Assembly: GCF_019175365.1 (NCBI RefSeq) | Contig: NZ_CP059572.1 | Location: 8,060,001-8,124,000, forward strand | DNA: 64,000 nt | Source: Actinomadura graeca | GTDB taxonomy: Bacteria > Actinomycetota > Actinomycetes > Streptosporangiales > Streptosporangiaceae | Reading direction: 5' to 3' | Shown: positions 1-64,000 of the stretch, one piece after another | How the letters are laid out: each line of letters opens with the position of its first letter | Numbering within the stretch: the first letter of the stretch is position 1 | The notes under the pieces: generated by a model | What the model saw: the letters and a program-made list of their open reading frames with translations, nothing else | The model's database searches: none | What the model was told of the DNA's origin: nothing | Position numbers and translations under genes: made by a program

Positions 1-1
1 C

Positions 2-160
2 AAGATCAACGGTGCCGCCTGGAGCGGTGACTCGGGCGGCCCGCAGCGGTACAACGACAAGCAGGTCGCCGTCGCGTCCACCGCCGACGGCAAGTCGGAG
101 CAGACGTACGGGAGCGTGGCCCCCAGCCGCGCCTGGATCCGCACCATCGCCGGCGTCTGA
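2..160 (+). CDS. Secreted trypsin-like serine protease, C-terminal fragment
   Basis: Only the last 52 codons lie in the window; the gene enters from the left edge. The frame carries Gly-Asp-Ser-Gly-Gly-Pro, the nucleophile-serine motif of chymotrypsin/trypsin (S1A) peptidases, about 40 residues before the stop. It ends with a Trp-Ile-Arg helix, typical of S1A domains without a C-terminal extension. A secreted enzyme is likely from the family, but the signal peptide, catalytic His and Asp lie outside the window. The gene converges with the leftward oxidoreductase gene, and a strong hairpin separates them. Confidence 0.85.
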   Translation, partial: KINGAAWSGDSGGPQRYNDKQVAVASTADGKSEQTYGSVAPSRAWIRTIAGV

Positions 161-164
161 CATC

Positions 165-208
165 CCCCGGACCGCCCGGCCGGATCTTCCCGGCCGGGCG
201 TTCCGGGG
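165..208. terminator. Bidirectional terminator hairpin between convergent genes
   Basis: Two 19-base arms (165-183 and 190-208) pair with one mismatch around a 6-base loop. The hairpin starts five bases after the protease stop codon and ends 12 bases before the stop of the leftward oxidoreductase gene. Neither side has a long U tract, as is usual for actinobacterial terminators. The position between convergent stops supports use in both directions. Confidence 0.8.
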
Positions 209-220
209 ACCACGCGCCTC

Positions 221-1189
221 TCAGGCCGTGAGGACGATCTTGCCGATCATCTCCCCGGCGTGCAGCGCCGCCAGCCCCTTGGCGGCCTCGGCCAGGGGGA
301 GCGTGCGGTCGATCGTGGGACGCAGGCCGGTGTGGACCAGCAGGGACATCAGGTCCTCCAGCTCCTGCCTGCTGCCCATGGTGGAGCCCACCACCTCCAG
401 CTGCAGGAAGAACAGCCGGTTCAGCTCGGCCGGAGGCGCCGCACCCGTGGTGGCGCCGGAGACCACCAGCCGCCCGCCGGGACGCAGCGCCCTCATCGAG
501 TGCGCCCACGTCGCCTCGCCCACGGTCTCCATGACCGCGTCGACGCGCCCGGGCAGCCGCGCGCCGGGCTCGAACGCCTCATGCGCACCGAGCCGCAGCG
601 CCGCGGCGCGCTTGGCCTCGGTGCGCGCGGTGGCCCACACCCGCAGGCCCGCCGCGCGCCCCAGCGCGATCGCGGCGCCGGCCACGCCGCCGGACGCGCC
701 CTGGACGAGCACGGTCTGGCCCGGTCGCGCCCCGGCCTTCGCGAAGAGCATGCGGTAGGCGGTCAGCCACGCCGTCGGCAGGCAGGCGGCGTCCTCGAAG
801 GACAGTTCGGGCGGCTTGGCCACCACGTTGCGCGCGGGCACGCTCACGTACTGCGCGAGCGTGCCCTGGTGCTTCTCGCTCAGCAGCGTGCGGGCCGGGT
901 CGAGCGTCTCGTCCCCCGTCCAGCCGGGGCCGGCGACGACCGCGTGCACGACGACGTCCTCGCCCGTCGCCGTGTCCACCCCGGCCGCGTCACAGCCGAG
1001 GATCATCGGGAAGCGGCCGGGGGCGATGCCGACGCCGCGCAGCGTCCACAGGTCGTGGTGGTTGAGGCCGGCGGCGCGCACCGCCACCGTGGTCCACCCG
1101 TCGGCGGGCACGGGATCGGGGCGCTCTCCCACCTCCAGCGCCGAGAGCGGGTCGTCCGGGTCGGGTGCGGTCGCGTAGGCGGCGAGCAA
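221..1189 (-). CDS. Zinc-binding dehydrogenase / quinone oxidoreductase family (MDR)
   Basis: A 322-residue medium-chain dehydrogenase/reductase. It has an N-terminal GroES-like half with the NHHD and GCDAAG segments, then a Rossmann domain with the nucleotide-binding stretch GASGGVAGAA near residue 165. The length fits the YhdH/quinone reductase branch, and the four-Cys structural zinc cluster is not evident. It probably reduces or oxidises a carbonyl or enoyl group with NAD(P)H. The start is TTG at 1189, three bases after the CoA-transferase stop, with CGGAG six bases upstream. It is therefore the last gene of the leftward operon. Its substrate is unknown. Confidence 0.8.
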   Translation of the reverse strand: MLAAYATAPDPDDPLSALEVGERPDPVPADGWTTVAVRAAGLNHHDLWTLRGVGIAPGRFPMILGCDAAGVDTATGEDVVVHAVVAGPGWTGDETLDPARTLLSEKHQGTLAQYVSVPARNVVAKPPELSFEDAACLPTAWLTAYRMLFAKAGARPGQTVLVQGASGGVAGAAIALGRAAGLRVWATARTEAKRAAALRLGAHEAFEPGARLPGRVDAVMETVGEATWAHSMRALRPGGRLVVSGATTGAAPPAELNRLFFLQLEVVGSTMGSRQELEDLMSLLVHTGLRPTIDRTLPLAEAAKGLAALHAGEMIGKIVLTA

Positions 1190-1192
1190 CGG

Positions 1193-2374
1193 TTACTCCG
1201 TTCGGGAGGGGCGGGACAGTGGTTCCAAGGGGCGGCCGGCGTCGTCGGGGCCGGTGCCGAGGATCTCCTCGGTGTGCTGGCCGACCGAGGGCGGCCCCGT
1301 GGTGAACGCCGACTCGACCACCGGAAGCGGCGAACCCGGCACGACCACCTCGCCGGACCCGCTCTCCAGGGGGATCGACCGCACCATCCCGCGGTGCCGG
1401 ACATGCGGGTCGGACACCAGCGTGTCCACGCTGAAGATCGGGCTGCACGGCACGCCGACCTCGCCCATCCTCGCGACGACCTCCGCCACCGGGTGCGCGC
1501 GGGTCCACTCCTCGATGACGCCGTCCAGGTCGTCGCGGTGGTCGAGGCGGGTGTCGGCGCCCGCGCCGGTGAAGTACGCCAGCAGCCGCGGCGCCTCCAC
1601 CACCCCCGCCAGCGCCGTCCACATCCGCAGGGTCATCGGCGCGAGGTACACGTAGCCGTCGGACGCGGTGTAGGTGCCGGCGTAGGACCGCCGCACCTTG
1701 CTGCCGACCCGGGTCGGGCTCACGCCGAGCTGCAGCGCCTCGGCCAGGCACGGCCCGAGCAGCGACATCATGCTGTCGAGCATGCTCAGATCGGTGAACG
1801 AGCCCTCGCCGGTGGCCTGCCGCCTGCTCAACCCGAACATCACCGCGAGCGCGGCGTACAGGCCGGTGACGTGGTCGGGTACGAACAGGCCGGCCTGCAT
1901 CGGCGTCCCGTCGGGCTCGCCGGTCAGGTGCACCAGGCCCGACATCGCCTGGATGATGCCGTCGAAGGCGGGCCGCCGCGCGTACGGGCTGTCGTTGCCG
2001 AAGCCGCTCGCGTGCACGTAGACCAGCCGCGGGTTGATCTCCCGGGCGCGGTCGTAGCCGAAGCCGAGGCGCTCGGGGATGCCGACGGCGTAGTTGGTGA
2101 CCACCACGTCGGCCGAGCGCAGCAGGGTGAGCAGCGACTCCTGCCCGCCGTCGGACTTCAGGTCGAGCATGACGCTGCGCTTGCTGCGGTTCAGCGCGTG
2201 GAAGTAGACGTCGTTATACGACAGGGGCTCGGTGCCCCGGCTGGCGTCGCCCTCCGGCGGCTCCACCTTGATCACGTCGGCGCCCTGGTCGGCGAGGATC
2301 TGGCTGCAGAACGGCCCGGCGATGTAGTGGCCGAACTCCAGGACGCGGATGCCGCTCAGGGGCGCGGCGCTCAT
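1193..2374 (-). CDS. CaiB/BaiF class III CoA-transferase
   Basis: A 393-residue class III CoA-transferase. The N-terminus shows the family pattern [24 protein letters not shown] and [13 protein letters not shown]. The catalytic aspartate is expected at Asp138 in RPAFDGIIQ. These enzymes move CoA between carboxylic acids without ATP. The ATG overlaps the urocanase stop by four bases (ATGA), which indicates translational coupling. Lying between urocanase and an oxidoreductase, it may load or unload CoA on an acid of the same pathway. The paralogue at 17,510 sits in the promoter-proximal part of the island. Confidence 0.9.
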
Positions 2375-4077
2375 GGGGTCACCTCTCCCGTGCCCTGGCC
2401 GTCCCGGATCACGGTGGTGTCCAGGCTCGGCATCCAGATGCCCTGCTCGGCGGCGAACTCGACGGCGCGCCGGTACCCGGCGTCGGCGTGGCGGGCGACG
2501 CCGCTGCCGGGGTCGTTGGTCATCACCCGGTCCACGCGCCGCGCGGCCAGCGCCGTCCCGTCGGCGACCACCACCATCCCGGTGTGGACCGAACGGCCGA
2601 CGCCCGTGCCGCCGCCGTGCTGGACGCCCACCCACGTCGCCCCGCTGGAGGCGTTGAGCAGCGCGTTGAGCACCGGCCAGTCGGCGATGGCGTCGCTGCC
2701 GTCGGCCATCGCCTCGGTCTCCCGGTAGGGCGAGGCGACCGAGCCCGCGTCGAGGTGCTCGCGCCCGATCGCGACCGGCGCGCGCACCTTCCCGTCGCGG
2801 ACGAGGTCGTTGATGACCCTGCCCGCGCGGGCGCGCTCGCCGTAGCCGAGCATGCAGGTGCGCGCGGGCAGGCCCTGCACGCGGACGTGGCGCCCGGCCA
2901 GCCGCAGCCACCGCGTCACCGACGGGTCGCCGGCGAACTCCTCCAGCATCGCGGCGTCGATCACGGCGATGTCGGCGGGGTCGCCCGACAGCGCGATCCA
3001 GCGGCAGTGCCCCTTGGCCTCGCAGAACAGCGGGCGGATGTAGGCCACGATGAACCCCGGGTAGTCGAAGGCCCGCTTGAACCCGCCGAGGTCGGCCTCC
3101 ACGCGGATCCCGTTGCCGTACTCGAACACCTCGGCGCCGCGGTCCAGAAGCGCGCAGAGCGCCTCCACGTGGTCGGCCATGCTCGCGCGGGCGCGCATCA
3201 CGTAGGTCTTGGGGTCGTGCGCGCGCATGTGGCCGGCCTCCTCCGGCGTCAGGCCGGGCACGGCGTACAGCAGGGGGTCGTGCGCCGAGGTCTGGTCGGT
3301 GGCGATGTCGACGGCGACGTCGCGGGCGACGATCTGGGGGAGCGCCTCGGCGGCGTTGGCGCGCAACCCGATCGAGAGGGCCCGGCGCTCGTCACGGGCC
3401 GTCCGCGCCAGGGCCAGGGCGTGATCGAGATCGTCGGCCTGGACGTCGAGGTAGCCCAGCCGCATCCGCCGGGCGATCTTCGCCTGGTCGACCTCCAGGC
3501 AGACGGCGACACCGCCGTTCATGGTGATCGCCAGCGGCTGCGCGCCGCCCATGCCGCCGAGGCCCGCGGTGACGGTCAGCGTCCCGGCGAGCGTCCCCCC
3601 GAAGCGCCGGGACGCCACGGCCGCGAACGTCTCGAACGTGCTCTGGAGGATGCCCTGCGATCCGATGTAGGCCCACGAGCCCGCGGTCATCTGCCCGAAC
3701 ATCGTCAGCCCGGCGTCCTCAAGACGGCGGAACTCCTCCAGCGTCGCCCACTCCGGCACGATCATCGCGTTGGAGATGAGCACCCGCGGCGCCCACTCGT
3801 GCGTGCGGAACACGGCCACCGGGCGGCCCGACTGCACCAGCATCGTCTCGTCGCCGCCCAGCCGGCGGAGCGTGTCGACGATCGCGTCGAAGTCCCGCCA
3901 GGACCGCGCGGCGCGGCCGTTGCCGCCGTAGACGACCAGGTCGCCGGGGCGCTCGGCGACGTCGGGGTCCAGGTTGTTCATGAGCATGCGCAGGGCCGCC
4001 TCCTGCGCCCAGCCCCGGCAGGTCAGGTCGCCGCCGTGGGGCGCCCTGACCGTCCGTGCTCCCGCCGTTCCCGTCAT
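2371..4077 (-). CDS. hutU: Urocanate hydratase
   Basis: Urocanase converts urocanate to 4-imidazolone-5-propanoate using tightly bound NAD+. The 568-residue protein has family segments throughout: [11 protein letters not shown] near the N-terminus, [12 protein letters not shown] for NAD binding, [19 protein letters not shown] with the conserved Cys, and [16 protein letters not shown]. The ATG at 4077 follows GGAGGAGA closely, so it is preferred over an ATG ten codons upstream. The gene shares ATGA with the downstream CoA-transferase. No histidase gene (hutH) lies in the window, so urocanate probably comes from another source. hutI lies 14 kb upstream in the same island. Confidence 0.95.
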
Positions 4078-4107
4078 CGACTCTCCTCCGCTCACGTGGG
4101 TTGCCAC

Positions 4108-4977
4108 CTATTCGCCCGGCTTCGCGGACCTCGGCCCGAACGGCTCGGGACGGAACGGGTCGTCGCGGGCGCCGAGGAACGCCCGCAGGCCGCCCTCGGC
4201 CTTCGCCTCGTTGAGCCGTTCGCGCTGCGGCCCGTAGGAGGAGTGGGCCAGCGCGTTGAGCGCGCCGTTGAGCAGCAGGCCGCTGTCGAGGCCGGCCGCG
4301 CGCAGGCCCAGCATGGTGATCGCCTTGTTCAGCCGCACCGACGCCTCGGGCACCAGCGCGATGCGCCGGCCCAGCCGCCGCGCCGCCGCCAGCAGCTCGC
4401 CGGGCTCGACGACCTCGTTGACCACGCCGATGCGCAGCGCCTCGGCGGCGTCGAAGTGGTCGCCGGTCAGGGCGTAGCGGTTGGCGCTCTTCCACCCGCA
4501 CAGCGCCGCGAACAGGAAGATGGAGCTGGAGGTCATCCGCACCTCGGGCTGGGCGAAGACCGCGTCTGTGGAGGCGATGGTGATGTCGCAGGCCAGGCTG
4601 TACCAGAACCCGCCGCCCATGCACCAGCCGTTGACCGCGGCGATCACCGGCTTGGACAGGCTCCAGATCTCCCTGAGGTGGTCGAGCTCCTCGTAGTTGC
4701 GCTCGTACCAGTCGGCGATGACGTCCGACGGGTAGCGGGACGCGGGGCCGGACTGGTTCTGGCCTGTGGCCGCGGACATGTCGTAGCCGGAGCAGAACGC
4801 CCGGCCCGCCCCGGTCAGAACGATCGCGCGGACGTCCGGGTCGGCGCCGGCGCGGCGCAGGGCGTCGTGCAGTTCCCGTTCCAGGTCGAACGACAGGGCG
4901 TTCATGACCTCGGGCCGGTTGAGGGTGATGGTGGCGACGGCGTCGTCCACCTCGTACAGGATCGTTGCGTAGTCCAC
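4108..4977 (-). CDS. Enoyl-CoA hydratase/isomerase family protein
   Basis: A crotonase-fold protein of 289 residues. The oxyanion-hole segments are GAGRAFCSGYDM and NGWCMGGGFW, and AQPEVRM supplies a candidate catalytic Glu. The unusually aromatic stretch around RNYEELDHLREIWSLSKP differs from standard beta-oxidation hydratases, so another crotonase reaction is possible. The GTG at 4977 has a GAGGA motif nine bases upstream. A longer reading from ATG 5133 would overlap the upstream synthetase stop as ATGA, but it adds about 50 low-complexity residues foreign to the family. That start cannot be excluded. The gene lies 30 bases upstream of hutU. Confidence 0.85.
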   Translation of the reverse strand: MDYATILYEVDDAVATITLNRPEVMNALSFDLERELHDALRRAGADPDVRAIVLTGAGRAFCSGYDMSAATGQNQSGPASRYPSDVIADWYERNYEELDHLREIWSLSKPVIAAVNGWCMGGGFWYSLACDITIASTDAVFAQPEVRMTSSSIFLFAALCGWKSANRYALTGDHFDAAEALRIGVVNEVVEPGELLAAARRLGRRIALVPEASVRLNKAITMLGLRAAGLDSGLLLNGALNALAHSSYGPQRERLNEAKAEGGLRAFLGARDDPFRPEPFGPRSAKPGE

Positions 4978-5129
4978 GGGGGTGTGTTCCTCACGTGTCT
5001 GCGGCGGGCACAGGGCCGGGGCGGTGCTTCCGCCCAGGGACGCCCTGGTGCCGCCGGATTGCTCTCGGACGACGGTCCGGTGGCCGTCGCCGTCCGCCCG
5101 GCCGGCGCGGGGTGCGGGTGCCGGGCCGC

Positions 5130-7409
5130 TCATGGCGCCGTCCGCCCGGACGCGGCGACGATCCGCAGGTCGAGCACCCGCACGCCCTGTCCCTCCGGCA
5201 GCACGGCGACCGGGTTCAGGTCGATCTCCACCTCGGCCTCGCGTAGGTCGGCGGCCATCCGCGCGACGCGAAGGACGAGGCCGGCGAACGCGTCGGCGTC
5301 GGCCGGCGGGGCACCGCGGTAGCCGGCGAACAGGCGCGCCAGCGGCGTGCCGTCCACCATCCGCCGCACCTCGCGGGACGACACCGGCGGCAGCGCCAGC
5401 GCCGGGTCCGGTTGCAGCTCGACGAGCGTCCCGCCGGCGCCGAGCGCCAGCACCTGCCCGAACACCGGGTCGAGCCCGCACCCGACGAACGCCTCGACGC
5501 CGCCGGTGACCATCTCCTCCACCATGACCCGCGGCGCCGGCTCGCCGAGGTGCCGCGCCACCGACGCGGTGACGGCCTCGTAGGCCCCGCGCACCTGCGA
5601 CGGCGTGGACAGCCCGACCGCGACGCCGCCGAGGTCGCTCTTGTGCACCACCTTCGGCGACGCGGTCTTGAGCACGACCGGGTACCCGACCGAGCCGGCC
5701 GCCGCGGCCGCGCCGCCGGCCGACTCGGCGATGACCCGCCGCGGCAGCCGCAGCCCGTACCGCCCGGCCAGGTCGGCGAGCACGTCGTGCGGCACCTGCC
5801 CGGCGGGGGAGGCGTCGAGCGCCTGCCGCACCGCCGCCAGGGACGCCGCCCGCCGCCCGTCGTCGGCCGCCGCGCCTGCCGCCGTGTCGGCCACCGCCGC
5901 GGACGGTGCGCCGTCCGGCGCGGCGCGGGCGTGCGCCGCCACGGTGGTCACCGCGGCCACCGCCGCCATGCCGGCGCGGGTGCCGTGGACGACGGGGATG
6001 TCCGATCCGGCCAGCGCCACGGCGGCGAACGGGTGCAGCCCGCCGCCGTAGTTCGACAGCACCATGACCGGCGTGCCCGTGCTCCGCCGGACGCCCGGAA
6101 GGGTCTCCAGCAGGCGGGTGTAGGAGCCGGCCAGCCGCTCGCCCAGTGACGGCGGCGCGTCCAGGATGACGGTGAGGAGGTCGACCCCCTCGTCGGCGGC
6201 CACGGCCGCCGCGAGCCGCCCGAACCGCTCGGGATCGCCCACCAGCTGCCCGGTCCCGTCGAGCGGGTTGGCGATCGTCGCGAAGTCCGGCAGGATCCGC
6301 GCGAGCTCATCGCGGGTCCCCGGCGACAGCCGCGCGAGCCGCAGCGGCCCGCCGCCCCCGCCGCCCCTGCCGCCCTCGTCGTCGGCGGGACGGTCTCCCG
6401 CGTCGCCAGGCAGGGCCCCGAAATCGGCGGCGACGTCCGCGACCAGACCCGTCTCGCCACCGGACAGCCCGACGAACGCGACCCGGTCCCCGGCGGGGCG
6501 GGTGCGCAGGGTGGACAGCGCCACCAGCGCCTCGGTCAGCTCGTCGAAGTCGGCGGCCGCGACGATCCCGGCCCGCCGGCAGAACGCCTCGTAGGCCCGC
6601 GCGTCCCCGGCGATCGCGCCGGTGTGGGAGGCGACGTTGCGCGCGCCCAGCTCCGTCCGGCCCACCTTCAGGGCCACCACCGCGACGCCGTGGTCGTGTC
6701 CCTTCCGGACCGCGGCCATGACGCCCTCGGCGTCGCTGAGCCCCTCCACCACCAGGCCGACCGCCCGGGTGGACGGATCCTGGACGAGGTAGTCGAGGTA
6801 GTCGGCCAGGCCGGTCACGGTCTCGTTGCCGCTGGAGACGACGTAGGAGAACCCGAGCCGCCCGGAACCGGCCAGCAGGATGCATCCCGAGCCCGACTGG
6901 GACACCACGGCGACCGGCCCGGGGCGCAGGTCCGCGCCGTAGCCGGCCCCGGTCAGCCACAGGCCGCGGCCGGGGTTGAACACCCCCATGCAGTTCGGGC
7001 CGACCAGGCTCATGCCGTAGCGGCCCGCCAGCTCCCGCAGCCGGGCGGCACGCTCCGCGCCGCCGGCGGTCTCCTCGAACCCCGAGGCGTAGACGACGAC
7101 ACCCCGGCAGCCCTTCTCACCGGCCTGCTCGACCAGCCCCGCCACGCTGTCGCCGGGTGTGCAGACGAGCGCCACCGTCGGGGTGTCGGGCACCTCGGCC
7201 AGCGACCGGTACACCGGGACGGCGCCGACGTCCCGGCCGCTCGGATGGACGCCGTAGACCGCGCCGCCGAAGCCCGACCGCCGGAGGTTGCCGAGGATCC
7301 GGCCGCCGGTCGAGCCCGGCCGCGCCGACAGCCCGACGATCACGATGCTCTTCGGGTCGAGCAGGTCCGCCAGCGCGGGCTGGCGGTAGGTCCGGCCGCT
7401 ACCGCTCAT
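5130..7409 (-). CDS. ADP-forming acyl-CoA synthetase (acetate-CoA ligase family)
   Basis: A single-chain NDP-forming acyl-CoA synthetase of 759 residues. Domain order is CoA-binding Rossmann domain (about 10-140, with SIVIVGLSARPGS and GPNCMGV), succinyl-CoA-ligase-like domains with the phospho-histidine motif SHTGA near residue 265, and a C-terminal ATP-grasp half (about 540-759). A low-complexity Ala/Asp/Gly linker joins the halves. The enzyme makes an acyl-CoA from a free acid, ATP and CoA, or runs in reverse to conserve energy. Its start overlaps the ABC ATPase stop by 11 bases, so import and activation of the substrate appear coupled. Confidence 0.9.
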   Translation of the reverse strand: MSGSGRTYRQPALADLLDPKSIVIVGLSARPGSTGGRILGNLRRSGFGGAVYGVHPSGRDVGAVPVYRSLAEVPDTPTVALVCTPGDSVAGLVEQAGEKGCRGVVVYASGFEETAGGAERAARLRELAGRYGMSLVGPNCMGVFNPGRGLWLTGAGYGADLRPGPVAVVSQSGSGCILLAGSGRLGFSYVVSSGNETVTGLADYLDYLVQDPSTRAVGLVVEGLSDAEGVMAAVRKGHDHGVAVVALKVGRTELGARNVASHTGAIAGDARAYEAFCRRAGIVAAADFDELTEALVALSTLRTRPAGDRVAFVGLSGGETGLVADVAADFGALPGDAGDRPADDEGGRGGGGGGPLRLARLSPGTRDELARILPDFATIANPLDGTGQLVGDPERFGRLAAAVAADEGVDLLTVILDAPPSLGERLAGSYTRLLETLPGVRRSTGTPVMVLSNYGGGLHPFAAVALAGSDIPVVHGTRAGMAAVAAVTTVAAHARAAPDGAPSAAVADTAAGAAADDGRRAASLAAVRQALDASPAGQVPHDVLADLAGRYGLRLPRRVIAESAGGAAAAAGSVGYPVVLKTASPKVVHKSDLGGVAVGLSTPSQVRGAYEAVTASVARHLGEPAPRVMVEEMVTGGVEAFVGCGLDPVFGQVLALGAGGTLVELQPDPALALPPVSSREVRRMVDGTPLARLFAGYRGAPPADADAFAGLVLRVARMAADLREAEVEIDLNPVAVLPEGQGVRVLDLRIVAASGRTAP

Positions 7410-8541
7410 GGGGCACCGCCACCACCTGGGTCGTGTCGAGGTAGGCCGTCAGCGTGCCGCCGTGCCGGATCGACTCCCGGGCGTCGCGGGGGAGGGTGGC
7501 GCGCAGCGGCACGCCCTCGGCGGTGCGGACGGTGACGCGCACGGCGTTGCCCAGGTACAGGTCGTCGAGCACGTGCAGGTCGAGGCGGGCCGGCGCCGAC
7601 CCGGCCGGCGCCAGGCTGAGCGCCTCCTCGGGGATGCTGAGGCCGACCCGCTCGGCGGACTCCAGCGGCTGCCCGCACGCGACCTCGATGTCACGGCCCG
7701 CGAACCCGACGCGCGCCCGGCCGCCGGTGACGCCGGCGAGGGTGGCCTCGGCGACGTTGTGCCCGCCGAAGAAGCTCGCGACGAACCCGTTGCGCGGGCG
7801 GGTGTAGAGCTCCTCGGCGGTGCCCGTCGCGTCGATGCGCCCGTCGTGCATGATGACGATCCAGTCCGAGAGGGTCAGCGCCTCCTCCCGGTCGTGGGTG
7901 ACGTAGACGGTCGTCGCCGCCGCCTCCTGGTGCAGCCGGCGCAGTTCCACGGCCATGCGCATGCGCAGCTCGCGGTCCAGCGCGCCGAGCGGCTCGTCCA
8001 TCAGCAGCAGCTGCGGCCGGAAGGCCAGCGCGCGGGCGACGGCCACCCGCTGCTGCTGCCCGCCCGACAGCTCCCGCGGCAGCCGGCCGCCCAGCGCGCC
8101 CATCCCGACGAGCTCCAGCATCTCGGCGACCCGCCGTTCGCGGTCCTGCTTCGGCCGGCGGCGCATCTTCAGCCCGTAGGCGATGTTGTCCGCGGCGGTC
8201 ATATGCGGGAACAGCGCGTAGTTCTGGAACACCATCCCGATCTCGCGCGACGCCGGCGGCACACGGGTGACGTCCCGGCCGTCGATGAGGACCTCGCCGC
8301 GGTCGGGGGCGAGGAACCCGGCGACGACCCGCAGGATCGTTGTCTTCCCCGAGCCGCTCGGCCCGAGGACCGTGACGAAGCTGCCGCGGTCGGCGACCAG
8401 GTCGATGCCGCGCAGCGCCTCGGTGCCGCCGAAGCGCTTGATCAGGCCGCGCAGTTCCAGCCCGGCCGGCGCGGGTGTCGCGGCGGGTCCGGGTCCGGTC
8501 CCGGCCTCCTGCCGCGGCTCCTTCCGTGCCCTGACGTTCAT
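7399..8541 (-). CDS. ABC transporter ATP-binding protein, spermidine/putrescine type
   Basis: A 380-residue ATPase of the PotA/FbpC group. The Walker A motif is GPSGSGKTT, the signature is LSGGQQQR, Walker B is LLLMDEPLGALD, and the switch His lies in YVTHDREEA. After the ATPase domain comes a C-terminal TOBE-like regulatory region of about 120 residues. The ATG at 8541 shares ATGA with the upstream permease stop and has GGAGGAA just before it. Together with two permeases and a lipoprotein it forms a complete importer. The cargo is probably a cationic or amine-bearing compound, judged from the family and the neighbouring hut-type genes. Confidence 0.93.
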   Translation of the reverse strand: MNVRARKEPRQEAGTGPGPAATPAPAGLELRGLIKRFGGTEALRGIDLVADRGSFVTVLGPSGSGKTTILRVVAGFLAPDRGEVLIDGRDVTRVPPASREIGMVFQNYALFPHMTAADNIAYGLKMRRRPKQDRERRVAEMLELVGMGALGGRLPRELSGGQQQRVAVARALAFRPQLLLMDEPLGALDRELRMRMAVELRRLHQEAAATTVYVTHDREEALTLSDWIVIMHDGRIDATGTAEELYTRPRNGFVASFFGGHNVAEATLAGVTGGRARVGFAGRDIEVACGQPLESAERVGLSIPEEALSLAPAGSAPARLDLHVLDDLYLGNAVRVTVRTAEGVPLRATLPRDARESIRHGGTLTAYLDTTQVVAVPHER

Positions 8542-9395
8542 ACCTTCCTCCGCAGCATGAATGCGAGCGAGCCGACGACTCCGGTGCCCGCCATGAGCAG
8601 GGTCGCGATCGCGGTGATGTTGGGATCCAGTCCGGTCTTGACGTTGTCGAAGATGGCCTTCGGGAGCGTCACGGTCCCCGGCCCGCCGAGGAAGTTGATG
8701 AGCACCGCCTCGTCGAAGCCGGTGATGAACGCGAAGATGTAGGCCGCCCCGATGGCCGGCAGCAGCTGCCGCAGGGTGATCCCGACCATGGCCCGCGGCC
8801 GTGACGCGCCGAGGGTCATCGCGACCAGCTCGGTCTCCGCGGGCAGCCGGGCCATCGCCGAGCCGAGGATCAGCAGCACGAACGGCAGCCCGTGCACCGC
8901 GTAGGTCAGCACGAGCGCCCCGAGGTTGCTCGTGAGCCGGAACTGCACGAACAGCGTGTACAGCGCCACGGCGTAGGCGACGCCCGGGATGACCAGCGGG
9001 CTCAGGCCGATGGCCTGCAGCAGCCCCTTCAGCGGCAGCCGCGACCGGTGCAGCGCGAACACCGCCGGGATGCCGATCAGCAGCGAGATCGCCGCCGAGA
9101 CGGTCGCCAGCTTGAACGACAGCACCATCGCGTCGATCCAGGTGCCCGAGCCGAAGAACGACCGGTACTGCCGCAGCCCCCATTCCTCGGGCGGGAACTG
9201 GAGCACCTCGGCGTTGGAGAAGGACAGCACGACGACGCACAGGATCGGGACGCCGAGGAACAGCACCGCGGCCGCGCGCACGACGAGGTCGGCCACCTTC
9301 ACGCCGCGGGCGAGGGCCCGGCGCCCCGCCGTGTCGGGCACGGTCCGCGGGGCGGTGTCGGCTGCGGCCGCCGGCCGCAGGATGCCGGTCGTCAT
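8538..9395 (-). CDS. ABC transporter permease (PotC-type)
   Basis: A 285-residue integral membrane permease with about six hydrophobic segments. The EAA loop that contacts the ATPase is visible around LVAMTLGASRPRAMVGITLRQLLP. The cytoplasmic N-terminus is long (about 30 residues) before the first membrane span. The ATG at 9395 overlaps the stop of the preceding permease as ATGA, and its own stop overlaps the ATPase start in the same way, so all three membrane-complex genes are translationally coupled. PotC-like permeases pair with PotB-like partners, which the adjoining gene supplies. Confidence 0.9.
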   Translation of the reverse strand: MTTGILRPAAAADTAPRTVPDTAGRRALARGVKVADLVVRAAAVLFLGVPILCVVVLSFSNAEVLQFPPEEWGLRQYRSFFGSGTWIDAMVLSFKLATVSAAISLLIGIPAVFALHRSRLPLKGLLQAIGLSPLVIPGVAYAVALYTLFVQFRLTSNLGALVLTYAVHGLPFVLLILGSAMARLPAETELVAMTLGASRPRAMVGITLRQLLPAIGAAYIFAFITGFDEAVLINFLGGPGTVTLPKAIFDNVKTGLDPNITAIATLLMAGTGVVGSLAFMLRRKV

Positions 9396-10270
9396 CCGAG
9401 TGCCCTCCGCATCCGCTCCTTGCCCACCAGGCGCAGCCCGCCGAGGATGACCAGGGCGGCGACGATCAGCAGCAGCACCGAGGCCACCGCGGCCTGCTGG
9501 GGTTCGAACAGGTTGAAGATGTCGTCGGCGATGAGGCTCGCGGTGAACGGCGCCGTGGCCCCGCCGAGCAGGACGGGTGTCAGGTAGTAGCCGATGCAGA
9601 TCACGTAGACGATCACCGTCGAGGCCAGCAGCCCGGGCAGCGCCAGCGGCGCCACCACGTCCCGCAGCGCCCGCACCCGCGAGGCGCCCATGCTCTCGGC
9701 GGCCTGGACGAGGTTCAGGTCGATGGTGACGTAGACCGCGTACAGCGGCAGCACCGCGTAGGGCAGCATCTGGTAGGTCATGCCGGCCACCACCGCGAAC
9801 CGGGTGCGCAGCAGCTGCATCGGCTCGTCGATGACGCCGAGCGACGTCAGGGTCCGGTTGACCACGCCGAAGCGTTCCAGGAGCACGGTGAAGACGTAGA
9901 TCTTCATCACCGCTCCCATCCACAGCGGCATGAACACCGCCAGCGCGATGACCATGCGGGTCGCCCGGCTCCTGGTCGTGCGCAGCGACCAGGCCAGCAC
10001 GGCGCCGACCACCACGACGATCACCGTGACGATCAGCGAGGTGACGCAGGTCGTCCACAGCGTGCGCCGCGCCGCCGGGCTGTGGAAGAAGTCGCTGAAG
10101 TTCCCGAATCCGTCGGGTTCGCCGAAGGCCGTCCGCAGCAGCTCGACGAACGGGTAGAGGATGAACACGCCGGCGGCGACGAGGAACGGTGCGATCAGCC
10201 CCAGCCCGGTCAGGCCGGAGAACGTGGACTGCCATCCCCTGGTGCGTGTTCGGCGGCTCATCCGCAGCAT
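9392..10270 (-). CDS. ABC transporter permease (PotB-type)
   Basis: A 292-residue membrane protein with six or more predicted spans. The first lies at about residues 20-45 (GLGLIAPFLVAAGVFILYP). An EAA loop is present around VQAAESMGASRVRALRDVVAPLALPG. The ATG at 10270 has GGAG eight bases upstream; an ATG three codons later is possible. It follows the binding-protein gene after a 148-base gap that holds a stem-loop, a common layout that lets the binding protein be made in excess over the membrane subunits. Confidence 0.9.
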   Translation of the reverse strand: MLRMSRRTRTRGWQSTFSGLTGLGLIAPFLVAAGVFILYPFVELLRTAFGEPDGFGNFSDFFHSPAARRTLWTTCVTSLIVTVIVVVVGAVLAWSLRTTRSRATRMVIALAVFMPLWMGAVMKIYVFTVLLERFGVVNRTLTSLGVIDEPMQLLRTRFAVVAGMTYQMLPYAVLPLYAVYVTIDLNLVQAAESMGASRVRALRDVVAPLALPGLLASTVIVYVICIGYYLTPVLLGGATAPFTASLIADDIFNLFEPQQAAVASVLLLIVAALVILGGLRLVGKERMRRALG

Positions 10271-10375
10271 GTGCTCATCTCCTGGTCATCTCCCATCCGG
10301 GCTCGTCGGTGGACGGTTCGTCGCCGGGCGTCGCGCGGCGCGGGGCGCGCCCTGAGGGGCGGCCCGGCCGGCGCG

Positions 10376-10412
10376 GCGTGCCGGTGGCGGATCCCGTTCG
10401 CCGCCGGCACGC
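10376..10412 (-). terminator. Stem-loop between binding-protein and permease genes
   Basis: Two 14-base arms (10376-10389 and 10399-10412) pair with one mismatch around a 9-base loop. The hairpin begins seven bases past the binding-protein stop codon in the direction of transcription. It has no U tract, so it more likely acts as a partial terminator or 3' stabiliser that lowers permease and ATPase expression relative to the binding protein. Confidence 0.65.
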
Positions 10413-10418
10413 CCGCCG

Positions 10419-11537
10419 TCAGCCGACGAGGATCTCGCGGAGCGCCTTCCCGAGCTCCTGCTGCTGCTTGGCCCCGGCCTTGCCGTCGACGAGGGTGACG
10501 CCGGTCTTGTTGATCGGCAGGTTCTTCACGACCTCGGGCGACAGGTACTTCTCCATGTCGCGCCCGCCGGTGCCGCTGTAGATCTTCTCGGTGAACTTCG
10601 CCTGGTTCTCCCGGTGGTTGGCGTACCACTTGATGAACTCGAAGGCGGCGTCCTTGTTCTTGGCGCCCTTGGTGACGCACCAGCCCTCGTCGAAGAGCAG
10701 GCCGCCGTTCCAGAAGAGCTTCAGTTCCGGGACCTGCTTCATCGCCGACACCAGCACGGTGTTCGGCGCCTGCATGATCGCGACCTCGCCGTCCACCACG
10801 GCCTGCTGCATCTGCGCCGGGCTCGTCGACCACACCGGGACGTTCGGCTTGATCCTCTTGAGGGCGTTCATCGCCCGGGGGACGTCGACGGGGAAGAACT
10901 GCTGGGGCGCGACCCCGTCGCCCTCCAAGGCGAACAGGCTGGTGAAGATGGGGTTGTTCGCGGTGATGCCCCTCGTCCCGGGGAAGGACTTCACGTCGAA
11001 GAACTCACGCGGGTTCGTGGGGCACTTCTTCACCAGCTTGGTGTTGCAGCCGATGAGGTTCACCGTGCCGCCGTGGTCGAGGTAGTACGGCTCCGAGGGG
11101 CTGGGCCGGATCGCGCCGTCGGCGACCACGGGCGAGATGTCGGTGACCAGCGACGGGGGGAACTTCTCGAGGTTGCCGTCCAGGACGAGCTTCGAGGTGT
11201 CCCCGCCCGGCGCCTCCAGCAGGTCCCACTCGACGTTGTTCCCGGCGCGCTGCGCGGCGACCTTGGCCGCGAAGCCGCCGCCGGGCGTGGCGATGGTCAC
11301 CTTGATCCCGGTGTCCTTTTCGAACTGGTCGTAGAAGAACTCCTTGTTCGCGGCCGTGAACGACCCGCCCCAGCCCGCGATGACCAGGGTGCGGCCGGAG
11401 CCGCCGCCGGAGTCGGAGCCCGAACCGCAGCCGGCGGCCGTGGCCGCGACGGCCGCCGCGAGCGCCCCCGCCACGAGGACCGTCAGCCGGCCGGGCCTCT
11501 CGCGCCCGCCGCGGGCGTGCATTCTCTGGGAAGACAT
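10419..11537 (-). CDS. ABC transporter substrate-binding lipoprotein (PotD-type)
   Basis: A 372-residue extracellular solute-binding protein. It has a basic N-terminus, a hydrophobic segment and a lipobox ending in Ala-Gly-Cys with the lipidated Cys at about residue 37, followed by a Gly/Ser linker. The mature part has the family-1 binding-protein layout, with VIAGWGGSFTAANKEFFYDQFEK at its start shown here only in part. The ATG at 11537 has AAGGAG nine bases upstream. It starts one base after the amidase stop, so importer and amidase share a transcript. The ligand is unknown. Confidence 0.9.
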   Translation of the reverse strand: MSSQRMHARGGRERPGRLTVLVAGALAAAVAATAAGCGSGSDSGGGSGRTLVIAGWGGSFTAANKEFFYDQFEKDTGIKVTIATPGGGFAAKVAAQRAGNNVEWDLLEAPGGDTSKLVLDGNLEKFPPSLVTDISPVVADGAIRPSPSEPYYLDHGGTVNLIGCNTKLVKKCPTNPREFFDVKSFPGTRGITANNPIFTSLFALEGDGVAPQQFFPVDVPRAMNALKRIKPNVPVWSTSPAQMQQAVVDGEVAIMQAPNTVLVSAMKQVPELKLFWNGGLLFDEGWCVTKGAKNKDAAFEFIKWYANHRENQAKFTEKIYSGTGGRDMEKYLSPEVVKNLPINKTGVTLVDGKAGAKQQQELGKALREILVG

Positions 11538-11538
11538 G

Positions 11539-13047
11539 TCATCCTGCTCCTTCTCGTGCCGTGTGCGATGACCGTGCGATCTCCCGGTGCGCGACCCTCT
11601 GGTGTGCCGGACTCTGGTGCGCGACCCCCTCGCGGGCGGCCGGCGGCACCCTGAGGTGCCAGTCGGTGCTCCGCTGGTAGGCGTCGGCGACGCGCAGTAC
11701 CGTGCTCTCACCGAACGGCCGGCCCACCACCTGGAACGACAGGGGCAGTCCGGTCGCGGTGAAGCCGCAGGGCACGGCGGCCGCGGGGAGCCCGGCGGCG
11801 TTCCACAGTCCGTGGAATCCCGGCCGCGTCAGCGCGGCGGCCATGTCGGCCGACGCGATCGGCGCGGCGGCGGTGAGCGCCACCGGTGTGAGGAGGACGT
11901 CGACCTCCGCGAAGACCTTCGCCAGGACCCGCCGGAACAGCGCCCGGACCCGCTGGGCCTGGACGTAGTCGGCGCCGGTGAAGAACGCGGCGCGCGCGAG
12001 CAGCTCGCGGGTCGACCGCCCGTACTCGTCCCACCTGCCCACCAGGTTCTTCCGGTGGTAGGCGAACGCCTCGGAGAGGAACGTGATGTTGTTCGCGTCG
12101 TTCGCCTCCTGCGCGTGGGCCACGACGACGTCGGTGAGCGTCGCGCCGGCCCGCGCCAGCTCGCCGGCGGCGCGCAGCACGCCGCCGCGGACCTCGCCGT
12201 CGAGCAGCGGCGAGTCCAGGAAGTACCGTGTCGGCACGCCGATCCGGATGCCGTCGGCCCCGCCCCCGCGCGTGTGCTCGGCGTAGCGGCCGGCCGGAAC
12301 CGGCGAGGAGTACGGGTCGCCGGGGTCGTGGCCGGCGACGGCGTCGAGGATCAGCGCGCAGTCGTAGGCGCTGCGGGCCATCGGCCCGACGGTGTCGAGG
12401 CTGAACGCGCACGGGACGACGCCGCTCTTGGGCACCCGGCCGAAGGTGACCTTCAGCCCGGTGTGGCCGTTCGCGCCGGCCGGGCCGCGCACCGACCCGC
12501 CCGTGTCGGTGCCGAGCCCGCCCAGCGCCAGCCCCGCGCTGACCGCGATGGCCGTCCCCGAGCTCGACCCCATCGGCGTGTGGCCGGGGTTCCAGGGGTT
12601 GCGGGGGAACGGGAAACGCGCCGTGCCGCCGTGCGCGGGCTCGGCGGGAAGGCCGCAGGCGAACTCGTTCGTCGTGGCCTTGCCGAGCAGGACGCTTCCC
12701 GCCGCGCGCAGCCGCGCCACGGCCGGAGCGTCCGCGCCGCCGCCCCAGCCGGGGTCGAGGACCTCGCTGTTGGCCCGGGTCGGGGCGTCGCGGGTGGCGA
12801 TGACGTCCTTGACCACCAGGGGGATCCCCTGGAGCGGCGACCGGTCGCGGCCGCGCGCGAAGTCCGCGTCGGCCTCCTCCGCCGCCGCGAGCGCCTCCGT
12901 CCCGCACACGGTGACGTAGGCGCCCAGCCCGCCGTCGAGCCGCGCGATCCGGTCGAGCACCGTCCGCGTCAGGTCCGCCGAGGTCACCGTGCCGGCGCGC
13001 AGCTCGGCGGCGGCGTCCTCGATGGTCAGCGGCAGGGGCGGTGTCAT
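11539..13047 (-). CDS. Amidase signature family hydrolase
   Basis: A 502-residue amidase-signature enzyme. The Ser-cisSer-Lys triad can be placed at Lys80 (PLVVKDV), Ser161 (MGSSSG) and Ser185 (TGGSVR). Such enzymes cleave C-N bonds in amides, ureas or related groups. The last 30 residues are His/Arg-rich and not part of the fold. It overlaps the small upstream gene as ATGA, as amidases paired with GatC/AtzG-like partners often do. In a cluster with urocanase and imidazolonepropionase but no hutF or hutG, it could act on an amide or formimino product. That role is only inferred. Confidence 0.9.
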   Translation of the reverse strand: MTPPLPLTIEDAAAELRAGTVTSADLTRTVLDRIARLDGGLGAYVTVCGTEALAAAEEADADFARGRDRSPLQGIPLVVKDVIATRDAPTRANSEVLDPGWGGGADAPAVARLRAAGSVLLGKATTNEFACGLPAEPAHGGTARFPFPRNPWNPGHTPMGSSSGTAIAVSAGLALGGLGTDTGGSVRGPAGANGHTGLKVTFGRVPKSGVVPCAFSLDTVGPMARSAYDCALILDAVAGHDPGDPYSSPVPAGRYAEHTRGGGADGIRIGVPTRYFLDSPLLDGEVRGGVLRAAGELARAGATLTDVVVAHAQEANDANNITFLSEAFAYHRKNLVGRWDEYGRSTRELLARAAFFTGADYVQAQRVRALFRRVLAKVFAEVDVLLTPVALTAAAPIASADMAAALTRPGFHGLWNAAGLPAAAVPCGFTATGLPLSFQVVGRPFGESTVLRVADAYQRSTDWHLRVPPAAREGVAHQSPAHQRVAHREIARSSHTAREGAG

Positions 13048-13280
13048 CGCGGGTGCCCGTCCTCTCCGGGCAGCGCGGAGGTCAGCGTCATGGCGACGGG
13101 GTCGGCCGGCGGGTCCTCGCGCAGGTCCAGGGCCGCCAGCGCGTCGGCCTTCGCACGCAGCACGGGGTGCCCCGCGGTGATCCGGCCGATCTCCTCCTCG
13201 GAGAGGGAGAGCCCGGCCGCGAGCAGCGCGCCGATCGCCACGGCGTTCGACGATTCAGCGGTGATATGCGGTTCACTCAC
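13044..13280 (-). CDS. Small GatC/AtzG-like amidase partner
   Basis: A 78-residue acidic helical protein encoded directly upstream of the amidase with an ATGA overlap. Its layout, with a helix ending GLSLSEEEIGRI, a second helix with LRAKADALAAL, then a Pro-rich tail with DPPADPVAMT, resembles AtzG-type (DUF4089-like) proteins, which form heterocomplexes with amidases. The match is by pattern and context, not by alignment. The start is GTG at 13280 with AAGGGG about ten bases upstream. It is divergent from the enoyl-CoA hydratase gene at 13397, so the 116-base gap probably holds promoters for both directions. Confidence 0.6.
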   Translation of the reverse strand: MSEPHITAESSNAVAIGALLAAGLSLSEEEIGRITAGHPVLRAKADALAALDLREDPPADPVAMTLTSALPGEDGHPR

Positions 13281-13396
13281 TTCGAATCGCCCCTTCGATT
13301 ACAGCCTTTTGGTCGATTGCGTTGTCCATTGCGGCGAACTTCGGTCGTCGCCTGTGGGTACGATCGACCGCGCCGCCCGACCGCGAGGAGAAGCGC

Positions 13397-14122
13397 GTGA
13401 GTACCGAACCGCTGCGTACCGATGTGAACGGCCCGGTGGGGCTGGTCGAGATCCGCAGGCCGCACCGGCGCAACGCCATCGACTCGGCGGCCGCGACGCT
13501 CCTGGCCGAGGCGGTCGCCCGCCTCGACGCCGACCCCGGCGTCACCGCGATCGTGCTGTGCGGCGAGGGCGGCGACCTCTCCTCGGGGGCCGACACGGGC
13601 GAGCCCGCGCCGGACCCGGCGGCCGTCCCGTGGCGCGAGACACCTCATGCGCGGCTGCTCCGCGCCGTGCGCACCACCGCGCTGCCGGTCGTCGCCGCGG
13701 TCGAGGGCTGGGCGCTCGGCCTGGGGCTCGGCCTCGCCGGCGCGTGCACGTACGCCGTGGCCGGCTCCTCGGCCCGCTTCGGGTTCCCCGAGGCGCGGTC
13801 CGGATACTTCCCGATGGGCGCGGTGCCCAACGTGGTCCGCCGGGTCCGGCCGGACGTCGTGCTGCGCTGGGCGCTGACCGGCCGGTACTTCGACACCGAG
13901 GAGGCCGCGGCGCACGGCCTGGTCACCGACGCCGTGCCCGCCGGGCAGGCGCTCGCGGCCGCCCTCGACCTCGCCGCCGCGCTCGGCTCGGCCCCCCGCC
14001 ACGTTGTGACCGAGGGCATGGCGTGGCTGCGGCAGTGGGCCGACCACGCCGCCCGGCCGCTCGACGAGTGGTCGGAGGCGCGCATGACCTTCGAGGGGCC
14101 GCCCGCGCGGCCGCCGCGGTGA
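13397..14122 (+). CDS. Enoyl-CoA hydratase/isomerase family protein
   Basis: A 241-residue crotonase-fold protein, the only rightward gene within the leftward arm of the island. Oxyanion-hole segments are GEGGDLSSGADTG and EGWALGLGLGLAGA, and the candidate acidic residue lies in FGFPEARSG. GTG 13397 is preserved as the start by GAGGAG six bases upstream, in preference to an ATG 25 codons earlier that would read through non-family sequence. It converges on the dioxygenase gene at 14139. The exact reaction (hydration, isomerisation or hydrolysis) cannot be decided from sequence. Confidence 0.85.
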   Translation: MSTEPLRTDVNGPVGLVEIRRPHRRNAIDSAAATLLAEAVARLDADPGVTAIVLCGEGGDLSSGADTGEPAPDPAAVPWRETPHARLLRAVRTTALPVVAAVEGWALGLGLGLAGACTYAVAGSSARFGFPEARSGYFPMGAVPNVVRRVRPDVVLRWALTGRYFDTEEAAAHGLVTDAVPAGQALAAALDLAAALGSAPRHVVTEGMAWLRQWADHAARPLDEWSEARMTFEGPPARPPR

Positions 14123-14138
14123 GGTGCCGCCGGGGTCC

Positions 14139-15128
14139 TCACGCGATCCCCGCCCGCCACCGCCGCAGGGCCGGCACCAGCGGCCGCCCGTCGGCGCCGC
14201 GGCTGATCCACAGGCGCTGAAGCCGGCGCCGGTGGCCGGGGTCCGACGGGTCGTCGACGAACCCGGTACGCGAGTGGATCACCGTGTGGTTGTTGACGAA
14301 CTCCATGTCGCCGGGCCGCGGCTCCACGTGGACCGCCGTCCCCGGGCGGCGCAGCAGCGACTCCAGGTACATCAGGCAGGTCATCTCCTCGGCGTTCAGC
14401 CGCGGGACCTCCTCGAACCGCATCGCGCTGATGATCCGCTTGGGCGACAGCGAGCAGGTCAGCGCGCCGCCGGCGACGGAGAAGATCGGCCGCGGGCTCC
14501 AGCCGGGCTCGCCGTCGGGCTGCCGGCCGTCCCAGTCGGTGGCGAAGTCCCGGTAGACCAGCTCCAGCCATTCGGGATGCTCGGCGACCAGGGCGTTGTA
14601 GATCGTCGCGGTGCTGGCCACCACGCGTGCGCCGCCGCTCCGGGCCGGGGCCAGGCACAGGTAGCCCGTGACGTCGGCGGGGTCGGTGTGGAACGGCGCG
14701 CCCGCCTTGCTGGCGTGGCTCCCGCTCCGCTGGGCGGGGTGGCGGGGGTCCTCCAGGACCTCGGCCAGGTCGCCGTCGCGGTTCTGCGGCACGACCTCGC
14801 CGATGTGCCGGGCGAGCGTCCACTGGATCCGCGACGCCTGCTCGGGCGAGTACCGCGTCCCGAGCGGGAGGCCGCGCAGGACCACGTAGCCCGCGCCGTT
14901 CTCAAGCCTCTCGACCAGGTCGGCGGCCAACCCGGCGAGGCCGGGGGCGGGAAGGTCCCCGCGCGCCGGCCCGTGGACCGGGCGGCCGGCCGCCGCGGCG
15001 AGCGCCTCGTCGGCGGCGTCCAGCTCGGCGGGGGTGAGGTGCCGCACGAACGCCTCGTCGGACGGCAGGTCGGCGGCGGTCCACACGTTCGGGCCGGTCA
15101 CCGGCCGGTTCAGTACTTGCGTGCTCAC
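14139..15128 (-). CDS. TauD/TfdA-type Fe(II)/2-oxoglutarate dioxygenase
   Basis: A 329-residue jelly-roll dioxygenase. The iron triad is visible as His147-x-Asp149 (FHTDPAD) and a distal His285 in NNHTVIHSRTGF; the 2-oxoglutarate-binding arginine should follow in the RRLQRLWIS region. The family hydroxylates or oxidatively cleaves small molecules using O2 and 2-oxoglutarate. The GTG at 15128 has AGGAG six bases upstream. It lies 31 bases after its paralogue and shares its N-terminal pattern (PVTG..VWTAAD), so the pair arose by duplication and may act on successive or related substrates. Confidence 0.9.
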   Translation of the reverse strand: MSTQVLNRPVTGPNVWTAADLPSDEAFVRHLTPAELDAADEALAAAAGRPVHGPARGDLPAPGLAGLAADLVERLENGAGYVVLRGLPLGTRYSPEQASRIQWTLARHIGEVVPQNRDGDLAEVLEDPRHPAQRSGSHASKAGAPFHTDPADVTGYLCLAPARSGGARVVASTATIYNALVAEHPEWLELVYRDFATDWDGRQPDGEPGWSPRPIFSVAGGALTCSLSPKRIISAMRFEEVPRLNAEEMTCLMYLESLLRRPGTAVHVEPRPGDMEFVNNHTVIHSRTGFVDDPSDPGHRRRLQRLWISRGADGRPLVPALRRWRAGIA

Positions 15129-15159
15129 GATGAACTCCTGATCGCTGCGGGGACGGGGG

Positions 15160-16170
15160 TCACGCCGACCGCGCCCACTCCAGGCGCGGGATGCCGCTGC
15201 GCCAGTAGTGGTACTCGGGGCACACGACCCGGCCGGTGTCGGGGCGGCTGACCCACAGGCGCAGCAGGTGCCGCTGGAAACGCGGGTCGTCGGGGTCGTC
15301 CACGAAGCCGGTGCGGCTGTGCACCGTCACGAAGTTGTTGACGAACTGGATGTCGCCGACCTCCAGCGTCATGTCCAGCGCGATCCCCGGCCGGGTCGGG
15401 ATCTCGTCGAGGAACAGCAGGCACGACACCTCACGCGCGCTGAGGCGCGGCACGTCCGGGAACCGGGTCGCGCTGATGATCCGGCCGGTGCGGTAGGCGG
15501 CCGACAGCAGGCCGTCCACGGAGGAGTACAGGCGCGAGTAGTACCAGCCGGGGCTGCCGGGCGGCTCCTCGCTGACCCAGTCGGTCGGGAACCGCTTGTA
15601 GAGGATGTCGAGCCACTCCGGGTGCTCCTCCAGCACGATGTTGTAGGCGGTCATCGCGCTGGCGACGAGGCTGATGCCCCCGCTCCGCGCCTGGTTCAGG
15701 CACATCAGCCCGACGATGTCGGTCTGGTCGGTGTGGAACGCGGCCGCCGAGGCCGTCGCGTACCCCCGCGCGTTGTGGCCCTTGGCGCCGAGGTTCCGGA
15801 TGTGCCCGATCAGCTCGCCCTTGCGGTTCTGGGGGACCAGCTCGCCCATGTGCAGGCCGATGGCCCAGTAGATCTTCGTGGCCTCCTCGACGCTGTAGCG
15901 GTCGTGGATCGGCAGGCCCCGCAGGAGCACGAACCCGGTGCCGTGCTCGAGCTCGTCGACGACGTCGCGGACCTTCTCCGCGAAGCCCGGCAGCGGGAAG
16001 TCGCGCTTGGACAGCCCCTGCGCCGGTGTGTCCCGGACGCCCGCCAGCGCCCGGTCGAACTCCAGGAGGTCGTCCTCGGTGAACCTCCGCGCGTAGGACT
16101 CCTCGTCGCCGATGTCGGCCGCCGTCCAGACGCTCCGCCCGGTCACCGGTTCTCTCACTGTCTCCACCAT
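15160..16170 (-). CDS. TauD/TfdA-type Fe(II)/2-oxoglutarate dioxygenase, paralogue
   Basis: A 336-residue dioxygenase with His146-x-Asp148 (FHTDQTD) and the distal His284 in VTVHSRTGF. It is clearly related to the neighbouring 14139-15128 protein across its whole length, but it has a distinct loop (IRNLGAKGHNARGYATA) before the HxD motif. The ATG at 16170 with TTGGAG upstream is favoured over an in-frame start 24 codons earlier. A 183-base gap separates it from the acyl-CoA dehydrogenase gene, so a promoter may lie there. Oxidative removal of an N- or O-alkyl group or hydroxylation of a betaine-like substrate are possible roles. Confidence 0.9.
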   Translation of the reverse strand: MVETVREPVTGRSVWTAADIGDEESYARRFTEDDLLEFDRALAGVRDTPAQGLSKRDFPLPGFAEKVRDVVDELEHGTGFVLLRGLPIHDRYSVEEATKIYWAIGLHMGELVPQNRKGELIGHIRNLGAKGHNARGYATASAAAFHTDQTDIVGLMCLNQARSGGISLVASAMTAYNIVLEEHPEWLDILYKRFPTDWVSEEPPGSPGWYYSRLYSSVDGLLSAAYRTGRIISATRFPDVPRLSAREVSCLLFLDEIPTRPGIALDMTLEVGDIQFVNNFVTVHSRTGFVDDPDDPRFQRHLLRLWVSRPDTGRVVCPEYHYWRSGIPRLEWARSA

Positions 16171-16353
16171 CACCCGAACTCCAAGAAGGGATCGACGATC
16201 ACGCGGCGGGCGCGCCACCGCGGGGGACGGCCCGCAGGGCACGTCTCGCCCAAGGCGTGGCGCCTCTCCCGTGCCACGCCGTCTGTTGTGGATCTGCCTG
16301 TTCGTTGTCGTGGCCGGCCGCCCCGCGCGGCCGGGACCATGGTCCGCTCGTGG

Positions 16354-17517
16354 CTAGACCACGGTTCCGTGCCTGTCGTGGAGCCGGGCCAGCAGTTTCG
16401 CGATGGTGAGCAGCTGGATCTGCGAGGTGCCCTCGTAGATCCGGAAGATCCGGCAGTCCCGGTAGAGACGCTCGATCTCGCTCTCCTTCACGTAGCCGTA
16501 GCCCCCGTGGATCTGGAGGGCCTTGTCGACGGCCTGGAAGCAGTTCTCGCTCGCCACGTACTTGGCGATCGAGCCCTCCCGCCGGACGTCCTCGTCCCGG
16601 TCGCGCAGCGCCGCCGCGTGGTAGGCGTGCAGGCGCCCCGACCGGACCAGCGTGTCGATCTCGGCGAGCAGCAGCTGGATCGCCTGGAGCTCGCGGATCG
16701 GGCGGCCGAACTGGATCCGCGTGGACGCGTATCCGGTCGCGAGGTCCAGGGCCCGCATCGCGACGCCGTTGGCCAGCGCCGCCACGTCGATGCGCGCGCT
16801 GTTGAGGACCTCCAGCGCGATGCGGCCGCCCTCGCCCGGATCGCCGAGCGTGGCGGACCGTTCCACCCGGACGCCGTCGAGGGACACCTCGTAGGCGTGC
16901 TCGCCGCGGATGCCGAGCTTCTCGATGGGTGAGGAGAAGCCGAGGCCCTCGGCGCCGGTGGGGACGAGGAACGCGGTGATGCCCCGGAAGCCCGCGCCGG
17001 GTTCGGTCATGGCGAACACGACGAGCACGTCGGACTCGCGGGCGTTGCTGGTGAAGGTCTTGCCGCCCGTCAGCGTCCAGCCGTCCGGCCCGGCCGTGGC
17101 GCGGGTCCGGATCCGGCTGATGTCGGAGCCGGCGTCCGGCTCGGTCAGGGCGAAGGCGGCCCGGAACGATCCGGCGGCGAGGCCGGGCAGGTACCGCTTG
17201 CGCTGCTCGGGCGAGCCGAACCCGCGCAGCGTCTCCATGCCGAGGTAGTGGCCGGCGAACACCGATCCCAGCGACGCGTCGGCGTAGGCGACCTCCTCCA
17301 TCGCGAGCACCTGGGTGACCATGTCCAGGCCCAGGCCGCCGAACTCCTCGGGGACCGTGATGCCCATGAGCCCCATGCCGGCCAGCCGGCCGACCAGCTC
17401 GGCCGGGTACTCCGCCTCGGCGTCCCGCCGCGCCGCGCCGGGCATCACCTCCTTGCGGCAGAACTCCCGCAGGGTGGCGCGGAACTCCTGCCGCTGGTCG
17501 TCGAGCAGGTCAAACAT
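16354..17517 (-). CDS. Acyl-CoA dehydrogenase
   Basis: A 387-residue flavoprotein of the standard acyl-CoA dehydrogenase length. FAD and substrate signatures are present: AFALTEPDAGSD in the middle domain and QIHGGYGYVKESEIERLYRD near the C-terminus; a catalytic Glu is expected in RIYEGTSQIQ. It introduces an alpha-beta double bond into an acyl-CoA and passes electrons to ETF. Its start overlaps the upstream CoA-transferase stop by eight bases. The two would act in sequence, loading CoA on an acid and then desaturating it. If the acid were imidazole propionate the product would be urocanyl-CoA, a hypothesis only. Confidence 0.92.
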   Translation of the reverse strand: MFDLLDDQRQEFRATLREFCRKEVMPGAARRDAEAEYPAELVGRLAGMGLMGITVPEEFGGLGLDMVTQVLAMEEVAYADASLGSVFAGHYLGMETLRGFGSPEQRKRYLPGLAAGSFRAAFALTEPDAGSDISRIRTRATAGPDGWTLTGGKTFTSNARESDVLVVFAMTEPGAGFRGITAFLVPTGAEGLGFSSPIEKLGIRGEHAYEVSLDGVRVERSATLGDPGEGGRIALEVLNSARIDVAALANGVAMRALDLATGYASTRIQFGRPIRELQAIQLLLAEIDTLVRSGRLHAYHAAALRDRDEDVRREGSIAKYVASENCFQAVDKALQIHGGYGYVKESEIERLYRDCRIFRIYEGTSQIQLLTIAKLLARLHDRHGTVV

Positions 17518-18700
17518 CGTGGTCCTCCCGTCCGCCCCCGGTGCGCACCGGTTCGTCCATCCACCCGGCGACGAGGTGGTCGTGCTGGCCCGGCTCCGGC
17601 GCCGGGAAGGCGTCCTGGCGCGAGCCCGTCACCCGGAAGCCGTTGTCCAGCGTCGGGAAGCCGTCGGTCTCGGCGCGCACCATGCCGCGCGCCTCGGCCT
17701 GCCCGTGGCGCAGTGCCTCGCGGACGCCGAGCACCGGCCCGCAGGGTACGCCCGCCGCCGACAGCACCTCGATGACCTGGTCCCGCGTCCGGCCGGCGAG
17801 CTCCGCCTCCAGTTCCTTCTGCAGGTCGCGCCGGTGCCGTCCGCGCTCGTCGTCGGTGCGGAAGCGGGCGTCGCGGGTCCACTCGGGGTGGCCGAGCGCC
17901 GACGCGAGCGCGGCGAACAGCGGGTCGTTGGCCACCGCGATCGCGACCGGCCGGTCGCGGGTGGCGAAGGTGCCGAACGGCGCGCTGATCGCGTGGTGGC
18001 TGCCGGCGGGCCCGATCGGCTCGTCGGTGAGCAGCGCGCGCATCGCGACGGACTCCAGGATGGACAGCAGCCCGTCGAACATCGCCACGTCGACGTGCTG
18101 GCCGCGCCCGGTCCTCGCCCGCTCGTGCAGCGCCGCCAGCACGGCGGTCGCGGCGTACAGGCCGGGCACGACGTCGCCGACGCTGACGCCGGCCCGCGCC
18201 GGCGGCCCGCCGTCCGGCCCGGTCACCGACATCAGCCCCGACGCCGCCTGGACGATGAGGTCGTAGGCGGGCCGGCCGGACAGCGGCCCGGTGCGGCCGT
18301 AGCCGCTGATGCTGACCGCCACCAGCCGCGGGTTGATCTCCAGCAGCCGCTCGGGCGGGAAGCCGAGCCGGTCGATGACCCCGGGCCGGAAGTTCTCGAC
18401 GAGCACGTCGGAGCGCCGGACGAGCCCGGTGAGCGCACGGCGACCCCCGTCGGACTTCAGGTCCAGCGTGATGCCGAACTTGTTCCGGTTGAGAAGCCGG
18501 TGGTAGCTGCTGGTGCCCTGGTAGAACGGCCCGAACCGCCGGGCGTCGACGCCCCCGGGCGGCTCGATCTTGATGACCTCGGCGCCGAGGTCGGCGAGGA
18601 TCCGGCCGCAGAGGGGACCCGACAGCACACGCCCGAGATCGAGCACCCTGATGCCGCCGAGCGCGGCGGGCCCGTGCGGTCCCCGTGCCTGATCGCTCAC
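17510..18700 (-). CDS. CaiB/BaiF class III CoA-transferase
   Basis: A 396-residue class III CoA-transferase with the usual N-terminal pattern (VLDLGRVLSGPLCGRILAD, EVIKIEPPGG, RNKFGITLDLKS). The catalytic Asp is expected at Asp147 in RPAYDLIVQA. The start is GTG at 18700. It lies 40 bases downstream of hutI and overlaps the acyl-CoA dehydrogenase by eight bases, so hutI, this gene and the dehydrogenase look like one transcript from the IclR-controlled promoter. It is distinct in sequence from the CoA-transferase at 1193-2374. Confidence 0.9.
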   Translation of the reverse strand: MSDQARGPHGPAALGGIRVLDLGRVLSGPLCGRILADLGAEVIKIEPPGGVDARRFGPFYQGTSSYHRLLNRNKFGITLDLKSDGGRRALTGLVRRSDVLVENFRPGVIDRLGFPPERLLEINPRLVAVSISGYGRTGPLSGRPAYDLIVQAASGLMSVTGPDGGPPARAGVSVGDVVPGLYAATAVLAALHERARTGRGQHVDVAMFDGLLSILESVAMRALLTDEPIGPAGSHHAISAPFGTFATRDRPVAIAVANDPLFAALASALGHPEWTRDARFRTDDERGRHRRDLQKELEAELAGRTRDQVIEVLSAAGVPCGPVLGVREALRHGQAEARGMVRAETDGFPTLDNGFRVTGSRQDAFPAPEPGQHDHLVAGWMDEPVRTGGGREDHDV

Positions 18701-18740
18701 CGCGCACCGCCCTCGGCCACCGGGGGTCGTCTCCGCGCGG

Positions 18741-20096
18741 TCATGCCCGGGCCTCCGCGTCCGTGCGGCCCGCGACGGTCACCGGGCGCCGTGCCCCGCC
18801 GCGTGCGACGACACCGTCCTTGATCACCGATGACACGAGGTTGGCTCCGAAGCGGTTGACGACCATCTCGTGGGACGGAACGTTCCAGACCACGGCATCC
18901 GCCCGCTTGCCCGTTTCCAAGCTGCCGATGTCGGCGTCCCTGCCCAGCGAGACGGCGGCGTTGATGGTGCTCATGTGCCACGCCTCGCCGTAGCCGAGCC
19001 GGTAGAGGCGGGCCGCGAGCTGCATGACGGCCTGCATCGAGAGGGTGGGGCTGCTGCCGGGGTTGTAGTCGGTGGCGAGCACGACCAGCGCACCGGAGTC
19101 GATGAGCCGCCGGTAGCGCTCGGCCAGCCGCGGGTGCCGGGCGTCCGACCACGAACCCCCGCGGGGCCCGGGCACCATGTCCATGAGGTGATAGGTCACG
19201 CCGGGCAGCAGCGTCGCGGCGGTGCCCGAGTCGGCGAACATCCCGATGGCCCGGTCGGAGACGTGCTCCAGGTGGTCCACCGACGCGGCGCCCGCCTCGA
19301 TCGCCATCTCCGCGCCGCCGCCGTAGCCCGTCTGGTCGGCGTGGACGCGCAGCCCGTACCCGTGCTCGCGGGCGGCGCGGGCGATCCGCTCGCATTCGGC
19401 GGGGGTGAAGCCCGCCGGGTCGCAGGTCACGTCGCAGTACTCCGCCAGGTGGCGCACCTCGGCCAGCTGCGCGACGACGCCGTCGAGGTGGCGGCCGCGC
19501 GGCGTGCCCTCCGGCGGGACGTGCGCGCCCAGGAACGTTCCGACCAGGTCGACCGGATGGTCGAGGGCCGCGGTGACCTCCAGGATCCGGCGCTCGGACG
19601 CGGGCGTCAGGCCGTAGCCCGACTTCGCCTCCGCGGTGGTCGTGCCGTGCGCCAGCATCGTGTCCAGCCGGGCGAGCGCGCCTTCGCGCAGCCGCCGGAA
19701 CCCGGCCGCCCCGGTCGTGCGGGCGGTGTGCTCGATGCCGCCGGCGAGCGTGCCGGGCGCGGTGCCGAGCACCTTGTGCCCCCACTCCTCGTGCCGGGAA
19801 CCCTCGTGCACCAGGTGCGTGTGCGTGTCCACGAACCCGGGCGTGACCAGCTTGCCGGTGGCGTCGAGCACCTCGCGTCCGGCGAAGCGCGCGAGCACCT
19901 CGGCGGAGGCGCCGACCGTCATGATGCGGCCGCCGTCGATGGCGAGCGCGCCGTCGGCGATGCGCTCGGGACGGCCGAGCGCGGCGCCGCGGACGCCCCG
20001 TCCCGACACGGGCCGGCACGTGAGCACCTCGGCCGCGTGGGCGATCACGAGGTCGACCCGTGTCGGTGTCCCGCCGCTGGACAGCTCGCCGCTCAT
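18741..20096 (-). CDS. hutI: Imidazolonepropionase
   Basis: A 451-residue amidohydrolase. Metal ligands are His92 and His94 (DTHTHL). The imidazolonepropionase signature GTTTAEAKSGYGL, a later HADQTGYGGGAEMA segment and ATDYNPGSSPT fit HutI, which opens 4-imidazolone-5-propanoate to N-formimino-glutamate. The region after DTHTHL (VHEGSRHEEWGHK) differs from common HutI proteins, so a related imidazolone substrate is possible. ATG 20096 is preferred because the in-frame ATG at 20111 has no ribosome site and lies inside the operator arm. It is the first leftward gene, divergent from an IclR regulator. Confidence 0.88.
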   Translation of the reverse strand: MSGELSSGGTPTRVDLVIAHAAEVLTCRPVSGRGVRGAALGRPERIADGALAIDGGRIMTVGASAEVLARFAGREVLDATGKLVTPGFVDTHTHLVHEGSRHEEWGHKVLGTAPGTLAGGIEHTARTTGAAGFRRLREGALARLDTMLAHGTTTAEAKSGYGLTPASERRILEVTAALDHPVDLVGTFLGAHVPPEGTPRGRHLDGVVAQLAEVRHLAEYCDVTCDPAGFTPAECERIARAAREHGYGLRVHADQTGYGGGAEMAIEAGAASVDHLEHVSDRAIGMFADSGTAATLLPGVTYHLMDMVPGPRGGSWSDARHPRLAERYRRLIDSGALVVLATDYNPGSSPTLSMQAVMQLAARLYRLGYGEAWHMSTINAAVSLGRDADIGSLETGKRADAVVWNVPSHEMVVNRFGANLVSSVIKDGVVARGGARRPVTVAGRTDAEARA

Positions 20097-20107
20097 CTGC
20101 CACCCTG

Positions 20108-20139
20108 TCATCTAGTAAAAATCGAAGGTCACTAGATGA
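20108..20139. promoter_or_regulatory. Palindromic operator between hutI and the IclR gene
   Basis: Perfect 9-base arms TCATCTAGT (20108-20116) and ACTAGATGA (20131-20139) are separated by 14 bases of AT-richer sequence. The element fills the short space between the divergent hutI and iclR starts. IclR proteins bind palindromes close to their own gene, so it probably controls both arms of the island. A mis-start of either gene inside the arms is unlikely because neither arm ATG has a ribosome site. Confidence 0.75.
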
Positions 20140-20201
20140 AAGCACACGGCCGAGTGCCAGGGCAAGCAATCGGTGCAAGACGACCACGGAGGACGAACAG
20201 G

Positions 20202-20888
20202 GTGTCGACAGACAACGGTCGGGTGCCGACGCGCACCGTGGAACGGGCTCTGACGCTGCTGGTGGAGGTCGCCACCAACGACGGCCTCGGCCTGGTGGAG
20301 CTCGCGCGGCGGGTCAACCTGAGCCCCGCGACCGCGTCACGGCTGCTGCGCACGCTGGAGGCGACCGAGTTCGTCCGGCGCGAGGAGGACGGCGCGTACC
20401 ACGGTGCGAGCCGGCTCATCCAGGTGGCGGCCCGGTTCATGAGCAGCGTCCCGCTGTACCGGCTCGCGGAACCGCACCTCGCGGCACTGCGCGACGAGGT
20501 GGGGGAGAGCGCCTACCTGGGCGTCGCCGGGCCGCAGGACACGGTGCTGTACGCGCGCCTGGCGGAGAGCGACAAGTCGATCCGGCACCGGGGCTGGCTC
20601 GGCAAGACCGTGCCGCTCAAGGGCACCGCGATCGGCACCGCGCTGCAGGACCGGTGCGGCGAGTCCGGCTACGTCACGGCCAGCCACACCCTGGAGGACG
20701 GCGTGACCGCCATCGCCGCGACCGTCCACTGGCCGGACGGCAGCGTCGCCGCCGCGGTCAGCGTCGTCGGCCCGACGTTCCGGATCTCGGACGCGCAGGT
20801 CCACACGATCGGGAAGCTCGTCGCATCGCGCGCGCAGGCGCTGTCCCGGGAGCTCGGCACCCCCGACACCCCCATGGAGGGCGCGTGA
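20202..20888 (+). CDS. IclR-family transcriptional regulator
   Basis: A 228-residue regulator. An N-terminal winged helix (about residues 5-70, with LGLVELARRVNLSPATASRLLRTLE shown only in part) is followed by the IclR effector domain, with LGVAGPQDTVLYARL and LGKTVPLKGTAIGTA. The GTG at 20202 has GGAGG nine bases upstream, preferred to an ATG at 20136 inside the operator arm. It is divergent from hutI and heads the rightward arm, so it is the likely local controller. The ligand may be urocanate, an imidazole acid or a CoA-linked intermediate, by analogy only. Confidence 0.9.
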   Translation: MSTDNGRVPTRTVERALTLLVEVATNDGLGLVELARRVNLSPATASRLLRTLEATEFVRREEDGAYHGASRLIQVAARFMSSVPLYRLAEPHLAALRDEVGESAYLGVAGPQDTVLYARLAESDKSIRHRGWLGKTVPLKGTAIGTALQDRCGESGYVTASHTLEDGVTAIAATVHWPDGSVAAAVSVVGPTFRISDAQVHTIGKLVASRAQALSRELGTPDTPMEGA

Positions 20889-20935
20889 GAACACGTCCCG
20901 GCCCCGTCCCGAACCCGACCACAGAGGGGGATCCG

Positions 20936-21733
20936 ATGCCCGAGGACGCCGCACCCGCCGTCGGCGCGCGTTCGCGCAGTGCCCGGCATGTCACGGCGGG
21001 CCCCGACGCCGCGGACGACCCGCCGTTCGCCGCCGGGCTGCCGGTCCTGCTGCGGCTGCTGGAGCAGGTGCGCCCGGCGTGCGACGCGGAACTGGTGTCG
21101 CTGCGCTGGGACCGGAGACCGCCCGGCACCGGCGGCGGCACCGCGGGCGCGGCGGTGCGGCTGGAGGCCACCGTCACCCGGCGGGTCCCCGGCGCGGACC
21201 CGGCGCGCGCGACGATCCACCAGTCGGTGGACGTCGTGGACGACCGCGACCGCGTGCGCGCGGGCGCGTCGGTGGCCTGGAGCACGCCGGTCGCGCTTTC
21301 CCCGGACACGGCCGCGGAGTGGGACGCCGCCGACTTCGCGTCCGTGCGCTGGGGCGGGCGGCTGCGCGAGCGGCTGGCCGGCGACCCCCGGTTCGCCCGC
21401 ACCACGCGCAGTTTCGACGGCGTGATCGCGTTCGCGGCCGCGGACCGGCAGGTGCACCTGCGCATCTACCGCGGCGCGGTGATCGACGTCGCGCGCAAGT
21501 CCCTGGACGGCGCCACGTTCGTCATCGAGGGCACCGACCTCGCGTGGGTCGGGCTGCTCACCGCCGCGTCCAACGACTTCGTCCGCCGCACCAGCGACGG
21601 CCGGTTCCGCGTCTCCGGCAGCGGCTACCAGTACCTCCGCATGATCAAGGCGGTCATGATCATGATCGATCACGCCCGCGCCCTGGCCCGCGGGACGGCG
21701 CACGAGGTCACGGCGGAGGCGACCGGTGCATAA
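20936..21733 (+). CDS. Unknown protein, possible SCP2-like lipid-binding domain
   Basis: A 265-residue protein with no clear enzyme motif. The N-terminal half has LPVLLRLLEQVRPACDAELVSLRW and a hotdog-like spread of strands; the C-terminal half (HLRIYRGAVIDVARKSLDGATFVIEG, then RRTSDGRFRVSGSGYQYLRM, each given here in part) resembles SCP2-type sterol-carrier domains only loosely. The start ATG at 20936 has AGAGGGGG five bases upstream. It lies 47 bases after iclR and overlaps the next hydrolase by eight bases, so it belongs to the rightward arm. A substrate-binding or accessory role for acyl-CoA metabolism is possible. The function is not recognised. Confidence 0.7.
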   Translation: MPEDAAPAVGARSRSARHVTAGPDAADDPPFAAGLPVLLRLLEQVRPACDAELVSLRWDRRPPGTGGGTAGAAVRLEATVTRRVPGADPARATIHQSVDVVDDRDRVRAGASVAWSTPVALSPDTAAEWDAADFASVRWGGRLRERLAGDPRFARTTRSFDGVIAFAAADRQVHLRIYRGAVIDVARKSLDGATFVIEGTDLAWVGLLTAASNDFVRRTSDGRFRVSGSGYQYLRMIKAVMIMIDHARALARGTAHEVTAEATGA

Positions 21734-22553
21734 CGCCGACTACATGGAGATCGACGGCCGGCTCGCGTTCGTCGAGACCTGGCCGGGCGGCCGCCCCGCC
21801 GTCCTGTGCGTGCACACCGCCGGGCAGAGCGGCGTGCAGTACCGGCACGTCGCCGACGGGCTGGCGGCACTGGGCTTCGGGGTGGTCGTGGCCGACCTGC
21901 CCGGCCACGGCCGGTCCGAGCCGGCGCCCGGCGGGCCGGTCAGCGACCTGTCCTGGTACGCCGGCTGGTGCATGCGGCTCATGGCCGCGCTGGAGCTGGA
22001 GCGCCCCTACCTGCTGGGCTGCTCGATCGGCGGCAGCATCGCGCTGGACATCGCCACGCGGATGCCGGGCGGCCTGTCCGGCGTGGTCGCCCTCGACCCG
22101 TCCGGGGTGCTCCCCAGCGATGACGGCCCGCCGCGGCCCCCGGCCCTGGAGGACTCCGCGTCCCCGAGCATGCGCGACCGCACCTACTTCGGCACCATCG
22201 AGGCGTGCGGCCGGTCGGTCCCGGCCGAGCGCGCCGAGCTGATCGCGCAGATGCACTGCCGCGAGGACTGGCACATCACCGTCAGCGACATCCACGGCGC
22301 CCTCACCCACGACATCCGCGAGGCGCTGGCCGCCATCACCTGCCCGGTGCGGATCCTCACCGGCGAGGACGACTTCTTCGTGCCCCCGAGCCGCGTCCGG
22401 CGCATCGCCGGCCTCGTCCCGCACGCGGCCTTCGAGCTGATGCCGGGCATCGGGCACTACCCGATGGAGGAGATCCCGGACTTCGCGGAACGCTTCGACC
22501 GCTGGGTGAAGGACTTCGACGCCGCCGGCGGGCTCGACGGGGCCGCGCCATGA
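21726..22553 (+). CDS. Alpha/beta-hydrolase fold protein
   Basis: A 275-residue hydrolase. The nucleophile is Ser100 in LGCSIGGS, the oxyanion region is VHTAGQSG, and the catalytic His lies in MPGIGHYPMEE near residue 253. The length and lid fit C-C bond or ester hydrolases of catabolic clusters. The GTG at 21726 has GGAGG six bases upstream and overlaps the previous stop. It shares ATGA with the thiolase-like gene. It may cleave a ring-opened or acyl product of the pathway. Confidence 0.88.
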   Translation: MHNADYMEIDGRLAFVETWPGGRPAVLCVHTAGQSGVQYRHVADGLAALGFGVVVADLPGHGRSEPAPGGPVSDLSWYAGWCMRLMAALELERPYLLGCSIGGSIALDIATRMPGGLSGVVALDPSGVLPSDDGPPRPPALEDSASPSMRDRTYFGTIEACGRSVPAERAELIAQMHCREDWHITVSDIHGALTHDIREALAAITCPVRILTGEDDFFVPPSRVRRIAGLVPHAAFELMPGIGHYPMEEIPDFAERFDRWVKDFDAAGGLDGAAP

Positions 22554-23716
22554 CGGCACGGGCCAGGGCCTTCGTCGTCGGAGCCCACGAGCATCCGCGC
22601 CGCGACATCCCCGACCTGTCGGTGGCGGAGATCCACGCCGAGGTGGCCTTCGCCGCGCTGGACGACGCCGGGCTGTCGCCGTCGGACGTCGACGCGTACT
22701 TCTGCGACTCCGACGCACCGGGGGTCGGGCCGCTGTCGATGGCCGAGTACCTGGGTCTGCGCTGCCGGTACCTCGACACGACCGAGACCGGCGGCGCGTC
22801 GTACCTGTCGCACGTCGGGCACGCCGCCGCCGCCGTCGCGGCCGGCAAGTGCCGGGTCGCGCTGTGCGTCATGGGCGGACGCCCGCGCAGCCTGCGGCGC
22901 GCCTCCGGACCCGACCTGTCCGGGGCGCCCGAGACGCCCTACGAGACGCGCTGGGGGATCACCGACACCGTCCACAACTACGCGCTGGCAGCGATGCGGC
23001 ACATGCACGAGTTCGGCACCACCGCCCGGCAGCTCGCCGAGGTGAAGGTGGCCGCGTCGCTGCACGCGCGGCACAACCCGAACGCGTTCCTGCGCACGCC
23101 GGTCACCGTCGACGACGTGGTGTCCTCGCCGATGATCAGCGACCCGCTGCACCGGCTGGACTGCTGCGTCATGACCGACGGCGGCGGCGCGGTGGTCGTG
23201 GCGGCCCCGGAGGTCGCGCGGCTGCTCCCGCGCCGCGCGGCCGCGGTCCTCGGCCACGGCGAGGCGGCCAAGGGCACCGGCGGCGGCCGTCCGGACCTGA
23301 CGTGCACCGCGGCGGTCCGGTCCGGACCCGCCGCCTTCGCCGAGGCGGGCGTGACCCCGGCCGACATCGACTACGCCTCCATCTACGACTCCTTCACCAT
23401 CACCGCGCTGATGGCGCTGGAGGACCTCGGTTTCTGCGAGAAGGGCCACGGCGGACGGTTCGTCCAGGACGGCGCGCTGGTCGCCCCGCACGGCCGGCTG
23501 CCCATGAACACCGACGGCGGCGGGCTGTGCAACAACCAGCCGGACAACCGGGGAGGGATGGCGCGGATGATCGAGGCGGTGCGCCAGCTGCGCGGCGAGG
23601 CCGCGGCGGAGGTGCAGGTCCCCGACTGCCGGCTGGCGGTGGTGCACGGCTCGGGCGGCCGGCTGGCCACCCGCAGCTCCGCGGCCACACTGATCCTCGG
23701 ACGGGAGGACGCATGA
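22550..23716 (+). CDS. Thiolase-fold protein lacking the usual Cys nucleophile (SCP-x/Ltp2 type)
   Basis: A 388-residue thiolase-superfamily protein of the sterol-carrier-X/lipid-transfer subgroup. Where ordinary thiolases carry the nucleophilic Cys near residue 90, the sequence reads Glu-Thr-Gly-Gly-Ala-Ser-Tyr, so no Cys is visible there. C-terminal family features are present (YDSFTITALMALEDLGFC, NTDGGGLCNNQP). Cys-less members such as Ltp2 act as retro-aldolases on CoA thioesters together with a DUF35 partner, and the next gene is exactly such a partner. Retro-aldol cleavage is therefore more likely than thiolysis. It shares ATGA overlaps with both neighbours. Confidence 0.85.
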   Translation: MTARARAFVVGAHEHPRRDIPDLSVAEIHAEVAFAALDDAGLSPSDVDAYFCDSDAPGVGPLSMAEYLGLRCRYLDTTETGGASYLSHVGHAAAAVAAGKCRVALCVMGGRPRSLRRASGPDLSGAPETPYETRWGITDTVHNYALAAMRHMHEFGTTARQLAEVKVAASLHARHNPNAFLRTPVTVDDVVSSPMISDPLHRLDCCVMTDGGGAVVVAAPEVARLLPRRAAAVLGHGEAAKGTGGGRPDLTCTAAVRSGPAAFAEAGVTPADIDYASIYDSFTITALMALEDLGFCEKGHGGRFVQDGALVAPHGRLPMNTDGGGLCNNQPDNRGGMARMIEAVRQLRGEAAAEVQVPDCRLAVVHGSGGRLATRSSAATLILGREDA

Positions 23717-24144
23717 GCGCGGCGCTTCCGGGGGCCGGTCCCGCACCGGCCGGAGCGGACGGAACGTTCTGGGCGGCGACGGCCGAGGGACGGCTGATGC
23801 TTCCCCGCTGCGAGTCATGCGCGAAGCCGTTCTGGTACCCGCGGCCGTTCTGCCCCCGCTGCGGCGGCCGCGACCTCACGTGGTCGCCGGCGTCGGGCGA
23901 GGCGACGGTCTACTCCTACACGGTGGTGCGCAAGGCCCGCGGAGAGTACCGCGAGCTGACCCCCTACGTCGTGGCCTACGTCGAGCTGGCCGAGGGGCCC
24001 CGGATCCTGACCAACATCGTGGACAGCGACCCGGCGGAGGTGCGCATCGGCGACCCCGTGACGCTGGTGTTCGACGTCCCGGTCCCCGAGGAGGCGGACG
24101 GCGGCGCCCGCGCGAGGCTCTACCGCTTCCGTCCCGCGACATGA
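23713..24144 (+). CDS. DUF35 zinc-ribbon/OB-fold protein
   Basis: A 143-residue partner protein. A rubredoxin-like zinc ribbon has Cys33, Cys36, Cys47 and Cys50, followed by an OB-fold (YSYTVVRKARGEYRELTPYVVAYVEL, shown in part). DUF35 proteins bind acyl-CoA and work with thiolase-fold enzymes such as ChsH2-Ltp2. The ATG shares ATGA with the thiolase-like gene, consistent with equal expression of two subunits. It is the last gene of the rightward arm. Confidence 0.9.
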   Translation: MSAALPGAGPAPAGADGTFWAATAEGRLMLPRCESCAKPFWYPRPFCPRCGGRDLTWSPASGEATVYSYTVVRKARGEYRELTPYVVAYVELAEGPRILTNIVDSDPAEVRIGDPVTLVFDVPVPEEADGGARARLYRFRPAT

Positions 24145-24203
24145 GGCGCGCGGCGCACGGGCCGAGCCGAGCCCAGCCGGTCGGCGCACCCCGTCCCCTC
24201 TCC

Positions 24204-24254
24204 AACTGAACTCTTGAGTACAGGAACAACTGTCCTGTACAGTACAGTTCAGTT
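24204..24254. promoter_or_regulatory. 51-bp nested palindrome over a promoter
   Basis: Two sets of inverted arms share one centre at 24229. Outer arms AACTGAACT (24204-24212) and AGTTCAGTT (24246-24254), and inner arms GTACAGGA (24218-24225) and TCCTGTAC (24233-24240), are all perfect. The size and double-step symmetry resemble sites that bind two regulator dimers, as many TetR-family proteins do. It covers the -35 and -10 boxes of the hydrolase promoter. The only TetR-like gene nearby is broken. Confidence 0.8.
24214..24243 (+). promoter_or_regulatory. Promoter of the hydrolase gene at 24285
   Basis: A -35 box TTGAGT (24214-24219) and a -10 box TACAGT (24238-24243) are 18 bases apart, close to the primary sigma-factor pattern. 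Transcription would start near 24250, leaving about 35 bases of leader with AAGGAGAG before the ATG. The boxes lie inside the nested palindrome, so repressor binding would block RNA polymerase. Confidence 0.65.
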
Positions 24255-24284
24255 TCACTGACACGACCGTTCCAAGGAGAGACG

Positions 24285-25118
24285 ATGGCCTCCGCGTCGA
24301 CCGCCCACGTGACCGTCCGGACCCTGCGGGTCCCCGGAGCCCGCCTGCACTACGAGGTGCGGGGGAAGGGGCCCCTGGTGGCACTCGTCGGCGCCCCCAT
24401 GGGCGCCGACTCCTTCGCGCTGCTGGCCGACCTGCTCGCCGCCGATCACACGGTGCTGACCACCGACCCGCGCGGGATCGGCCGCAGCGTCCTGGACGAC
24501 CCGGGCCAGGACTCCACCCCCGAGCTGCGCGCCGACGACCTCTCCCGGCTCCTGGCCCACCTGGACGCCGGGCCGGCCACGATCCTGGGGTCCAGCGGCG
24601 GTGCCGTCACCGCGCTGGCCCTCGCCCAGACCCGCCCGGATCAGCTCCGCACCGTCATCGCCCACGAGCCGCCGGTGGTCGACCTGCTCGACGACCGCGA
24701 CCGGATCCGCGCGCAGACCGACGACGTCATCGGCACCTACCTGGCCGGTGACGTCATCGGCGCCTGGGCGGCGTTCATGGCCAACGCCGGCATCGGCATC
24801 CCCCGCGAGGTCCTGGAGCAGATGTTCGGCGGTGAACGCGACCCGCGGCAGGTCGCCGACGAGCGCCGCTGGTTCGCCCACGAACTGCGCGGGACGACCC
24901 GCTGGAGCCCCGACCTCGACGCGCTCCGCTCCACCCCGGCCCGCATCGTGATCGGCATCGGCGAGGATTCCGCCGGTCAGGAATGCGACCGCACCTCCCG
25001 GGCGCTCGCCGCGGCCCTGGGCATCGAGCCCACGATGTTCCCCGGGGATCACACCGGTTTCGCCGAGGACCCGGCCCGGTTCGTCACGCCGCTGCGTGCC
25101 GTCCTCGGTGAGGACTGA
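24285..25118 (+). CDS. Alpha/beta-hydrolase fold protein
   Basis: A 277-residue hydrolase. The nucleophile is Ser104 in ILGSSGGA, and the catalytic His lies in PGDHTGFAEDP. The sequence VALVGAPMGADSF marks the oxyanion region. The ribosome site AAGGAGAG is three bases from the ATG. In actinomycetes such hydrolases often sit next to a TetR gene that represses them. Here a broken TetR gene follows, and the promoter carries a large palindrome, so the hydrolase may be expressed without its original local repressor. The substrate is unknown. Confidence 0.88.
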   Translation: MASASTAHVTVRTLRVPGARLHYEVRGKGPLVALVGAPMGADSFALLADLLAADHTVLTTDPRGIGRSVLDDPGQDSTPELRADDLSRLLAHLDAGPATILGSSGGAVTALALAQTRPDQLRTVIAHEPPVVDLLDDRDRIRAQTDDVIGTYLAGDVIGAWAAFMANAGIGIPREVLEQMFGGERDPRQVADERRWFAHELRGTTRWSPDLDALRSTPARIVIGIGEDSAGQECDRTSRALAAALGIEPTMFPGDHTGFAEDPARFVTPLRAVLGED

Positions 25119-25172
25119 ACGCTTCCGGGACGATCACGGTAGGCCCTGGACGCCGGAGGCATCCGGCGTCCG

Positions 25173-25360
25173 TCACCGAGGCGCGGTCTCCGCGGTGACG
25201 GCGACGAGCATGTCGAGCGACTCCCGGATGTGCCGCGCCCAGGCTGTTCTCGCCCGCCTCGCCGACCCAGCGTTCGAACGCCACCCTGAAGACGGCGATC
25301 CCCGCCTCCGCGGTCAGGGTCGCGGCCGGTTCGGTGACGCCGCGCTCGACAGATCTCCTT
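25173..25360 (-). pseudogene. TetR-family regulator remnant (C-terminal part)
   Basis: Leftward translation gives a TetR-like C-terminal helix set in two frames: ERGVTEPAATLTAEAGIAVF and VAFERWVGEAGENSL in one frame, then ARHIRESLDMLVAVTAETAPR followed by a stop in another. A single-base shift near 25250 joins them. The N-terminal helix-turn-helix is absent, because SDR-like sequence begins about 30 bases beyond. The fragment cannot encode a working repressor. It is convergent with the hydrolase whose promoter holds a TetR-type palindrome. Confidence 0.7.
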
Positions 25361-25390
25361 CCGCCCAGGAAGGCCGGGTCTCCCAGGAGG

Positions 25391-25920
25391 TTCGCCGCGG
25401 CCCTGGCCGCCGCCGGGGCGCAGGTGCGCCGCGGGACGCTCGACGACCTCGCCGTCCTGCGCTCTCAGGCGGCCGGGTCCGACGGCGTGATCCACCTGGC
25501 GTTCAAGCACGACCTCGCCTTCTCGGGCGGCTTCCAGGACGCCGCCCTGGCCGACCGCCGCGCCGTCGAGGCCCTCGGTGACGCGCTCGCCGGCACCGGC
25601 CGCCCGCTGGTCATCGCGTCCGGGCTGCTCGGGATCGCGCCGGGACGCGTCGCGACCGAGGAGGACGGGCGGGACCCGGCGGAATACGGCGGCCTCGGCG
25701 ACCGGCACGCCACCGCGAGGAGGACGCTCTCCCTAGCCTCCCGCGGCGTCCGGCCGTCCGTGATGCGGCTCGCGCCGACCGTGCACGGCGACGGCGACAA
25801 CGGCTTCATGGCGATGCTGATCGCCACCGCCCGCCAAGGGCGTCTCCGGCTCCGTCAAGATCGAGGCGGGAGGGCGGACCAGGCCGCGCCCCTCCGGGAA
25901 GGGCACGGCCTGGCCGGACC
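25391..25920 (+). pseudogene. NAD-dependent epimerase/SDR family remnant
   Basis: Rightward translation gives the middle of an extended SDR: ALAAAGAQVRRGTLDDLAVL, GVIHLAFKHDLAFSGGF, RPLVIASGLLGIAPGRVATE and RLAPTVHGDGDNGFMAML. The N-terminal Gly-rich nucleotide-binding strand is missing, and the frame shifts near 25842, after which KGVSGSVK continues in another frame before the similarity ends. Truncation at both ends plus a frameshift mark it as dead. It abuts the broken TetR gene, so one deletion event may have removed the front of both. Confidence 0.75.
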
Positions 25921-25923
25921 GGA

Positions 25924-26583
25924 CTAGTGTCCGGGGCACTTCTTCCACGCGAAGTGGTAGACGGTCTTCACGCTGCCGTCGGTGGAGTCGAAGGACATGA
26001 AGCTGGTCTCGTCGGGCGACGAGGTGCCCTTGTCGACGCGCAGCTCGGTGTTGATGTTGAAGTTGCGCTCCTCACCGCACGGCTTCCAGACGAGCTCCGC
26101 GACCGGCGTCCGGTCGGTGAACTGCCAGTTGTCGGAGTACTTGCCGCGGACGGTGTGGCTGACGGGCGTCGACTGCTGCATGCCCTGGTGGTAGTAGTTC
26201 GCGCGTTCCAACCCGGACGCGCCGTCCGCCAGGCTCGCGAAGCCGCGGTAGTCGGCGCTCGCGATCGCGTAGGTGAAGCCCTGCGGGATGTGGACGCCCA
26301 GGCTGAGCTGGCAGTTCTTACGGAAGTCCGTCGGCTTCGAGCTGCCGCCCGTCTGCGCCAGGTAGTCGCTGTAGGTGACGGTGAAGGCGGTGTTGTCGCT
26401 CGACGCGGCCACGGCCGCGGTCCCGGCCGGGCAGCCGGAGCCGTTCACCGTGTTGACCTGAAGGGTGATCCGCCCGGGGGGCGGCGGGTCGGCCTTCAGG
26501 CTCGCCGACGCGGCGGGGGCCATTCCCGCGGTCAGTGTCAGAGCGGACAGGCATGCTGCCGAAACAGCCAATCCTTTACGCAT
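25924..26583 (-). CDS. DUF4360 secreted protein
   Basis: A 219-residue exported protein with a signal peptide (MRKGLAVSAACLSALTLTAG, cleavage near AASA-S). The mature part has DUF4360 marks: VNGSGCPAGTAAV, FTVTYSDYLAQTGG, DFRKNCQL, PQGFTYAIASADYRGFA, NFNINTELRV and STDGSVKTVYHFAWKKC. Four Cys probably form disulfides. The family's function is unknown. The start has AAGGAGAAG just upstream. It is the second of two tandem paralogues; the 33-base gap to the upstream copy points to one transcript. Confidence 0.9.
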   Translation of the reverse strand: MRKGLAVSAACLSALTLTAGMAPAASASLKADPPPPGRITLQVNTVNGSGCPAGTAAVAASSDNTAFTVTYSDYLAQTGGSSKPTDFRKNCQLSLGVHIPQGFTYAIASADYRGFASLADGASGLERANYYHQGMQQSTPVSHTVRGKYSDNWQFTDRTPVAELVWKPCGEERNFNINTELRVDKGTSSPDETSFMSFDSTDGSVKTVYHFAWKKCPGH

Positions 26584-26616
26584 GGATTCTTCTCCTTCAG
26601 GGTGGGGGTTCGCGGA

Positions 26617-27273
26617 CTACGGGCAGCGCTTCCAGGCGAAGTGGTAGGTCGTCTTGATGCTGCCGTCGGTGGAGTCCATGGTGGCGAAGCTGACCTTCGA
26701 GGCGTCCGAGCTTCCCTTGTCCACTCGCAGTTGCGTATTGATATTGAAGTTCCGCTCCTCGCCGCATGCCTTCCAGACGAGCTGTTCCACCGGAACGTCG
26801 TCGGTGAATTGCCAGCTCTTGTTGTAGGGCCCGACGGGCAGGTGGTGCGGGACCTCCGCCGTCTGCTTGCTGCCCTGGAAGTAGTAGCTGGCCAGCTGGA
26901 CGGCGGACGCGCCCGGCTGGAGGTAGGCGAAGCCGCGGTGGTCCGTCGACGCGATGGCGTAGGTGAAGCCCTGCGGGACGTGCACCTTCATGTTGATCTG
27001 ACAGTTCTTGCGGAAGTCCGTGGGCGGTGCCGAGCCTCCTGCCTGGGCCATGTAGCTGCTGTAGGTGACGGTGAATGCCTCCTTGTCCTCCGATACGGCG
27101 ATCGCGGCGGTGCCGAGCGGGCAGCCGGAGCCGTTGACGGTCGCGATCTCGATCGTGACCCCATCCGGACCGCGGGTGAGGAGGGGTTCGGACGCGACGG
27201 CCGGGGCAGCGGACGTCGCGGTCACGGCCAGGGTGGCGGCGGCGGCAGCGGAAATGGCGATCCCTTTACGCAT
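26617..27273 (-). CDS. DUF4360 secreted protein, tandem paralogue
   Basis: A 218-residue exported protein, closely similar to its downstream neighbour over the whole mature length (VNGSGCPLGTAAI, FTVTYSSYMAQAGG, DFRKNCQI, PQGFTYAIASTDHRGFA, NFNINTQLRV, STDGSIKTTYHFAWKRC). The signal peptide starts MRKGIAISAAAAATL. ATG 27273 follows AGAGGA; a longer in-frame reading from further upstream is rejected because it crosses the promoter. The two copies differ mainly in the loop after the fourth strand. It is the promoter-proximal gene of the pair. Confidence 0.9.
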   Translation of the reverse strand: MRKGIAISAAAAATLAVTATSAAPAVASEPLLTRGPDGVTIEIATVNGSGCPLGTAAIAVSEDKEAFTVTYSSYMAQAGGSAPPTDFRKNCQINMKVHVPQGFTYAIASTDHRGFAYLQPGASAVQLASYYFQGSKQTAEVPHHLPVGPYNKSWQFTDDVPVEQLVWKACGEERNFNINTQLRVDKGSSDASKVSFATMDSTDGSIKTTYHFAWKRCP

Positions 27274-27390
27274 AGGGTCCTCTTCGCTGGAGAGTGGACG
27301 CGTTTTTTTCTTCGTTGCCGAAGAGGTCGGCGCCGGTTTTTCCGGATTGAACAAGCGCCGTGAATGGCGATAGATCCAGGATCTCAACGG

Positions 27391-27419
27391 AGAGTAACTT
27401 TCATGCCAAGTGATGTCAA
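27391..27419 (-). promoter_or_regulatory. Promoter of the DUF4360 pair
   Basis: Read leftward, TTGACA (27419-27414) and TACTCT (27396-27391) are 17 bases apart, a near-consensus primary sigma-factor promoter. It lies in the only markedly AT-rich stretch nearby (about 27300-27540). The transcript would start near 27384, giving a leader of about 110 bases before the ATG at 27273. Confidence 0.65.
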
Positions 27420-28002
27420 TCGCGAACTTTCCACTTATTTCGATTTGCGTTGAGTCGACGAATGGGAGTGCCCCGTTCAACTTGATCATCGATTATCGAA
27501 TGTCAATGTCCAAATTTGACAAAGGACCGTTCCATCAAATGTCCCGGCATTCCGAAGCGCCGTCCCCGGGGTGTGGGCGTGCAGGGCGCGCATCCCTGGA
27601 ATGGCGGGACCCACTCCTCCCGGACACGGGATGTGACATCGTGCCTCCGTCTTTGTGCTGGTGGGGGAGGGGATGCTGTCCGTTCGGCCGGTGATCCCTG
27701 CCAAGACGACCGTGCTGTTCGAGTCGGGACGAACAGGTTGTTACCATTAAGACCAGCCTCGCGGTGACGCTATGGCCGGGGATCGGCACGCTGGGCATCG
27801 CTGTCAACGACGTGCGTCGATGCCGATTTCCAGGGCCGTCACCTGTCACTTCGCAATGACCTAGAGCAATGGTCGCGTGCGCACATCGTTCAGAGGAAGT
27901 CGATGGGCGATCGGCGTGCGGCTCCGCCCGATCGGGCGCCAATACCGTGTGATATCGGGTTCGGCCGGCCGTGGCGGTGACCCGGCCCGCGGGGACGGTC
28001 CC
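27420..28002. other. Intergenic region without a recognised gene
   Basis: About 580 bases between the DUF4360 promoter and the end of the LysR gene. The part near 27420-27540 is AT-rich and may carry upstream regulatory sites for the DUF4360 pair. The rest has short reading frames in several directions with no family pattern and no convincing ribosome sites. No hairpin strong enough to call a terminator was found. Confidence 0.5.
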
Positions 28003-28929
28003 TCAGCGGCCACCGGCCCCTGCGCCCCGGGGAAGGGACGCCTGATCGAGGATCGTCCGGCGGAGCCAGCGTTGCGCGGGATCGGCATCGAGCCGCGCGT
28101 GCCAGAGCAGCCGCACGTCGAGAGCCGGAAGCGTCGCGGGGATGGGGAACCAGGTGATGCCGAGGGCCCGGCCGTGCTGCTCGGCGAGGCGCTGGGGGAC
28201 CAGCCCGACATAGTGGCTGGACGCGACGAGGAGTGCGGCGACGGCGAAGGTGGGGACGACGGCGGCGACGCGGCGCTGGAGGCCCGCCGCGTCCAGCACG
28301 GCGTCGAGCGGCCCGCGCGCCCGCCCGCGCCGGGAGGCCGACACGTGGGGATACCGGCAGACGTCCTCCAGGGCCGGCCGGCGCAGGCGGGCCAGCGGGC
28401 TGCCGGCGCGGACGATCCCGACGTGCCGGTCCCTGTACAGCACGGCCGTGCGGAGGTCGGGGGCCGTGACGTCGCCGGCGCCGATGTCCAGGTCGACCGA
28501 GCCGCCGCGCAGGGCCTCGTCGCTCTCGCCGCCCTCGGCGACGAAGCGCAGGGTCACCCCGGGTGCGGCGGCGGCCGTGGCCTCGACCGCCGCCGTGACA
28601 AGGGTCGCGGCCACTCCGTCGTTGATGCGGATCGTGAACGTGCGCTCCAGCTCGGCGGGAGTGACCTCGCGGTCGGCGCTGATCAGCGCCGACGCCTCGT
28701 CGAGCAGCGACCGCACCCGCGGGGCGGCGCGGAGCGCGAACGGTGTCGGGGCCATCCCGCGGCCCGCGCGCACCAGGATCGGATCGCCCATCGCCCGCCG
28801 CAGCCGTCCGAGCGCCCGGCTGGTCGCCGGGACGGACAGGTGGAGGCGCTCGGACGCGGCCGTGACGCCGCCCTCCTGGAGAAGCGCGTCGAACACGCGC
28901 AGCAGGTTCAAGTCGAGATGGTCCGCCAT
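28003..28929 (-). CDS. LysR-family transcriptional regulator
   Basis: A 308-residue LysR protein. The N-terminal winged helix is clear (LNLLRVFDALLQEGGVTAAS, then LHLSVPATSRALGRLRRAMG), followed by a periplasmic-binding-like effector domain. The helix reads PATSRAL where SQPALS is commoner, as in NodD/LinR-like members. It is divergent from an MFS exporter gene with 75 bases between the starts, and a T-N11-A type palindrome sits directly before its ATG. It probably controls the exporter and itself. Confidence 0.92.
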   Translation of the reverse strand: MADHLDLNLLRVFDALLQEGGVTAASERLHLSVPATSRALGRLRRAMGDPILVRAGRGMAPTPFALRAAPRVRSLLDEASALISADREVTPAELERTFTIRINDGVAATLVTAAVEATAAAAPGVTLRFVAEGGESDEALRGGSVDLDIGAGDVTAPDLRTAVLYRDRHVGIVRAGSPLARLRRPALEDVCRYPHVSASRRGRARGPLDAVLDAAGLQRRVAAVVPTFAVAALLVASSHYVGLVPQRLAEQHGRALGITWFPIPATLPALDVRLLWHARLDADPAQRWLRRTILDQASLPRGAGAGGR

Positions 28930-28931
28930 AG

Positions 28932-28946
28932 TTGCATCGTACGCAA
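28932..28946. promoter_or_regulatory. LysR-type box
   Basis: TTGC (28932-28935) and GCAA (28943-28946) are inverted around seven bases, which matches the T-N11-A half-symmetry of LysR sites. It lies two bases upstream of the LysR start codon and about 60 bases from the MFS start, in the shared divergent region. Binding here would repress the regulator and could activate the exporter. Confidence 0.5.
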
Positions 28947-29004
28947 GAGGCCGTTGCCGAGGTTGCGTGGCGCGATGTTCCTAGATGTCCCTAGCGTCGT
29001 GGTC

Positions 29005-30534
29005 ATGCAGCTCAACAGCCCTAGCCGCGATCATGCTCCGGAGCCGCGGGACCCGGTGGCGCGCCCGGCCCCGCGGCGCGGCCTGCTGACGGTCATGTGC
29101 GCATGCGTCGTGCTCGTCATCGGGATGGTCGCCGCCGTGAACCTCGCGGTCCCCATGCTCGCCGCGAGCGCGCTGGCGCCGTCCGCGTCGGCGCTCGTGT
29201 GGATCGTCGACGCCTACGTGGTCTTCTTCGCCTGCCTGGTGATCCCCGGCGGTGCCGCCGGGGACCGCTTCGGGCGCAAGGGAGTCCTCCTCTGCGGCCT
29301 GGTCCTGTTCGCGGCGGGCGCGCTGATGTCGGCCGCGGCCCCGAACGTGCCGGTGCTCCTCGCCGGCCGGGCGATCACGGGGGTCGGTGCCGCCGCCGTC
29401 CTGCCCAACACGCTCGCCGTCCTGCTGCACGCCGTGCCCGCCGGGCGCAGGAACACGACGATCGCGACGTGGGCGTCGATGACGGGCATCGGGGGGATCG
29501 TCGGCAACGTCGGCGGCGGGGCCGTCCTGTCGGGTGGCTCATGGCGCTGGCTGTTCGCCGCCGCCGTGCCCGTCGCGCTGGCCCTCGCCGTGCTCGTCGG
29601 ACGCGTCGCGCCGGTGTCGCCGCGCCATGACCGCCGCCTCGACCCGCTCGGCACGGCCCTGCTCGTCGGCGCGTCGATCGCGCTCCTGCTCGGCATCGTC
29701 CAGGGCCCGGAGGCGGGCTGGGGCAGCGCCGTCGTCATCGGCGGGTTCGCGTGCTCCGCCCTGCTGTTCACGGCGTGGACGCTCGTGGAGCTGAAGGTCG
29801 GGCACCCGCTCGTCGATCCCCGGCTGTTCCGGCTCCCGGGACTGCGCAGCGCCTGCCTGGGCATGACGGCGATCTTCTTCGGCATGTTCGCGCTCTTCTA
29901 CGTCAACGCGTCGTTCCTGCAGTACGGCAAGGGGTTCGACGTCCTCCGGACCGGCCTCGGGATCGTCCCGATGACCGTCCCCATCATCTGCGGCACGCGG
30001 CACGCCGGACGCCTGTCGCGGCGCATCGGCCTCGAAAGCACCACCGCCCTGGCCTTCCTGTTCGTCGGCTGCGGGCTGCTCGGCCTGTCCACGGGCGGCG
30101 CGGGGACCCCGTACGCCGCGTACGCGGCGTGGCTCGTCGTGACGGGGACCGGCGTGACGCTGGCCCTGCCGACGCTCTCCGGCGCCATCGCGAACTCGCT
30201 GCCCACCGCCCAGGCCGGGGTCGGAGCCGGGTTGCAGGCCACCACCCGCGAGTTCGGCAGCGCGCTCGGCGTCGCCGTCATCGGCAGCGTGCTCACCGCG
30301 CGGTTCGTCGCCGCGCTCCCCCCGGACGTCCGCGCCGGTGGTGATCCGCACACCGTGGCGCAGGCGCTCGGCACGACGGCGGCGGGGCACGACGTCGTCG
30401 TCATGGCGTTCGTCTCAGCCGCGCAGGACGGGCTGCGCGTCATCGGCGTGGCCGTCCTCGTCCTCGGCGGGCTCGTGGTGCTGGAGTCGCTGCTGTCCCG
30501 GCGCGGGCACGCTCGCGCGGCGGCGCGGTGGTGA
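29005..30534 (+). CDS. MFS drug-efflux transporter (DHA2-like, 14 spans)
   Basis: A 509-residue transporter. Motif A appears as GGAAGDRFGRKG between spans 2 and 3, and the motif C-like glycine pattern is in GIGGIVGNVGGGAVL. The length and about 14 hydrophobic segments fit the DHA2 efflux branch. Two in-frame ATGs (28975 and 29005) are possible; neither has a strong ribosome site, and the second gives the more typical hydrophilic N-terminus. It is divergent from the LysR gene, a usual pairing for inducible efflux. Confidence 0.9.
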   Translation: MQLNSPSRDHAPEPRDPVARPAPRRGLLTVMCACVVLVIGMVAAVNLAVPMLAASALAPSASALVWIVDAYVVFFACLVIPGGAAGDRFGRKGVLLCGLVLFAAGALMSAAAPNVPVLLAGRAITGVGAAAVLPNTLAVLLHAVPAGRRNTTIATWASMTGIGGIVGNVGGGAVLSGGSWRWLFAAAVPVALALAVLVGRVAPVSPRHDRRLDPLGTALLVGASIALLLGIVQGPEAGWGSAVVIGGFACSALLFTAWTLVELKVGHPLVDPRLFRLPGLRSACLGMTAIFFGMFALFYVNASFLQYGKGFDVLRTGLGIVPMTVPIICGTRHAGRLSRRIGLESTTALAFLFVGCGLLGLSTGGAGTPYAAYAAWLVVTGTGVTLALPTLSGAIANSLPTAQAGVGAGLQATTREFGSALGVAVIGSVLTARFVAALPPDVRAGGDPHTVAQALGTTAAGHDVVVMAFVSAAQDGLRVIGVAVLVLGGLVVLESLLSRRGHARAAARW

Positions 30535-30563
30535 GCGGGCCGGCGTCCCGGCGGCCGTCGTGC

Positions 30564-31097
30564 TCAGCGGACCAGGATGATGACCAGGAGGAGCAGGGCG
30601 AGCCCGGCCACCGGCGGGACGATCCAGATCCACACGGGGCGGGACGGCGCGGCGGCGGGCTCCGGTTCCCGGGGGCGCGCCGGCACGGGGACGGGACGGG
30701 TCCGGGGTGTCCGCTCGGCCCGTTCGGCCCGCCAGAGCTCGGCATACCTGCGGAGCCCGCGCTCGTGGGCGGCGACGAGGTCGGCGGCGCCCACCGAGGA
30801 CGGCTCCCCGGCGACGGCGAGCCCCTCGATGGCGCGGATCGCGCGTCCGTGCTCGTCCCGGACGGGGCCGGGGACATCGAGGTCCGCCGCCGTCAGCTCG
30901 ATCTCCCTGTAGACGGCGTGGTGCCCGGATCCGTAGGGGACGACGCGGTAGCGCGGGTCCGCGGGGAACGCCCGTCCGGTGTTCCGGGAGACGGCCCGGC
31001 GCAGGTCATGCCCGGCGTCCCCGTCCGGGCCGAGAATGAGCCGCTCGCCCACCGAGTAACGGCGGGCCAGCAGGAATGGGACCGCCCCCTCGTCCAC
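30564..31097 (-). CDS. Tail-anchored protein of unknown function
   Basis: A 177-residue protein whose only hydrophobic segment is at the extreme C-terminus (WIWIVPPVAGLALLLLVIIL), preceded by a Pro/Arg-rich linker. The globular part (about 1-120) has no recognised motif. The start is GTG at 31097 with GGGGGG upstream. It follows the GTPase-like gene by 13 bases, so the two are probably co-transcribed. Membrane tethering of a complex with that P-loop protein is an inference from the gene order. Confidence 0.7.
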   Translation of the reverse strand: MDEGAVPFLLARRYSVGERLILGPDGDAGHDLRRAVSRNTGRAFPADPRYRVVPYGSGHHAVYREIELTAADLDVPGPVRDEHGRAIRAIEGLAVAGEPSSVGAADLVAAHERGLRRYAELWRAERAERTPRTRPVPVPARPREPEPAAAPSRPVWIWIVPPVAGLALLLLVIILVR

Positions 31098-31110
31098 CGG
31101 CGCGCCCCCC

Positions 31111-32340
31111 TCATCTCCGCCTGGGCGGTTCGTAGGTCAGCTTCGACTCCTGGAAGCGGGCGTCGAACGCCTGCATCTCCTCGTCGATCAGGCTCGCGAG
31201 ATAGAACGCGGCGCCCTCCACGGTACGCACCCCGGCGAGCCGCCGCGCCCGGACCCTGCGGTACTGCCGCCGCGCCGACCGGCCGAGGGCCATGCCGGGG
31301 ACGACCAGCAGCCGCCCGACCTTGGGCACCCCCACCAGGGCCGCGGTGAGGACCGCGAACACGTTGATGTGCACGCCGGTCGGCCCGACCTTCAGTTCCG
31401 ACGCCGACTGCGCCGCCCGCCCGAACTCGACGGCCGCGCGCCGGTCCGCCTCGATCTCCGCCGGGTCCCGCGGGACGGTCGCGATCTGCACGAAGTGGTC
31501 GGTGATGTCGGCGACGGCCGCCGCCAGCGGGACGATCACGTTCTGCCGGCTGAGGCGCCCGCCCGGATCACGTTGCACGGTCATATCCTCGCCGAGGAAC
31601 GCGACCCCGCCATAGCCGCTCACGGGGATCAGGCGCACCCGGCCCAGAAGCGACTTCCTGAACCGCTGGCGCCGGGAGGTGCGGTTGGCGACGAACACCG
31701 CGAACCCCGTCTCGGGCGGCGTGGCCAGCAGCGCGTCGCGCACCTCGGTGAACGTGAAGCGACCCTCGAACAGATCCCACTTGGTCACCAGGAAGTGCAC
31801 GGGCTGCGCGGCGCCCTTGAGACGCCCGACCACCCGCGCCAGGTTGTCCAGGAACGCCTTTTCGTCCCGCGGCCCGGAGCGCAGCATGTACTTCAGCAAC
31901 TGGTGGCCGTCGATGATGCCCAGCAGGGCGTCCGCGGCGGCGAGACGCTCGTCGAACTCGGCCGCCTCCTCCTGGAACAGGTCGGCGTCGGGGAGGAACT
32001 CGCCCGCGTAGTCGAGGTAGGTCAGCGTCAGCACCGGATACCTGCTGCCGACGAGCTGGTTCCGCCAGGTGATCCTCGACGCCTCGACGACCAGGCGGAA
32101 GGTGAACTCCCTGATCCCCTCGCCCGTCAGCGTGCTCGCCGGCCACTCCTGGCACGGATCCGCGGCCTGCCGGTGGATCCGGTCGAGTTCCGCCGCCTGC
32201 GCCGACTGGGCCAGTGACACCGCCACACCCGGGAACGGATCGCTCTTCACCTCGTTGTGCAACGCCGCGAGATAGGTCGTCTTGCCCGCGCCGGGCGCAC
32301 CCAGCGCGATGACGTTCAGCGCCGCACGCTCCTCGCCCAC
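31111..32340 (-). CDS. P-loop GTPase-like protein (TRAFAC type)
   Basis: A 409-residue nucleotide-binding protein. Walker A is GAPGAGKTT (residues 14-22), a G3-like DxxG is in TYLDYAGEF, and a G4-like TKWD is in FLVTKWDLF. A hydrophobic stretch near residue 315 (HINVFAVLTAALVGVPK) suggests membrane association. GTG 32340 with GGGGG eight bases upstream is the chosen start; GTG 32349 is an alternative. Such proteins occur in actinobacteria beside membrane-anchored partners, as here, and their roles are mostly unknown. Confidence 0.75.
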   Translation of the reverse strand: MGEERAALNVIALGAPGAGKTTYLAALHNEVKSDPFPGVAVSLAQSAQAAELDRIHRQAADPCQEWPASTLTGEGIREFTFRLVVEASRITWRNQLVGSRYPVLTLTYLDYAGEFLPDADLFQEEAAEFDERLAAADALLGIIDGHQLLKYMLRSGPRDEKAFLDNLARVVGRLKGAAQPVHFLVTKWDLFEGRFTFTEVRDALLATPPETGFAVFVANRTSRRQRFRKSLLGRVRLIPVSGYGGVAFLGEDMTVQRDPGGRLSRQNVIVPLAAAVADITDHFVQIATVPRDPAEIEADRRAAVEFGRAAQSASELKVGPTGVHINVFAVLTAALVGVPKVGRLLVVPGMALGRSARRQYRRVRARRLAGVRTVEGAAFYLASLIDEEMQAFDARFQESKLTYEPPRRR

Positions 32341-32587
32341 GACAGACACCCCCCAGTGGTCATCCGATTCCGGAAAGCCAGAATGCCCGCCCCGGCCCGT
32401 CTTCGGCGCCCGGTCAGTCCGGATTGCCCGCAAGAGGACACCCGGCCGTCGGCCGGTCCCACGGAGTCCGGCGGCACGCGCGCCCCGGGGACGGTCGCCC
32501 GGCCGCCGCCATCCGTTCCGATTCCGATGACTTCTGGGTCGCGTGATGGTCCACCCTTTGACACGCGATTCGACCGGAGGTGATCAC

Positions 32588-33112
32588 ATGGCCGCGCACG
32601 AGCCCGTCCAGACCACCAACCTCGACGGCTACGGGAACAAGCCGCTGCCTTGGAGCAGGGCATGGAACCGGGTGGAAGCCGACCTGCCCAAGATGGAGAC
32701 CGCGGGGTTCCTCGCGACGGCGGGGCCCGACGGCCGTCCCCACTCCACGGGGATCGGCGCCCTGAAGGTCGGTGATGACATCTACTTCACCAGCGGGCCG
32801 CGCACCCGCAAGTCGCGCAACCTGGCGTCCAACCCGGCGTGCACGCTCTCCCTGCGGCTGGAGGGGATGGACCTGGTCCTCGAAGGCGAGGCGACCAGGG
32901 TCACCGACGGCGCGACGGTGCAGAGGGTCGCGCGCGCCTACAGCGAGAGCGGCTGGCCCGCCGAAGCGGAGGGCGACGCGCTGACCGCCCCCTTCAGCGC
33001 GCCCAGTGCGGGACCCCCGCCCTGGTATCTCTACCGGCTCGCCTTCGACGTCGCCTTCGGAGTGGCCACCGCCGAACCTCACGGCGCGACCCGCTGGCGC
33101 TTCGAGCGCTGA
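32588..33112 (+). CDS. Pyridoxamine 5'-phosphate oxidase-fold (PPOX) protein
   Basis: A 174-residue split-barrel protein. The family pattern FLATAGPDGRPHSTGIGALKV, followed by IYFTSGPRTRKSRNLASNPA (each given in part), fits flavin- or F420-dependent PPOX-class oxidoreductases. The cofactor cannot be decided from sequence. The ribosome site GGAGGTGATC is a full match to the 16S rRNA tail and lies two bases from the ATG at 32588, fixing the start. It stands alone and converges on an Lrp-type regulator. Confidence 0.85.
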   Translation: MAAHEPVQTTNLDGYGNKPLPWSRAWNRVEADLPKMETAGFLATAGPDGRPHSTGIGALKVGDDIYFTSGPRTRKSRNLASNPACTLSLRLEGMDLVLEGEATRVTDGATVQRVARAYSESGWPAEAEGDALTAPFSAPSAGPPPWYLYRLAFDVAFGVATAEPHGATRWRFER

Positions 33113-33208
33113 CCCCGGCGACCCGGGCACAGGCGACCCGGCGGGGTACGTGGCGGGCGGCGCCCGGAGGGGAGGAGCGTCCGTCGGCGGCCGGGGCCGT
33201 CGCGCCGC

Positions 33209-34186
33209 TCACCTCGGCGGCCGCCCGCCGGGCAGCGTCCCGGCGGCCTTGACGGTCCGCAGCACCGGCGCGGTCTCGATCGCGCCGATCTGTTCGAGCG
33301 CGCTGAGCTTGCAGGTCAGGTAGTGGTAGAGGTCGGCGGGGGAGGCGCACAGCGCCTGGGCGAGCAGGTTGGTGGGGCCGGTGGTGGCCGCGACGACCGC
33401 GAGCTCGTCGTGGGTCGCGAGCGCGGACGCCACGTCCTCAAGGTGGGCGGGCGCGATCGACATCCACAGCAGGGCCTGGGTGGTGACCCCGTAGACGGCG
33501 GTGTCGATCTCGACGTCGAAGAAGAGGGCACCGGAGGCGCGCAGGCCGGTGAGGCGGCGCGCCACCGTGGCCTGGGACCAGCCGGTGGCCGCGGCGAGGA
33601 CGGAGTAGGAGGCGCGGCCGTCCTGCCCGAGGGCCTCGATGAGACGCCGGTCCGCGTCGGCGGGCGGCGGTGCATGCCCGCCCGGGGGGACGGCGGGGGG
33701 CGCGAGCCGTTCCTGCTGCGCGGGGGTGAGTGCCCGAAGCCGCCCGCGCCAGGTGGTGGGGCCGCCGAGGTACGTGTGCAGCATCAGGTGCGCCGACACC
33801 GCGGTGATCCCGCCTCGGCGCGGGATGTCGTGCAGCAGCAGCGAGCGCGACGCGTCGGCGTCGTGCGGCGCCTGGACGACCGCGAAGATCTCCGTGCCAC
33901 CGGAGGTCAGCTTGACCCAGGAGGTGTCGGCGCGCCGGGCCAGCGAGTGCGCGACGGCCTGGGAGGCGGTGGGCGTGGTCGTGAGACGCACGACCCATGA
34001 GGAAAGGCCCGCCCTGTCCCGCTCGGCGAGGCCCACCACCCGCAGTCCCGCGTGCGCGCGCAGGCGCCGGTAGCGGCGGGCCACGGTCTGCGTGGAGACG
34101 CCGAGGACGTCGGCGATCCTGCTGAAGGGCGCCCGCCCGTCGACGTGCAGCGCGTGGACCAGGCCGCGGTCCACCTCGTCCAGCAT
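33209..34186 (-). CDS. Lrp/AsnC-family regulator with two HTH units
   Basis: A 325-residue protein made of two tandem Lrp-like halves. The first HTH is at about residues 5-50 (RAPFSRIADVLGVSTQTVARRYRRL), the second near 180-225 (RASYSVLAAATGWSQATVARRLTGL), each quoted only in part and each followed by a RAM-like ligand region. Double-length Lrp proteins are common in Streptomyces and relatives. The start at 34186 is an ATG without a strong ribosome site. The ligand and target are unknown; no adjacent exporter or enzyme gene gives a clue. Confidence 0.88.
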   Translation of the reverse strand: MLDEVDRGLVHALHVDGRAPFSRIADVLGVSTQTVARRYRRLRAHAGLRVVGLAERDRAGLSSWVVRLTTTPTASQAVAHSLARRADTSWVKLTSGGTEIFAVVQAPHDADASRSLLLHDIPRRGGITAVSAHLMLHTYLGGPTTWRGRLRALTPAQQERLAPPAVPPGGHAPPPADADRRLIEALGQDGRASYSVLAAATGWSQATVARRLTGLRASGALFFDVEIDTAVYGVTTQALLWMSIAPAHLEDVASALATHDELAVVAATTGPTNLLAQALCASPADLYHYLTCKLSALEQIGAIETAPVLRTVKAAGTLPGGRPPR

Positions 34187-34389
34187 GACGCGATCGTTTC
34201 ATGTCCGCGTGATCCATCGAATGAATCCTCATCCCGGCGTCACCGGCTGGAGAAGACGCGCGGCATGGCCGAAGCTCCTTCCGACCGGCACTCTCCGGTG
34301 GGGGCGCGATGCTCGTCCAGGAGAAGGCGCCGCCCGGCGCGGCACGGTCAAGGGCGGGCGCTCTGAGACTCCTCGCACGTGACGGCAGC

Positions 34390-34421
34390 GGGCCCCGGAG
34401 CATGCCCATGCTCCGGGGCCC
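34390..34421 (-). terminator. Perfect 14-bp terminator hairpin after the tRNA-like RNAs
   Basis: Two perfect 14-base arms (34390-34403 and 34408-34421) enclose a 4-base loop. The hairpin is 24 bases beyond the end of the second tRNA-like RNA on the leftward strand. It closes the unit that begins with the 243-residue protein gene at 35503. No U tract follows, as is common in high-GC bacteria. Confidence 0.85.
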
Positions 34422-34444
34422 TCGGTGTTCCGCCCACGTGCACA

Positions 34445-34580
34445 CGCCGACGGCGTTTAAGGAGGCGGATCAGTCCTGAGGCCGCTGTGCTCTGCCCTTG
34501 AGCTACCGCGGCAGGAAGAGCCGCGGGCCAGATTCGAACTGGCATCCAGCGAGTGCCGTCCGCCTCCGCTCGATCCGGCG
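34445..34580 (-). ncRNA. Inside-out (permuted) tRNA-like RNA, copy 2
   Basis: Read leftward, the parts of a tRNA appear in permuted order. First comes anticodon-stem strand CGCTG (34551-34547), three variable bases, and a perfect T arm: GCCAG, loop TTCGAAT, CTGGC. Then comes acceptor 3' strand CCGCGGC (34526-34520), a 7-base cap loop, and acceptor 5' strand GCCGCGG (34512-34506), a perfect 7-bp stem. U8-A9, a 4-bp D stem GCTC/GAGC with loop AAGGGCA, A26 and CAGCG (34487-34483) follow; CAGCG pairs with CGCTG. Beyond an internal loop, GGAGGCGG (34567-34560) pairs with CCGCCTCC (34468-34461), then CGCCG with CGGCG. No CCA end is encoded. The fold matches YrlA tRNA-like modules or a permuted tRNA. 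Confidence 0.85.
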
Positions 34581-34593
34581 ATGAGCGGAGAGT

Positions 34594-34722
34594 GCTGAGT
34601 CTGGAGCGAGAATCTGAGTGTGACGGGCTGCCTCTGCCTGTTGGGCCACCCGGGCCCGAATGCCCGGGGGAGGACTCGAACCTCCACTGTCACCGCGTTT
34701 CAGATTGAACTTCATTCTCAGC
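34594..34722 (-). ncRNA. Inside-out (permuted) tRNA-like RNA, copy 1
   Basis: Same architecture as copy 2 with different sequence. The T arm is GGAGG, loop TTCGAGT, CCTCC (34685-34669). Acceptor 3' strand CCCGGGC (34668-34662) and 5' strand GCCCGGG (34655-34649) pair perfectly and are joined by a 6-base loop containing UUCG. The D arm GCC/GGC with an 11-base loop holding GG resembles tRNA-Leu D arms. The RNA ends form a three-part stem: GTGAC with GTCAC, AATCTGA with TCAGATT, and GCTGAG (34722-34717) with CTCAGC (34599-34594). Five extra bases separate the D arm from the anticodon-like stem, a departure from true tRNA. It starts two bases after the twin hairpins. Confidence 0.8.
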
Positions 34723-34724
34723 TT

Positions 34725-34762
34725 CCGGGGCCTGCGCCCCGGCCCCCGCGCTCCAGCGGGGG
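34725..34762 (-). other. Two abutting hairpins between the protein gene and the RNAs
   Basis: Two perfect 7-bp hairpins lie back to back: 34743-34749 with 34756-34762 (6-base loop) and 34725-34731 with 34736-34742 (4-base loop). They begin ten bases after the stop of the 243-residue protein gene and end two bases before the first tRNA-like RNA. They may separate the mRNA from the RNAs by processing or attenuation. If they were a full terminator, the RNAs would need their own promoter, and none is visible in the two-base gap. Confidence 0.7.
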
Positions 34763-34771
34763 AGTCCTCGG

Positions 34772-35503
34772 TCAGGAGAAAAGGTAGGCGAACACCGCCT
34801 CGCCGACCTTCCTGTCGGTCACCTCGATGCCGTTGGCCTCCTCGCGCGCGAACTTCACCGCGGACTGCAGCTTGGCGACGCGCTCACGCAGCTCGTTCAC
34901 GCGCCGGGCAGGAAGTGAGCCGGAGAACGCGGTCTTCGTCCACGTCCCGACGATGACGTCCTCGGTGTAGGTCTCCACCTGCGCGGGGTGCTCCGTGGTC
35001 GCCTCGTACAGCACGTGCGCACGCGGGATCTTCTTGGTCCGCGTCGTCTTCACCGGCTCGGTCCGCCACACGTCCGCGGACTCGTCGAACGTCCACGACT
35101 CGGCGGCGTCCAGCACCGGAAGCTTGTCCACGAACGTGTGGAGGTCGGTGAGCTGCTTCTCCAGGAAGAGCAGATACGAGACGGGGACCTGCGCGAGGAT
35201 CGTCCGCCCGTCCACGACCACGTCGGCGCGGGCGTCGCAGTTCGCCCAGTCCTTCGTCGCCACGACGTCGAAGAGCCGGGTGAGCGCCCTCGCCGCCTCG
35301 GCCAGCATCTCCTCGGCCTTCACCTGCACCCGCGTCGACTCGGGCGGCAGGACCTCGCCCTCGTCGTCGAGCGGCTGGTAGGTCCGGGAGATCCCCGTCA
35401 GCAGCGGCATCTTCTGAACGCGGTGATGGATGTCGGTCAGCTCACGCTGCGCGCGCGACTTCGCGCCCTTCTCGACCGCGATGATCTGATTCAGCTTCGC
35501 CAC
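34772..35503 (-). CDS. Conserved actinobacterial protein of unknown function linked to tRNA-like RNAs
   Basis: A 243-residue soluble, charged protein without signal peptide or membrane span. It begins with a basic helix (AKLNQIIAVEKGAKSRAQRE) and has a central block RLFDVVATKDWANCDARAD and VPVSYLLFLEKQLTDLHTF, then a KTTRTKKIPRAH segment and a C-terminal coiled-coil-like helix (VNELRERVAKLQSAVKFARE). I recall similar uncharacterised proteins in other actinomycetes but no assigned role. GTG 35503 with GGAGG nine bases upstream is the start. The gene directly precedes two tRNA-like RNAs on the same strand, so RNA binding or processing is a reasonable guess. No catalytic motif was identified. 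Confidence 0.8.
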   Translation of the reverse strand: MAKLNQIIAVEKGAKSRAQRELTDIHHRVQKMPLLTGISRTYQPLDDEGEVLPPESTRVQVKAEEMLAEAARALTRLFDVVATKDWANCDARADVVVDGRTILAQVPVSYLLFLEKQLTDLHTFVDKLPVLDAAESWTFDESADVWRTEPVKTTRTKKIPRAHVLYEATTEHPAQVETYTEDVIVGTWTKTAFSGSLPARRVNELRERVAKLQSAVKFAREEANGIEVTDRKVGEAVFAYLFS

Positions 35504-35714
35504 CGGTATTGTCCTCCCCCTCATGTGACGAGGCGCAACGCTACTGTCCCGGTGCGGGCCGCGCATCTCGATTTCGAAAAGGCGGAAAGGGGCGGCGGGC
35601 CGACGGCGGAGGCCCGGACCAGATAGTCGGCCAATTCGTCCGGCCGCGAAAGCATCACCCTATGGCTGCCGGGATCGGTGGGCGCGGGGCGGCCCCGCCT
35701 CGTGCCCGGGCCGT

Positions 35715-36578
35715 TCAGCGGACGGCGGGGATCGTCGCAGGTCGGCCCGGCCATGAGTCCGGCCACGCGACGTCGTCGATCGCGAGCCAGGGCGCGTCGG
35801 CGACGGCCGTGGGCGTGAGCCCGGTGAACGACGTGACCTCGCGGTGGAGGTGGGCCTGGTCGGCGTAGCCGCTCCGGGCGGCGGCGGCCGCGGCGCCGTG
35901 ACCCGCCGCGAGAAGATGGGCGGCGTGGTCGAAGCGCACCAGCCGGGCGGCGCGTTTGGGCGTGATGCCGAGCTGGGTCCGGAAGCGCGACCACAGGCGC
36001 TTGCGGCTCCACCCGACGTCGCCGGCCAGCTCGTCGACCCTGACGCGTCCCCGGCCGCCGAGCGTCCGGCGCCAGATGTGGGCGACCTCGGGATCGACGT
36101 CCCTGAGGGCCGGCCGCCGGACGAGGAGGTCCCTCGTGATCGCGAACCGCTCGTCCCACGACGCGGCGGCCCGCAGCCGCTCCTCGAACCGCCCGGCGGC
36201 GCGGCCCCAGACGTCCTCCAGGGGGACCACCATCCCGCTGAGCTCGGCCGATGCGCCGAGCACCGCCGCCGCGGCGATCGGCGACAGGCGGATCTGGAGG
36301 CACTCGCCGCTCCGCCCGCCCGCCCGGAGCCGGTCCGGGAGGAGCCCGGCGACGAAGCTGCCCCGCCGGCGCCGCCCGTGCGCGTCGTGGACGATGCCCC
36401 CGTCCTCGCTCAGATCCACGATCAGGGTGACGGACGGATGCGCGACCATCGCGATGTCCACGGGCGCGGAGAAGCGCTGACGGAATCCGGCCATGCCGAC
36501 CCCGGGCAGGCGATGCGTCCGGCGCGGGACGGCCACGTCCACCCACGTCCAGTCGAATGATGCTCCGCTCGGCGGCAT
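35715..36578 (-). CDS. AraC-family transcriptional regulator
   Basis: A 287-residue regulator with an N-terminal sensing region and a C-terminal double helix-turn-helix. Visible parts include VDELAGDVGWSRKRLWSRFR, GITPKRAARLVRFDHAAHLL and SGYADQAHLHREVTSFTGLTP. This is the layout of actinobacterial AraC proteins that lack a cupin-style arm. The ATG at 36578 lies nine bases after the stop of the upstream hydrolase gene, so the two leftward genes probably form an operon. The inducer is unknown. Confidence 0.88.
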   Translation of the reverse strand: MPPSGASFDWTWVDVAVPRRTHRLPGVGMAGFRQRFSAPVDIAMVAHPSVTLIVDLSEDGGIVHDAHGRRRRGSFVAGLLPDRLRAGGRSGECLQIRLSPIAAAAVLGASAELSGMVVPLEDVWGRAAGRFEERLRAAASWDERFAITRDLLVRRPALRDVDPEVAHIWRRTLGGRGRVRVDELAGDVGWSRKRLWSRFRTQLGITPKRAARLVRFDHAAHLLAAGHGAAAAAARSGYADQAHLHREVTSFTGLTPTAVADAPWLAIDDVAWPDSWPGRPATIPAVR

Positions 36579-36587
36579 GTGCCGAGA

Positions 36588-37427
36588 CTAACCCTTGGGG
36601 GCCACGGGCCCGCCGGCGTCGCGGCCCGCCGCCACGAAGTCCAGCAGCAGCCCGCCCGTGGCCTGGGGCGCCTCGAAGACGGGCAGGTGCCCGACGCCGG
36701 GGACCATCTCGACCCGTGCGCCCGGCACCGCGTCGTACTGGCGGGCCGACGACGGGTCCCAGCGGGGATCGGCATCACCGAAGATCACCAGCACCGGGAC
36801 GCCGAGGGCGGCGAGGCGCTCGGGCACGCTCCGCTCGGCGAGGTACGCGCCATAGCAGCGCAACACCGCCCTGAACGCGCGGTAAGTGATCCTCTGGACA
36901 TCGCGGACCAGATCGTCCGGGAGGTCGACCGGGCGCGCGGCCGTCGCGTCGATCGCGCTGCGGATCCGCGCGTCCGAACGCCGTGTCCACAGCAGCGGGC
37001 CGAGCGGCGGGCCCAGCAGGAACCTGAGGATCGGCGGCTCGGGGAGCAGCGCGCCGGTACTCGGGCCGGTGCTGATCAACGCGAGCGAGCCCACCAGCCC
37101 GGGGCGCCGCTCGGCGAGCGAGGTGGCGACGTAGCCGCCGCTGGAGTGCCCGACCACGGTGACGTGGCGAAGCCCGAGGTCGTCGAGCAGCGCGGCGACC
37201 CGGTCCGCCTGGCGGGGCACCTCGTACGACGGTGCGGGAGGGGACTGGCCGCAGCCCGGAAGGTCGACGCGGATGACGTGGTGATGTTCGGCAAGCGCAG
37301 GGACCACCGGGCTCCAGAAGGTTCCCGCGGCCCCCGATCGGTGGATGAGCACCAGCGCGGGCGCGTGCCGCGGGCCGTCGTGGACCACGTGCATCCCATG
37401 CGGGGACTCGACGTCGTACTCACTCAT
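36588..37427 (-). CDS. Alpha/beta-hydrolase fold protein
   Basis: A 279-residue hydrolase. The nucleophile is Ser95 in VVGHSSGG, Asp lies in IFGDADPRW, and His in PGVGHLPVFEAP. The oxyanion region LIHRSGAAG has an Arg where HG is usual. The ATG at 37427 lacks a strong ribosome site. It is followed closely by an AraC regulator on the same strand, which may respond to the hydrolase substrate or product. The substrate is unknown. Confidence 0.87.
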   Translation of the reverse strand: MSEYDVESPHGMHVVHDGPRHAPALVLIHRSGAAGTFWSPVVPALAEHHHVIRVDLPGCGQSPPAPSYEVPRQADRVAALLDDLGLRHVTVVGHSSGGYVATSLAERRPGLVGSLALISTGPSTGALLPEPPILRFLLGPPLGPLLWTRRSDARIRSAIDATAARPVDLPDDLVRDVQRITYRAFRAVLRCYGAYLAERSVPERLAALGVPVLVIFGDADPRWDPSSARQYDAVPGARVEMVPGVGHLPVFEAPQATGGLLLDFVAAGRDAGGPVAPKG

Positions 37428-37543
37428 GGAAGGGATGATGCGTGGACGGCCGCCTGCCGGTCTTGAACGAATGTTCCCGCAGAACCGTCGACGCCGCGCA
37501 GCCGTGACGAACGTCCGGGGCGGAGCGGTCGCCGGGACCGGCT

Positions 37544-38716
37544 TTACAACAGCCTCGTCGAAACGACTGCGCGGACACCGAGGAACGCGCCCAGCTCGTC
37601 GGCCGCGGCCTGGAGCGCGGCGGTCTCGGCGGCGTCGAACGGCCGGTAGAGCGCCGCTTCGACCGCGACGCCTCCGGCCCTGACCGTGCGCTTCCAGCGG
37701 CCTGTCACCTGCGTGTCGACCAGGATGACGCCGTTCGGGAGGGAGGTCTCCTCCGATGCCGCCGACGCCAGACCGGCGAGGTCGAGCAGGTGTTTGCTCT
37801 GCCTGTAGCCGACGATGAACTCGTCGTACCCCTGCAACAGCCGCACCGACGGGGACGGCGCCGGCGCGGGAGCCTCTCCGGGCGCCGACCAGTAGGTGAC
37901 GCCGCCGATGTCGATGCTCTCCAGCGTTTCGGCGGCAAGGGAGAGACCAGCGGAGATGTCGGCACGGGTGAGGCTCGACCACCACGCCAGGTCCTTCACC
38001 GTCGCCGGGCCATGGCCGGTGAAGTACCGGCGGACGAGCTCGGCCAGCGCCGCCTCGCGTTCCAGGTGCGGCGCCTGGGGGACCCGCTCCTCAAGCAAGG
38101 CGTACGTGTGCTGCCTGCCCCGCAGCGGTCCGCTGCAGATCACCCGCTCCAGTTCGGCGTGCATGAGGATGTATCCGAGCCTGAAACCCGCCGCGGCGAT
38201 GCCGTGGCGTGCGAGCAGCGCCGCGACCTCCGTGCGGGTCAGGTGGTTTCCGCCGGCGACGGCGTCCGCGATCAGATCGGTGGATCGGCGCAGCAGCGGG
38301 CCGTCGAGCTCGCTGCGGCGGTAGGGATAGGCGTTGAGCGCGTGCACCCGCGGCGCCGTCAGCCCCAGCAGCCAGCGCAGGTCGGCGGGGGCCACGAAGT
38401 GCCATGTCGGACGCAGCACATGCGTGCGCAGGATGCCGCCGTCGTCGAACACGCGATCCAGGCCGGCGTCCGTGACCCCGGTGCCGAGCCGCTGCGCGAC
38501 GGCCCACTTCGCGGGGTGGTAGTCCTGCGACTGCAGCGCCCCGAACCAGCCGACCACATCGGCGGCGCCGGCGAACGCGGCCGGCTGCGCGCCGTCCAGT
38601 CCGGTGGCGCCGGCGCGGCGGCGGGCCAGCCCGATCCCGTTCGACGCGGCGTCCGGCACGGGGGCGTCGGACGGCGGGCCGCCGGGGACGACGTTCGTAC
38701 GCTCGTCGATGGGCAT
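37544..38716 (-). CDS. AlkZ-like winged-helix DNA glycosylase family protein
   Basis: A 390-residue protein of the HTH_42 (YcaQ/AlkZ) family. The Gln-x-Gln active-site motif is at Gln62 and Gln64 (ALQSQDYHP), followed by THVLRPTWHFV and the winged-helix repeats. AlkZ of Streptomyces removes interstrand crosslinks made by azinomycin; other members excise bulky alkylated bases. The ATG at 38716 with GGGGAG seven bases upstream is preferred to an earlier in-frame start. No biosynthetic gene cluster is adjacent, so a general repair role is more likely than self-resistance. Confidence 0.88.
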   Translation of the reverse strand: MPIDERTNVVPGGPPSDAPVPDAASNGIGLARRRAGATGLDGAQPAAFAGAADVVGWFGALQSQDYHPAKWAVAQRLGTGVTDAGLDRVFDDGGILRTHVLRPTWHFVAPADLRWLLGLTAPRVHALNAYPYRRSELDGPLLRRSTDLIADAVAGGNHLTRTEVAALLARHGIAAAGFRLGYILMHAELERVICSGPLRGRQHTYALLEERVPQAPHLEREAALAELVRRYFTGHGPATVKDLAWWSSLTRADISAGLSLAAETLESIDIGGVTYWSAPGEAPAPAPSPSVRLLQGYDEFIVGYRQSKHLLDLAGLASAASEETSLPNGVILVDTQVTGRWKRTVRAGGVAVEAALYRPFDAAETAALQAAADELGAFLGVRAVVSTRLL

Positions 38717-39267
38717 GCGGCCGCTCCCCGGGGATCTGCTCGTCGGCCCCCAGTATGACCGGAGCCGGATCCCGAACTTCGGCCTCCCCGTCTGCGTAAT
38801 GCCGGACGACGGCCTCACCCGGGGAGTGGGGCCGTCGCAATCGGGAATGGTGCCGGGCCCATTGCAGCAGGGCCATGACGATCATCCGGATGGGACTCGA
38901 TCGGCCCTCAAGCGGAAGGGTGATGCGGCGAACGCCTATTCGATACGGCAAGCCTTCACAGGCGGCGCGGGCTGGGAACGGCCGGGTCTGCGGCGGTGCG
39001 CGCGACCCTGCCCGCCGCGGCAATTTGGCAGTTTTCGCGAAAGCCGCGCAGCTCAAGCCGTATAGCCGCGGAGCTATGCCCAAATGCGAGGGCCCCCAAG
39101 CGTTCATGAGATGTCAATCTCATCTGCGTAAGACGCGATGACCGTCCACGCGCCGCACAGCTCCCCAGTCCGTGTGCGCGTCGCCATTCCCGGTTCCGTC
39201 GTCGCGTCGGCCGCCGCCCCGACCCCACGGGGCGGCCTCACCCCCGCCCTGATGGAGGCATGCGGCT
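38717..39267. other. Intergenic region upstream of the M4-M28 peptidase
   Basis: About 550 bases without a supported gene. It must hold the peptidase promoter. Two small palindromes are visible: TTTCGCGAAA (39033-39042, perfect) and ATGAGA with TCTCAT (39106-39123, six bases between). Either could be a regulator site for the peptidase gene. Short reading frames through the region show no family pattern. It is divergent, since the AlkZ-like gene reads leftward from 38716. Confidence 0.5.
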
Positions 39268-41736
39268 GTGAAACGCAGAAATCATCTCCTCGTGACCACC
39301 GTGGTCACCGCGCTCGCGGTCACGGGCATGGCGGCTCCCGCCATGACGTCCACCCAGAGCAGCCAAGGAAAGAAGGCCGATCCGAAGGCGGCCGCGATGG
39401 CGTCGGCGGACCGGCTGATCGCCGAGAACGCCGCCGACCTGCACACCGGAAAGGACGAGAAGTACATCCGGTCGCAGGTGGTCGGCACGCCGTGGGACCA
39501 GTACTACGTCGCCTATGAGCGCACGTACCACGGCCTTCCCGTGGTCGGCGGCGACTTCGTCGTCGCGACCGACGGGAAGGGCCAGGTGCGCACCCTGTCG
39601 GTGGCGCAGAAGCAGCAGATCACGGTCGGCGTCACCCCGAAGGTCAGCGAGTCCGCGGCCGCGGGCAGCTCCCGCAGCGCGCTGACCAAGCCCGACGGCA
39701 CCGAGCTCAAGCCGCGCCTGGTCGTGCACGCGCTGTCCAAGCCCCGGCTCGCGTGGGAGACGGTCGTCTCCGGCCGCGACGGCAAGCAGCCGAGCCGCAA
39801 GAAGGTCTACATCGACGCCCAGACCGGCAAGCGCTTCGATGAGCAGGAGACCATCCACGCGGGTACGGGCACCGGTATCTGGGAGGGCCCGAACCTGACC
39901 ATCGGGACGACGCAGTCCGGCGGCAGCTACACGATGCGCGACCCGAACCGGGCCGGCATGACGTGCGCCGACCACAGCGGCAACCGGATCTTCACCGGCC
40001 CGGACGACACCTGGGGCAGCACGTCCAAGACCGACAAGGAAGCCGGCTGCGTGGACGTCATGTACGCCGCCGCCGGCTTCTGGGACCTGCTGAAGAGCTT
40101 CGGGCGTACCGGCCTGCGCAACAACCAGTGGGCCCCGGCGAAGGTCGGCCTCAACGAGGTCAACGCCTACTGGAACGGCTCCGACGCCAGCTTCGGCCAC
40201 AACCAGAGCAACCAGTGGATCACCTCGACCGACGTGGTGGACCACGAGTTCGGCCACGGCCTGGACAACTTCACCCCGGGCGGCATGTCCGGCGGCGGGA
40301 CCCAGGAGTTCGTCGGAGACGTGTGGGGCGCGGTCGTCGAGCACTTCCTCAACAACCCGGCCGACACCCCCGACTACACCGTCGGTGAGCTCGTCAACCT
40401 GGTCGGGAACGGCCCGATCCGCAACATGTACAACCCGTCGCAGGTCAACAACGACCCGAACTGCTACTCCGCCTCCGTCCCGCGGATGGAGGTCCACAAG
40501 GCGGCCGGTCCGGGCAACCACTGGTTCTACCTGCTCGCCGAGGGCTCCAGCCCGGGCAACGGCAAGCCGAACAGCCCGGTCTGCGCCGGTGGCCAGCTGA
40601 CGGGGATCGGCGTCATGAACGCCGCGAAGATCTTCTACAACGCGATGATGCTCAAGACCTCCGGCACGAGCTACCCCAAGTACCGGACGCTGACGCTGAC
40701 CGCGGCGAAGAACCTCGACAAGACCTGTGAGCAGTTCAACAAGGTCAAGGCGGCGTGGGACGCCGTCCAGCTGGGCGCGCAGTCCGGTGACCCGACCTGC
40801 ACCCCGGGTGTCGGCGACACGAGCGCCTACACGATCGGCGGTGGTTCCCCAAAAGTAACGGCGGCGCCTGACGTCCCTGTCGAGAACGTCAAGGCGCACC
40901 TGCAGCAGCTGCAGACGATCGCGACGGCCAACGGCGGCACCCGCCGCTCCACCGGCGCCGGCTACACCGGCTCGGTGTCCTACATCGAGGGCAAGCTCAA
41001 AGAGGCCGGGTTCACCGTGGCCCGCCAGCCCTGCACCTCCGGCTGCACCAGCGGCGCCGGACCCAACCTGATCGCCGACTGGCCCGGCGGCAACGACAAC
41101 ACCGTCTACATGTTCGGCGCCCACCTCGACAGCGTCGCCGCCGGACCGGGCATCAACGACAACGGCACCGGCTCGGCCGCCCAGCTGGAGGTCGCACTCC
41201 AGCTCGCCAAAGCCAAACCCGCCATGCTCAACCACGTCCGCTTCGGCTGGTGGACCGACGAAGAACAGGGCCTGCGCGGCTCCAAATCCTACGTCGGCCG
41301 CCTCACCGCCGCCGAAAAGACCAAGATCAAGGGCTACTTCAACTTCGACATGGTCGGCTCCCCCAACCCCGGCTACTTCATCGACAACCTCAGCACCCCC
41401 CTGGCCGGCAACCTCAAGGAATACTTCGACACCCTGAAGATCCCCACCGAAGAAGTCGCCGAATGCTGCAGCGACGACGGCTCCTTCCGCGACGCCGGCA
41501 TCGCCACCACCTTCCTGTTCACCGGCGCCCCGGCCAAAAAATCCGCCGCCCAGGCACAAAAATGGGGCGGCACCGCCAACCAGGCCTTCGACCGCTGCTA
41601 CCACCAGGCCTGCGACCGCTACCCCGACAACATCGACACCACCGCCCTGGACCGCTGCTCCGACGCGATCGCCCACGCCCTGTGGAAGGTCGCCGTCAGC
41701 CCCCAGGCACCACCTGCCACCAGCAGGCGGTCCTGA
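39268..41736 (+). CDS. Secreted double peptidase: M4 metalloprotease fused to M28 aminopeptidase
   Basis: An 822-residue exported protein with two zinc peptidases in one chain. A signal peptide (about 1-26) and an FTP/PepSY-like propeptide precede an M4 (thermolysin) domain: His326-Glu-Phe-Gly-His330, a third ligand near Glu347 (GTQEFVGD), and a candidate catalytic His in PGNHWFYLLAEG. From about residue 545 an M28 domain resembles Streptomyces griseus aminopeptidase: His619, Asp631, Glu665-Glu666, an NFDMVGS Asp near 694, and HQACD near 781. An endopeptidase and an aminopeptidase in one chain would degrade protein processively. The ATG is supported by the signal peptide; the ribosome site (GGAGG, about ten bases upstream) is distant. 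Confidence 0.9.
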   Translation: MKRRNHLLVTTVVTALAVTGMAAPAMTSTQSSQGKKADPKAAAMASADRLIAENAADLHTGKDEKYIRSQVVGTPWDQYYVAYERTYHGLPVVGGDFVVATDGKGQVRTLSVAQKQQITVGVTPKVSESAAAGSSRSALTKPDGTELKPRLVVHALSKPRLAWETVVSGRDGKQPSRKKVYIDAQTGKRFDEQETIHAGTGTGIWEGPNLTIGTTQSGGSYTMRDPNRAGMTCADHSGNRIFTGPDDTWGSTSKTDKEAGCVDVMYAAAGFWDLLKSFGRTGLRNNQWAPAKVGLNEVNAYWNGSDASFGHNQSNQWITSTDVVDHEFGHGLDNFTPGGMSGGGTQEFVGDVWGAVVEHFLNNPADTPDYTVGELVNLVGNGPIRNMYNPSQVNNDPNCYSASVPRMEVHKAAGPGNHWFYLLAEGSSPGNGKPNSPVCAGGQLTGIGVMNAAKIFYNAMMLKTSGTSYPKYRTLTLTAAKNLDKTCEQFNKVKAAWDAVQLGAQSGDPTCTPGVGDTSAYTIGGGSPKVTAAPDVPVENVKAHLQQLQTIATANGGTRRSTGAGYTGSVSYIEGKLKEAGFTVARQPCTSGCTSGAGPNLIADWPGGNDNTVYMFGAHLDSVAAGPGINDNGTGSAAQLEVALQLAKAKPAMLNHVRFGWWTDEEQGLRGSKSYVGRLTAAEKTKIKGYFNFDMVGSPNPGYFIDNLSTPLAGNLKEYFDTLKIPTEEVAECCSDDGSFRDAGIATTFLFTGAPAKKSAAQAQKWGGTANQAFDRCYHQACDRYPDNIDTTALDRCSDAIAHALWKVAVSPQAPPATSRRS

Positions 41737-41804
41737 CCCCACCCGGATCCGCTGACACCGCGATCCGGGACACCACCAGCAGCGACCACTAACACAGTCA
41801 GAAC

Positions 41805-41854
41805 GTGCCCGGTCCGGCCTCTCTCTACAGGGGTAGGGAAGCTGGACCGGGCAC
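41805..41854 (+). terminator. Stem with long loop after the peptidase gene
   Basis: Perfect 11-base arms GTGCCCGGTCC (41805-41815) and GGACCGGGCAC (41844-41854) enclose a 28-base pyrimidine- and purine-tract loop. It lies 69 bases past the peptidase stop. The long loop is unusual for a simple terminator, but the position suits transcription termination or mRNA stabilisation. Confidence 0.6.
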
Positions 41855-42162
41855 ACCCATGCCCGCGAACAGATCCGGATCGCCTTCCTGACGCTGGACA
41901 TGGGCCGGGGCGTCAGCGAGATCGAACCGCCGCAGCGGCTTGGCGTGAAGTCGGCCTCGACCTCGATCATCTCGGCCTCTTCCCACCTGGGCCTTGCGCT
42001 GTTCACCACGCAGATCTGCTCGGGCCCGATCCTCGGCGCGGGTCTCGGACGCCACTCGCGGGGATAACGGAGCGCTCATCGCAGGCGTCGCGACGGTCGC
42101 GTTCGCGTCCGAGACGTGGGCCTCGCTTGGGCAGTCCTCGTGGCGGGGCTGGGCGCTGACAG
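41855..42162. other. Non-coding or degraded stretch between two hairpins
   Basis: About 300 bases lying between the peptidase terminator and the strong hairpin at 42163. A rightward open frame (RIAFLTLDMGRGVSEIEPP near its start, ending at a stop near 42065) lacks a start codon, ribosome site and family match. It may be a remnant of a lost gene. Nothing in it was recognised. Confidence 0.4.
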
Positions 42163-42207
42163 CGCCGGTGCCACCGCCGGGCTGTGGCCCCGGCGGTGGC
42201 ACCGGCG
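42163..42207. terminator. Perfect 19-bp bidirectional terminator hairpin
   Basis: Arms 42163-42181 and 42189-42207 are perfect 19-base inverted repeats with a 7-base loop. The hairpin is 98 bases beyond the stop of the leftward esterase gene and lies on the far side of the rightward peptidase gene, so it can serve both. It is the strongest simple hairpin in this part of the window. Confidence 0.75.
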
Positions 42208-42305
42208 TTCTTCATTCGCGTGTCGGCATCACGTGCCTCACGCGGCGAGGCGGGCCGCCCCACTGAGCGCGGTCAAGGGCGTTGGACGGGTCCGCCGAAC
42301 GGGTT

Positions 42306-43295
42306 CTAACCGTGGTCGTGTGACCGCGTGACGCCGGTGCCGAGTGCGGTATCGAGGAACGTGATGATGTGATCCCAGGTGGGATTGGGACTGCCGTTGC
42401 TGACGGTCTCCTTGCAGTTGCTGACCGTGTAGCCCGTCTGCTTGCCGAAGCGGGACGGGTTCATGACGTCGTTCATGTTGTGGTTGGCGTCGGGCACGGA
42501 GATGAACTGGGTCTCGCGGCAGGACGCCTTGAGGGCCTGGTACAGCATCACCGACTGTTCGTGGTTGACGACACTGTCGGCCTGGCCGTGCAGGAGCATC
42601 AGCGGCGGATCGGATTTGTCGACGTGGGTGATGGGGCTGGCCTGGGCGGCCTTCTCTTTGCAGGCGGTCACAGCGCAGCCGAGCAGTTTCTCCTGCGGGC
42701 TGTTGCCCCCGCCGCCGCCCAGCTTGCTCAGGTCGCTGACGCCGTAGAAGGCGACACCGGCCTGCACGTTGCTGGGCTGGCCGGTGGTGCCGATGTCGCC
42801 TTCCAGGGACTCCTCGCCACCGGTGAGGGTGGCCATCTGGGTGGTCCAGCCGCCGGACGAGTCGCCCATGTAGGCGAACCGCTTCGGGTCGAGCCGGTAC
42901 TTGGCGGCGTTCGCGCGCAGGAAGCGGATCGCGGCCTTGAAGTCGTAGACCTGGGCCGGGAACTGCGCCTGCGAGCTGGACCGGATGCTGACCCCGGCCA
43001 CGGCGTACCCCCTGGCGTTGAGGACGCCGGCGAAGCTGTCGGCACGCGACTTGCCGTCGTCGCGCTGCCAGGCCGAACCCGCCGTCCAGATCACCAGCGG
43101 ACGGGCCTCGCCGCCGGCCGGCAGGTAGAGGTCGAGCAGGTGGCCCTTGCTGGTCGCGGGCTGCGCGGGAGCGTAGGCGACGTCCTTGATCACCTCGGCC
43201 AGGCGGGTCTCCCGGGCCGACGCCGGCGTCATGCCGGCCGTCATGCCCAGCAATGCCGCCGAAGCGGCGATCGCCACGCCGGTTCGCATTTTCAT
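42306..43295 (-). CDS. Secreted alpha/beta-hydrolase (esterase/lipase, BD-FAE-like)
   Basis: A 329-residue exported hydrolase. The signal peptide starts MKMRTGVAIAASAALLG, with cleavage near SARE. The nucleophile motif is GDSSGGW, an HG-type oxyanion loop is replaced by WTAGSAW, and a catalytic Asp and His lie in LLHGQADSVV and VPDANHNMND. A Gly/Asn-rich insertion (GGGGGNSPQEK) and two Cys pairs suit an extracellular enzyme. GAGGAG four bases from the ATG supports start 43295. It resembles bifunctional esterases that act on acylated sugars or short esters. Confidence 0.85.
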   Translation of the reverse strand: MKMRTGVAIAASAALLGMTAGMTPASARETRLAEVIKDVAYAPAQPATSKGHLLDLYLPAGGEARPLVIWTAGSAWQRDDGKSRADSFAGVLNARGYAVAGVSIRSSSQAQFPAQVYDFKAAIRFLRANAAKYRLDPKRFAYMGDSSGGWTTQMATLTGGEESLEGDIGTTGQPSNVQAGVAFYGVSDLSKLGGGGGNSPQEKLLGCAVTACKEKAAQASPITHVDKSDPPLMLLHGQADSVVNHEQSVMLYQALKASCRETQFISVPDANHNMNDVMNPSRFGKQTGYTVSNCKETVSNGSPNPTWDHIITFLDTALGTGVTRSHDHG

Positions 43296-43647
43296 GAATC
43301 TCCTCGGGTGAAGTTCGATGCGCCTTTGCGGGCGCATCAGCGGGGGGCTACTCCCGGGATTTGTTTCCTTCGCCTCCGGACGGTAGGCGACCGCCCGGCC
43401 CGCCGTCAACGGTTGATCATGTCATCCGGAATGCGAAGCCGGGCGTCGGCGCGTTGAGCAGGAACTTCTCTTTGGCATAAACCGAACGAATCGATTTCGG
43501 TATGGCCTGGGCTTGGGTAGAGGACACTCGATCGCTTGTGATCCCGAACCTCGATGGAAGAACGGTGCCGATATACGGCATCGGATTCTTTTATTCGGGT
43601 GCGCTGATCCCGGATCGGTTTACGGCGGCCGATGATAGGCCGGCTTG
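43296..43647. other. Intergenic region between esterase and LysR genes
   Basis: About 350 bases. The part next to 43295 must hold the esterase promoter, since the LysR gene upstream ends at 43648 on the same strand. The sequence around 43440-43620 is less GC-rich than the surroundings. No gene, repeat or strong hairpin was recognised. Confidence 0.4.
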
Positions 43648-44610
43648 TCAGGCGCCGTGGGCGATGCTCGGCTCTGTGCGCAGCAGGTGGTAGAAGTCGG
43701 TTTGGTCGCGGATATGGGACCAGTATGCTGCCCGCGCCAGTTCCAGCATGGTGGTCATCCGGTCGGCGAGCCGCCCGTCCCGGGGGCTGAGGAGGACGTG
43801 CCGCAGCGTGAGGGGACGCCCGGCGATCGGCCGGATGGCGAGTCCGGGAGCGGGACCGCAGGCGGCCTGGCAGGCGGCGACGCCCCGTCCGGCCGCCACG
43901 AGGGCGCGGACGGAGTCGGGGCTCGGGGTGATGTAGCGCACCCGGGGTTCGAATCCGGCCTGCCCGCAGGTGGCGATGAAGCAGTCGGGCCAGCCCGCGC
44001 CGTCCGGGGGACCCATGATCCAGGTCCGGTCGGCGAGATCGCCCAGCGGGACCTCGCTCAGGCGGGCGAGCGGGTCGGCCGCGGGCAGCGCGAGGAAGAT
44101 CGGTTCCCGGACGATCGTGGCGCACCGCACCTCCGCGGAGGGCCGCAGTTCGTAGCCTCGGTAGTCCACCGTCGTGGCGAGGTCGAACCGGCCGGCGCCG
44201 ACGAGGTCCCAGAGCAGCGACGGGGAGTAGTGCAGGGTCAGCCGGACGTCGGCGCCGTCGAGGTGGTCGCCGAGCCGTTCGGCCAGGCCGATCGCGAGGT
44301 GGCCCCTGCATACGCCGCCGAGGCTGATGGACGCGCCACCGGACTGCCGTGATCGCGTGACGCTGCCCCGGAGCCCGGCGACGCCGTGCAGGATCGCGCG
44401 CGCCTGCAGGAGGACGAGCTCGCCGACCGGTGTCGGCAGCATCCCGCGGCTGCTGCGGTCGAACAGCGCGGCGCCGAGTTCGCCTTCGATCTGTTTGAGC
44501 CTCGCGGTCAGCGCGGGCTGGGATATGTGCATGGCCGCGGCGGCCTTCGTCAGGCTGCCGGTTTCGGCGATCGCGCACACGGTGTGCAGGTGACGCAATT
44601 CAAGGTCCAT
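43648..44610 (-). CDS. LysR-family transcriptional regulator
   Basis: A 320-residue LysR regulator. The winged helix is canonical (LRHLHTVCAIAETGSLTKAA, then MHISQPALTARLKQIEGELG, the SQPALT core). The effector domain has CRGHLAIGLAERLGDHLDG and a two-Cys cluster GVAACQAACGPAPG near residue 240. It lies 84 bases downstream of the amidohydrolase gene on the same strand, so it may be the last gene of the PaaX-linked operon or have its own promoter in that gap. Confidence 0.92.
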   Translation of the reverse strand: MDLELRHLHTVCAIAETGSLTKAAAAMHISQPALTARLKQIEGELGAALFDRSSRGMLPTPVGELVLLQARAILHGVAGLRGSVTRSRQSGGASISLGGVCRGHLAIGLAERLGDHLDGADVRLTLHYSPSLLWDLVGAGRFDLATTVDYRGYELRPSAEVRCATIVREPIFLALPAADPLARLSEVPLGDLADRTWIMGPPDGAGWPDCFIATCGQAGFEPRVRYITPSPDSVRALVAAGRGVAACQAACGPAPGLAIRPIAGRPLTLRHVLLSPRDGRLADRMTTMLELARAAYWSHIRDQTDFYHLLRTEPSIAHGA

Positions 44611-44694
44611 TGTTCACGGCGCCGATCGTTTCTCCGCCGCAGGGGTCCATCGAGGTGGCGGTCTTGGGGAGATGTCGTCCAGCGGTGCGCCTCG

Positions 44695-45588
44695 TCACTC
44701 CCTGTCGAGTTCGAGGGCGGCCTCGTCCAAGCCGAGGACGAGTTGGGCGTTCTTCTTGAGGATCAGTGATCTGGCCTCGGGTGTGATGGTTTCGAGGTCG
44801 TTGAATTCGCTGAGCCAGCGTTCGGGCGTCAGGAGGGGAAAGTCGGAGCCGAACAGCACCTTGTGACTGAGGTAGGTGGAGGCGGCCTTGACGAGCTGGG
44901 GCGGGAAATACCTGGGGGACCAGCCGGACAGGTCGATGTAGACGTTGGCCTTGTGGGTGGCCATGGCGATGGCTTCGTCCTGCCAGGGGACCGAGGGGTG
45001 GGCCAGGACGATGGTGAGGCCGGGGAAGTCGGCGGCGACCTCGTCGAGCAGCATCGGGTTCGACCGGCCCAGCTTGATGCCGCGTCCGCCGGGCAGCCCG
45101 GCGCCGATGCCGGTCTGGCCGGTGTGGAAGAGTGCCGGGACGCCCAGCTCCTGAATGGTCTCGTAGAGCGGGTAGTGGCGCTCGTGGTCGGGGCTGAAGT
45201 CCTGCAGGCTCGGGTGGAACTTGAAGCCGCGCGCGCCGTGGTCGTTGACCAGGCTCCGGGCGCGGTCCGCGGCGGCCGGGTCGTGCGGGTCGACCGAGCC
45301 GAAGGGGATGAGCACGTCTGCGTGGTGGGCGGCGGCATCGGCGATGTCCTCGCTGGACAAGGCGGGACGGCCGAGCGCGTGCGAGGCGTCCACGGTGAAC
45401 ACCACCGCGCCGATCCGGCGTTGGCGATAGTGGTCGGCGATGTGCTCCAGGGTGGGCGTGCGGTCGGTGCCGGATCTGAAGTAGCGGGCCGAGGCGTCCA
45501 TCAGCTCGTGGTCGAGGGCGAGGTTTCCGTGGGCGTCCTGTTCGACGTGGACGTGGAAGTCGATCGCCCGCAGGGCGGTGGGATGCAC
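44695..45588 (-). CDS. Amidohydrolase family 2 (ACMSD-like)
   Basis: A 297-residue TIM-barrel amidohydrolase. The metal-binding His pair is in IDFHVHVE, with later ligands in FKFHPSLQ, LFHTGQTG, LAHPSV and the Asp in FGSDFPLL. The family includes decarboxylases of aromatic or keto acids (ACMSD, gamma-resorcylate decarboxylase) as well as hydrolases. The GTG at 45588 lies seven bases after the dehydrogenase stop, with GAGG upstream. As the fourth enzyme of the operon it may decarboxylate or hydrolyse a ring-derived intermediate. Confidence 0.88.
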   Translation of the reverse strand: MHPTALRAIDFHVHVEQDAHGNLALDHELMDASARYFRSGTDRTPTLEHIADHYRQRRIGAVVFTVDASHALGRPALSSEDIADAAAHHADVLIPFGSVDPHDPAAADRARSLVNDHGARGFKFHPSLQDFSPDHERHYPLYETIQELGVPALFHTGQTGIGAGLPGGRGIKLGRSNPMLLDEVAADFPGLTIVLAHPSVPWQDEAIAMATHKANVYIDLSGWSPRYFPPQLVKAASTYLSHKVLFGSDFPLLTPERWLSEFNDLETITPEARSLILKKNAQLVLGLDEAALELDRE

Positions 45589-45595
45589 GGCGGCC

Positions 45596-46504
45596 TCACA
45601 GTGTCGTGGTGGTGGCCTTGGCGGCGATGAGCCGGCCGAGCAGCGCGTCGCGGTCGGCGAGGAGGGCGGCCTGGTCCGTCCCGGCCAGCGCGTCCCGGAC
45701 CCCGGTGACGACGCTGTCCACCAGGCCGGGCGTCAGCCGCACGTCGCCGAGGTCGTCCCACCAGGTCTGCATCGGCGGGCCGAGGTGGTCGAGGATGTGG
45801 GCGATCCCGCCGGGGCCGCCGGACAGGTGCTGGGTGAGGAACGGCCCGAGCAGTGCCCACCGCAGGCCGGGGCCGTGGGCGATGGCGGCGTCGATGTCGG
45901 CCACGGACACGGCGCCGCTGCCGACGAGCGCGTACGCCTCGCGCCACAGCGCCGCCTGCAACCTGTTGGCGATATGGCCCGGCCGCTCCTGGCGCACGAG
46001 GACGGGCCGCCGGCCGAGCGCGGTGTAGAAGGACAGCGCCGACCGGACCGCCGCCTCGCCGGTCCGCCGGCCGGGGACGACCTCGACGAGCGGGATCAGA
46101 TGCGGCGGGTTGAACGGGTGCCCGACCAGGACGCGTTCGGGGTGGCGGGGACAGTGCTCTTGAAGCTGGGACGGCATCAGGCCGGAGGAACTGCTGGCCA
46201 GGATGGCGTCCGGCCCGGCGGAGCCGTCGAGTGCCGCGAGGATCTCGGCTTTGGCCTCGATGCGCTCCGGCCCGTTCTCCTGCACGAAGTCGGCCTCCCG
46301 CACGGCCTCGGCGGGGTCGGAGACGAAGGCGAGCCGTTGCCGCACGGACGCGTCCGGGGTGTCGTCGTGGGCGTCGATCCAGGCGCGCAGCCGCTGCTCG
46401 GCGGACGGGTCGGGGTCGGTGGCCACGACCCGGTGGCCGTGGCGCAGGAACAGCAGTGTCCAGCTCGCCCCGATCGCGCCGGTGCCGACGACCGCGACCC
46501 TCAT
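45596..46504 (-). CDS. 3-hydroxyacyl-CoA dehydrogenase family protein
   Basis: A 302-residue NAD-dependent dehydrogenase. The dinucleotide motif GTGAIGASWT is at the N-terminus, and the 3HCDH pattern VGHPFNPPHLIPLVEVVPG, then GHIANRLQAALWREA, follows. The length and the FVQENGPE segment fit the L-carnitine dehydrogenase/lambda-crystallin branch rather than the fused fatty-acid enzymes. It overlaps the ligase gene upstream as ATGA. It probably oxidises a 3-hydroxy acid or its CoA ester within the operon. Confidence 0.9.
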   Translation of the reverse strand: MRVAVVGTGAIGASWTLLFLRHGHRVVATDPDPSAEQRLRAWIDAHDDTPDASVRQRLAFVSDPAEAVREADFVQENGPERIEAKAEILAALDGSAGPDAILASSSSGLMPSQLQEHCPRHPERVLVGHPFNPPHLIPLVEVVPGRRTGEAAVRSALSFYTALGRRPVLVRQERPGHIANRLQAALWREAYALVGSGAVSVADIDAAIAHGPGLRWALLGPFLTQHLSGGPGGIAHILDHLGPPMQTWWDDLGDVRLTPGLVDSVVTGVRDALAGTDQAALLADRDALLGRLIAAKATTTTL

Positions 46505-48528
46505 GGAGCGTCCTCGGCGGGGCCCGCGCCGCGCCGGCGCGCGTAGGCGGTGAAGGCCGCCAGCGCGCCGGGATCGGCCAGGGAATCGGGATCGACGACC
46601 TGATCGGGAGGCGCTCCGAGCAGGATGCGTTTCACCGGGACCTCCAGCTTCTTGCCGGTCCGCGTCCGGGGGATCGCGGGCACCGCCATGATCAGGTCGG
46701 GGACGTGGCGCGGGGACAGCGCGTCCCGCAGGCCGCGGGCGAGATCGCGGCGCAGGCCGTCGTCGAGCCCTCGCGGGGCGACCACGAACAGCAGCAGTTC
46801 GCCGCCGCCGCCGTCGGGGTCGTCGAGGTGGACGACCAGGCTGTCCTCGATCCCGGGCAGGTTCTCGGCGACGGCGTAGAACTCGGCGGTCCCCAGCCGC
46901 ACGCCGCCCCGGTTCAAGGTGGCGTCCGACCGTCCCGCGACGACGCAGTGGCCTGCGGGGTCGAAGCGCACCCAGTCACCGTGCCGCCACACACCCGGGT
47001 ACTGGTCGAAGTAGGCCGCGCGGTAGCGGGAGCCGTCCTGATCACCCCAGAAACCCACCGGCATGGAGGGCATGGGCTCGGTGATGACGAGCTCGCCGAG
47101 CTCCCCGACGACCGGTTCGCCCTTCTGGTCGTAGGCGCGGGCGGCGACGCCCAGGCAGGGGCCGGAGATGGCGCCGGCGTGCACCGGCTGCATCGGCCCG
47201 CCCTGAAGCAGCCCGGTGCACACGTCCGTGCCGCCGCTGCCGACGTTGAGCAGGACCCGCTCACCGAACTCCCGGGCCACCCAGCGGGCCCCGTCGGGAG
47301 GAAGCGGACTGCCGGCGACGCCCAGCTGCCGCAGCGCCGTCAGGTCGAACTCGCGGGCCGGGCGAAGACCCTGCCTGCGGCACGCCATGACGTAGCCGGG
47401 GCTCACCCCCATCAGCGTGGCGCCGGTCTCGGCGGCAACCCGCCACTGCTCGGCCAGGTCGGGGTACTGGGGGTTCCCGTCGAGCATCACGATCGAGGCG
47501 CCCAGCAGCAGGGCCGACACCTGGGCGTTCCACAGCATCCAGGCGGTGGTGCTGAACCACTGCATCCGGTCGCCCGGGCGCAGGTCCCAGCTCAGCGCGT
47601 GGTTCTTGAGGTGCTCGACGAGGATGCCGCCGTGGCCGTGCACGATCGCCTTGGGCCGTCCGGTGGTCCCGGACGAGAACAGCACGAACAGCGGGTGGTC
47701 GAAAGGCACCGGCTCGAATCCCGGTTCCGCGGGCCCGGCGAGCAGATCGTGCCAGGAGGGCGCGCCGGGCAGGCCGTCGTCGGCGTCGTGGTAGGGGACG
47801 TGGACGGTGTGCCGCAGCGTCGGCAGCGCGGACCGGATCACCGAGACCTGCGCGCGCCGGTCGATGTCCCGGTCGCCGTAGCGGTACCCGGTGACGGTGA
47901 GGAGGACGGCGGGTTCGAGCTGGGCGAACCGGTCGATCACGGCACGCGGCCCGAACTCCGGGGCGCAGCTCGCCCAGATCGCGCCCAGGCTCGCGGTGGC
48001 CAGGAACGCCACCAGCGTCTCGGGGATATTGGGCAGATACGCCGCGACCCGGTCGCCCTCGCGTACGCCCAGCCGCCGGAGCGCCGCCCGGACCCGCGCG
48101 ACCTGGTCGCGCAGCTCACCGAAGGTCAGCTCCGCCGGCGGACGGCTCTGTGAGCGGGCGATCACCGCCGGGCGGTCCCGGTCCTCAGGCGAGCCGACGG
48201 CGTGCTCGGCGTAGTTGAGGGTCGAGCCGGGGAACCAGGTGGCCCCCGGCATGGCATGACGGCCCAGGACGGCGCGGGGCGGCGTGTGCGCGCGGACCCC
48301 GAAGTACGACCAGATGGAGGACCAGAAACCGGTCAGATCACCGACCGACCATCGCCACAGCTCGTCGTAGTCGCCGAAGGACGCCCCCCGCTCTGTCTCC
48401 AGCCAGCGCAGATACCCCCCGAGCCGGCTGCCCGCCAGCGTCCGCGGGTCGGGGACACTGAGGGTCTCGGCTTGCCCGGGCGCGTCGGCCTGCGGCCCGT
48501 CCCCTGGAGGTGCCGCCGGCCCGGTCAT
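46501..48528 (-). CDS. Acetoacetate-CoA ligase family (acyl-AMP-forming)
   Basis: A 675-residue adenylate-forming ligase. The P-loop is FSSGTTGRPKAIVH, with the acetoacetyl-CoA synthetase pattern HLKNHALSWDLRPGDRMQWF, TTAWMLWN, and a C-terminal TRTGKKLEVPVK containing the catalytic Lys. The N-terminal region with FWSSIWSYFGV matches the AACS cap. It would activate acetoacetate or a related 3-oxo acid as CoA ester. ATGA overlaps join it to both the hydratase gene upstream and the dehydrogenase gene downstream. Confidence 0.92.
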   Translation of the reverse strand: MTGPAAPPGDGPQADAPGQAETLSVPDPRTLAGSRLGGYLRWLETERGASFGDYDELWRWSVGDLTGFWSSIWSYFGVRAHTPPRAVLGRHAMPGATWFPGSTLNYAEHAVGSPEDRDRPAVIARSQSRPPAELTFGELRDQVARVRAALRRLGVREGDRVAAYLPNIPETLVAFLATASLGAIWASCAPEFGPRAVIDRFAQLEPAVLLTVTGYRYGDRDIDRRAQVSVIRSALPTLRHTVHVPYHDADDGLPGAPSWHDLLAGPAEPGFEPVPFDHPLFVLFSSGTTGRPKAIVHGHGGILVEHLKNHALSWDLRPGDRMQWFSTTAWMLWNAQVSALLLGASIVMLDGNPQYPDLAEQWRVAAETGATLMGVSPGYVMACRRQGLRPAREFDLTALRQLGVAGSPLPPDGARWVAREFGERVLLNVGSGGTDVCTGLLQGGPMQPVHAGAISGPCLGVAARAYDQKGEPVVGELGELVITEPMPSMPVGFWGDQDGSRYRAAYFDQYPGVWRHGDWVRFDPAGHCVVAGRSDATLNRGGVRLGTAEFYAVAENLPGIEDSLVVHLDDPDGGGGELLLFVVAPRGLDDGLRRDLARGLRDALSPRHVPDLIMAVPAIPRTRTGKKLEVPVKRILLGAPPDQVVDPDSLADPGALAAFTAYARRRGAGPAEDAP

Positions 48529-49289
48529 CGTGCCACCTTCGCCGCTCGGTGTTCCAGGAAGGCCCGCGTCCGCGCTTTGGCGTCGTCGCTGCTCGCCGCG
48601 ACCGCGGCCATCAGGGACTCCAGCAGATAGCCGGTCGCGGGTGCCGCCTCGGCGATGCCCGGCAGCGCCCGCAGCACCGCGAAGTTGGTCAAGGGCGCGT
48701 TGGACGCGACGCGTCCGGCGAGCTCCAGCGCCTTGGACAACCCTTCGCCCTCGCCCACGAGGTAGTGCGACAGCCCGATCGCCTGGCCCTGTTCGGCGTC
48801 GTGGACCCGGCCGGTCAGCATCATGTCGGCCACCCTGTGCGCGCCGATCAGCCGGGGCAGACGCACCGAGCCGCCGCCTCCCACGAACAGCCCGCGCTGC
48901 CCCTCGGGCAGCGCGTAGAACGCCGTCGGCTCGGCCACCCGGAGATGCGCGGCCGCCGCCAGTTCCAGGCCACCGCCGACGACCGCGCCCTTCAGCACGG
49001 CCAGCACGGGGACCGGGCTCTGCTCGATCCGGTCCAGGACCCGGTGCCACATGAGTGAGTGCTCCAGCGCCTCCTCGGTCGAACGCCCGGTCAGCTCGGC
49101 CAGATCCAGCCCCGCCGAGAAGTGCCCGCCGTCCGCGGCCAGCACGATCGCGCGGGCGTGCGGCGGTGGCGCGGCGAAGAACCCCTCCACCGCCAGCAGC
49201 GTCGCGTCGTCGAGGGCGTTGCGCTTGGCCGCCCGGCAGATCCTCAGGACCGCCGTCTCGCCGTGCTCGTCAACCAGTGTCGTCGTCAA
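48525..49289 (-). CDS. Enoyl-CoA hydratase/isomerase family protein
   Basis: A 254-residue crotonase-fold protein, first enzyme of the operon. Oxyanion-hole segments are ADGGHFSAGLDL and KGAVVGGGLELA. The position of the acidic residue is occupied in FYALPEGQRG by Glu-Gly, so activity is plausible. The TTG at 49289 follows GGAGG by five bases. A GTG at 49373 in the same frame is rejected because a promoter lies between it and 49289. The next gene overlaps as ATGA. Confidence 0.87.
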   Translation of the reverse strand: MTTTLVDEHGETAVLRICRAAKRNALDDATLLAVEGFFAAPPPHARAIVLAADGGHFSAGLDLAELTGRSTEEALEHSLMWHRVLDRIEQSPVPVLAVLKGAVVGGGLELAAAAHLRVAEPTAFYALPEGQRGLFVGGGGSVRLPRLIGAHRVADMMLTGRVHDAEQGQAIGLSHYLVGEGEGLSKALELAGRVASNAPLTNFAVLRALPGIAEAAPATGYLLESLMAAVAASSDDAKARTRAFLEHRAAKVAR

Positions 49290-49314
49290 ACGGACCTCCG
49301 ATGGCCAGGACGTA

Positions 49315-49343
49315 ATACTCGGCAAAAATCTAGCAACAGTCAA
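49315..49343 (-). promoter_or_regulatory. Promoter of the hydratase-ligase operon
   Basis: Read leftward, a -35 box TTGACT (49343-49338) and a -10 box GAGTAT (49320-49315) are 17 bases apart. Transcription would begin near 49307, leaving a leader of fewer than 20 bases before the TTG at 49289. This supports the TTG start, since the alternative GTG lies upstream of the promoter. Confidence 0.65.
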
Positions 49344-49358
49344 GAAGGTGCCGAATAT
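49315..49358. promoter_or_regulatory. Inverted-repeat operator over the operon promoter
   Basis: Arms ATACTCGGCA (49315-49324) and TGCCGAATAT (49349-49358) are inverted with one mismatch and 24 bases between. One arm covers the -10 box and the other sits just upstream of the -35 box. The neighbouring PaaX-type regulator is the obvious candidate to bind here and repress the operon until its acyl-CoA ligand accumulates. Confidence 0.6.
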
Positions 49359-49424
49359 AGGCGGTGGCGTCACCGGCGCACGAGCCGTGGGGGACGGCCT
49401 GCATCCCGCGCTGCGGCAGGCGGC

Positions 49425-50267
49425 TCAGGGGACCTCGATCAGCGTGATCGTGCGGTCGGCGATATCCCGTGCCGCGGCCTGGTACCGGTCGCGCAGCGCG
49501 GAGAGCAGCTCCTGCGCGCGGATCGCGGGCCACTCGGCCGGCAGGTGGCACAACGGGATGCGCGGGTCCACCCGGACCAGGTCGAGCCACTCGGTGGCCA
49601 GGAGCAGATAGCGGATCAGGTCGTCGGCGGCCTCGGGCGCGGGCGCGGGCCGGTCCCAGCGGTCCAGCCAGGCCCGGTAGCCGGCGGCGATCGCGTCCAG
49701 GTCGAACGCGTCCCGGATCATGCCCGCCTCGTCGGTGGGCGCGACGGCGGGCCCGTCGAAGACCCTGACGTGCGCGTCCAGGCCGAGGTCGGCGGTCACC
49801 TCCGTGACGTCCACCCGGGCGGGCGAAATCCACAGGCCGTTGCCGACGGGGCCGAACCCGGCCCAGGTGAGCCGCGAGCGCAGTTCGTGCCGACGGCTCT
49901 GCCACGATTCCGGCAGCGAGAACGCCAGGACGGTCCAGTGGCCGTCCCAGTCGTCATTGACCACGCTGCGCCGCCAGACCCGCTCTTCCCCGTCGGCCAG
50001 GATCCGGCGGGACCGCTCGGTGAGCCCGAAGAACATGCGGCGGCCGTCCCGGTAGCGGGCCAGCAGGTCACGCGCCACCATCCGGGCCAGCGTGGAGCGG
50101 ACGGCGTGCTCGCCGACCCCGAGCCGCCCCAGCACCTCGATGAAGCTCCCGGAGAACACCGCGACCTCGCGTCCGAGCACGTAGTTGCCCAGGAACGTCA
50201 GCGTCAGCGACTGCGGACGCACCTTGGGAGCGCCGACCTCCACGGCCTCGGACGCGGTTTCGGACAC
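49425..50267 (-). CDS. PaaX-family transcriptional repressor
   Basis: A 280-residue PaaX-like regulator. The N-terminal winged helix has VFSGSFIEVLGRLGVGEHAV and RSTLARMVARDLLARYRDG, followed by the PaaX core (WDGHWTVLAFSLPES, LRSRLTWAGFGPVGNGLWIS) and a C-terminal domain with LWLDLVRVDP-like sequence. PaaX proteins repress catabolic operons and are released by aryl- or acyl-CoA. The GTG at 50267 has GGAGG eight bases upstream. It precedes the enzyme operon with 135 bases between, where an operator is visible. Confidence 0.9.
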   Translation of the reverse strand: MSETASEAVEVGAPKVRPQSLTLTFLGNYVLGREVAVFSGSFIEVLGRLGVGEHAVRSTLARMVARDLLARYRDGRRMFFGLTERSRRILADGEERVWRRSVVNDDWDGHWTVLAFSLPESWQSRRHELRSRLTWAGFGPVGNGLWISPARVDVTEVTADLGLDAHVRVFDGPAVAPTDEAGMIRDAFDLDAIAAGYRAWLDRWDRPAPAPEAADDLIRYLLLATEWLDLVRVDPRIPLCHLPAEWPAIRAQELLSALRDRYQAAARDIADRTITLIEVP

Positions 50268-50480
50268 GGGCAGATCCTCCCACAGCCAAAGCCCATCAGA
50301 CCGTTCACCACGGTCGACCGCGGGCCCGATCCGCGATCACCGCCATGAGCGCCGGTCAAGCCCGCGGACACACGAATTCTTCACGGTATGACCTTTTGGC
50401 GACCGCCCCCATCAGTGATTTCATCCGCGTACATAACCGGGGACTTCGTGCGTCTCAGACCTGAGCTGACTACCGTTCGG

Positions 50481-51218
50481 ATGGTGGCAAAGGTGACGAC
50501 TTTCGTACTTGTGCATGGCTCATGGCACGATGGCTCGGCTTGGACGCAGGTCGCCGGCCGTTTGGAGGAGCTCGGCCATACCGCTTATGCGCCCACGCTC
50601 GCTGGGCACGGCAAGGACGTCGACAAGGCGGTCGGACACGACGACTGTGTGCAGTCGGTCGTGCGGTACATCGTCGACAAGGATCTCTCCGACGTGGTGC
50701 TGGTGGGGCACAGCTTCGGCGGGACGGTGATCGCCCGGGTCGCCGAAGAGATCCCCGAGCTGCTTCGGCGCCTGGTCTTCTGGAACGCGTTCGTACTCCG
50801 GCAGGGCGGCAGCGTCAACGACGACATCCCCCCGCACTATCGGGAACTGTTCGCCCGCCTCGCCGCCGAGTCGGACGACGACACGGTGACGCTGCCGTTC
50901 CCGATCTGGCGGGAGACGTTCATTCAGGACGCCGACCTCGAACTCGCGAAATCCGCCTATGAACAGCTCTCCCCGGAGCCGTACCGACCGTTTCTGGAGA
51001 AGCTGGACCTGTCGAAGTTCTACCAGCTGGAAATTGCGAAGAGCTATCTGAACGCCACCGAGGACATCGCGCTCCCACCCGGCGAATGGGGCTGGCATCC
51101 GCGCATGTCGGGGCGCCTCGGCCTCTACCGCCTTGTTCAGATGCCCGGCGGTCACGAGGTGCTCTTCACCGATCCCGAAAGGCTCGCGAAGAAGATCGTC
51201 GAGGCGGGACGGGATTGA
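50481..51218 (+). CDS. Alpha/beta-hydrolase fold protein
   Basis: A 245-residue hydrolase. The nucleophile is Ser78 in LVGHSFGG, the oxyanion region is VLVHGSWHDGSAW, and the His lies in MPGGHEVLFTDP. This is the salicylate-esterase/hydroxynitrile-lyase-like group of small hydrolases. Start 50481 gives the usual length, although no strong ribosome site is visible and an in-frame ATG at 50388 exists. It stands alone, downstream of the divergent PaaX gene. The substrate is unknown. Confidence 0.87.
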   Translation: MVAKVTTFVLVHGSWHDGSAWTQVAGRLEELGHTAYAPTLAGHGKDVDKAVGHDDCVQSVVRYIVDKDLSDVVLVGHSFGGTVIARVAEEIPELLRRLVFWNAFVLRQGGSVNDDIPPHYRELFARLAAESDDDTVTLPFPIWRETFIQDADLELAKSAYEQLSPEPYRPFLEKLDLSKFYQLEIAKSYLNATEDIALPPGEWGWHPRMSGRLGLYRLVQMPGGHEVLFTDPERLAKKIVEAGRD

Positions 51219-51244
51219 CAAAGGGCGAATGACATCCGCCCGCC

Positions 51245-51550
51245 TCAGACTCCCGCCAGCTTCTCGAGGTGGGCACGGAGGTAAACGAGCCAGGTCAACA
51301 CGAAACACAGTGGTAGAAGGCGATGCTGACCAGTACCCCGCCGAACGCGCCCGCGATGCCGAGGAGCGCACCGGTCATACGCCGGGCATCGTCCTCGGCG
51401 GTCACGGTCCGCCGCCGTCGGTGACAGCGAGCCGTTGGCGTGGGGCCGCAGCCCCATCGCCACGAAGTTCCAAAAGGTGACCTTGGCCCCGCCGAGCCGG
51501 TCGGCCATCCAGCCGCGATCGGGGAGTGCTCCCAGTACGGGAGGACGATG
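51245..51550 (-). pseudogene. narK: Nitrate/nitrite MFS transporter remnant (NarK-type C-terminal part)
   Basis: Leftward translation gives pieces of a NarK-like C-terminus in different frames: GWMADRLGGAKVTFWNFVAM, then MTGALLGIAGAFGGVLVSIA in another frame, then CFVLTWLVYLRAHLEKLAGV before a stop at 51245. The order is right, but frameshifts and deletions separate the pieces. The N-terminal half of the transporter is absent. The neighbours nirD and the HemD-type regulator support a nitrate-assimilation origin. Confidence 0.7.
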
Positions 51551-51885
51551 CCTGGACGGCCGACGAGGTGTGCGCGCGGACCTGCGCCGGACGGGCTGCG
51601 GCGGCCGCCGGGACGCCGTCGAGGGAATCGTCTCGTGGCTGACCGAGCAGGAATCGGTCCCCGCGCCCTGAGTCCATGGGCCCACCGGACGAGCCGGAGG
51701 GCGGCGAGCCGGGCGCGGAACCGTACCCGGGAACAGAGGCGCGGGCCCGCATCCAGAAAAGGATCAGGAATTGTTTCGTGCGGCGCTTGTAGATGACCAC
51801 GGTTCCAGGTCGGCGTGAGCGTGTTTTAACACGCCGGTGACAAAGCGGACGCAACCGCGAAACGGCTTCCGATGAGGATCGGCTC

Positions 51886-52201
51886 ATGGACGACGAAGGA
51901 GACGCGCCCGCGAGGTCCGCGATGGCGGACTGCGTGCAGGTGGTCCCTCTTCCGGACCTTCGAGGGCGAGCTGTTCGCCACGCCCGACCTCGGCCTGTTC
52001 AGCGACGCGTACGTGATATCGCGAGGGATCCTCGGTACCCGCGGCACCGTTCCCGCCGTCGCCTCGCCCATGTTCAAGCGGGTCTGCGACTCGCGCACCG
52101 GATGCTGCCTGGGCGAGCCGGCGCTGCCCACCTTCGTGATCCGGCGGGTCCCGGACGGAGACCGCGTGGAGGTGGCGCTTCCGTATGAAGACCGAGAGTG
52201 A
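51886..52201 (+). pseudogene. nirD: Nitrite reductase small subunit remnant
   Basis: The C-terminal two thirds of NirD is readable: LFRTFEGELFATPDLGLFSD, AYVISRGILGTRGTVPAVAS and PMFKRVCDSRTGCCLGEP, ending just after VEVALP. A normal N-terminal start (MDDEGDAPARSAMADCVQVV) is in another frame, and roughly 30 residues with the first beta-strands are missing between the two. The Rieske-like fold would be incomplete, and no nirB lies in the window. Its 3' end overlaps the start of the HemD-type regulator by 17 bases. Confidence 0.75.
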
Positions 52202-53375
52202 GCCCCTCGCCGGATTCGCCGTCGGCGTGACGGCCGCCCGCCGCCACGAGGAACTGGCCGCGCTGCTGGAACGCCGCGGGGCCCGGGTCGTCAGCGCTCC
52301 CGCGATCCGGCTGGTCCCGCTCGCGGACGACGCCGCTCTGGTCCGGGCCACCGCCGAATGCGTCGGCCGCCCGCCCGACCATGTGGTCATCACCACCGGC
52401 ATCGGGTTCCGGGCCTGGCTGGAGACCGCCGACGGCCGGGGGATGCACGACGGGCTGATCGACGCGCTCGGCCGCGCGGGCATCCTGGCCCGCGGCCCCG
52501 AGGCGCGCGGCGCGATCCGTCAGGTTGGCCTGAAGGAGCGCTGGTCGCCGGAGTCGGAGAGCTGCGCGAAGGTGCTGAAGCACCTGCTGGAGCAGGACCT
52601 GCGAGGCAGGCGCGTGGCGCTCCAGCTGTACGGCGAGGAAGTCCCGGAGTTCCGTGAGGCACTGCGCGCGGCCGGGGCCGAGGTGATCGAGATCCCGGTG
52701 TACCGATGGTCGCGCGCCGGGGACTCCACACCGCTGCGCAGGCTGGTCGGGCAGGCGGTGGCCGGGACGGTCGACGCGATCACGTTCACCTCCGCGCCCG
52801 CGGTGGTCGCGACGCTCGCGGTGGCCGCGCAGGACGGGCTCGAAGAGCCGCTCCTGGAGGCCCTGCGCACGCGGGTCATCGCGGCCTGCGTGGGCCAGGT
52901 GACGGTGGAGCCGCTGGTCAGACGGGGCGTGCCGACGATGGAGCCGGAGCGGGCCAGGCTCGGCTCGCTGGTGCGGACGCTCGTGTCGGACCTTCCCCGG
53001 CGCCGGTCACAGCTGCTGGAGGTGCGCGGGGTCTCGCTGGAACTGCGCGGGCACGCCGTCGTGATGGACGGGCTGCTGCGTCCGATCGCCCCCGCGCCCA
53101 TGGCGATCCTGCGGGCCCTCACGCGGCGTCCCGGGCACGTGGTGTCGCGGGCCGAGCTGTGCGACGTGCTCCCGAGCCGGCTCAACGTCGGCGGCCGCCC
53201 CTGGCCACGGGACGGCCGGCCGCAAGCCGACGAGCACGCCGTGGAGATGGCGGTCGCCCGCCTGCGGCGCGGCCTAGGGCGCCCGGGAATCGTCGAGACC
53301 GTGGTCAAACGCGGTTACCGGCTGGCCTGTGACCCGCGGGTGGTCACGGTGGCCGGAGCGGACGCCGGAGGATGA
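52185..53375 (+). CDS. nnaR: HemD-like/winged-helix nitrate assimilation regulator
   Basis: A 396-residue protein. Residues about 8-265 have the uroporphyrinogen-III synthase fold (GFAVGVTAARRHEELAALLE, DHVVITTGIGFRAWLE, AITFTSAPAVVA); residues about 290-385 form an OmpR-type winged helix (PAPMAILRALTRRPGHVVSR, VEMAVARLRRGLG, VETVVKRGYRL). This fusion is that of NnaR, which works with GlnR to activate nitrate and nitrite assimilation genes in Streptomyces. The frame is intact. Its expected targets in the neighbourhood (transporter, nirBD, chelatase) are decayed, so its present role is unclear. Confidence 0.88.
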   Translation: MKTESEPLAGFAVGVTAARRHEELAALLERRGARVVSAPAIRLVPLADDAALVRATAECVGRPPDHVVITTGIGFRAWLETADGRGMHDGLIDALGRAGILARGPEARGAIRQVGLKERWSPESESCAKVLKHLLEQDLRGRRVALQLYGEEVPEFREALRAAGAEVIEIPVYRWSRAGDSTPLRRLVGQAVAGTVDAITFTSAPAVVATLAVAAQDGLEEPLLEALRTRVIAACVGQVTVEPLVRRGVPTMEPERARLGSLVRTLVSDLPRRRSQLLEVRGVSLELRGHAVVMDGLLRPIAPAPMAILRALTRRPGHVVSRAELCDVLPSRLNVGGRPWPRDGRPQADEHAVEMAVARLRRGLGRPGIVETVVKRGYRLACDPRVVTVAGADAGG

Positions 53376-53397
53376 CCGCCGGGCCGGGTGAAAGGGC

Positions 53398-53550
53398 CAC
53401 CGCGTCCCGACGCTGCTTGCGGTGGCGCGCGGCCCACGCGATCTCGCGGGCTGGCCGACGTGCGGGCGGTGGCACGGCTGCTGGACGGACGGCGCGCACC
53501 GGGTGCTGGTGGCCGCCTACCTCTTGGCGCCCGGGGACGGTGGCGCGCCC
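53398..53550 (+). pseudogene. Possible sirohydrochlorin chelatase (CbiX-type) remnant
   Basis: Just after the HemD-type regulator, two frames give GLADVRAVARLLDG and then HRVLVAAYLLAPG, which together resemble the middle of a CbiX-type chelatase, whose gene often follows this regulator in Streptomyces. The rest of the protein is missing. The match is short and judged by eye, so it could be chance. It overlaps the end of the convergent kinase gene. Confidence 0.45.
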
Positions 53551-54428
53551 TGGGAACCGAGGATCTCGCGGAGAACGTGGCGGGCGTTGGCGGAGACGAC
53601 CGGGTTGGTGTCGCGGTAATACGGGAGTTGGACGAGGGCCATGGACAGCGCCCACCCACGTCCGCGCATCCAGGTCTCGTCATCGACTTCCAGCACATCC
53701 CGGAATACGCGCCGAGCCGTGGGCGGGAGGAGGTTCCACGCGGGGATCAGGTCACAGGCGGGATCGCCGGTTCCGGCGGCGGCGAAATCCAGTACGGCGA
53801 CGAGCCTGCCTCCGGCAACGAGGAGGTTGCTGGGCATGAGGTCGCCGTGCACCCAGCAGGGGCTTGAGGTCCAAGGCGCGGCGGTGAGCGCCTCCTCCCA
53901 CGCCGCCAAGGCGGCATCGGCGTGGAAAGGCTCATCCATGTGCCGCAATTCCCCGATCGCGGTGCGCGTCTCCGCATCGACATCCGACAACGGCACACCG
54001 CGATAACTGGACGGGCCGCCGTTCGCGTCGATACCCCGCAATGCCTTGACGAATACTGCGAGGTCGCGAGCCAATGGTCCGGCCTCGGTCAGCCGCCCCT
54101 CGATCGGGTTCTCACCACTGATCCACCGGTGTACCGACCAGGCGAAGGGATACCCTTCCGCGGCTTCGCCGACCCCGACCACGGTCGGGATCGTGACGGG
54201 CAGAGCGGCCGCGAGGTGCGGTAGCCAGCGGTTCTCCCGGTTCAGCGCCTTGACCCCTCCGGCGGTGAGGGGAAGCCGTACCGTCAGCGCGTCACCGAGG
54301 CGGTAGATCGCATTGACGGTTCCGCCGGAGGCCAGCCGCTCGACGGGCAGGTCCGCCCATTGCGGGAACCGTCCGCCGACCAGCCGCCTGACGAGATCCG
54401 CGTCGATGTCCACCTCGTCCGCATGCAT
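53517..54428 (-). CDS. Aminoglycoside phosphotransferase-like (APH family) kinase
   Basis: A 303-residue protein of the APH/choline-kinase fold. The catalytic loop is CWVHGDLMPSNLLV (Asp in HGD), the metal-binding Asp is in AVLDFAAAGTGDPACDL, and the N-terminal lobe has LASGGTVNAIYRLGDALTVR. This subgroup phosphorylates small molecules, and many members do not give antibiotic resistance. ATG 54428 gives the family length; no strong ribosome site is seen. It converges on the decayed nitrate locus. Confidence 0.87.
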   Translation of the reverse strand: MHADEVDIDADLVRRLVGGRFPQWADLPVERLASGGTVNAIYRLGDALTVRLPLTAGGVKALNRENRWLPHLAAALPVTIPTVVGVGEAAEGYPFAWSVHRWISGENPIEGRLTEAGPLARDLAVFVKALRGIDANGGPSSYRGVPLSDVDAETRTAIGELRHMDEPFHADAALAAWEEALTAAPWTSSPCWVHGDLMPSNLLVAGGRLVAVLDFAAAGTGDPACDLIPAWNLLPPTARRVFRDVLEVDDETWMRGRGWALSMALVQLPYYRDTNPVVSANARHVLREILGSQGAPPSPGAKR

Positions 54429-54675
54429 CTTGACCACGCGACGAGGAGATCGCCGGGCACCTCCCACCGTCAACCGGATTACCCGGGCTCGACGCGCTTC
54501 GACGCAACACGGTCGTTCCGAGGGGCGGGACACCCGCCGGTTCGTTCCGCCCGCCGGAAAAGGGGGCTGGTTCGTCCGGCGTTCGCGGTTCACGGTGCCG
54601 GAGACGTGCAGAGGCCGGGCCGGTGACCTGGTGGTTGCGCGCCGAGGCGTGCGACGCCCAACGAAGGAGAAGGAC

Positions 54676-55024
54676 ATGAGAGCGTTCATCGCAAGAGGTG
54701 CCGTCGTGGCGTCGGCCATGGTGCTCGGGGGGACCATGGCCGCCTGGATGACGTCCGCTCAGGCCGACGGCGACAGGGGCGGGAGCCGCGTCCTCGACCT
54801 GAACGTGCGTCGAGGGCGAGAAGATCACCACCAACTGCGTGATCTCGCTCCGGCTTCCGCGGGGCGCGCTGACCGTCCAGTCCCTGTGGGTGCGGGGGGC
54901 CGATCCTCTGACCATGGCCATCACCGGTGGCACGGGCGCCTATCGCAACGCCCGGGGTGAGCTGGTGGCGACGGATATCCAGACTCCGCACGAGGCGTAC
55001 CGGCTGCGCATCCTGCTCGGCTGA
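54676..55024 (+). pseudogene. AOC-barrel-like secreted protein, frameshifted
   Basis: The reading frame begins with a ribosome site AAGGAGAAGGAC, an ATG and a signal peptide (RAFIARGAVVASAMVLGGTM), then RVLDLNVR. The remainder continues in a second frame: VEGEKITTNCVISLRLPRGA, then MAITGGTGAYRNARGELVAT, to the stop at 55024. This C-terminus matches allene-oxide-cyclase-barrel-like exported proteins of actinobacteria. About 40 residues in the middle are gone, and the frame changes at the junction, so the gene is broken. Confidence 0.75.
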
Positions 55025-55098
55025 GCTTCGGCCCTCCCGTCCGTGACCGTCACCACGACCCGCGCCCAGCACCGGCCCAGGCTCTCCAGGAGGTTCGC

Positions 55099-56547
55099 AT
55101 GACCGATCTGACGTTCCGCTCCGCGGGCGAACTCGCTGCCGCCGTCGCGGCGAAGGAGGTGTCGAGCGTCGAGCTGCTCGACCACTACCTCGCCCGGGTG
55201 GAGCGGCTCGATCCGCAGGTGAACGCCATCGTCGCCCGGGACGAGGAGGGGGCGAGGGCGGCGGCGCTGGCGGCCGACCGGGCGGTCTCGCAGGGCGGGC
55301 CGCTCGGCCGCCTGCACGGCGTCCCCGTGACGATCAAGGACAGCATCGAGGTCGCGGGCATGCGGACGACCGGAGGATCGGCCCGCTGGGGACATCACGT
55401 CTCGACCGCCGATGCCGAGGCGGTGGCGCGGCTGAAGGACGCGGGGGCCGTCGTGTTCGGCAAGTCCAACCTGCCGGCCGACGCCCGGGACTGGCAGACC
55501 TACAACGAGATCTACGGGACCACGAACAATCCGTGGGACCCGGCGCGCGGACCCGGCGGCTCGTCCGGCGGGTCCGCGGCGGCACTCGCCGCGGGGCTGA
55601 CCGGTCTGGAACTCGGCGGCGACACGGCGGGCTCGATCCGGGTGCCCGCCCACTTCTGCGGCGTCTATGGGCTGCGCCCGTCGTACGGGATCGTGCCGAG
55701 GCACGGGAGCGTCTCGGGCCATGCTCCCGGCTCGCTCGCGGAGTTCGACATGGCGGTACTCGGCCCGCTCGGCAGGCACGCCGACGACCTCGACCTGGGG
55801 CTGGACGTCCTCGCGGGGGCGGACCGGGACCACGCCCCGGCATGGCGGCTGGAACTGCCCGCGCCGAGGGCGGACACCCTGCGGGGGTTCCGGGTCGCGG
55901 CCTGGCTGGACGACCCGTTCTGCCCCGTCGACGGCGAGCCGGCCGCGATCATGCAGGCCGTGCTGGAGGCGGTGCGCGCCGAGGGCGCCGCCGTGGCCGA
56001 GCGCGCCGGGCCGGTCGGGCTCGAAGAGACGATGGCCCTCTATCTGCCGTTGCTGATGGCGCAGAGCGGGCTGATCGAACCGGAGGAGTCGTACGCCGCG
56101 CTTCTGGGGCTCGCCGCGGCGGAGGGTGCCGAGGGCGGGTTCGCATCGGACATGACGGTCGGCTTCCGTGACTGGCACGCGCTCGATGAACGGCGGCAAC
56201 ACTCCCGCCGCCGCTGGGCCGGGTTCTTCCGGGACGTCGATGTGCTCCTGTGCCCGGTGAGCCCCACGGCCGCCTTCCCCCACGACCAGCGGCCCGATCC
56301 CGGCTGGTCCGTCCGGACCCTCAAGGTCAACGGCACCGACCGGGCGTATGGCGAGATGCTCACGTGGGTGGCGCCGGCGTCGGTCAACTACCTGCCCGCG
56401 GCGGTGGCGCCTGCCGGGACGACCCGGGACGGGCTTCCGGTCGGCATCCAGGTGATAGCGCCCTACCTGCACGACCGCACAGCGGTCCGGTTCGTCCAGT
56501 GCCTCGCCGAGGTGATCGGCGGGTTCCGGCGTCCGCCGGGATTCTGA
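55099..56547 (+). CDS. Amidase signature family hydrolase
   Basis: A 482-residue amidase. The triad is Lys80 (VTIKDS), Ser155 (PGGSSGG) and Ser179 (TAGSIR). The nucleophile segment reads GGDTAGSIR, where Ala replaces the more usual Gly. It is cytoplasmic, since no signal peptide is visible. AGGAGG six bases from the ATG fixes the start. It differs clearly from the amidase at 11539 and has no small partner gene. Amide, nitrile-derived amide or aryl-amide substrates are all possible. Confidence 0.9.
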   Translation: MTDLTFRSAGELAAAVAAKEVSSVELLDHYLARVERLDPQVNAIVARDEEGARAAALAADRAVSQGGPLGRLHGVPVTIKDSIEVAGMRTTGGSARWGHHVSTADAEAVARLKDAGAVVFGKSNLPADARDWQTYNEIYGTTNNPWDPARGPGGSSGGSAAALAAGLTGLELGGDTAGSIRVPAHFCGVYGLRPSYGIVPRHGSVSGHAPGSLAEFDMAVLGPLGRHADDLDLGLDVLAGADRDHAPAWRLELPAPRADTLRGFRVAAWLDDPFCPVDGEPAAIMQAVLEAVRAEGAAVAERAGPVGLEETMALYLPLLMAQSGLIEPEESYAALLGLAAAEGAEGGFASDMTVGFRDWHALDERRQHSRRRWAGFFRDVDVLLCPVSPTAAFPHDQRPDPGWSVRTLKVNGTDRAYGEMLTWVAPASVNYLPAAVAPAGTTRDGLPVGIQVIAPYLHDRTAVRFVQCLAEVIGGFRRPPGF

Positions 56548-56782
56548 CCCGCGCCATTGGTCCGGCCTGGCGGTCGGAATTCACGCGGAAAAACGTGCCT
56601 TGAAATTTTGGATCACCGTCTCGGGTGGCGCCGGCATCCCCTTCATGACTGTCGTTTCTTACGAGCCATTGATAAACGAGGTCATTCACCCGGTGGACGA
56701 CGTCCGCTCGCTCAGAAACCGCCGAAACGTGCACTGGTGAAATTACTCTCCGGACTGCCCGATCCCCCGCAGAGGAGTGGAC

Positions 56783-58174
56783 ATGTCCCCAACCAGAAGC
56801 GTGCTCGCGGCCGCCTTGACGGGCGTCCTCGGCGCGTCCGCCCTGGTGGCGCTCACGCTGTCCGGCGGCGCCGCGTCGGCGGCCGTGCAGACCTTCACCC
56901 CCGTGGCCGACACGCACGTCGCCGGCGACGCCGCCGGCAGCAACTTCGGCACGGCCGGAACCCTCGGGATCGACAACTCGCCGGTCAAGAGGACCTTCCT
57001 CAAGTTCACCGTCAGCGGCGTCACCGGGACGGTCGGCAGCGTGAAGCTGCGCGTGCACACCGACGACTCCGCCGGAGCCGTCAGCAACAACGGCGGCACC
57101 TTCAAGGCCATGACCGACACCGCGTGGTCCGAGACCGGGGTGACCTACGACGACCAGCCCGCCATCAACGGCGCCACGCTCGGCTCGCTCGGCTCGGTGG
57201 CGCGCAACACCTGGTACGAGGTCGACGTGACGTCGCTGGTCACCGGCAACGGGACGTACAGCATCGGCGTCACCTCCTCCAGCGGCGACGGCGCGGACTA
57301 CGACTCCCGTGAGGCCGGGGCGCTCGCGCCGCAGCTCGTCGTCACCACCGCGACCACGCCCCCGCCGGGCGGCGACCCGGTGCTGGTCGGCGCCGGCGAC
57401 ATCAGCAACTCCGGCTCCGGGGACACCGCCACCGCGGCGCTGCTCGACAACATTCCCGGGACGGTCTTCACCGCCGGCGACAACGTCTACGACAACGGCA
57501 CGGCGAGCGAATTCACCACCTACTACAACCCGACCTGGGGACGGCACAAGGCGCGCACCCGCCCGTCGCCCGGCAACCACGACTACAACACCAGCGGCGC
57601 GACGGGCTACTACGGCTACTTCGGCGCCGCCGCCGGTGACCCGTCCAAGGGCTACTACTCCTACGACATCGGCTCGAATTGGCACGTGGTCGCGCTCAAT
57701 TCCAACTGCGGGTCGATCAGCGGCGGCTGCGGCGCGGGCGGCGCCCAGGAGCAGTGGCTGCGGGCCGACCTCGCCGCCAATGCCAGGCCCTGCACCATCG
57801 CCTACTGGCACCACCCCCGGTGGACGTCCGGCGCCAACCACGCCCCCAGCACCGCGGTGGGCCCGCTCGTCCAGGCGCTCTACGACAACAACGCCGACGT
57901 CATCGTCACCGGCCACAACCACCAGTACGAGCGGTTCGCGCCGATGAACCCGAGTGGCGCCTCCGACCCCGCGCGCGGCATCCGGGAGTTCGTCGCCGGG
58001 ATGGGCGGGGCGAGCCACTACGCCTTCGGCACCATCCAGCCCAACAGCCAGGCCCGCAACAGCGACACCTACGGCGTCCTCAAGCTGACGCTGCACTCCG
58101 GCAGCTACGACTGGCAGTTCGTCCCCGAGGCCGGCAAGACCTACGCCGACAGCGGCACCACCAGCTGTCACTGA
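56783..58174 (+). CDS. Secreted metallophosphatase with N-terminal DNRLRE/CBM96-like domain
   Basis: A 463-residue exported enzyme. The signal peptide covers about 1-34. A beta-sandwich of the DNRLRE/CBM96 type follows (FTPVADTHV, NFGTAGTLGIDNSPVKRTFL, to about residue 195). After a Pro/Gly linker comes a calcineurin-like phosphoesterase with all metal motifs: GAGDIS, TAGDNVYD, SPGNHDY and VTGHNHQYER. It probably releases phosphate from organic esters outside the cell. GAGGAG five bases before ATG 56783 sets the start. Confidence 0.9.
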   Translation: MSPTRSVLAAALTGVLGASALVALTLSGGAASAAVQTFTPVADTHVAGDAAGSNFGTAGTLGIDNSPVKRTFLKFTVSGVTGTVGSVKLRVHTDDSAGAVSNNGGTFKAMTDTAWSETGVTYDDQPAINGATLGSLGSVARNTWYEVDVTSLVTGNGTYSIGVTSSSGDGADYDSREAGALAPQLVVTTATTPPPGGDPVLVGAGDISNSGSGDTATAALLDNIPGTVFTAGDNVYDNGTASEFTTYYNPTWGRHKARTRPSPGNHDYNTSGATGYYGYFGAAAGDPSKGYYSYDIGSNWHVVALNSNCGSISGGCGAGGAQEQWLRADLAANARPCTIAYWHHPRWTSGANHAPSTAVGPLVQALYDNNADVIVTGHNHQYERFAPMNPSGASDPARGIREFVAGMGGASHYAFGTIQPNSQARNSDTYGVLKLTLHSGSYDWQFVPEAGKTYADSGTTSCH

Positions 58175-58180
58175 TCGTCC

Positions 58181-58208
58181 GGGCCCGGCACGGCGACGTG
58201 CCGGGCCC
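58181..58208 (+). terminator. Terminator hairpin after the phosphatase gene
   Basis: Perfect 12-base arms (58181-58192 and 58197-58208) enclose a GCGA tetraloop. The hairpin starts six bases past the phosphatase stop and ends 15 bases before the next start, so it separates the two rightward genes. No U tract follows. Confidence 0.8.
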
Positions 58209-58223
58209 TCCCGAGGAGCCGGT

Positions 58224-59444
58224 GTGTACCTGTCCACCCTTTCGCGCCCGGCGGCCGGGGGCCGCGCGGGCCCCGTCGCGGCCAACGTCGTCGCCCTGGG
58301 CGCCGTCAGCCTGATCACCGACGTCTCCGCCGAGATGGTCACCGCGATCCTGCCGCTCTACCTCGTGGTGGGCCTGCAGTTCAGCCCCGCCGCCTATGGC
58401 GCCGTCGACGGCGTCTACACCGGGGCCACGGTGCTGCTCCGGCTGGTCGGCGGCTACGTGGCCGACCTCTCCGACCGGCGCAAGCCCGTGGCGTTCCTCG
58501 GCTACGGCATGTCCGCCGTCGCCAAGCTCGGCCTGCTCGCGGCGGCGGGCTCCGGCGTCGGGATCGGCCTCGCCATCACCGCTGACCGCGCGGGCAAGGG
58601 CCTGCGCACCGCACCGCGGGACGCGCTCATCACGCTGTGCACCCCGCCCGAACACCTCGGCCGGGCCTTCGGCGTCCACCGGACGATGGACGCCGCCGGG
58701 GCCTTCGCGGGCCCGCTCGTCGCGCTGGCCGTCCTCGCCGCGGCGCCAGGCTCCTATGACTCGGTCATCATGACGAGCTTCTGCGTCGCCCTCCTCGGCG
58801 TGATGGTCCTCGCGCTCTTCGTCCGCGACACCCCCGGCCCGAAGCCGCCCCGCGAGGCACTGCGATGGCGGGCCCTGCTGGGCGGGCCCGGCGCGAAGCG
58901 GCTGGTCCCCGCGTCCTGCCTGCTCGGGCTGGCCACGATCGGCGACGGCTTCACCTACCTGCTGCTGCAGAAGCGCGCGGATCTCGCGCTCGGCTGGTTC
59001 CCGCTGCTCGCGGTCGCCACGAGCGGCGTCTACCTGCTCCTCGCCACGCCCGCGGGCATGCTCGCCGACCGGATCGGGCGGATGCCCGTGGTGCTCGGCG
59101 GCTACCTGACCCTCACCGCCACCTACCTGCTGCTCGCCGGGGCACCCGGCGGGCTCTGGCTCGTCGGCGCCGTCGTCGTCCTGCACGGGACGTTCTACGC
59201 CGCGACCGACGGAGGGCAGATCGCGCTCGCCGCGCCGCTGCTGCCGCCCGGGCTGCGGACGACCGGCATCGCGCTGGTCCAGAGCGGGCAGGCCACCGCC
59301 TACCTCGTCTCCTCGGTGCTCTTCGGCGTGGCATGGCAGCTGTGGGGGATCCGTCCCGCCCTCCTCACCGCCGCGGTGATCAGCGTCATCGCCCTCGCCG
59401 GAACCGCCGTCCTGCTCCGTCCCTCCGCAAAGGCGACACCATGA
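58224..59444 (+). CDS. MFS transporter
   Basis: A 406-residue major facilitator transporter with about 12 hydrophobic segments. Motif A appears between spans 2 and 3 as GGYVADLSDRRKP, and the mid-protein repeat is in GMLADRIGRMP. The segment LITDVSAEMVTAILPLYLV at the start and DRAGKGLRTAPRDALI are typical of an MFS group without assigned substrates. The GTG at 58224 has GAGGAG about eight bases upstream; GTG 58222 is out of frame. It overlaps the next gene as ATGA. Confidence 0.88.
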   Translation: MYLSTLSRPAAGGRAGPVAANVVALGAVSLITDVSAEMVTAILPLYLVVGLQFSPAAYGAVDGVYTGATVLLRLVGGYVADLSDRRKPVAFLGYGMSAVAKLGLLAAAGSGVGIGLAITADRAGKGLRTAPRDALITLCTPPEHLGRAFGVHRTMDAAGAFAGPLVALAVLAAAPGSYDSVIMTSFCVALLGVMVLALFVRDTPGPKPPREALRWRALLGGPGAKRLVPASCLLGLATIGDGFTYLLLQKRADLALGWFPLLAVATSGVYLLLATPAGMLADRIGRMPVVLGGYLTLTATYLLLAGAPGGLWLVGAVVVLHGTFYAATDGGQIALAAPLLPPGLRTTGIALVQSGQATAYLVSSVLFGVAWQLWGIRPALLTAAVISVIALAGTAVLLRPSAKATP

Positions 59445-60400
59445 ACCTGCGCTCCCGCGTCATCGCCCTGACGGCCTCGGCCGTGGTCCTGGTCGTGGCG
59501 GCCGTCCTCTACACGGTCTTCCACGGCGCCCGACCCGCTCCCGCCAACGACGGGGCCGCCGGACGGCACCTCCAGCTCCTCACCAACGGCCGCCTCTCGT
59601 ACACGCTCCCCGCAGGCCCGCGCAAGGTGACGCCGGTCGAGTGCGACCGGGCCTACGCGGCCGCCGGGACGGTCGCCTGCCTGCGGCCGGTCGGTGCGCT
59701 GAGCTCCGGCGCGCTGGTCGTCATGGACGCCCGCCTGCGTGAACGGCGGCGGATCCCGCTCACCGGGTTCCCCAACCGCCTGCGGGTGTCGGCCAGCGGA
59801 CGGATGGTCGCCTGGACGCTCTTCATCGACGGCCACTCGTACGCGACCACCGGGTTCTCCACCCAGGCGGGCATCCTCGACACCCGCTCCGGCCACCTCG
59901 TCAAGACCCTGGAGGACTTCACGATCACCAAGGACGGCGTCCCGTACCGCAACAAGGACGTCAACTTCTGGGGCGTCACCTTCACCGCCGACGACAACCG
60001 CTTCTACGCGACGCTGTCGACCGGCGGGCACCGCTACCTCGTCCAAGGCGACCTCGCGGCCCGGACGATCCGGACGCTCGCGGGCAACGTCGAATGCCCG
60101 TCCCTGTCACCGGACGGCACCCGCCTGGCCTACAAGGCGGCCGTCGGCGGCGACCCGAAGCGAGGCTGGCGCCTGTCCACGCTCGACCTCGCCACACTCA
60201 GGACCACCCGGCTCGCCGAGAGCCGGAGCGTCGACGACCAGCCGGTCTGGCTGGACGAGCGCACGATCGCCTACGCCCTCCAGCTCAGCGACGGGACCAA
60301 CCAGACCTGGACGGTCCCCGCCTCCGGGCCCGGCGGCCCGCGCCTCCTCCTCAGCAACGCCAACTCGGTCTCCCCGCCCCCGGACGACGCCTCCCCCTGA
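59441..60400 (+). CDS. Membrane-anchored beta-propeller-like protein (TolB/WD40 type)
   Basis: A 319-residue protein with one N-terminal membrane anchor (IALTASAVVLVVAAVLYTVF), then repeating beta strands with the TolB-like motif CPSLSPDGTRLAYKAAVGG and DQPVWLDERTIAYAL. It probably folds as a propeller outside the membrane. The ATG shares ATGA with the MFS gene, so the two proteins may work together, for example as transporter and extracellular sensor or assembly factor. No enzymatic motif was seen. Confidence 0.78.
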   Translation: MNLRSRVIALTASAVVLVVAAVLYTVFHGARPAPANDGAAGRHLQLLTNGRLSYTLPAGPRKVTPVECDRAYAAAGTVACLRPVGALSSGALVVMDARLRERRRIPLTGFPNRLRVSASGRMVAWTLFIDGHSYATTGFSTQAGILDTRSGHLVKTLEDFTITKDGVPYRNKDVNFWGVTFTADDNRFYATLSTGGHRYLVQGDLAARTIRTLAGNVECPSLSPDGTRLAYKAAVGGDPKRGWRLSTLDLATLRTTRLAESRSVDDQPVWLDERTIAYALQLSDGTNQTWTVPASGPGGPRLLLSNANSVSPPPDDASP

Positions 60401-60777
60401 GGGCGTGAGTGACGCGGTTCAGGCGGCCGGGCCGGGAATGAAGCCGCGGTGGCCGCACATTGACGTCGCCCGGCACCCGATGATCCTGGAGTGCGACTTC
60501 GGAAGTCGAAAAGGGGAAAATTGCGGATTGCACCTTAATTCGTGCTATTTCCGCCTGGTTGTGAGAACCCGCATGGAGTTCCGTCCCGGTGCCTGTCCGT
60601 GAGCGACCACGACCGCATCGTCGCCGCCGACCACGGACCACCGGGTAAACCCGCGCCGCCCGACGTGCTCCTTAGCGTAAGGTCCGCGCCGGACTGAGGG
60701 TTTTGGTCGCTCAGGACCGCATGCGGTCCCCATGCCTTGCATCCATTCCTTCTGGGCATGAACCGTGATGAGCGGCC
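60401..60777. other. Intergenic region without a recognised gene
   Basis: About 375 bases between the propeller gene and the MBL-fold gene. The stretch near 60500-60560 is AT-richer than the surroundings and may hold the promoter of the downstream gene. Short frames through it show no family pattern. No strong hairpin or repeat was found. Confidence 0.45.
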
Positions 60778-61602
60778 ATGACTCCCAAAGGAATCGGTGA
60801 CGACGACATGCTGGAACGGCAGGATTGCGCGGCGATGGTCCTCGGCGGCCCGACCACGGTTCTCGACCTCGGCGGTCTCCGCATCGTCGTCGACCCGACC
60901 TTCGACGAGCCGGGCCGGCACGGGCCGGTCGCCAAGACGGCGGGCCCGGCCGTCGCCGAGGACAAGCTCGGCGCGGTCGATCTCGTGCTCATCAGCCACG
61001 ACGAGCACCCCGACAACCTCGACGACCGGGGGAGGGAGTTCGCCCTGGCGTCGCCCCTGATCCTCACCGGGCCGCTGACGGCCGCCCGGCTGGGCCCCCC
61101 GGCGGTCGGCCTGCCGGTCTGGACCGTCCATCGGGTGCCGCGTCCGGACGGCGGCGGTGACCTCGACGTGCTGGCCGTGCCCGCCGTCCACGGGCCCGTG
61201 GACGCGCCCCGCGACGCCGACGGCAACGTCCTCTGCGAGGTGACCGGCTTCGTCCTGTCGGGGGACGGCCTGCCCACGGTATACGTCAGCGGCGACAACG
61301 CGTCCCTGGGCACGGTGGCCGAGATCGCCGGGCGGGTGCCGGCCATCGACGCGGCGGTCCTGTTCGGCGGGTCGGCGCGCGTCCCGATGCTCTTCGAGGG
61401 CCGGCCCCTGACACTGGACGGCTCCGGGGTCTGCGCCGCCGCCGTGATCCTGGGGGAGCCGGTGGTGATCGCCGCCCATCACGACGGCTGGGAGCACTTC
61501 AGCAGCTCGCGCGCCGACATCGAGCGCGCCTTCCACGACGCGGGCCTGTCCTCGCTGCTGCGCTCGGGTGCGCACGGCTCATGGACTCCTCTCCGGGGCT
61601 GA
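60778..61602 (+). CDS. MBL-fold metallo-hydrolase (UlaG-like)
   Basis: A 274-residue metallo-beta-lactamase-fold protein. The metal motif is altered: SHDEHPDNLDD, where the first two ligands of HxHxDH remain only partly (His-Asp-Glu-His-Pro-Asp). Further ligands lie in VPAVHGP, VYVSGDNAS and AAHHDGWEH. It resembles actinobacterial MBL proteins that have lost or shifted some metal ligands. ATG 60778 has no strong ribosome site. It lies 43 bases upstream of the copper amine oxidase gene and may be co-transcribed with it. Confidence 0.82.
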   Translation: MTPKGIGDDDMLERQDCAAMVLGGPTTVLDLGGLRIVVDPTFDEPGRHGPVAKTAGPAVAEDKLGAVDLVLISHDEHPDNLDDRGREFALASPLILTGPLTAARLGPPAVGLPVWTVHRVPRPDGGGDLDVLAVPAVHGPVDAPRDADGNVLCEVTGFVLSGDGLPTVYVSGDNASLGTVAEIAGRVPAIDAAVLFGGSARVPMLFEGRPLTLDGSGVCAAAVILGEPVVIAAHHDGWEHFSSSRADIERAFHDAGLSSLLRSGAHGSWTPLRG

Positions 61603-61645
61603 CCCGCCGCCGCCCCGCGCGTCCACGTTCCGAAACGGAGGCATC

Positions 61646-63517
61646 ATGGCAAGCCCGCTCGCCCGTCTCACCGCCGACGAGATCATCGCCGCGCGCGCCC
61701 TGCTGGAGGCGGAGGGACTGGTCACCGAGACGACACGCTTCCCTTACCTGGGACTGGAGGAGCCGCCGAAGGCCGAGGTGCTGGCCCGCAAGGAGAGCGA
61801 TCCGATCGACCGGCGGGTGCGGGCCGTCCTGCTCGACCTGGCGACCGGCGACGCCCGGACCGTGATCGCGTCGTTGACGCGCGGGGCCATCGACCGGGTC
61901 GATGCGGTGACCGGCGGACGGCCCCCGGTGCTCATGGAGGAGTTCCCGGCCGTCGAGGAGATCGTCAAGGCCGATCCCCGGTTCACCGAGGCCATGGGCC
62001 GGCGCGGTGTCACCGACCTCGACCTGGTCAGGGTGGCGCCGCTGTCGGCCGGTGACTACGGGATCGAGGGCGAGAGCGGACGCCGGATGCTGCGCGCGCT
62101 CATGTTCCTCCAGAACCGTCCCGACGACCATTGCTGGGCCCACCCGATCGACGGTGTCGTGGCCTACGTGGACGTCATCGCCCGCAAGGTGACCGAGTTC
62201 CACGACCACGAGGACCTGCCCATCCCCGCGGAGGAAGGCAACTTCGACCGTCCGGCGAGCCTGCGCGACACGCAGAAGCCCATCGAGATCACCCAGCCGG
62301 AGGGCGCGTCGTTCACCGTCACCGACGACGTCGTGGAGTGGGAGAACTGGCGTTTCCGGATCGGCTTCGACGCCCGCGAGGGCCTGACGCTGCACCAGCT
62401 CTCGTTCGCCGGCCGGCCGCTCGTCTACCGGGCCTCGATCGCGGAGATGGTCGTGGCGTACGGCGATCCCAGCCCGACGCGCTTCTGGCAGAACTACTTC
62501 GACGCCGGCGAGTACCTGCTCGGCCAGTCCACCAACTCCCTCAGCCTCGGCTGCGACTGCCTCGGCGAGATCCACTACTTCGACGCCGTCCTGGCCGACG
62601 GGGACGGCCGGCCGAAGGTGATCGAGAACGCCATCTGCCTGCACGAGGAGGATCACGGCATCCTCTGGAAGCACACCGACATCTTCACCGGCTCGGAGGA
62701 GGTGCGCCGCCAGCGGCGCCTGGTGATCTCCTTCTTCCTCACCGTCGGCAACTACGACTACGGCTTCTACTGGTACCTGTACCTCGACGGCGCCATCCAG
62801 CTGGAGGTCAAGGCCACCGGCATCCTGTTCACCTCCGCGCACGTGGAGGGCGGCCGCCACGCCGCCCATGTCGCCCCCGGGCTGGCCGCGGCCTTCCACC
62901 AGCACCTGTACTGCGCCAGGCTGGACATGACGGTCGACGGGACGGCCAACTCGATCGCCGAGCACGAGGTCGAGCGGGTCCCCATCGGGCCGGGCAACCG
63001 CTACGGCAACGCCTTCACCTACAAGGTCACGCCGCTGCGCACCGAGTCCGAGGCCGTCCGCGACGCCGACCCGGTGAGCGGACGGGCCTGGCACATCACC
63101 AACCCCGGCTCGCTGAACCGCCTGGGACGGCCGGTCGGCTACGTCCTGCTGCCGGACGCCCGCCCGCCGCTGCTGGCGGCCGAAGGCGCATCCATCCGCG
63201 GCCGCGCCGCCTTCGCCGGGCACCATCTGTGGGTCACCCAGTACGACCCTGACGAGCGCTTCCCGGCGGGGGAGTTCGTCAACCAGAGCCCGCCCGGCCA
63301 GGGGCTTCCCGCCTTCATCGCCGGCGACCGTCCTCTGGAGGAACAGGATCTGGTCGTCTGGCACGCCTTCGGCGCCACCCACTTCCCCCGCCCCGAGGAC
63401 TGGCCGGTCATGCCGGTCGACACCTGCGGCTTCATCCTCAAGCCCGTGGGCTTCTTCGACACCAACCCCACGCTCGACGTCCCTGCCTCGGGCACCGAAG
63501 CCTGCCACGCCGACTGA
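61646..63517 (+). CDS. Copper-containing primary-amine oxidase
   Basis: A 623-residue amine oxidase. The topaquinone precursor is Tyr370 in VGNYDYG (Asn-Tyr-Asp-Tyr). Copper ligands are His418 and His420 (FHQHLY) and His579 (ATHFPRPEDWPVMP). The enzyme deaminates primary amines to aldehydes, releasing ammonia and hydrogen peroxide; close family members act on histamine, phenethylamine or tyramine. No signal peptide is present. GGAGG four bases before ATG 61646 sets the start. An imidazole amine as substrate would fit the hut-type island, but the two loci are 40 kb apart. Confidence 0.93.
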   Translation: MASPLARLTADEIIAARALLEAEGLVTETTRFPYLGLEEPPKAEVLARKESDPIDRRVRAVLLDLATGDARTVIASLTRGAIDRVDAVTGGRPPVLMEEFPAVEEIVKADPRFTEAMGRRGVTDLDLVRVAPLSAGDYGIEGESGRRMLRALMFLQNRPDDHCWAHPIDGVVAYVDVIARKVTEFHDHEDLPIPAEEGNFDRPASLRDTQKPIEITQPEGASFTVTDDVVEWENWRFRIGFDAREGLTLHQLSFAGRPLVYRASIAEMVVAYGDPSPTRFWQNYFDAGEYLLGQSTNSLSLGCDCLGEIHYFDAVLADGDGRPKVIENAICLHEEDHGILWKHTDIFTGSEEVRRQRRLVISFFLTVGNYDYGFYWYLYLDGAIQLEVKATGILFTSAHVEGGRHAAHVAPGLAAAFHQHLYCARLDMTVDGTANSIAEHEVERVPIGPGNRYGNAFTYKVTPLRTESEAVRDADPVSGRAWHITNPGSLNRLGRPVGYVLLPDARPPLLAAEGASIRGRAAFAGHHLWVTQYDPDERFPAGEFVNQSPPGQGLPAFIAGDRPLEEQDLVVWHAFGATHFPRPEDWPVMPVDTCGFILKPVGFFDTNPTLDVPASGTEACHAD

Positions 63518-63961
63518 AACGAAAAGGGGCCGAGTGCACCGGCGGCATCCCTGCCTTCATTCGGTATAAACGGCTTAAAACGGGACGAGGCGGAGCGATA
63601 CCCCGGCGGGCCGATTGTTCTCAGGGCCGTCCGGTGGCGGTCCTGGTGTGCCCCTTTCTCGATTCACTGTGGAGACCGGATGTGATGGGGGTTACCCCGA
63701 GTTCTACAAGACTTGGAGCCGACACAATCAGCTGTCGGGCGGGTGATGGTCGCAATCCGTCAGTGAAACCGTGGCGACCGGATCGGGCCGGACAGTTGTG
63801 GAGGTGTGCCCCTCGTGAGAAAGTTGAGCCCTCGCTCGTCCCGCCCTCATCGTTCCGTGGTGCGATAGTCGTTCCCAGCCGATAACCCGCCTGCCGTTTT
63901 CCCATGCGATCGGGATGCTGAATTCTGTTGTGCGGTCGCTTCTAGTTTCGGGGGCCATCCG
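63518..63961. other. Intergenic region downstream of the amine oxidase
   Basis: About 440 bases without a supported gene. The second half (63650-63950) is clearly less GC-rich than the rest of the window and probably contains the promoter of the gene entering at the right edge. No strong terminator hairpin was found right after the amine oxidase stop. Short reading frames show no family pattern. Confidence 0.45.
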
Positions 63962-64000
63962 GTGGCTGACATCGATGCTCTGAGAAAGAAGTACTTCGTT
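63962..64000 (+). CDS. Possible start of a gene cut by the window edge
   Basis: A GTG at 63962 begins an open frame of 13 codons (ADIDALRKKYFV after the start) that runs off the window. GGGGG lies about eight bases upstream, and the upstream region is AT-rich like a promoter. The fragment is too short to identify, and the start could be elsewhere. Confidence 0.4.
   Translation, partial: MADIDALRKKYFV

Follow-up and report, generated by a model that had tools for sequence, protein, structure and literature searches.

The window, i.e., the whole stretch of 64,000 nucleotides from Actinomadura graeca that was analyzed, encodes on its minus strand a protein of the DUF7873 family (PF25283; 34772-35566, 264 amino acids as called) and, behind this gene, two tandem RNAs, referred to in the following as copy 1 (34722-34594) and copy 2 (34580-34445). 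The earlier note on this DNA had described the two RNAs and had overlooked the protein gene, which is their partner and alters what the finding is. Inspection of the sequence showed a hairpin of the CCCCCGC/GCGGGGG type just past the stop codon of the DUF7873 gene (34743-34762, minus strand), and similar hairpins are present in the homologues displayed. A second, long hairpin lies past both RNAs (34390-34421, minus strand) and is a probable terminator, albeit one that a simple terminator scan, which wants a run of T, did not call. The bacterial consensus contains a hairpin like it with a similar apical loop, and 25 of 26 phage or viral tails carry one with a perfect helix of 10-12 bp, the loop of which holds GGNTA or GGNCA in 23 of 25 cases. 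Such a conserved apical loop is more than a plain terminator would need. A few kb downstream of the cassette, a protein of 440 amino acids with a match to DO-GTPase2 (PF19993, E 5.2e-07) is encoded on the minus strand (31111-32433).

In both RNAs the parts follow each other in the same order, namely the 5′ strand of a basal stem, the T arm, the 3′ acceptor strand, a linker, the 5′ acceptor strand, the D arm and the 3′ strand of the basal stem. Re-reading of the sequence confirmed the positions given in the earlier note for both RNAs as well as its central observation that the halves of a tRNA are swapped in each of them, with the T arm and 3′ acceptor strand placed before the 5′ acceptor strand and D arm. 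In copy 2, all helices named there were located on the minus strand: the 7-bp acceptor (34520-34526 with 34506-34512, joined by a 7-nt linker), the 5-bp T arm with TTCGAAT (34527-34543), the 4-bp D arm (34489-34503), the 5-bp anticodon-like stem (34547-34551 with its 3′ strand at 34483-34487) and, further down, a basal helix of 8 bp (34559-34566 with 34462-34469). An outermost helix of 6 bp (34575-34580 with 34445-34450, corresponding to RNAalifold columns 6-11 with 159-164) closes the long basal stem. Between these two basal helices lies an internal loop, whose 5′ side, the conserved ATCGANC (34568-34574), faces CTTAAACG on the 3′ side (34454-34461), a stretch conserved in bacteria and phages that we propose as a putative protein-binding site.

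Copy 1 has the same arms in the same order, comprising a 5-bp T arm with TTCGAGT (34669-34685), a 7-bp acceptor with a 6-nt linker (34662-34668 with 34649-34655) and a D arm (34630-34646), the stem of which measures 3 bp, not 4 as expected from the claim that the plan is that of copy 2. Sequence inspection placed a proximal stem below the head (34689-34693 with 34620-34624), followed by a basal stem with the 5′ strand GCTGAG...AATCTGA (34700-34722) and a 3′ strand (34594-34617) in which, according to the comparison of homologues, TCAGAYTCTCGCTCCAGNNTCAGC is strongly conserved in bacteria. Positions 34655 and 34512, formerly proposed as sites of RNase P cleavage, are the 5′ ends of the two 5′ acceptor strands.

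A strict descriptor of the inside-out head (a 5-bp T stem with a TTCRA loop, at least six of seven acceptor pairs and at least three D pairs) was applied to 80 genome loci retrieved by DUF7873 similarity, drawn from a set of at least 542 genome stretches coding for a related protein. Within 600 nt past DUF7873 it found two copies in 67 of these loci, one in 12 and none in 1, as opposed to 8 matches in the 1.14 Mb that make up the remainder of the same 80 loci on both strands. Because the matches cluster behind DUF7873 in this way, chance is excluded as the origin of the two folds, in agreement with the earlier note. At the descriptor-negative locus from Ktedonobacter (L171), both RNAs were recovered by covariance model with 86.4 and 76.6 bits. 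Altogether, both copies were recognized by the descriptor at 92 of 151 loci (65 of 80 genome loci, 24 of 56 viral loci, 2 of 14 phage records and the window). From these 92, 60 sequences were chosen for the copy 2 alignment A4 (the window, 39 from bacteria and 20 of viral or phage origin) and 57 for the copy 1 alignment A5. Covariance models were built for copy 2 (R1) and copy 1 (R2), with training loci that include members of the host genus; in the window, R1 matches at 34443-34583 with 144.8 bits and R2 at 34597-34729 with 131.3 bits, scores that are partly due to construction as the window belongs to the training set.

General-purpose searches of the window returned little, since ARAGORN found no tRNA and Rfam reported nothing at its gathering threshold, tmRNA included. 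Nor does the folding energy of this region stand out (z = -1.56, with 7 of 100 shuffles folding as well), and energy alone would therefore have missed the structure. Below threshold, Rfam proposed a tRNA of normal order at 34661-34731 (26.5 bits, gathering threshold 29), for which the 3′ acceptor strand of copy 1 has to pair with the stretch upstream of it. When an upstream partner with 6 or 7 of 7 pairs was sought as the best of 35 positions, one was present at 39 of the 92 loci, compared to 44 of 92 when the strand was taken from a swapped locus. An upstream partner is thus no commoner than in the control, which leaves the normal-order tRNA unsupported. The inside-out partner of the same strand pairs at 7 of 7 positions in 89 loci and at 6 of 7 in the other 3, the descriptor requiring at least six.

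In copy 2, covariation supports every helix. Across the 60 aligned sequences 94.1% of the cells are paired, changes on both sides of a pair occur in 28 of 29 pairs and in all five helices, and none of 500 shuffles reached any of five measures; in a control in which the partner was slid by 1-3 columns, pairing amounted to 34-44%. Within the head, the T arm is paired in 100% of cells (a pairing required by the descriptor) with both-sided changes in 5 of 5 pairs, the acceptor in 99.3% (at least 6 of 7 pairs required) with such changes in 7 of 7, and the D arm in 97.5% (at least 3 pairs required) with changes in 3 of 4. Since the descriptor selected for these three elements, the stems below the head represent the independent evidence. 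There, the anticodon-like stem is paired in 81.2% of cells and matches its own partner better than the mean of swapped partners in 80 of 92 loci, and the basal helix, which the descriptor did not use, is paired in 91.1% with both-sided changes in all 8 pairs. In addition, RNAalifold identified the outermost 6-bp helix as a sixth one outside the other five, with compensatory changes in all six pairs, so that the conserved internal loop sits between two covarying helices.

For copy 1, covariation firmly supports the tRNA-like head and less firmly its base. Among the 57 sequences of the alignment the T arm is paired in 100% of cells (again as required by the descriptor) with both-sided changes in 4 of 5 pairs, the acceptor in 99.2% (at least 6 of 7 required) with such changes in all 7, and the D arm in 99.4%. 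As a whole, the structure was matched by none of 500 shuffles in four measures and by 2 of 500 in the fifth. The 7-bp basal helix is paired in 79.9% of cells with both-sided changes in 3 of 7 pairs, its sequence being otherwise largely fixed. In the proximal stem, only 39.6% of the alignment cells are paired, while its own partner exceeds the mean of swapped partners in 76 of 92 loci. As evidence against its folds, the earlier note had named homologous loci in which the pairings are not kept up by compensatory changes; what the comparison revealed is compensation throughout copy 2 and in the head of copy 1, with a weaker signal at the base of copy 1.

Beyond the helices, the heads also keep positions that build the elbow of a tRNA. 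The contact between positions 15 and 48 played no part in the search for the RNAs; in copy 2, it is formed by A-T in 81 and by G-C in 11 of the 92 sequences, two of which have one extra base before the D loop and were read in a shifted register. In copy 1, A-T forms this contact in 82 of 92 sequences, and the other 10 lack a standard pair. All 92 sequences of either copy have T at position 8; A is found at position 14 in 92 of 92 sequences of copy 1 and 90 of 92 of copy 2, and the GG of the D loop in 88 of 92 and 90 of 92, respectively. Together with the TTCRA loop, which is present by selection, the latter provides copy 2 with the target loops of TruB and DusA, the enzymes that modify YrlA. 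The discriminator (position 73) is A in 84 of 92 sequences of copy 1 and T or G in 91 of 92 of copy 2. The RNAs thus form an ordered pair, the two heads of which may mimic different tRNAs.

NCCA follows the acceptor strand in 29 of 92 sequences of copy 1 and 24 of 92 of copy 2. The presence of this motif in some copies and the swapped halves would fit permuted tRNA genes, i.e., transcripts that are circularized and cut into working tRNAs, which had been one of two alternatives offered by the earlier note. We consider this reading hardly tenable: the place of the anticodon is taken by a conserved basal domain with covarying helices of its own, more than two thirds of the copies have no NCCA, the host genome contains 65 tRNA matches over the Rfam cut-off (counted together for all anticodons), and 11 of 80 genome loci have lost the tRNA arms of copy 1. 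At these 11 loci (L132, L149, L152, L162, L166, L168, L180, L181, L182, L185, and L193) copy 1 matches over only 61-94 nt; the basal stem is retained and ends in a plain hairpin or loop, with T arm, acceptor and D arm missing. This natural loss of the head offers a ready-made control for the question which part of the RNA does what.

The genomic linkage of the RNAs to DUF7873 is tight. Copy 2 lies behind the gene at 80 of 80 genome loci, where it is complete in all cases (65 recognized by the descriptor, 15 by R1). The earlier note had suggested a covariance-model search of actinobacterial genomes, which here found copy 2 wherever the gene was intact: in a sample of relatives, some of which also contributed to the 80 loci, R1 scored at least 60 bits in 30 of 30 DUF7873-positive and 0 of 29 negative genomes, and R2 in 29 of 30 and 0 of 29, respectively. 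In an even sample of the class, which overlaps with the former in at least G000, G040-G044, G052, and G056, R1 reached 60 bits in 17 of 17 genomes with intact DUF7873 (host included), in 0 of 1 with a broken gene and in 0 of 178 without one. The thresholds of 60 bits and, for viral loci, 59 bits for R1 were set after the scores had been seen, with the best negative at 57.7 bits (G005), about 1 kb from a match to TROVE, the Ro60 domain. As R1 and R2 were trained on loci from the host genus, their positives are partly a matter of construction, and the negatives are the informative side. In the genome with the broken gene, DUF7873 is present as two partial matches (G217:C27:2942-3232) and no R1 match at E 1e-8 or better was found; gene and RNA may have been lost together. 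The neighborhood yielded no third conserved gene, the next most frequent family being present at 6 of 80 genome loci.

The DUF7873 gene also occurs in phages that infect cyanobacteria, actinobacteria, and proteobacteria, with 73 records found. Four of 60 viral loci (L076, L082, L111, and L115) were excluded owing to truncation of the gene or of its downstream side. Among the remaining 56, which hold near-duplicate pairs such as L064/L065, L067/L077, and L088/L089, R1 scored at least 59 bits in 52 and R2 at least 50 bits in 48; the four loci without R1 at this level are L064, L065, L083, and L095. If only the 37 viral loci outside the training of R1 are considered, 33 reach 59 bits, some of them as near-duplicates of training loci. 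For very divergent phage genes, with 27-31% identity to the window protein where aligned, R1 gave 43.9, 41.1, 40.1, and 39.4 bits in L048, L053, L051, and L052. The Vibrio phages L049 and L050 scored 27.1 and 27.7 bits as compared to up to 26.8 bits for ordinary tRNAs (in L048), so the RNA is not established in these two. Overall, the package of gene and RNAs recurs in many soil bacteria and phages, and the inside-out RNAs account for the often unannotated gap behind DUF7873 genes in the phage records examined.

Three phage loci deserve separate mention. In the Microcoleus phage My-WqHQDG (L047), a HEARO RNA (4941-5150, 129.1 bits) and an open frame (5175-6452) lie between DUF7873 and the RNAs, which are matched by R2 at 6544-6679 (52.5 bits) and by R1 at 6795-6923 (31.8 bits); an insertion has apparently split the cassette and left both parts in place. 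In the Klebsiella phage vB_KpM_FBKp24 (L052), an annotated 'tRNA-Sup-TTA' (4766-4845) overlaps the match of the copy 2 model (4799-4917) and may be an erroneous annotation based on a portion of an inside-out RNA. In the Gordonia phage Phendrix (L043), an Rfam tmRNA match with 89 bits (2063-2591) is located in the tRNA array adjoining the cassette.

Wherever the RNAs were found, they lie directly downstream of DUF7873 on the same strand. Such an arrangement could also result from a role in cis, in which the tandem structures would form the 3′ untranslated region of the DUF7873 mRNA and stabilize or control it, for example by autoregulation through binding of DUF7873. A scan of 34350-34900, albeit weak for GC-rich DNA, revealed no sigma-70-like promoter, which would fit such a role. 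Conserved elbow positions and compensatory changes in acceptors of 7 bp nevertheless exceed the apparent needs of a stabilizer, and the closest relatives, the YrlA RNAs, are described in passages of PMC8394870 as parts of a particle. We regard a cis element as rather improbable.

The DUF7873 protein itself is an unequivocal member of PF25283 (392.5 bits with a cut-off of 27, E 1.1e-117, residues 23-263), and most aligned homologues start near codon 22 (about position 35503) of the called frame. The protein alignment A3 omits L086, which has a stop inside the matched stretch, and enters L067 and L113, which have the same problem, from a later start; L073, L107, L114, and some near-duplicates are left out as well. 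With an E-value of up to 0.1, a Pfam search of the 264-residue protein returned only PF25283 and no TROVE domain, and the PADLOC models for anti-phage defense yielded no family at the same limit. At least 6995 protein clusters among 7999 scored match the DUF7873 profile; the 120 clusters listed all carry PF25283, with names, where given, of 'hypothetical', 'uncharacterized' or 'DUF7873 family', in line with the Pfam label of a family of unknown function. AlphaFold2 modeled 243 residues with a mean pLDDT of 94.2 and a pTM of 0.78 in the best model (91.7, 73.2, 59.3, and 54.3 for the pLDDT of the other four), predicting long helices and a long beta hairpin. Fold searches with this model gave no solved or viral structure at E ≤ 0.001 and no clear relative that would indicate RNA binding, which, the search being weak, says nothing on the novelty of the fold, and among PDB sequences none was closer than E 0.067. 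Within the library searched, passages on Y RNAs included, no paper names DUF7873, and an earlier mention of this locus elsewhere is possible. The link of PF25283 to these RNAs is new information and gives a large uncharacterized protein family a function to test.

The RNAs behind DUF7873 are separate from the Ro60 loci. In the host genome, which is 96.86% complete, no TROVE match was found, and the gene next to the RNAs is DUF7873. Among the relatives, 20 of 59 have TROVE matches, 12 of them with and 8 without DUF7873, so that in this sample the two proteins neither exclude nor need each other. An R1- or R2-type match lies within 4 kb of 17 of 23 TROVE places, and of 10 TROVE loci read with the descriptor 6 hold one to three inside-out RNAs. 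The TROVE-linked RNAs displayed have the same head as the DUF7873 set on another basal stem, with GCCCGGTGCG..GGATACTT facing TGATCTCGGGC, a contrast suggesting that it is the basal stem that varies with the protein. One TROVE locus also has a match to selenocysteine tRNA (L032, 211-302, 69.9 bits), about 250 nt ahead of its inside-out RNA. Against the Rfam family of YrlA (RF02553), the two window RNAs score 36.6 and 21.1 bits, below the gathering threshold of 69, and this score is reached at 0 of 33 other DUF7873 loci. Since the TROVE-linked RNAs of the relatives (TROVE places L032-L041) also remain below it, with 48.6 bits at best, the threshold does not discriminate between the two sets. 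An ordinary Y RNA locus, with its Ro60 gene lost or located elsewhere, would be consistent with the common architecture of the heads. It is nonetheless a very improbable explanation, given that basal stems differ between the two sets of RNAs, that 18 of 30 DUF7873-positive relatives have no TROVE match, and that in relatives with both systems R1 finds RNAs at each place (e.g., G011, G023, and G031). Of the two alternatives of the earlier note, the observations hence favor Y-like RNAs lacking a Ro60 partner: the host has no TROVE match, the plan is that of YrlA, and the basal stem extends where the anticodon would be, which, with the NCCA and tRNA counts given above, also speaks against bacterial permuted tRNAs.

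Taken together, we think that the locus is probably a cassette for a Y-RNA-like ribonucleoprotein, with DUF7873 taking the place of Ro60. For the bacterial YrlA, a modular organization is described in passages of PMC8394870, with a basal stem that tethers Rsr (Ro60) and a tRNA-like domain that binds PNPase to form the decay machine RYPER; a particle of Ro60, YrlA, and PNPase also appears in passages of PMC8058203. At the present locus, DUF7873 would bind the conserved basal stems, with their internal loops, of both downstream RNAs, and the two heads, keeping the tRNA elbow without an anticodon, would serve as tRNA mimics for an enzyme that binds tRNA or processes RNA. The heads would recruit or occupy an enzyme that reads the elbow, and by analogy with the Ro60 particle the likely outcome would be a particle for RNA quality control or RNA decay with DUF7873 in the position of Ro60. 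RNAs with the same head and another basal stem at TROVE loci would be expected from a division of labor in which the basal stem is tailored to the protein and the head performs the function. Expression of the RNAs, their direct binding by DUF7873, and the enzyme recruited by the head are inferred from sequence. PNPase or another decay enzyme is a possible target, to which we assign about half of the confidence placed in the cassette as such.

The main rival to a DUF7873 ribonucleoprotein with a decay enzyme as target shares the same anatomy, is compatible with the ribonucleoprotein reading and differs only in the target: the heads could act as tRNA decoys that occupy anticodon nucleases, tRNA-modifying enzymes or other tRNA-binding toxins, with DUF7873 stabilizing or delivering them and phages using them to protect their own tRNAs. 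The retained elbow positions would suit such a function, and in four annotated phages the DUF7873 gene lies inside a tRNA array. Yet the anticodon loop, at which anticodon nucleases act, is absent here, and an Rfam scan of 12 bacterial loci found a tRNA in only one (L192). Passages of one study propose a role of YrlA as a competitive inhibitor (Hughes et al., PMC7790460) and also report that YrlA fragments were undetected in Salmonella under conditions of tRNA cleavage, from which its authors infer that YrlA is not a substrate. In sum, a decoy function appears unlikely, though less so than the other rivals discussed above.

In the passages considered here, bacterial Y RNAs are described via one protein, Ro60. 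If the favored cassette is real, a second protein family on the same tRNA-mimic RNA would suggest that the head is the shared working part. In a wider sense, DUF7873 and its RNAs might represent a second, independent family of Y-type ribonucleoproteins, with the tRNA-mimic head as a portable effector grafted onto Ro60 and DUF7873, RNA-binding proteins unrelated to each other, and with phages spreading the DUF7873 form to control the turnover of tRNA or structured RNA in the infected cell; for this broader proposal we see the chances as evenly balanced.

Y RNAs have been reported from phages, mycobacteriophages included (passages of PMC7765460 and PMC12282133), yrlA has been predicted in some mycobacteria (passage of PMC9569102), and some jumbo phages have TROVE proteins (passage of PMC7824862). 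With YrlA (RF02553) the RNAs of the window share the inside-out head with its order of T arm, acceptor and D arm, to which covariation and the 15-48 contact of copy 2 attest, and a basal stem formed by the ends of the RNA, fully for copy 2 and in part for copy 1. Further likenesses to the Ro60-YrlA system are tandem copies, as at some TROVE loci, the position adjoining the protein gene and the occurrence in bacteria as well as phages. They differ from it in the partner, which is DUF7873 and not TROVE, in their location downstream of the protein gene, whereas TROVE-linked RNAs precede the matched part of TROVE by about 1-3 kb, in the sequences of the basal stems, and in the ordered pair of A73 in copy 1 and T73 or G73 in copy 2.

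Permuted tRNA genes are known from algae and archaea, and in both these genes and the window RNAs the 3′ half is encoded before the 5′ half; in contrast to the former, the window RNAs have a long basal stem and no anticodon, and they occur in a host with 65 tRNA matches. In tmRNA, a tRNA-like domain is likewise part of a larger RNA that has a small protein as its partner, but tmRNA has another order of helices and belongs to a separate Rfam family. Judged by sequence, the window RNAs are thus of YrlA-like architecture and, because the defining partner Ro60 was not found, are to be classified as a variant distinct from the Ro60-YrlA system.
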